Shown piece by piece: positions 1 to 21,484 of a DNA stretch of 21,484 bases. The translations under genes were made by a program, and so were the position numbers. Position 1 is the first letter of the stretch; each line of letters opens with the position of its first letter. The notes beneath the pieces were generated by a model that did no database searches, had not been told where the DNA came from, and worked only from the letters and a program-made list of their open reading frames with translations. This DNA is from a virus. Location: the IMG/VR virus record IMGVR_UViG_3300042691_018852, positions 1 to 21,484 of that record; one strand, written 5' to 3'.

Positions 1-1
1 A

Positions 2-2998
2 GGATTTAGAAATTTTGATAGAAGATACTTGGTTAAGCTCGACCCAAGCACAAACGAATCTGTTATATTCTATCCTGAAAAATTACGAGTTAAGTATATA
101 CAACAAGGTCTTTCATCAGCAGAGAAAATAGTCATTACAAACTATAACTATGAAAATGACGCAGACGTAAAACTTTTTAATGGATTTGCGGGTATACAGG
201 ATATAACAAGCCTTGATGATTCACAAACAATAGAATCTTTAAAGCAAAATGGCCAGTTCATAGAGGCTCTTACTTATCAGCTGCTTCTTTCCGAATACGA
301 TCGTTTAAGAGAAAACTTCATAAAAGAATGGGCGGTTAAATCTAAGACAGTTCCTTACATTAACAAATGGGTTCAAGAAGGTACTGATGCAAGAGATAAC
401 TACTACAGACTTGATACTTCACTTGGTTTTGGTTTAAGTAACTTATCACCAAGTTCTGTTGTAGACTTTCCTGAAACTTCTGTTTTAACTCAAGAATTTC
501 CATACCTTGATGCAATACCACAAGACTATCCAATAGATAGTCTTGAAACTTCAAGATCATACTTTTTTGAGAAACTTGATACAACTGTTTGGAGAGGAAA
601 GAGCTGGTATGATTTAATTACTACCAATAATGAAAATGACTGGTTCTTAAAGTACTTCTCATTAGGATATCCTACTGAGGTTTTATTTGGCGGTGAAAGA
701 ATACCAAAATCGCGCGAAGAAAGATATACGTTTTTTCTTTACAACAACGGAATTGGAAAATCACAAACACTATTTCGCGGCGCAAAAATTGAAATAACTC
801 AATATGAAGCTGGTCCAAATATAACCACGCCGTTAGCTATTGCTATACCAAATAGCACAGCTTTTGAAGGTTACAAGTTTTCGGCTATTGCAAGATTCTT
901 ACCATATGAGCCTTTTACGGTTGAAAAACCCGTTGATATTGAGGTTATTAAAAATGATAAGTTTAAGACTATAACTATGATCTTTACAATTAAAGTTAAA
1001 GATTATAGAACACAAAGCGGTCATATAGATTATGCTTTGCAGTACTTCGCTAACGATATCTTAAAAAATACTAATCAAAACCAACTATCAATAGACCCAT
1101 CCTTTGGATTAGTTAACAGTTTGAATTTAAGAAACTTTTTACCATATGACGGTACATATAATTCTTATCTTCCTTTAACTGATTACACACCTAATGCTGT
1201 AATGAGACCACGTCAAGGATTCTTGGGTGGAGGATACTTACAGTTGGGCGATAAAAAAATAGGTGGTTTAGTAAACTATACTCCTTCTATATCTCCAGAA
1301 TGGAATTCACCTCTAACTCCAACGCAGGCGCAATTATACATAGGACTTGATAGCGTCGACCCAATCACATATCAGTTTAGCTTATTAAATGAAATTACAA
1401 CAATAAGTAATAACTACAGAGTAAATGATGTTTTATATCCTTTCGTACAAGATACTTCCTTTGTAGGTTATATTTGGGCAAAAGAGTTCGGTGAAGATGG
1501 TTATGAATTTAATGTTCACTCTGTTGGGGTTCAGCCAAATTCATCAGGCGGTAATTTCTTGTTCTGGAATTTCATTGATAATCAAGAAAGAGTTGATATT
1601 CTTACACCGGATAGTATTACTATTGGTAGTGCACAAAAGTATAACAGATTTAGAACATTTAATGTGCCAGGCGGGGTAACTTTACAGTCTGCTTTAGCAA
1701 GTACAAGTACTTTAATTCCAGGTTCTTTACCAGGAAACACAGATATTACAGAAACTTATTTTGTAAACGGTGGAACTGACGGTTTTCAATCTATCAGGAA
1801 TTACATAACCTTTGGCAACATACAAAATTTAATTAATGCAAACAGTCCACTTATTGAGTACTATAACGTAACTGATAGTGGAAAAACTGTTGCTTATGAT
1901 TTTAGAATAAACATAGTTAACCCTGATTCTCTAGTAAAAACAAATGTATTAAATACCGCATCTGACGACGATAAACCTGTTGAATATCAGTCAGTAAGTT
2001 TATTAGGTTACAATATAGTAGATACAAATGGACAAGAGTTCATAACACGCCATAGAGGATATTATGAACCCAAGACGCGAGATGTTTTAACTTTTTGGGT
2101 TAGAGAAGAAGAAAGTTTCTCTAAACATTTCCAATTAGATTTCTTGTTATCAAACACGCATATAAATGCAAAATCTGCTCTATCTGGACTAGTTAGAAAC
2201 TATGGAATTAACAAAGTAGCTACAGGCGGTGATGTAATGGCTATCAGCACCGGATCTTCATATAAAAGTCTATACCCTCTTGTCGGTGAAGTTTCTGTAA
2301 CAAATAAAGACTTTAACGCTTTTACAAGTTCATGGGACAGTAACTTCTATAGAAACTATCAAACTACCGTTAATTTTACCGATGTGTATGGAGTAGCTGA
2401 AATGCAAGAAACTAAAGCATTCTTAGCTTCAAAAGCGATGAATGTTCCTAAACAGTTTGATCTGCATGAATACATAGACGGAATTGAGTACACGTTTGAA
2501 CTTATTCAGCCGGCTGCCGCAATTGGTGTAGATGCATTAGCTGCTAATAATTCCGCTGTTGAGCAAGGACTGCCTTATTCTAATAAGCCAAAACTAGTCA
2601 TCACAATCAATCTTGAGGAAAAGCTCAGAAGAGAATTACTAGCAGGTATAAATAACCCTAATAATGTTGATGAGTTTACAAGATTAACTACTTTAGGAAT
2701 TAATGAACTTTCTTCTTTATCTGCGACTGAAATTGAAAACTTGAAAACTCAGTACCTTAATAAGAATATAATCAATATCTACCAGGTAACTGATTTAGTT
2801 CTATATTCATTACAGCAGCAAGGCGTAGAATTAGTTAACGGTGATCTTACAGAAATTGAAAAAGTAAGAGGCGGATATAAAGTAGACAAAGATTGTGTGG
2901 TAACAAAACTATCTGACTTTAAATTTCAAGTAACAAAGACATTGAATCCAGCAGTGCCAGTAGGATTTTCATTCTCGGCAACTGTTAAAAGGATCTGA
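2..2998 (+). CDS. Large virion structural protein, 5'-partial
   Basis: About 998 residues lie in the window, and the reading frame is open to the left edge. A TTG at position 29 could be read as a start, but the frame continues upstream without a stop and no ribosome site precedes it, so the gene most likely begins outside the window. The protein is rich in Tyr, Asn, Ser and Thr, with no membrane segment, signal peptide or enzyme motif that I recognise. That composition fits a beta-rich tail, baseplate or fibre component. It is followed 33 bases later by a 1950-residue fibre-like gene, which supports a place in the tail or adsorption module. I do not recognise a named family. The baseplate or tail assignment comes from size, composition and neighbours only. 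Confidence 0.75.
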   Translation, partial: GFRNFDRRYLVKLDPSTNESVIFYPEKLRVKYIQQGLSSAEKIVITNYNYENDADVKLFNGFAGIQDITSLDDSQTIESLKQNGQFIEALTYQLLLSEYDRLRENFIKEWAVKSKTVPYINKWVQEGTDARDNYYRLDTSLGFGLSNLSPSSVVDFPETSVLTQEFPYLDAIPQDYPIDSLETSRSYFFEKLDTTVWRGKSWYDLITTNNENDWFLKYFSLGYPTEVLFGGERIPKSREERYTFFLYNNGIGKSQTLFRGAKIEITQYEAGPNITTPLAIAIPNSTAFEGYKFSAIARFLPYEPFTVEKPVDIEVIKNDKFKTITMIFTIKVKDYRTQSGHIDYALQYFANDILKNTNQNQLSIDPSFGLVNSLNLRNFLPYDGTYNSYLPLTDYTPNAVMRPRQGFLGGGYLQLGDKKIGGLVNYTPSISPEWNSPLTPTQAQLYIGLDSVDPITYQFSLLNEITTISNNYRVNDVLYPFVQDTSFVGYIWAKEFGEDGYEFNVHSVGVQPNSSGGNFLFWNFIDNQERVDILTPDSITIGSAQKYNRFRTFNVPGGVTLQSALASTSTLIPGSLPGNTDITETYFVNGGTDGFQSIRNYITFGNIQNLINANSPLIEYYNVTDSGKTVAYDFRINIVNPDSLVKTNVLNTASDDDKPVEYQSVSLLGYNIVDTNGQEFITRHRGYYEPKTRDVLTFWVREEESFSKHFQLDFLLSNTHINAKSALSGLVRNYGINKVATGGDVMAISTGSSYKSLYPLVGEVSVTNKDFNAFTSSWDSNFYRNYQTTVNFTDVYGVAEMQETKAFLASKAMNVPKQFDLHEYIDGIEYTFELIQPAAAIGVDALAANNSAVEQGLPYSNKPKLVITINLEEKLRRELLAGINNPNNVDEFTRLTTLGINELSSLSATEIENLKTQYLNKNIINIYQVTDLVLYSLQQQGVELVNGDLTEIEKVRGGYKVDKDCVVTKLSDFKFQVTKTLNPAVPVGFSFSATVKRI

Positions 2999-2999
2999 T

Positions 3000-3008
3000 G
3001 ATATATAC
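3000..3008 (+). promoter_or_regulatory. Candidate phage promoter motif GATATATAC
   Basis: GATATATAC lies about 24 bases upstream of the ATG at 3032, in the short gap after the preceding structural gene. The same GATATATA core occurs before the genes at 12515 and 19898. It somewhat resembles the AT-only T4 late promoter box TATAAATA. A promoter role is inferred from recurrence and position only. Confidence 0.3.
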
Positions 3009-3031
3009 ATAAAGAATAAAACCAAGTAGGA

Positions 3032-6000
3032 ATGTTAACTCTCCAGCAGATATTAGAAAGCGATAGTATATCAACGCTAGTCGCAAAACTTAACGCAAAC
3101 TTTCAAACCGTGGCGGCCTCAAATGGTGGCCCTCAAGGTATTCGCGGTTCGCAAGGTATACCAGGATTACCTGGTAAAATGGGACCGACTGGACCGACTG
3201 GTGTAACAGGTCCAACAGGTAATATTGTAGGTATTATTCCTTTTGCGTGCATACCTGGAACAGGACCTACAGCAATAGGCCCTTCCACAACTATAGTAAC
3301 TCCTTACGGGACTGTAGGACCTTGGCCACAATCTGCATGGCAATGGTTACAATACTATCATGTCACAGGTAATCATGGAGACATCTTTATTGACCACGCA
3401 AATGACGGTTATTGGCAATTTCTAAATAGCGTAGATGTTAACGGTGCTTGCGATGGTGTAGGAGGTTATACGCAAGGAGGATTTTATTCATATCAAGGAA
3501 CAGGTGCTTCTTATCCTTACCTAGGATCAACTGGAGGATGGGCAGGCGCAGGCTGGTATTTTTACCCAGTACCTGATTCTATCGATTCTTCAACCGTTTG
3601 GATAAATGATAACACTACATATTTTCCAAGCGTCACATCCTTTGGGACTGGTCCTTATGCGCAAGGACCTTACGAAGATGCATCTTCTTCACCTCTTACC
3701 GTAAACAATGCTAGATTAATAACTAAATACGGTACAATCTGGGTAAGTTCTGGTAGTGATCAAAATAATCCTTCTTCGTTTGAAGATAGCGATTTAAGTA
3801 CACCTACCATTGGACAGTGGGGGCATACTGCTGCTGCTTCTCCGTTGGCATATCCTAATCCTGGTAGAGTAAATAGCGGCGTAGACCGTTTACTATTCAA
3901 GATGTCAATTGATGGATTGCCGTATATGTCAAACATAACAGCAAGAGGGTACACAGGTATAATCGGCCCTTCATTTAGTAACCAGTTTCCTATGGAGGAA
4001 AACGTTACATACCCGATAGATTTAAACTCTGCGCAAATGGCTGGTTCACCTTATTGGGCTAAACCTGGCTACAACGTATCATTTGAAAAATATACACCTA
4101 TACTCTTTTTATCAGAAAGAAGATTAAATGACCCGGACTTTGACTTAAGATTTAGTTCTTTGGGTATTTATATGTTTACTGATACGAGCGTACCTAGTGG
4201 TAATGAAGATAATCAAAATAAGAGTGTATTCTTATTCTCTTCAAGATATTCTCCAGATCCGTTAGAGATGCAAGCAAATGGCACAGATGCACTTAACCCT
4301 CTTACATCAGCAGACACTGAAAACTGGGGGGAACTTTTACTTGATTTTAGAAGAATAATTGCATCAAACCAATATGTATGTTCTGTTCCAGCAGACCTAC
4401 GCTTATCTAGCGATTACATTAGCGACTATTTGGGTAATCCTATATATGAAGAAAACAACGTTGATAATGTAACTAATTTAGATTTTGCATATAGAACATA
4501 TCAAGGTTTCATTAGCGCTATTAACGGAAAAACTTTAACAGGCGCCGATAGCTATGCTGCATACTGGGAATACGGTTTAGGTGACGGTGTACCCGGCGGA
4601 GCTGGCGGATACACTGGAGGTATACACGATGCAGCATCAGGAACTGCAGGCATGGGTACTCGTAAAACTTGGTATGGTTCATCTGTACTTGACATCGATC
4701 CTGCGCTTTGGACTGGATCGCAGGCAAGCATTGGGAATAACAATATGATTCGCGTTGCGGGTATGATGGAACGAGGAAGAAGATTTGCCGACTCTAATAC
4801 CGGAGATACTCATTTCTTATCTGAACTTATTTTTTATTCTTCGCAATTTAAAGCAGCAACATCTTCTCTTGAAGGCGGTGTAGGATTAACAAATGATATA
4901 GTTAGTCCTAATATAAATGAGCATAAAAGTTTGCCTTCATTATACGTTTCCCCATTCAGAAACATTGGTATTGGTACTTTTGTTGGTGATACTGACGCAG
5001 CAAATGATTTAGGGCCTCTTGAACCAGCTGCAAGATTACATGTGCATGTTAAGGAAAACTTAAGAGAAAACGATCCAACATATACTTGGTTAGAACAAGG
5101 AGCCGTTGCAGGTCCGCTAGGAAATTTGCCAAGAGAAACATTTACAGTTGCTGCTTTTAGTGGTGACTTTGGAGTAGCAAATAATCAGTATAACACAGAC
5201 ATATTAATAGGTAACCTAAGATCGCAGAGCGTTGAATATGTTAACCCATCTGCTTCATATTCATCAGGTGATGTAGTTAATCACATGCAAGAAGTCATTG
5301 GCGCAACTGGGTATAACTTCTTGAGAAATGCTATAAGAACAGAATCTTGGAGAAGCTCTTATGTGAATACTTTAAGATTTGGTGTTCAGCCTGGGGTTAC
5401 TTACACAGGCCCTGACCCAGTTAAATACCCAATAGGTAAAAGTCCAGTAAACACATATAAAAATGAATTTCAATTAGCAATTCATCCACTTACAACTGGA
5501 AGCACCAATTCTGAATTACCTGATTCTAATCGTTCTATCAGCGGTGTAGGTATTCATAACTTATATCCTAGAACACGTTTTCACATATACGGTAAAAACT
5601 TATACAATGAAACCGAGTTTGGAGAAGAAGTTTGGACGCCAGGATATTCTATATCAAGCGGAAGTGCTTCTGGGGTTTCGGGATCGTATCCATTCTATGG
5701 AAGTACTGCTCAAAATTCACCGTCAACAAATCAAGTTTCTGTTGACTACATTGGAGATACTTACAGATACCCTGTAGGTATATATGATTATCAATACTTC
5801 GCGTTTGGTTTATCTGGAAGCACTTTAGATACATCGCTGGCTGCTTCTTCGCCTAACGCAGCGGTATATCCTAACAAGGAAATCTTATCTCCTACAAGAA
5901 CATTTACTCCTTGGGGGGCAGGATCTCTATCAGATGAGGCATGGCCATCTACTACACCAGGTGTGACAGTTAATGGCGCTTATCGCCATGGAGGAACTGC

Positions 6001-8884
6001 TAATGCATGGTGGGAAGCAACTTCTTATATTGGGTTTAATCTATTCAGAGATGTATCAGCAGCTGACGGTACTAATAACGGTGATGACCGAGATACTACA
6101 AGATGGGTTCTTGGTACTGATGGCGATAATAACTATGAAAGAGGTAATAATGGAGGTGCTGCTATTATATCTTCTCCTTATGGAGAAATTGGTGTAATTA
6201 CTATACCTCGCGGAAGAGACGGAGGCTATGCATATGAACAATGGGAACAGAGAGGTTTAGGTACTAGAGATGTTCTTAATCAAATGAAGATTGTTTTTGA
6301 TAAGAACGGTAACATTGCCGTTGGTAATGCTGCTGGCTGGGACTATGATGCTTATTCTTCATTAGAAAGATTTAGAGATACAGGGTATTTAAGATACACG
6401 CCTGCTCTTAATAAAGACACTATATCAGGCGGATACACTGCGGGTCAAATACCTGGGACAGCAACTTTAAGATACTATAACGGATGGGTTAACGGAATAT
6501 ACAATGCGCCAGGTGGAACGGGTTCTTATGGACTTATTAATTACACAGGTTACCCAGAATCTGCTGCGGTATCGTCTGCTGCTAAGATTAATGCTAATGC
6601 AACTGAAAGAGAATATGTTAGATTAGAAGTTGCTGCTGAAAAAGCTTGGAGTAGAAACGGCAGATCAATTGTACAGAATGGATATGGATATCCGCCAAAT
6701 TCAACACTTACAATAGCTAGTCCTGCAAACTACATTAATTTTACATCACCTATAACAGGAATTTCTACTTGGGTCATAGTAACAGATTCTGAAGGAAGAA
6801 TAATTTCATCAGTAGTTACATTTACATCGAGCGGTGCGGTAACATCATCAAACTTCGTGTCAATTGTGTATCCTCACCCAAGTGAATTTGCTACAGGTGG
6901 GCCACAGTCAGTATTTGGTTTTGTTCCTTGGACAGGATCTCTTGCTGCTGAATGGAGTGGAATGAACCAAGACGGTGTACACACAGGTGCTACCATGGAT
7001 ATTCTTGGAAATATAGCAACTCTTATTAACACGGTTGATGAAAGAGGTGATGCAAACTTGCGATTAAATAACTTTGTTTATGGTGAAGGTTTTGGAATCT
7101 CCGGTCAAGGAGCTACGGGAGGCAATCTTTTAGGAACAGGGGTTACAGGTGGTAATGCTACCTATACTTTGGTTAAAGAACATAGACAAAAATCGCCTAA
7201 ACTAATCTTTACATTCCTAGAGAAAAATCCAACAGCTATTAGACCAACGGCTGGAAGAGAACCATATAAGAAAGTAAATACTGTAATTCAATCAGCGCAA
7301 AATGAAGTTTCGCTAAGAGAGTATTGGATTCCTAAATCTGATAACACAGGAGGGACATTCATGGTGTTTACCGATCATATGGGTAGTAAAGAATTTAATG
7401 ATGGTATCGACAGAAACTTATCCACGGGTGACGGTTACACAGGAGGCAATAATGCATCAGGTGGGGTTACAGGCGGAACTGGTGCAACTGGTAATATCGA
7501 AAACTTGAAGTTAATTAATGTTGTAACAGCAGAAGTTATATACGGTCATACAGCTGGTGCTCCTGCAGGTATTACAAATGTTTCAAATAATATAGCTGGT
7601 TTATCAGGTCCCGCGGCAACAACGTTTCCTTTTAATAACCCAAGAACTTTAGGGTATGTTGCATACTATAATGATTATCAATTAAATACAGGAACAGGAT
7701 CTAACATTTCAGGTACAGCACAGGCATTTTCAGGCGGTAACATTGGTCTTTACTCAACGCATGCTGCTATTAATACCGAGTTTGATAACGGAATGAACGT
7801 GCAATCTTCTTTTTCTATCGTAGATGGCTCTAATGCAAATTCTACTTTAGAATATGCTACCGTTTGTGTCAGCAGAGATATTGAAAGATACTATAACATA
7901 TTCCAAGGTACTAAAGAAGACTATTCTGATGATACAGGTGTTACCAACTGGCCTAGCAAAGCTACGGAAATTCGATATAAAAGAATTAACAGCGAGTTTG
8001 TATTCATAGATTTTAACATAACGGTTGAAGTCAGAAATCCTGAATTGCCTGGAGCAACAGCGCCAGCTGCATTAGGGGATATGTTTACTAAGCTGCCAAA
8101 CTTTATTGACATGGGTGCACCAAGAATGACACAATCGTTAACTTTTGTGTACAACCCAGACGAAAATGCTACAGCCAATGACGCAACAGAAGATTTATTT
8201 GGTAACGGCCCATGGTTTCATATGTGGAGTGGATACAGAAATTGGTTACCAGGATCTGCTGTTGTTGGAGGCGACTTAAATGAAGCTGACCCTGCAACTA
8301 TCGCAATGCTTAGAAGAACTGCTATAGATAGCCCTTTTTGGATAAATGCAGCAAATCTTGGAAATTTCCCTACGTGGAACGGCAACATATTATCGCCTGG
8401 CGTATATGAAACGGGCGGAGGTAATCTGTATTCTACATCTGCATTAGCACAAGGAAACACTGGTGCTTATGGTAATAACGGTACAAACCAAAGTGGTATA
8501 CGTGAAGAATATGTAAATAACATATTAAACTCACAATTAAGTTATCAGCTTTTTGGGACAATTACCCAGCCTACTTACAAAAACTGCGGATTTGCTTATC
8601 ACCTGCCTACATACGTAGGAGTATGGGGAGGGCAAACTATGAGTAGAACTAAAAACTTTTCATGGAGAATAATTCCTAATAGATGGGAAAACACACAAGA
8701 TAGTAATCCAGGCAAAAATAGAAATAGCGGATTTGTTATTGAAGTAATGTTTAACGAACCAATTATGCACGTTGATAACGTCTTTAATACTACCAACTTT
8801 GGAACTACTTGTCCGTATAAATATCTTACTCTTAGTGGTCAAGGTATTATTCGTTATGCTTTAACCAACCAAATAGCTAAATAA
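3032..8884 (+). CDS. Giant tail-fibre-like structural protein with collagen-like segment
   Basis: This is a 1950-residue protein. Residues 1-30 look helical and are followed at 33-65 by eleven Gly-X-Y triplets (PQ, IR, SQ, IP, LP, KM, PT, PT, VT, PT, NI), a collagen-like triple-helix segment. The rest is very rich in Gly, Ser, Thr, Asn, Tyr and Trp, with further Gly/Thr-rich patches (for example around residues 1480-1500), and looks like an extended beta-structured fibre or adhesin. Collagen-like repeats are common in phage tail fibres, where they trimerise stalks. No peptidase or lyase motif was recognised. The ATG at 3032 is preceded directly by TAGGA, too close for a normal Shine-Dalgarno spacing. 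It sits between two structural-type regions. A host-recognition role is inferred; the exact homologue is unknown. Confidence 0.8.
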   Translation: MLTLQQILESDSISTLVAKLNANFQTVAASNGGPQGIRGSQGIPGLPGKMGPTGPTGVTGPTGNIVGIIPFACIPGTGPTAIGPSTTIVTPYGTVGPWPQSAWQWLQYYHVTGNHGDIFIDHANDGYWQFLNSVDVNGACDGVGGYTQGGFYSYQGTGASYPYLGSTGGWAGAGWYFYPVPDSIDSSTVWINDNTTYFPSVTSFGTGPYAQGPYEDASSSPLTVNNARLITKYGTIWVSSGSDQNNPSSFEDSDLSTPTIGQWGHTAAASPLAYPNPGRVNSGVDRLLFKMSIDGLPYMSNITARGYTGIIGPSFSNQFPMEENVTYPIDLNSAQMAGSPYWAKPGYNVSFEKYTPILFLSERRLNDPDFDLRFSSLGIYMFTDTSVPSGNEDNQNKSVFLFSSRYSPDPLEMQANGTDALNPLTSADTENWGELLLDFRRIIASNQYVCSVPADLRLSSDYISDYLGNPIYEENNVDNVTNLDFAYRTYQGFISAINGKTLTGADSYAAYWEYGLGDGVPGGAGGYTGGIHDAASGTAGMGTRKTWYGSSVLDIDPALWTGSQASIGNNNMIRVAGMMERGRRFADSNTGDTHFLSELIFYSSQFKAATSSLEGGVGLTNDIVSPNINEHKSLPSLYVSPFRNIGIGTFVGDTDAANDLGPLEPAARLHVHVKENLRENDPTYTWLEQGAVAGPLGNLPRETFTVAAFSGDFGVANNQYNTDILIGNLRSQSVEYVNPSASYSSGDVVNHMQEVIGATGYNFLRNAIRTESWRSSYVNTLRFGVQPGVTYTGPDPVKYPIGKSPVNTYKNEFQLAIHPLTTGSTNSELPDSNRSISGVGIHNLYPRTRFHIYGKNLYNETEFGEEVWTPGYSISSGSASGVSGSYPFYGSTAQNSPSTNQVSVDYIGDTYRYPVGIYDYQYFAFGLSGSTLDTSLAASSPNAAVYPNKEILSPTRTFTPWGAGSLSDEAWPSTTPGVTVNGAYRHGGTANAWWEATSYIGFNLFRDVSAADGTNNGDDRDTTRWVLGTDGDNNYERGNNGGAAIISSPYGEIGVITIPRGRDGGYAYEQWEQRGLGTRDVLNQMKIVFDKNGNIAVGNAAGWDYDAYSSLERFRDTGYLRYTPALNKDTISGGYTAGQIPGTATLRYYNGWVNGIYNAPGGTGSYGLINYTGYPESAAVSSAAKINANATEREYVRLEVAAEKAWSRNGRSIVQNGYGYPPNSTLTIASPANYINFTSPITGISTWVIVTDSEGRIISSVVTFTSSGAVTSSNFVSIVYPHPSEFATGGPQSVFGFVPWTGSLAAEWSGMNQDGVHTGATMDILGNIATLINTVDERGDANLRLNNFVYGEGFGISGQGATGGNLLGTGVTGGNATYTLVKEHRQKSPKLIFTFLEKNPTAIRPTAGREPYKKVNTVIQSAQNEVSLREYWIPKSDNTGGTFMVFTDHMGSKEFNDGIDRNLSTGDGYTGGNNASGGVTGGTGATGNIENLKLINVVTAEVIYGHTAGAPAGITNVSNNIAGLSGPAATTFPFNNPRTLGYVAYYNDYQLNTGTGSNISGTAQAFSGGNIGLYSTHAAINTEFDNGMNVQSSFSIVDGSNANSTLEYATVCVSRDIERYYNIFQGTKEDYSDDTGVTNWPSKATEIRYKRINSEFVFIDFNITVEVRNPELPGATAPAALGDMFTKLPNFIDMGAPRMTQSLTFVYNPDENATANDATEDLFGNGPWFHMWSGYRNWLPGSAVVGGDLNEADPATIAMLRRTAIDSPFWINAANLGNFPTWNGNILSPGVYETGGGNLYSTSALAQGNTGAYGNNGTNQSGIREEYVNNILNSQLSYQLFGTITQPTYKNCGFAYHLPTYVGVWGGQTMSRTKNFSWRIIPNRWENTQDSNPGKNRNSGFVIEVMFNEPIMHVDNVFNTTNFGTTCPYKYLTLSGQGIIRYALTNQIAK
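3128..3226 (+). repeat. Collagen-like Gly-X-Y repeat coding segment
   Basis: Eleven consecutive Gly-X-Y codon triplets encode residues 33-65 of the fibre-like protein. Proline occupies the Y position in two triplets (residues 44 and 47) and the X position in several GPT triplets. GPT repeats are typical of bacterial and phage collagen-like proteins. Y-position prolines are the classic substrate of collagen prolyl-4-hydroxylases, which matters because such an oxygenase is encoded at 13846-14706. Confidence 0.85.
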
Positions 8885-8886
8885 TT

Positions 8887-9306
8887 ATGATAAATTATAG
8901 AGACCCTAAAAACATAGCAATTGTTGCATTGGTAGTTCTGGTATTAATCTTTGGAACGACTACATTCTTTAAAAGAGATAGCCTCTATAAGTATAAATTA
9001 GAAGAACTACGAAAAGAGTATGATAAAGAACACGCTTTACGTGATTCTCTTGACTTGGAGATTTCCAAGGTGAAAATTGAACTTGCTGCATTAAAGATAA
9101 AAGAAGAAGAATTGGCAAATGAAGTTGCTCGTCTTGAAAGTGAAGTTCTTTTAGCAAAAGAAGAAGCTAACCGCTCCATGGAAGAGTTAAATACTACTCG
9201 TGCTGCTCTATCTGAAACGCGAAAAAAGATTCAAGAATTACGTAATCAGCCGCCTAACCGAAAAGGCGGAAAACTTTTAGAATCACTTAAACTTAAAACA
9301 CAATGA
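8887..9306 (+). CDS. Membrane-anchored coiled-coil protein, i-spanin (Rz)-like
   Basis: This is a 139-residue protein. Residues about 10-28 form one strong hydrophobic helix, followed by Lys/Arg, and residues about 33-120 are a continuous Glu/Lys/Leu-rich predicted coiled coil. The tail is short, basic and proline-containing (residues about 121-139). An N-terminal anchor with a periplasmic coiled coil is the topology of Rz-type inner-membrane spanins, which disrupt the outer membrane at the end of lysis. It starts 2 bases after the fibre gene stop and overlaps the next gene by ATGA, so the two are probably translationally coupled. Spanins have little sequence conservation, so the call rests on topology and pairing. 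A structural or chaperone role is a possible alternative. Confidence 0.5.
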   Translation: MINYRDPKNIAIVALVVLVLIFGTTTFFKRDSLYKYKLEELRKEYDKEHALRDSLDLEISKVKIELAALKIKEEELANEVARLESEVLLAKEEANRSMEELNTTRAALSETRKKIQELRNQPPNRKGGKLLESLKLKTQ

Positions 9307-9797
9307 AAACATACTTATTAGCATTCTTTATGTTTCTATCTTGCGCTATATCAGCCCAAATAGAATACCCAAGATTGGAGGTAGATTCCCTTGGGCAAGC
9401 AATAGTTATTATGACAGTTGAACAAGCACAACAACTTGACAATAACACGGACTTACTTTTGCTATTTGAAAAACTTGATGGAGAACTGGGAAAATACGAT
9501 GAAGTTTGTATTAAAGTGATTGGCCAAAAAGACGCCGTTATAGCTGTACAAGATTTGGAAATCAAGAAACTTCGAGAGTCATTAAACAACAAAGATGAAC
9601 AAATATCTAAACTTCAAAAAGAAGTATTTTTAAGTGAGGAAAAAAGTTCTTCTTTTGAAAGAGAACTAAAAAAGAAAGATGAAGAAATAGAATTGCATAA
9701 AGATGAAATCAAAAGAGTTAAACTAAACTCAATACTTGGCGGAAGCATAACTTCTGTTGGTATAATTGGACTAATCATTGCACTAGTTCTTAAATAA
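9303..9797 (+). CDS. Exported coiled-coil protein with C-terminal TM, spanin-like
   Basis: This is a 164-residue protein. The N-terminus (residues 1-20) is a signal peptide with a hydrophobic core. It can be read in two ways: as a relaxed lipobox (FLSC, Cys at about residue 16), or as a signal-peptidase I site ending ISA before Gln20, a pattern common in Bacteroidota. Residues about 75-140 are highly charged and coiled-coil-like. Residues about 142-164 form a Gly/Ile/Leu-rich hydrophobic segment ending in Lys. A lipoylated N-terminus plus a C-terminal membrane helix is the topology of unimolecular spanins such as T1 gp11; with the upstream gene it could instead form a two-component set. The sequence does not settle which reading is right. 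It overlaps the upstream gene by four bases. Confidence 0.5.
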   Translation: MKTYLLAFFMFLSCAISAQIEYPRLEVDSLGQAIVIMTVEQAQQLDNNTDLLLLFEKLDGELGKYDEVCIKVIGQKDAVIAVQDLEIKKLRESLNNKDEQISKLQKEVFLSEEKSSSFERELKKKDEEIELHKDEIKRVKLNSILGGSITSVGIIGLIIALVLK

Positions 9798-9808
9798 GAA
9801 ACACAAAC

Positions 9809-11944
9809 ATGCCAGGAACGTCTACATACATTCAGGTAGCAGAATACGCACTCCTTGAGTACACATACTCATCAGAGACTATAAGCACTACACAAGCAAA
9901 AGCTTTACGCTTATACAATAACTATACTCGCGAGTATCAGTTTTTGAATAATGCACAAGCTACTGCATTAACAGGAAATGTCCTTGATTATAGCGCTGTG
10001 ATGGTCAGCAAAGAAAGTAATAAGTGGGGTTATCTTGATGTAGATAGCGTAAGTCCTATTATTTCAATAGATCCTAACATTACTGTATCTGACATATCTG
10101 CAAGTTTATCGCCTAACCTTAAATATGACAAGGTTAAACTACACTTACTTTCAGGATATGATTTTCAAGGTATTGACGGTTTAATCTTAGCTCTTAAGTG
10201 GAATCAATGGACAGCTACTGGCACAGGAGGCACACCTTTTACAGCAGGTGCTCAGGTATATCTTAAAGGCGATCCTCAGGTTAAATTTAGTCTTGTGCCT
10301 TTCTTCTTAGGTGATAGGTTATATGACAGATACATTGAGTTTAAGATCCCTTCTTTAGCAGAAGTCAACTTTGACTTCTGGAACTCACCAATTGCGCCAA
10401 ATACTTTTGGTTTTCAGTATACATTCAATAATACAGGTTTCTTACAAGAAGGCCAGATAAATGTTAGTCTATATGAAATTACGACTACACAAATTGAAAA
10501 TGGCAACCGTTATTTCATAACAGGAAATTACTATGAAACCTCTTTTAACCAAGCTGACTTATATTCTTACATATCAGCAGTAGTTAGAGAAAATCCTGAA
10601 TTTGATTACATCGAGTACTTTCCTACATGGAATGGAGAGTTCATGGAAGATTACATTAACTTGCTGAATGAGGCAGGCGGTGATTGGGCGGTTGTAAACC
10701 AAATAGAAGTTTATGAACAATTAGGACCAGCTTTCTTAAATACTTTCAGTATGACATCTTTGCAGACTACTGCACTTAATGCACCAGTTGCTTTTAGACC
10801 TATCATACGAAATGCATCACTTGCTATAACCTTTACAATTGAATATACAATGCGTTTGTTAAACAAAGCAAACGGGCAAGAAATTGTTAGAAAAGCTACA
10901 TTTACTTCTAATGAGCCGAAGAAATACGGTGCTCAAATTCAAAAGATAAATGTTCTTGAAGGGTATCGTCCAGTAAAAGTTTACAACAAGATCGTAAAAG
11001 TTTCCGAGGCGGATGTAGAAACCAGTGTTCAATATGTTGGGACTCCAACCGTTATGACACAGAATGTATATGTTAATTCATACTACGATGTAAATTACAT
11101 TAGTGTAGATAGTACTACCGATATTGGAAGTATACCTGGCGGAGTAGGTCAAACTGTGTTTCCTCAAGGTATGAACACTATATTCATAAACAAGTTTGAT
11201 AACTACGTTAAGTTTAAGATCTTTACCAAATCTGCTGATAAGAAACAAAATGTTTCTCTTAATCTATCATCTAACGGTATGAACATTAAACTTGCGTTTA
11301 TACTAGATGATGAAAGCAAGATATACATTGATCCTACTCAAGATCAAGCAGCAGCTGATCCTGGAGCGGGTGAAGTTCTCTTTAGAATAGACGATAGTAT
11401 TTCAACAAAACTTCTCGGTGGAAAACAGAGAGAATACTATATTGTGAATAAGAATGATAAAGGAGATGAGGTTTTAATTTATTCTGGTAAATTTGCTAAC
11501 CAATCAGAAAGATCTAAGATAACTAGAAATCAAACTTCATCTATGTTATCTTCTTTACAACAGCAGGTTCAATCTTTATCTAACACAAGTAATACTCTTG
11601 TAAGTACTGTATCTACCGCGGCAGCAGCAACTACACAAGGAACTACATCTAATGAAACTCTTGCTGCGTCGCAAGCAAGTCAGATATCACAAGCACAGCA
11701 ATCTTTAAGTTATGTTGCTTCAACTTCATCAGGTTTAACAAACGCACTTAACCAAGCAGCTAACAATGACAAAGGCGGTAAAGCACTTAATCTTGTAGAT
11801 GTACCAGGAATAACACAAAATCTTAGTAGCAACATTAACAATGCAATTACTCCTAACGTAGTTAAACCGTCAGAACCTAGTACAGAAGTTACACCGCAAA
11901 GCGTATCTTCTTCTGCTATAAAAAAGAAAAAACCTAAATTATGA
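9809..11944 (+). CDS. Virion-type structural protein of unknown role
   Basis: This is a 711-residue protein. Residues 1 to about 560 look beta-rich and soluble, with many Tyr, Asn, Thr and Phe residues and no signal peptide or membrane helix. From about residue 565 the composition shifts to Ser/Thr/Gln/Ala/Asn-rich low complexity, interpreted as a flexible or helical tail. It ends in a basic cluster, KKKKPKL. It begins 12 bases after the coiled-coil gene and overlaps the following tail-tube-like gene by ATGA, so the two are probably made together. That coupling suggests a tail or baseplate component, perhaps one contacting the tube. I recognise no named family. The low-complexity C-terminus could be a linker or an assembly tail. 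Confidence 0.7.
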   Translation: MPGTSTYIQVAEYALLEYTYSSETISTTQAKALRLYNNYTREYQFLNNAQATALTGNVLDYSAVMVSKESNKWGYLDVDSVSPIISIDPNITVSDISASLSPNLKYDKVKLHLLSGYDFQGIDGLILALKWNQWTATGTGGTPFTAGAQVYLKGDPQVKFSLVPFFLGDRLYDRYIEFKIPSLAEVNFDFWNSPIAPNTFGFQYTFNNTGFLQEGQINVSLYEITTTQIENGNRYFITGNYYETSFNQADLYSYISAVVRENPEFDYIEYFPTWNGEFMEDYINLLNEAGGDWAVVNQIEVYEQLGPAFLNTFSMTSLQTTALNAPVAFRPIIRNASLAITFTIEYTMRLLNKANGQEIVRKATFTSNEPKKYGAQIQKINVLEGYRPVKVYNKIVKVSEADVETSVQYVGTPTVMTQNVYVNSYYDVNYISVDSTTDIGSIPGGVGQTVFPQGMNTIFINKFDNYVKFKIFTKSADKKQNVSLNLSSNGMNIKLAFILDDESKIYIDPTQDQAAADPGAGEVLFRIDDSISTKLLGGKQREYYIVNKNDKGDEVLIYSGKFANQSERSKITRNQTSSMLSSLQQQVQSLSNTSNTLVSTVSTAAAATTQGTTSNETLAASQASQISQAQQSLSYVASTSSGLTNALNQAANNDKGGKALNLVDVPGITQNLSSNINNAITPNVVKPSEPSTEVTPQSVSSSAIKKKKPKL

Positions 11945-12486
11945 TTCTTACTTCCAAAAGTAATAACTTCATAGTAAGATTTAATCGTGGGTGGTTTTAC
12001 CCTTCAATTGTAGAGAGGTATGAGACGTATCTTAAAAGATTACCTATACCTTACCAGAATCTGCATGATTATATGACGGCAAGTATACAAGCATGTACTT
12101 TCCCAGCGCTTACAGCTGAACCGGTTGAACAGATTTTATACGAAGATAACTATACATCAAAAGGTGGTTTAAGATTAGAGCGCTACTTGTCTCGTGATTT
12201 TAACTTAACATTCAAGTTATATGAAGGTTACATAAATTACTGGGTAATGTTCGATATGTTTAGAGCTTTTTATGATTTAGACAACAAGGAAAAATTCTTA
12301 CCTGATGTAACTATATCTTTTCTGGACCAAACTGGCTTTGAGTTTATTGCGGTTGAATTGCATCAAATAGTAATGACTTCAATATCTGAACTTGAACTCA
12401 ACTACTCTTCTAACACTGCGGAGTTCAAAAACTTTAATATGAACTTCAAGTATAACTACATTAAGATTGCGAAGAGGTTACAATAA
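11941..12486 (+). CDS. Tail-tube-fold protein (T4 gp19-like)
   Basis: This is a 181-residue protein. By eye it follows the order of T4 gp19 elements. An ACTFPAL segment near residue 52 resembles the ATALPAG region of gp19. The block with SRDFNLTFKL then matches its DDWTVTV strand. The C-terminal SELELNYSSNTAEFKNFNM matches GELQLDWDSNNEIQTFEV. In T4, gp19 forms the inner tube of the contractile tail, and related folds occur in the baseplate hub proteins gp48 and gp54. The length is close to gp19 (163 residues). Translation is coupled by ATGA to the 711-residue upstream gene. I am fairly confident of the fold, but less sure whether this is the main tube protein or a baseplate/tail-completion paralogue. 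Confidence 0.6.
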   Translation: MILTSKSNNFIVRFNRGWFYPSIVERYETYLKRLPIPYQNLHDYMTASIQACTFPALTAEPVEQILYEDNYTSKGGLRLERYLSRDFNLTFKLYEGYINYWVMFDMFRAFYDLDNKEKFLPDVTISFLDQTGFEFIAVELHQIVMTSISELELNYSSNTAEFKNFNMNFKYNYIKIAKRLQ

Positions 12487-12487
12487 A

Positions 12488-12496
12488 GATATATAG
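12488..12496 (+). promoter_or_regulatory. Candidate phage promoter motif GATATATAG
   Basis: This is the second copy of the GATATATA core, in the 28-base gap after the tail-tube-like gene and about 19 bases upstream of the ATG at 12515. The match to the copies at 3000 and 19858 is exact over eight bases. A promoter role is inferred. Confidence 0.3.
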
Positions 12497-12514
12497 AAAA
12501 AGAAAATTTGAACA

Positions 12515-12844
12515 ATGCAATCATTTAGAGAATTTAAAGACCCTTCTTTCAAGCCTATCTTTGAAAGCTATGAAGTAGACCATCTTAGCGAAGCAGAGGT
12601 TAAAGAAGCAGAAAGAGTTTACAAAGAGTTGTCTGAACATATCAAGAAGCACGGATTTGAAGGTCTTGACGAAGGTCTTTTAGGAACTATCGTTGGCGGT
12701 CTTGCTGGGTTTGTGATTGGGCCAGCTGTTGGTAAAATCATCGCAAACGCGCTTGGGGTTGAACGAGGTATTCTCTATGATATGTTTACATCAAGATTGG
12801 TTTCTGCCGCTCTTGGAGCAAGCATCGCTAAAAACCTGACATAA
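12515..12844 (+). CDS. Small glycine-zipper protein with capsid-targeting-like N-terminus
   Basis: This is a 109-residue protein. It begins MQSFREF, like the MKxxxEF start of T4 capsid-targeted internal proteins. It has two possible prohead-protease sites of the form (I/L)xE: IFE before Ser18 and LSE before Ala27. Residues about 27-50 are a charged helix. Residues 54-109 are hydrophobic and carry Gly57, 61, 65, 69 and 73, a perfect GxxxG ladder, followed by a second apolar stretch near 94-107. Glycine zippers pack membrane helices and are found in pore-forming and membrane-inserting proteins. I infer a packaged protein that may act on the membrane, for example during DNA entry. A plain membrane protein is the alternative. 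Its stop overlaps the next gene's start (TAATG). Confidence 0.7.
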   Translation: MQSFREFKDPSFKPIFESYEVDHLSEAEVKEAERVYKELSEHIKKHGFEGLDEGLLGTIVGGLAGFVIGPAVGKIIANALGVERGILYDMFTSRLVSAALGASIAKNLT

Positions 12845-13503
12845 TGATATTTGGAGTAGACTTCTCAATTAAGTCTCCTGCTGTCTGTATTAGATATACT
12901 GACGGAACCCTTGATTTTTTATCGTTCCCACGAACTGATGTAATCAAAGAAGATCTGGAGATTACACTTAACGCATGTGACGTTCTTGTTACAAAATTAC
13001 AAAAAGAACCATCCCTTCCCAAAACTGCAATCTTGACTGAAAGAGAGCGTTCGTCTTTAAATGATAGCTGGATGGAAGTATCCGCAATCATGGAAGCAAT
13101 CAAAGAATGTGAAGATGATTGCATTGAAAAATGGGCAATAGAAGGTTTTTCTTTTGCTTCTACTGGGAACCGACTTGCTCAGCTAAGCGGATATCAATGG
13201 CTACTACGCCATGACTTGTCAATTACATTCGGTCTAAAAGCCGAGGACATGTGGGTATTTGCTCCCATGACTGTTAAAGCAACCGCTGGTAAAGGCAACT
13301 TCAAGAAAGAACAAATGATAGATGCTTTTTTAGCAGAAGAAGACCCTGGTTTAAGAGAACACCCTTTTTGGCAAAAGATCACAACTGACCCTAGTTCATT
13401 TCAGAATAAAAAGGGTGCCTGGCTAAAACCTATAGATGATATCATTGACAGTTATTGGATATTAAGAACCCTTGAGAAGCATATGAATGTTTCTCAAAAC
13501 TAA
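12844..13503 (+). CDS. RuvC-like Holliday junction resolvase (RNase H fold)
   Basis: This is a 219-residue protein. It starts with the RNase H-fold strand MIFGVDFSIKSPAV, in which Asp6 would be the first catalytic acid. Glu100 lies in a hydrophobic strand (WAIEGFSF) and is the likely second acid. Near the C-terminus DDIIDSY supplies Asp198/199 and Asp202, in the position of the RuvC HDxxDA motif. A TAGKGNFKKEQM segment at about 147-158 resembles the Gly/Lys region RuvC enzymes use near the junction. Such enzymes cut four-way DNA junctions. In T4 this task belongs to the unrelated gp49, so a RuvC-type enzyme may replace it here, resolving recombination and replication intermediates before packaging. 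The gene lies close to the SSB/UvsY/UvsW set. Another RNase H-fold nuclease role cannot be excluded. Confidence 0.75.
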   Translation: MIFGVDFSIKSPAVCIRYTDGTLDFLSFPRTDVIKEDLEITLNACDVLVTKLQKEPSLPKTAILTERERSSLNDSWMEVSAIMEAIKECEDDCIEKWAIEGFSFASTGNRLAQLSGYQWLLRHDLSITFGLKAEDMWVFAPMTVKATAGKGNFKKEQMIDAFLAEEDPGLREHPFWQKITTDPSSFQNKKGAWLKPIDDIIDSYWILRTLEKHMNVSQN

Positions 13504-13564
13504 TAGAGGAAGGTTGTATATAAGTAATAAGGATAACTATATTACAAATTAAAAAGTTCATCTA

Positions 13565-13849
13565 ATGTCATCAAATGAAACACAAAATGTAGACTTTGCC
13601 TTTACAGCAGAAGAAACTCAAAAGATTCAACGTCTAACTACAGAGTATCAACGTATAAGCAAAGAAGCTCTTAGAGTTCAACGAGCAATAGAAATCGCTG
13701 AGCGTGAACTTGCGCTGGTTATTAATGAAGCAGAAAAAGTAAAAGCGGAAGAAACATCTCTCTTTGAAGAAATGGCTGTTAAATACGACCGCGATATGAA
13801 AACTCTTCAAAACATTGCTGCTAACCAAATCTTAACCGGCGAGATATGA
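13565..13849 (+). CDS. Small coiled-coil protein, function unknown
   Basis: This is a 94-residue, strongly charged protein rich in Glu, Lys, Ala and Leu. From about residue 15 to 85 it reads as one or two long helices with heptad-like spacing, suggesting a coiled-coil hairpin. There is no cysteine, membrane segment or catalytic motif. A 61-base AT-rich gap precedes it, with no Shine-Dalgarno sequence before the ATG. Its stop overlaps the start of the oxygenase gene by ATGA. Because the oxygenase also begins with a charged helical extension, the two products may interact. I do not recognise the family. Confidence 0.6.
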   Translation: MSSNETQNVDFAFTAEETQKIQRLTTEYQRISKEALRVQRAIEIAERELALVINEAEKVKAEETSLFEEMAVKYDRDMKTLQNIAANQILTGEI

Positions 13850-14706
13850 GGGATAGTCTACAACAGCATTGGCAAAATATATGTAAAGCGGTTGCAGAAG
13901 ATAAACCTAAAGATGAAGTCTTAAAGACCGTCTATGATTCTCTAACAGACATAGAGATTGAAATGGGTTGGCTAGACGAAAGAAGACAAGATGCAGAAGA
14001 ATCTTTCAGCAATCTTCTTAAAGACTTTGAGGCTGTTACTCAGAAGAAGAATGTTGAAGAAGAGAAGAATGACAAAGAAGAAAGTTTTTACATTCATAGC
14101 AATTATCCGCTAATCTTTTCAAAAGATAATTTCTTATCTTCTGAAGAATGCCAACATATCATAAACATTTCTCAAGAACATTTAAAAGAGGCTACAATCT
14201 ATAACGAAAATACGGGTAAAGATGAAGTAAGTGATTATAGAAAATGTAAAGTATGTTACTTTATGCACGATCACGATGAAATCATTACCAACATTGTTGA
14301 AAGAATATCAAATGTAGTTTCAGTGTCACCTATTAGAGCTGAAAGAGTACAAATAATATCTTACGACGAAAACGATTACTTTGGCTATCATACCGATGCT
14401 TTTGATCTAAATGACATTAACATGCAAGATGGCGGACAAAGGATCTTTACCACAATGGTTTACTTAAACAACGTAGAAGAGGGTGGCGAAACTCACTTTA
14501 AGTTGCTGAATATAACCGTTGAGCCACAAGAAGGAAGACTTCTTATTTTTAGAAATTGCTTAAAAGGAAGTAATGCGCAAAACCCACAAACACTTCATGC
14601 AGGATTACCTGTAACAAAAGGAAAGAAGTATGCTATGAACATTTGGTATCGAGAAAATGTTCGCAGTGAATATGCACATTTATTAGAAAATGCAAGAACT
14701 ATTTAA
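13846..14706 (+). CDS. 2-oxoglutarate/Fe(II) oxygenase, prolyl-4-hydroxylase type
   Basis: This is a 286-residue protein. Residues 1-80 are a charged helical extension. Residues about 85-270 are a double-stranded beta-helix oxygenase domain. The iron ligands are visible as HTD (His182, Asp184) and distal His251 in TLHAGLPVTKG, with Lys260 or Lys261 about ten residues later as the expected 2-oxoglutarate-binding lysine. The spacing and the NIWYRE ending fit the prolyl-4-hydroxylase branch, which hydroxylates proline using O2, Fe(II) and 2-oxoglutarate. Related oxygenases are frequent in T4-like marine phages, mostly with unknown substrates. The same phage encodes a collagen-like segment with Y-position prolines at 3128-3226, a possible substrate. 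That link is inference. The gene overlaps the coiled-coil gene by ATGA. Confidence 0.85.
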   Translation: MRDSLQQHWQNICKAVAEDKPKDEVLKTVYDSLTDIEIEMGWLDERRQDAEESFSNLLKDFEAVTQKKNVEEEKNDKEESFYIHSNYPLIFSKDNFLSSEECQHIINISQEHLKEATIYNENTGKDEVSDYRKCKVCYFMHDHDEIITNIVERISNVVSVSPIRAERVQIISYDENDYFGYHTDAFDLNDINMQDGGQRIFTTMVYLNNVEEGGETHFKLLNITVEPQEGRLLIFRNCLKGSNAQNPQTLHAGLPVTKGKKYAMNIWYRENVRSEYAHLLENARTI

Positions 14707-14761
14707 TTGTTAATGAATAAATATATCAATACTAATTGCTACTAACAGAACTTAAAGATAA

Positions 14762-14786
14762 GTGCAAACTTCGGTACAAGTTTCAC
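14762..14786 (+). promoter_or_regulatory. Stem-loop in the leader of the gp32-like gene
   Basis: The left arm GTG-C-AAACTT pairs with AAGTTT-CAC, giving nine base pairs with one bulged C and a six-base loop CGGTAC. It lies about 110 bases upstream of the SSB start, in the longest intergenic stretch of the window (14707-14896). No T-run follows, so it is not an intrinsic terminator. T4 gp32 represses its own mRNA by binding a folded 5' leader; a similar role is possible but not shown. A weaker hairpin (GTTTG at 14825, CAAAC at 14839) follows. AATAAATA at 14716-14723 is one mismatch from the T4 late box TATAAATA. Confidence 0.45.
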
Positions 14787-14896
14787 AAAATAAAGCTGAA
14801 AGAACTAATGTTAAACTAAAGATCGTTTGGTAAAAGTTCAAACACAGTTAAAGTACCTTATAGAATTAAAGAATAACTTAAAAACCTAAAAGAAAA

Positions 14897-15835
14897 ATGG
14901 AAAATCTAAATGACATCTTCAATCTTTCTCTAGACGACTTTAAAGAGCCAGAGAAAAAATCAAGTAACATCTTCAAGCCTGAAGCAAAATCCGGTAAAGA
15001 CGGAGTCTATAAAGCAGTTGTGCGCTTCTTGCCTTGGCACAAAGACGTTAAAAAGTCTGTAATGAAAAAGTGGTCTTGTTGGTTGACAAACCCTGCCACT
15101 AATGAATCAAAGATGGTTGACTGCCCATCGACAATTGGTCAAAAATCTGTCCTACAAGATTTATTTTGGAAGTTTAAGAAATCTGACAGCGTTGCTGAGC
15201 AGAAACTTGCTGACAACTTCTCACGTCGTCAAAGATTCGCTGCATTAGTGCAAGTGATTAAAGATGACAATGCACCTGAGAATGTTGGGAAAATCATGGT
15301 ATGGCCTTTTGGTACCAAAATCTATAACAAACTACAAGCTGAAATGAAGCCTGAGTTTGGTAAACCACATATCCCATTCGACTTGTTCGAAGGAAAACCT
15401 TTCCTCGTTCACGTATCAATGGTTGCAGGTTACAATAACTATGATAACTGCCGTTTCTTAGATGAGAAATTGCCTATCACAATTGACGGAAGTCAAATGC
15501 AAAAAACTCAAGAAGACTTGACAAAAATCAAGGCTTTCTTAGAGACTTCTCCTGATTTAAATGTTTATGATTACCAAGAATGGGATCAGCTTACGCAAGA
15601 TTTCGTTAACGGTGTAATTACTAACACTGTGCCGGGCGGAAGAATGGTAGGAAAAATCGAAGAGACTAATCGCAAGGCAGCACCTGCACCAGTAGCTTCA
15701 ATAACCGAAGAACCTGTAGTTGCTCCTCAGAAGTCTGAATCTTCACTCCCTGACCTATCATCAGATATTGGTGGGTTAAACATGGATGATTTTAATGATT
15801 CAAGCTTTGACGATGAGTTATACGCATCCCTCTAA
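14897..15835 (+). CDS. 32: Single-stranded DNA-binding protein (T4 gp32-like)
   Basis: This is a 312-residue protein, close to the 301 of T4 gp32. Matching blocks include AVVRFLP (T4 AVIRFLP), VIKDDNAPENVGKI (T4 VVKDPAAPENEGKV), FGTKIYNKL (T4 FGKKIWDKI), and AGYNNYDNCRFL (T4 SGFSNYDESKFL). The C-terminal tail ends in an acidic, Ser/Asp-rich segment, as in gp32, where it recruits replication and recombination partners. It coats single-stranded DNA at forks and during strand exchange. Two oddities stand out. The T4 zinc site (His64, Cys77, Cys87, Cys90) is not preserved, as only Cys61 and Cys76 are present in that region. The basic N-terminal cooperativity motif of T4 is replaced by an acidic start (MENLNDIF). 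It has its own leader and downstream terminator. Confidence 0.92.
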   Translation: MENLNDIFNLSLDDFKEPEKKSSNIFKPEAKSGKDGVYKAVVRFLPWHKDVKKSVMKKWSCWLTNPATNESKMVDCPSTIGQKSVLQDLFWKFKKSDSVAEQKLADNFSRRQRFAALVQVIKDDNAPENVGKIMVWPFGTKIYNKLQAEMKPEFGKPHIPFDLFEGKPFLVHVSMVAGYNNYDNCRFLDEKLPITIDGSQMQKTQEDLTKIKAFLETSPDLNVYDYQEWDQLTQDFVNGVITNTVPGGRMVGKIEETNRKAAPAPVASITEEPVVAPQKSESSLPDLSSDIGGLNMDDFNDSSFDDELYASL

Positions 15836-15850
15836 TAAAGGTACTAATGG

Positions 15851-15882
15851 AAACGAGAGGGATAACCTCTCGTTTTCTTTTT
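15851..15882 (+). terminator. Rho-independent terminator after the gp32-like gene
   Basis: AAACGAGAGG pairs perfectly with CCTCTCGTTT around the loop GATAA, a ten-base-pair stem, followed by the T-rich run TTTTCTTTTT. It starts 16 bases after the SSB stop codon, so it would end a transcript carrying the SSB gene. It also implies that the true start of the downstream primase lies after it. Confidence 0.85.
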
Positions 15883-15932
15883 CTGATAAGAGTAAAACAG
15901 TTACGACTGAAGAACTTGGACAGAAAGTAAAG

Positions 15933-16931
15933 ATGTCATTACAAAACATCTTAAATAATCGTTTTGACCATTATGAAAAACGAACGATTGACCCTAAACA
16001 TGGCCGACTAAATTTTGCTTGTCCTTACTGCGGAGATTCTTATCACGATACTCACAAGAAACGCGGTAACATATACACAGATAAAGGATTTTACTTTAAG
16101 TGCTATAACTGTGGTAAGTATCGCGGAATCTTAGGTTTCTTACGAGACTTTAAAGTTGATGTTTCTGCTGATGAAATTGTTCTAGCTAAAGAACTTGAAA
16201 AGTTTGCGCCTGCAATGATACGCAATGTAGATCCGATGGTATTTCTTGACCATCAGAATCTTATCAAGCATGCAATAGAACGTGAAGAGATTGAACGCAA
16301 GTATAAATTGGTTCCGTTAGATCGTAGTAAGATATACATTTATTTGCAGAAAAGGCTACAACCTGATATGACTAAGTTTTCTTGGAATGAAGAAAAGCAA
16401 CAGCTTTACATATTTCATTTAATTCCTAACACAACTAAAGTGCTAGGATATCAAATCAGAAACTTTAAGTATCAGCCTAAGTATATGACCTGGAAACTTT
16501 CTAAGATATACGAAGACTTTAATTTGGAAGTGCCTGAAGAAGTTTATGAAATAGATGATATCTCAACAGTGTTTGGCATACTTACACTTGACTTTTCAAA
16601 ACCCGTAACAGTTTTTGAAGGTCCGTTGGATTCTTTCTTGTTTAAGAATGCTGCTGCTACTTGTTCATCAAACATAGATTTTCCAATAGAACTTGGAACT
16701 CTTCGTTATATGTATGACTGCGATAAAGCAGGAAAGACTGCTGCTATGGAAAAAATGCAAAAGGGTACACCTGTTTTCCTGTGGAGAAAACTTCTTGCTG
16801 ACACAGGTATACAAACTATAAATAAAATGGACTTAACCGACTTCTTAGTTTATTGCAAAAGAAAAGGGATCAGGCCACCGAGATTAGGAAACTACTTTTC
16901 AAATAATCGTTATGATATTTATGACATCTGA
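15933..16931 (+). CDS. 61: DNA primase (T4 gp61-like), zinc finger plus TOPRIM
   Basis: With the ATG at 15933 the protein has 332 residues; T4 gp61 has 342. A zinc-binding domain is visible as CPYCGDS at about residues 29-35 and CYNCG at about 56-60, in the same order as CPVCGDS and CYNCN of T4 gp61. A TOPRIM-type catalytic core follows, with EGPLDSF (Glu, Asp) and MYDCDKAGK further on, the acidic motifs that bind Mg2+ in primases. It makes RNA primers for the lagging strand. The frame is open upstream to an ATG at 15786, but that would overlap the SSB gene by 50 bases and run through the terminator, so I prefer the internal ATG; a start at 15813 is possible. The product probably works with a phage helicase encoded elsewhere. 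Confidence 0.88.
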   Translation: MSLQNILNNRFDHYEKRTIDPKHGRLNFACPYCGDSYHDTHKKRGNIYTDKGFYFKCYNCGKYRGILGFLRDFKVDVSADEIVLAKELEKFAPAMIRNVDPMVFLDHQNLIKHAIEREEIERKYKLVPLDRSKIYIYLQKRLQPDMTKFSWNEEKQQLYIFHLIPNTTKVLGYQIRNFKYQPKYMTWKLSKIYEDFNLEVPEEVYEIDDISTVFGILTLDFSKPVTVFEGPLDSFLFKNAAATCSSNIDFPIELGTLRYMYDCDKAGKTAAMEKMQKGTPVFLWRKLLADTGIQTINKMDLTDFLVYCKRKGIRPPRLGNYFSNNRYDIYDI

Positions 16932-17106
16932 TGAAATAGGACTTGATGAATTTGAAAAGTTAAGAGGCCTGATTAAATTTGACATAAAGCAGGAAAACCC
17001 AAATGTAACAATAGACATGGGAACTCCTGTAAGAAAAAAGAAACTTGAAATTATTGTAAGAAATGGAAAACAGCGCGGAAATACCGGCACAGCAAAGCTC
17101 TTCTAA
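16921..17106 (+). CDS. Small ORF between primase and UvsY-like gene
   Basis: This ORF encodes 61 residues from the ATG at 16921, or 64 from 16912. The first half is acidic (MTSDEIGLDEFEKL) and the second is basic, with KKKLEIIV-type strands. It overlaps the primase end by about 11 bases and the next gene's start by 44 bases. It would fill an otherwise empty 131-base stretch in a region with almost no intergenic DNA, which is the main argument that it is real. I recognise no family. The long overlap with the next gene is a reason for doubt. Confidence 0.45.
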   Translation: MTSDEIGLDEFEKLRGLIKFDIKQENPNVTIDMGTPVRKKKLEIIVRNGKQRGNTGTAKLF

Positions 17107-17530
17107 TAGCAACGAAGTTATTACTGCAAGATTTCGTAAAGAACGTGAAGACTGGATGGACAGAGTTACTGACATGTCTAATCGCATGAAAGACATACAT
17201 CACTTGAGCGATCTAATGACGGAGATTTACTCTAGCAGGCAAATTGCTGTGGAATACACGCACACTTTGATGACCCATCTTACGAAGATAAATAGAATCT
17301 ACCGGGAGCGTCGAGTTGAGCGGTATGATTATTACACTCGACATCATGATATTCGTTTGGACAAAGATCCAAAGAATGATTTAATTAACGTTGATCTAGC
17401 TGACATAGTAGAAAGAAAAGAATTGCTACAAAATCACTTAGATTATTTTAGAGAAACCGTAAGAACCATTGATACTTTATGCTTTGGCGTAAAACATCGA
17501 ATGGCTCTTGAAGAATATAGAAGAGGATGA
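17063..17530 (+). CDS. uvsY: UvsY-like recombination mediator
   Basis: This is a 155-residue, mostly helical, charged protein; T4 UvsY has 137. The C-terminal half lines up by eye with T4 UvsY. RYDYYTRHHD corresponds to RLDYYSGRGD, and the following helix of about 40 residues has similar length and polarity. TIDTLCFGVKHRMALEEYRRG matches the T4 ending with GFAIKHIQDMRAFEAG. UvsY loads the UvsX recombinase onto gp32-coated DNA. The N-terminal 20 residues are Ser/Asn-rich, probably disordered, and absent from T4. A start at Met32 would also give a near-normal length. The position fits: in T4 uvsY and uvsW are also close together, and here they flank a nuclease. The stop overlaps the nuclease start (ATGA). 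Confidence 0.7.
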   Translation: MENSAEIPAQQSSSNSNEVITARFRKEREDWMDRVTDMSNRMKDIHHLSDLMTEIYSSRQIAVEYTHTLMTHLTKINRIYRERRVERYDYYTRHHDIRLDKDPKNDLINVDLADIVERKELLQNHLDYFRETVRTIDTLCFGVKHRMALEEYRRG

Positions 17531-18345
17531 GTTTAAGTAGACTTGATACACCAGATGGCCGTTTTTATGTATACACATATGACAAGAATGCCACATTTGA
17601 AAAAGGCGGATTTGTTCTTATGCCGTCAGTTACAACCGTTTTGGGTTCAGTAGGTTCTGAAAAACTACAAAAGCTTGAAGGAGAGATTGGGAAAGAAGAG
17701 CTAGCAAAAATTGGCGAAAAAGCCGCAAGGCGTGGAACTGCAATGCACCAGTTTTTGGAGAACTATTTTATATGTATGAAGCAAGGTAAGTCTCCTGATG
17801 ACTGCTTGTTGTATACTCAAAAGAAAACACCTATAGACTTGATGCGACAAGGTTTATCCGAGGATAGCATTAAACAGGGGCGTGATTTATTCTATAACTT
17901 GTTGTATGAAGGATATCTTGACCGTGTAAGAAGAGTTCTTTTTACCGAGCAATTTCTTTATTCGTTAAAACACAAGTTTGCCGGTACAACAGACTTTGGT
18001 TTTCTAAATCTAGCAAACTTTTTAACTATTACTGACTTTAAGAGCGCTAATGGAATTAAAGATGATGAAACCATTCATAAGTACCTTCTTCAGTTAGCCG
18101 CGTATACCATCGGTTTTGAAGAAATATATAACAAAAAGGTACATCACGCTGAATTGTGGATATCCCACCCTCTTGGAGTACAAGAAGTACTATTAGAAGC
18201 AGATGAAATGAGTAAAAAGAAAGAAGAATTTCTTGACATACTAAGTGACTTTCATAGCAAATGGGACGTTAAACAAATCATTGAGAAATACCATAACAGC
18301 ATTAAAAATACTGTCGATGGAAGTGAAGGCAAGAATAACACCTGA
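17527..18345 (+). CDS. PD-(D/E)XK nuclease, RecB/Cas4-like exonuclease type
   Basis: This is a 272-residue protein. Near the N-terminus is PSVTTVLG (about 33-40), then RRGTAMHQFLENY (about 69-80, His74), a helix typical of RecB-family phage exonucleases. The catalytic core reads AGTTDFGF with Asp156, then ITDFKSA with Asp170 and Lys172, and a following YLLQLAAY helix (Gln189, Tyr193) as in RecB/Cas4 nucleases. Such enzymes resect DNA ends with Mg2+. Placed between UvsY and UvsW genes, it could prepare 3' single strands for recombination-dependent replication or trim branched intermediates. It overlaps UvsY by ATGA and the UvsW gene by about 29 bases. There is no Cas4-type iron-sulfur cysteine cluster, and no CRISPR is in the window. 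Confidence 0.8.
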   Translation: MSLSRLDTPDGRFYVYTYDKNATFEKGGFVLMPSVTTVLGSVGSEKLQKLEGEIGKEELAKIGEKAARRGTAMHQFLENYFICMKQGKSPDDCLLYTQKKTPIDLMRQGLSEDSIKQGRDLFYNLLYEGYLDRVRRVLFTEQFLYSLKHKFAGTTDFGFLNLANFLTITDFKSANGIKDDETIHKYLLQLAAYTIGFEEIYNKKVHHAELWISHPLGVQEVLLEADEMSKKKEEFLDILSDFHSKWDVKQIIEKYHNSIKNTVDGSEGKNNT

Positions 18346-19840
18346 TAACCGTTTCTTACAGTTAGTAGAATACACAGAACTTGAGCTAGATCAAATAAGA
18401 TTCTCATTTAAGAAAAGAATATCTAACTGGAGATTTCATCCGCTAGTCAAAAAGCGAATATGGGACGGTTACATATCATTTATAGATAAACATCAAAGAA
18501 TACCCGTAGGACTCTGGAATGAACTCAACGAAACCTGCCAAAAGTATGGTTTTAAGTTAGATGTTGAGGGAATGGACCGAGTTATAGATTATGAATTTGA
18601 CGAAGAAGATTTTCGCGGGTGGGTAGATAACTTTTTTAGTGATCATCCAAAAATTAAACCAAGAGATTACCAGATTAATGCATGTATTCCCATCTTGAAG
18701 TACAGAAGGAGTATTAGTGAAATTGCAACATCAGCTGGTAAGACTCTTATCATCTTTATGTTATTTGCATATATGTATGATCGTAAGAAGAGCGGAAAGT
18801 TCTTAATGATTGTACCTAACACAAACTTAATCATGCAAACCATAGAAGATTTCGAGACTTACAACAACGGTAAGTTAAGATATCTTACGCAAATGCTCCA
18901 CGGTGGAACTGATAAAACAAAGCAGAATGTTGATTTCTGCATAGGTACATATCAGACTCTTGTGAAAAGAGAAGAAGGCTACTTTGACGACATTGATGTA
19001 GTTGCCGTAGATGAAGCACATGGTACGCAAGCATCTTCAATTAAGAAGATATTAGTAAACTGTATGAATGCAAGATATGCCTTTGGTGTATCAGGTACTC
19101 TTATGCAAAATGGTAGTACTGAAGCTTTAACCATACAAGCTTATTTAGGTCCACTTGTAAATAACATCAGTGCTAACTTCTTAACTTCAAACAATTATGC
19201 AACTCCAATCTTTGTTAAGATTGTAAACATGAGTTATCTTGAAGAAGAAGCACGCGAAAAACTCGAAGAACTTCGCAGCAGAAAAGCTGAAATAGACGGA
19301 GGTAAATTACTTGACTTGGAAAAAAGAATAGTTGTAGAAAACCGCTCAAGATTCTTATTTGTTTGTGATTTCATATGTAAAACCACAAAGAACTCACTCG
19401 TTCTTTTTCAAAATGTAAAAGACGGCTATGGGAAAAGAATATATGACTACATAAGAGAAAAGACGCAAGATAAGATCGTCTTTTATGTAGACGGTAGTAC
19501 ATCACCAGATCAACGTGAAGACTATATCGCAAGAATGGAGGAAGGTGATGATAAGATACTTGTAGCATCTTTTGGTACTTTCTCAACTGGTATTTCTATT
19601 AACAACATTCATAATGTATTCTTTGTTGAGTCCTATAAGAGTGAGAAAATTGTACGTCAGTCAATAGGACGAGGTATGCGTCTTAAGTCCGGTAAGGACA
19701 GAGTTAACATCATTGATTTCGTTGATGATTTCTCACTTACAAAGTCTAGTAAGAACTACTTGCTGAAGCACGGTGAGGAAAGAGCTAGAATCTATCGTGA
19801 ACAAGGATTTCCTCACAAAAAGTATATGGTTAAGTTCTAA
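18317..19840 (+). CDS. uvsW: UvsW-like DNA/RNA helicase (superfamily 2)
   Basis: With the ATG at 18317 the protein has 507 residues; T4 UvsW has 503. An N-terminal domain includes RFHPLVKKRIWDGYISF, matching RFNPRFRYGNWDGRIRL of T4. Motor motifs follow in order: RDYQ (116-119), Walker A TSAGKT (138-143), DEAH (232-235), VSGTL, then ASFGTFSTGISINNIH and QSIGRGMR (448-455), and a NYLLKHG ending segment also found in T4. UvsW remodels forks, branch-migrates Holliday junctions and removes R-loops, helping the switch from origin- to recombination-dependent replication. The frame is open to an ATG at 18245, but that start would overlap the nuclease gene by 101 bases and adds a segment not seen in T4. 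Confidence 0.9.
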   Translation: MEVKARITPDNRFLQLVEYTELELDQIRFSFKKRISNWRFHPLVKKRIWDGYISFIDKHQRIPVGLWNELNETCQKYGFKLDVEGMDRVIDYEFDEEDFRGWVDNFFSDHPKIKPRDYQINACIPILKYRRSISEIATSAGKTLIIFMLFAYMYDRKKSGKFLMIVPNTNLIMQTIEDFETYNNGKLRYLTQMLHGGTDKTKQNVDFCIGTYQTLVKREEGYFDDIDVVAVDEAHGTQASSIKKILVNCMNARYAFGVSGTLMQNGSTEALTIQAYLGPLVNNISANFLTSNNYATPIFVKIVNMSYLEEEAREKLEELRSRKAEIDGGKLLDLEKRIVVENRSRFLFVCDFICKTTKNSLVLFQNVKDGYGKRIYDYIREKTQDKIVFYVDGSTSPDQREDYIARMEEGDDKILVASFGTFSTGISINNIHNVFFVESYKSEKIVRQSIGRGMRLKSGKDRVNIIDFVDDFSLTKSSKNYLLKHGEERARIYREQGFPHKKYMVKF

Positions 19841-19857
19841 CCAGCCCATCAGAAAAA

Positions 19858-19866
19858 GATATATAC
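19858..19866 (+). promoter_or_regulatory. Candidate phage promoter motif GATATATAC
   Basis: This is the third copy of the GATATATA core, in the gap after the UvsW-like gene and ahead of the run of small genes. TAGTTTTG at 19873-19880 also fits the Bacteroidota -7 consensus TAnnTTTG, but no clear -33 TTTG was seen and the spacing to the start codon is very short. Either could drive the small-gene cluster; neither is proven. Confidence 0.3.
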
Positions 19867-19897
19867 TCCAAATAGTTTTGATAATCAAATGAGGATA

Positions 19898-20272
19898 ATG
19901 AATTTTTCTGAGTTTTTGGCTGAAGGCAAGAAAGGATTAACGAATGCCGGTACAATCATGCGCTCAGACAATAAGCATATCATCAAGACGGCTATTAACT
20001 TTGCTGACGAAACTCTTGAGACATTGAGAAGACAACTTCTTGATAAATACTACAAGACGGTTGATTCAGAAGATGTGGAAAAACGCGCAAACATTAATAA
20101 GGCAATATCTACATATGTGTACTGTCTTGATAAGAAGTTGCGAATTGACGGTGATATCATGGATCTCTTGGCTAAAGAAGTTGGTCAAGATAAGTCCAAA
20201 TTAATTAAGGATATCACAAAAATGACTGACGAGTTTTACGGAGGTCAAATGAATCATTATGGAATGACTTAA
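19898..20272 (+). CDS. Small capsid-targeting-like protein, first of cluster
   Basis: This protein has 124 residues from the ATG at 19898, or 127 from 19889. The inner ATG is preferred because it places MNFSEFLAEG at the very start, matching the MKxxxEFxxEA shape of T4 capsid-targeting sequences. LAE before Gly10 fits the T4 prohead protease rule (I/L)xE. Purine-rich GAGGATA immediately precedes this ATG, though closer than usual for a Shine-Dalgarno. The remaining protein is helical, charged and free of membrane segments, with a Tyr/Met/Gly-containing end. I recognise no enzyme family. By N-terminal motif and by its place at the head of a run of similar small genes, I infer packaging in the capsid and perhaps injection into the host. 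The mature function is unknown. Confidence 0.65.
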   Translation: MNFSEFLAEGKKGLTNAGTIMRSDNKHIIKTAINFADETLETLRRQLLDKYYKTVDSEDVEKRANINKAISTYVYCLDKKLRIDGDIMDLLAKEVGQDKSKLIKDITKMTDEFYGGQMNHYGMT

Positions 20273-20288
20273 AAATAAATAAGAAAAA

Positions 20289-20621
20289 ATGAAAAAGTTC
20301 AATGAATGGGTAGACGCAGTACGTCAAGCTCAAATGAATGAAGCATCAGAGCTTCAAAAATCTTATCAAGATTACTTTAAAGCAAAACTTTCTAAGTTTG
20401 GTGTTGAGTCACCTGCTGAACTTGATGATGAAAAGAAGAAAGAATTCTTTAACGAAATCACAAAGGAGTGGGAAAAAGGAAAAGGCGTTAAGGACTCTGC
20501 TAAAAAAGATATTGAAGCTGATAAGAAAGAAGCAGAAGAAAAAGAAAAGAAAGAGCCTTCTAAAGATGTAACAGATCTAGGCGGATCTGCTGCTGACAAG
20601 ATGAAAGATCTTACAAAGTAA
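20289..20621 (+). CDS. Small, highly charged capsid-targeting-like protein
   Basis: This is a 110-residue protein. It begins MKKFNEWVDAVRQAQMNEA; MNE before Ala19 could be a prohead-protease site, though Met replaces the usual Leu/Ile. Residues about 22-65 form a helical unit with conserved-looking aromatic positions (YQDYF, EFF, EW). Residues 66-110 are an extremely Lys/Glu-rich, probably disordered tail, reminiscent of the charged internal proteins that sit with DNA inside T4 heads. An A-rich stretch without Shine-Dalgarno precedes the ATG. The gene ends one base before the next start. A packaged role is inferred from the N-terminus; the biochemical function is unknown. Confidence 0.65.
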   Translation: MKKFNEWVDAVRQAQMNEASELQKSYQDYFKAKLSKFGVESPAELDDEKKKEFFNEITKEWEKGKGVKDSAKKDIEADKKEAEEKEKKEPSKDVTDLGGSAADKMKDLTK

Positions 20622-20622
20622 T

Positions 20623-20835
20623 ATGAAAAGCATCAAAACATTTGAAGACTTCTCTAAAGAGAATGTTGACGAAGCAATGGTACAAGTCGCTGGCGATAAA
20701 AAACCGTCAGGCGCAAAGATACTTGCAATGGTAATTGTTGACAAACTGGAATCATCGGGTATGTTAAAACCTGGTGCTAACGTAAATGCAATTAAGGATG
20801 CGGTTCAAACAATCATAATGGAAAATACATTTTAA
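20623..20835 (+). CDS. Small capsid-targeting-like protein, 70 residues
   Basis: This is a 70-residue protein. The N-terminus MKSIKTFEDFSKENVDEA has the shared Phe-Glu-x-Phe core; VDE before Ala18 would be a Val-type variant of the (I/L)xE cleavage site. The mature part of about 53 residues contains two apolar helices (around AKILAMVIVDKL and VNAIKDAVQTIIM) joined by a Gly/Pro turn, so it looks like a small folded helical hairpin. No catalytic residues are evident. It is separated by one base from the gene before and by three bases from the gene after, so it belongs to the same transcript. Confidence 0.6.
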   Translation: MKSIKTFEDFSKENVDEAMVQVAGDKKPSGAKILAMVIVDKLESSGMLKPGANVNAIKDAVQTIIMENTF

Positions 20836-20838
20836 GTA

Positions 20839-21099
20839 ATGAAACATATACCACTATTTGAAGATTTCTTAAATGAAATGAAAAAGCCCAAGTCTTGGGA
20901 CACAATGTTTGCCATGAACGCAATTAAAGATTACGAAGATGGTAAATTTGATCCAGATAATGATGCATCTCTTGCTAAATGGGAAAAAGACTATAATGGC
21001 GGATTTGCTCCAAGGCCAGGTTTTGAAACCTACGACATTATTGCTTATGCTGTAATGACTGGGAAAAAACCTGATGGTTCCCCAATGATAGAAAAATAG
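20839..21099 (+). CDS. Small capsid-targeting-like protein, 86 residues
   Basis: This is an 86-residue protein. It starts MKHIPLFEDFLNEM, nearly the same pattern as the gene that follows. LNE before Met14 fits the T4-type (I/L)xE rule, though Met is an unusual residue after the cut. The mature region is acidic and aromatic (WDTMF, DYEDG, KWEKDY), ending in a Gly/Pro-rich stretch. No family was recognised. It is only a few bases from both neighbours. A minus-strand open frame covers this gene but has no independent support. Confidence 0.6.
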   Translation: MKHIPLFEDFLNEMKKPKSWDTMFAMNAIKDYEDGKFDPDNDASLAKWEKDYNGGFAPRPGFETYDIIAYAVMTGKKPDGSPMIEK

Positions 21100-21106
21100 A
21101 AACCAT

Positions 21107-21484
21107 ATGAAACATCTAAAAACATTTGAAAGCTTCTTGAATGAAGCAAATACATCGTTTATTAAAGACTCTGGCACACTAAAAACCAAAGTGGGAAACC
21201 TAAAGTATACTGTTAAAGGTGGTATTGATGTTGGCGGGTTTCGTAAAGGCGGATATCAAATTAGTGAAGATACTCTCGCCAAACTGATAAATTCGATTGA
21301 TATGCGGGCAATCTCTAAAATTCTTGGGGACAACGGAATAGAACTAGATGCTCGTCCTTCCGAGTTTGAGTTAAACTTAGGAAACGCCGGATTGGGGCAT
21401 AATGGACTATCAGCTATAATTCCTGAAATCGCGTTTCCTGTTAAGTTATCTAAAGATTACCCGGCAAAACATAATGGCTGGGTT
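21107..21484 (+). CDS. Capsid-targeting-like protein, 3'-partial at window end
   Basis: This gene runs off the right edge; 126 residues are visible from the ATG at 21107. It begins MKHLKTFESFLNEA, the best match in this window to the T4 capsid-targeting pattern, with LNE before Ala14 as a clean prohead-protease site. The visible mature part is Gly-rich, with strand-like segments such as LKYTVKGGIDVGG and an acidic ELDARPSEFELNLG stretch. It is probably a globular domain, unlike the short helical neighbours. No motif identifies an enzyme. It starts eight bases after the previous stop. Confidence 0.65.
   Translation, partial: MKHLKTFESFLNEANTSFIKDSGTLKTKVGNLKYTVKGGIDVGGFRKGGYQISEDTLAKLINSIDMRAISKILGDNGIELDARPSEFELNLGNAGLGHNGLSAIIPEIAFPVKLSKDYPAKHNGWV

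Follow-up and report, generated by a model that had tools for sequence, protein, structure and literature searches.

Internal proteins IP1-3 of phage T4 have only their leader in common, and each of them blocks a type IV restriction enzyme (PMC12373910). The leader of IPII and IPIII reads MKTYQEFIAE/A (a slash marks a cut position). Mutagenesis of the IPIII tag assigned residues 4 and 7 to targeting and residues 8 and 10 to processing, and foreign proteins fused to the T4 capsid-targeting sequence (CTS) are packaged, so a basic body is not needed for targeting (PMC9026906). Phages phiKZ and SPN3US also package propeptide-bearing head proteins that are cut C-terminal to Glu (PMC9026906). In this study, a CTS-like tag was followed from five genes of a virus record into the related contigs.

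Tagged genes of the window

The window, which is the whole stretch of DNA analysed, is the 21,484-base virus record IMGVR_UViG_3300042691_018852 (entire contig G000). It encodes tail and fibre genes, a tail tube-like protein, a single-strand DNA-binding protein, a primase, an exonuclease and a UvsW-like helicase. Judged from its sequence, it is a fragment of a large T4-type phage. A near-identity DNA search against the phage collection gave 0 matches. By helicase, the nearest entries of the annotated phage collection were the Prevotella Lak phages and an uncultured phage of 462 kb, whose helicase is 44% identical. Twelve IMG/VR contigs were much closer (65-77%), two of which, G002 (238 kb) and G007 (143 kb), were read in tiles. 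Among the relatives by capsid protein are phages of Tenacibaculum, Flavobacterium and Chryseobacterium, together with Sphingomonas phage PAU, whose host was reassigned to Sphingobacterium (PMC3738902). Because these relatives infect such hosts, we infer that the host of the window phage is likely one of the Bacteroidetes.

The first-pass annotation had claimed five tandem small genes that share a start of the form MKxxxxFExFLNEA, each followed by a possible cut. All five ORFs were found on the + strand (Table 1), and the five cut sites LAE/G, MNE/A, VDE/A, LNE/M and LNE/A are all present. The common form applies to proteins 4 and 5 (MKHxxxFExFLNE), whereas protein 1 is shorter and proteins 2 and 3 are degenerate. 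The strict T4 register [FY]xx[FYW][LIVM]xE occurs in 3/5 genes, and the two degenerate ones keep (M/V)xE/A. The tag is therefore only partly as strict in the window as had been claimed.

Table 1. Coordinates of the tagged genes and associated features in the window.
Feature	Position	Strand	Description
Candidate late promoter of the tagged cluster, GATATATA	19858-19865	+	position upstream of starts
Possible further member, glycine-zipper protein	12515-12844	+	candidate LDE/GLLGT before hydrophobic segment; GATATATA at 12488-12495
Tagged protein 1	19889-20272	+	127 aa; tag MRIMNFSEFLAE/G, 19889-19924; small helical body
Tagged protein 2	20289-20621	+	110 aa; degenerate tag MKKFNEWVDAVRQAQMNE/A, 20289-20342
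Tagged protein 3	20623-20835	+	70 aa; degenerate tag MKSIKTFEDFSKENVDE/A, 20623-20673
Tagged protein 4	20839-21099	+	86 aa; strict tag MKHIPLFEDFLNE/M, 20839-20877
Tagged protein 5	21107-21484	+	126 aa seen, open at window end; strict tag MKHLKTFESFLNE/A, 21107-21145

The start of tagged protein 1 is ambiguous (ATG at 19889 or 19898), and its tag is the shorter T4-like form, FSEFLAE. Its family was found in 12 other contigs by an alignment search, while a single-sequence scan alone gave none. The motif [FY]xx-F-[LI]-x-E/[GSA] is kept in 12/12 of these, so that homologues lacking the tag, which would have spoken against the earlier claim, did not appear in this family. F9 and E12 are invariant in the family alignment (A1), and one orthologue apparently starts with GTG. 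The AF2 model of protein 1 reached a pLDDT of 68, and a fold search with this moderate model gave no significant viral match. The motif of protein 2, FNEWVDAVRQAQMNE/A, is a degenerate form. Its orthologues have (I/V)RE/A or LHE/A nearby, where the window has VRQ/A, with MNE/A a few residues later. The body of protein 2 contains a domain of about 50 aa that starts at residues 16-20 and is widespread in jumbo phages (phrog_28651). This domain (window 20335-20490; LQKSYQDYFxAKLxKFGVESPAxLDxEKKKEFFNEI) occurs in large phages of Pseudomonas, Erwinia, Vibrio and Tenacibaculum, in some of them inside genes annotated as DNA ligase.

Protein 3 has FEDFSKENVDE/AMVQVAG where its orthologue L006 has FDSFIGE/AMVQVAG. 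Across this family the length from Phe to Glu differs, and E/A and the start of the body are constant. Protein 4 has a weak homologue in L003 that is itself tagged. The local matches of protein 5 to L031 and L006 are confined to the tag, and the bodies differ. The mature bodies of the five proteins have pI values of 8.6, 5.4, 8.4, 4.9 and 8.9, three basic and two acidic. With the tight T4-register pattern, 3 N-terminal matches were found among the 21 ORFs of the window against 0.21 expected (P=0.0014). The loose pattern gave 5 against 0.71, one of the 5 being a spurious match elsewhere.

A promoter-like element, GATATATA, stands in front of the cluster. The window has it just three times, in each case 27-32 nt ahead of an ORF on the same strand: the fibre-like one at 3032 and those at 12515 and 19889. 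Of the copies in G002, 24/34 precede a start on their own strand by at most 90 nt, as do 14/17 of those in G007, and the genes downstream there include the protease-scaffold gene, fibre-like genes and other large ORFs. We regard GATATATA as a candidate late promoter of the tagged cluster. The T4 late promoter TATAAATA was also tried as an element in G002 and, unlike GATATATA, was not position-specific (11/64). The gene at 12515 follows the tail tube-like gene, with orthologues in L001, L003, L004, L006, L011, L020, L029 and L037. In several of these, (I/L)xE/G is kept ahead of the Gly-rich segment in a shifting register, and the site is not the canonical tag. The product may be part of the virion and act on membranes.

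Tag, protease and scaffold in the relatives

Searched for genome-wide, the tag proposed from the window extends well past it, in overwhelming excess in G002 and G007. The excess in the window itself is modest, and the case for the tag rests on these relatives. The strict tag was found at the N-terminus of 30/308 ORFs in G002 (4.4 expected, P=9e-16) and of 20/155 ORFs in G007 (2.9 expected, P=4e-11); the ORFs followed a simple longest-ORF rule, which makes the denominators approximate, and the expected counts were derived from the interior frequency of the pattern. G010 had 18 matches against 5.2 expected (P=8e-6), and G012 showed a weak excess (9 against 4.0). No significant excess was found in G009 (6 against 3.3), although 14 scaffold repeats are present. 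On 98 kb of T4, the tight pattern matched IPII and IPIII only. In 42 kb of a Lak phage, read with TAG=Q, no tag was found, from which absence is not implied. Overall, the tag stands far above chance expectation.

To test the register with less bias, N-termini were chosen by their first seven residues only (n=68). The motif [FYW][LIVMT]xE stood in exact register in 56/68, and 9 more had VSE/G or LSE/G 1-2 residues later. The modular spread of the tag is wide: 130 non-redundant tagged proteins fell into 82 unrelated body families, defined by BLASTP at E 1e-3, at which some distant homology may be missed. When the tags are aligned to MKTYQEFIAE, the functional columns of T4 (Y4, F7, I8 and E10) correspond to the conserved Phe, Phe, Leu/Ile and Glu here.

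The earlier reading had proposed a search for a gp21-like prohead protease and a scaffold gene. The 21-kb window fragment itself has no protease, scaffold or major capsid protein (MCP). Its relatives encode the first two as one fused protein. An S77 (gp21-type) prohead protease was present in 3/8 contigs searched (G002, G007 and G008) and in 47 related IMG/VR loci. In a Lak phage it was not found with a simple motif only, which does not imply absence. The complete protease ORFs (614-693 aa) are fused to a C-terminal scaffold-like region, in which most members have YSEYLAE-like heptads in 3-14 copies, spaced for the most part by exactly 14 residues. The fusion in itself is already known, as ORF-300 of Tenacibaculum phage PTm1 is annotated 'prohead core scaffolding protein and protease'. 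The next gene encodes a gp23-type MCP. In 14 phages, its propeptide has a conserved (L/M)NE/ at the end, ahead of a variable stretch. T4 gp23 has FGSFLTE/A at the end of its propeptide. In PAU, which is more distantly related, a cut of the MCP at ALME/N would leave 521 aa, which fits the mature protein published as 520 aa by N-terminal sequencing.

The scaffold units use Tyr and the tags mostly Phe, so the two motifs are similar and not identical. A strict scaffold-repeat matrix ranked only the tag of 19889 on top and missed the Phe-type tags. No support was found for co-variation, residue by residue, of the scaffold unit with the tag in the different lineages: G010 has YSEYLAE in the scaffold and LFENFLNE in the tags. 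The likeness of the motifs and their similar length raise the hypothesis of scaffold mimicry. Because the fusions of most members hold 14-residue tag-like repeats, a tagged protein probably gains entry as the mimic of a single scaffold unit and is cut at a similar site. We further suggest, tentatively and at somewhat less than even chances, that the protease-scaffold fusion is a chain of tandem capsid-targeting units and that each cargo protein is loaded through one such unit of its own. One 14-residue module recognised by the protease would then build the scaffold, address the cargo and release it, and the phage could load dozens of enzymes and small effectors.

Probable cargo bodies and alternative explanations

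We believe that a T4-like prohead-loading system probably operates in these Bacteroidetes-type huge phages, in which the tag is cut off during head maturation and the bodies are head cargo. This agrees with the targeting and cargo function that had been proposed for the five genes, and it is supported by the protease of the relatives, by orthologues that keep the motif and by conserved columns that coincide with the T4 CTS residues. On this view, the products of the five genes would be head cargo, and their N-termini would be capsid-targeting sequences of the T4 type. The tag would dock the protein in the forming prohead core late in infection. The prohead protease would cut after the Glu of (L/I/V/M)xE, and the body would stay inside the DNA-filled head. 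We infer that, after this packaging and cleavage, the bodies are delivered into the next host together with the DNA.

Several tagged proteins of the relatives look like enzymes and not like obvious anti-defence factors. One is a protein of the cytidylyltransferase fold that resembles NMN adenylyltransferase; a LicD domain and a PAP2 phosphatase are also present. A ligase-like body and two further nucleotidyltransferase-like bodies were named from motifs only; the three had no Pfam or PHROGs match, and the ligase-like body had no match in a PDB sequence search. On inspection of its sequence, the KTDG motif of this ligase-like protein (L019; G002 75249-76988, - strand) is split by an apparent intein, and the G007 homologue is uninterrupted. 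For the adenylyltransferase-like protein, the untagged homologue of Stenotrophomonas phage Moby, a nucleotidyltransferase, starts with MNILFPGRFQP, and G002 has MRHVQTFESFINE before VVFFPGRFQP. Since the Moby homologue begins only a few residues past the end of the tag, the tag appears to be an add-on to the bodies. Because T4 IP1-3, which share only their leader, act against restriction enzymes, an anti-defence role for some of the tagged bodies is a reasonable guess by analogy. In G002 174543-181949, several tagged proteins carry DUF285/BspA-like repeats recognised by eye ('DVSxVxDMSxLF'), which would be unusual head cargo.

The tagged proteins might instead be assembly parts of the prohead core, like T4 gp67 and gp68, which are cleaved and consumed without being delivered. 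The tag resembles the scaffold units, several tagged genes adjoin head genes, and some bodies, such as protein 2 and its relatives, are charged and of low complexity. We consider this unlikely, as so many unrelated families, some with recognisable enzyme domains, do not resemble an assembly core, and the tagged-gene content differs strongly between relatives. Another explanation is an uncleaved peptide that docks the proteins to some other target, such as the replication complex, a membrane site or a tail part. Some tagged enzymes could work in the infected cell without packaging. The conservation, however, stops at E/small residue. Over the 82 families the information content is high from Met to Glu and near background from the second residue past Glu. 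The residue after Glu, which lay outside the search pattern, is A/S/G in 52/82 families against a background of 19.5% (P=4e-18), and it is A/S/G in 17/83 of the interior-match controls. The scaffold and the MCP also carry the same motif, and the tag matches the T4 CTS at its functional columns, which leaves the docking peptide improbable.

A shared start could also arise as a cassette at the DNA level that is copied from gene to gene, such as a translation start or a recombination hotspot, with no function of the peptide. Among the first codons, a few (positions -5, -2 and -1) do show increased identity. In the core, codon identity compared with the body was 0.76 vs 0.69 for F0, 0.58 vs 0.70 for F3 and 0.70 vs 0.67 for E6. 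Codons of the core are thus no less variable than those of the bodies while the residues are conserved, and therefore selection acts on the peptide; a DNA cassette is very improbable. A chance likeness of AT-rich, Lys/Glu/Phe-rich N-termini would fit the window alone (P about 0.001) and G009, and is refuted by the counts in G002 and G007 and by orthologues that keep F and E.

If cargo loading through the tag is correct, one short signature would be enough to list, straight from sequence, the proteins that uncultured huge phages probably inject. The 82 families, most of them without a recognised function, would become candidates for host takeover or anti-defence, and enzymes such as a nucleotide adenylyltransferase would be delivered at the moment of infection. 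A repeat scaffold would also make the recognition of the prohead core by the T4-type CTS, a long-standing question, directly testable.

Comparison with known systems

In the open-access literature, we found no paper that describes the tag set or the scaffold repeat for this clade, and no virion proteomics for it. Inner-body and ejection proteins of phiKZ and SPN3US resemble the tagged set in being packaged with Glu-cut propeptides. Their protease is only distantly related to gp21, and we know of no short tag in these phages that is shared and moved among dozens of unrelated small proteins. In PAU, at least 14 proteins share the N-terminal MKTLTxLYE/(A/S), mostly near head genes, and gp142 and gp154 are annotated 'internal capsid protein'. 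The PAU tag differs in its LYE core, and the protease and the putative scaffold of PAU are separate genes. Because PAU (L086, L094) has a tag family of its own, tag families may have diversified alongside the protease. Chryseobacterium phage MA9V-2, a cultured relative, has genes that start with MKNFFSFINE/A and MKTFTYFINE/A, close to those for its head.

The closest likeness is to the T4 CTS and its bearers IPI, IPII, IPIII and Alt, with which the tags share a short N-terminal peptide, the functional columns, the (L/I)xE/ site and unrelated bodies. T4 likewise mixes in-register propeptides (IPII and IPIII) with a longer one (IPI, MKTFKEF...TITE/A). A cut at TITE/A gives a mature protein of 76 residues, the length of IPI*. 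Where T4 has a few tagged proteins, G002 and G007 have about 20-30 each. The tag is usually 13 aa (MKHIKTFESFLNE); some of the bodies have enzyme domains, and many are not basic. T4 IPs have pI values of 9.0-9.7, whereas three of the five window bodies are basic and the tagged bodies overall are not (median pI, 6.6). As with T4 gp21, gp22 and gp23, the S77 protease of the relatives adjoins a gp23-type MCP with an N-terminal propeptide that ends in an xxE site. In T4, gp21 and gp22 are separate and no repeat array is evident in gp22, whereas the relatives have one fusion, which in most members carries tandem 14-residue CTS-like units. Overall, the tag system is of a known kind, T4-type capsid targeting, greatly enlarged and joined by a scaffold with similar units.
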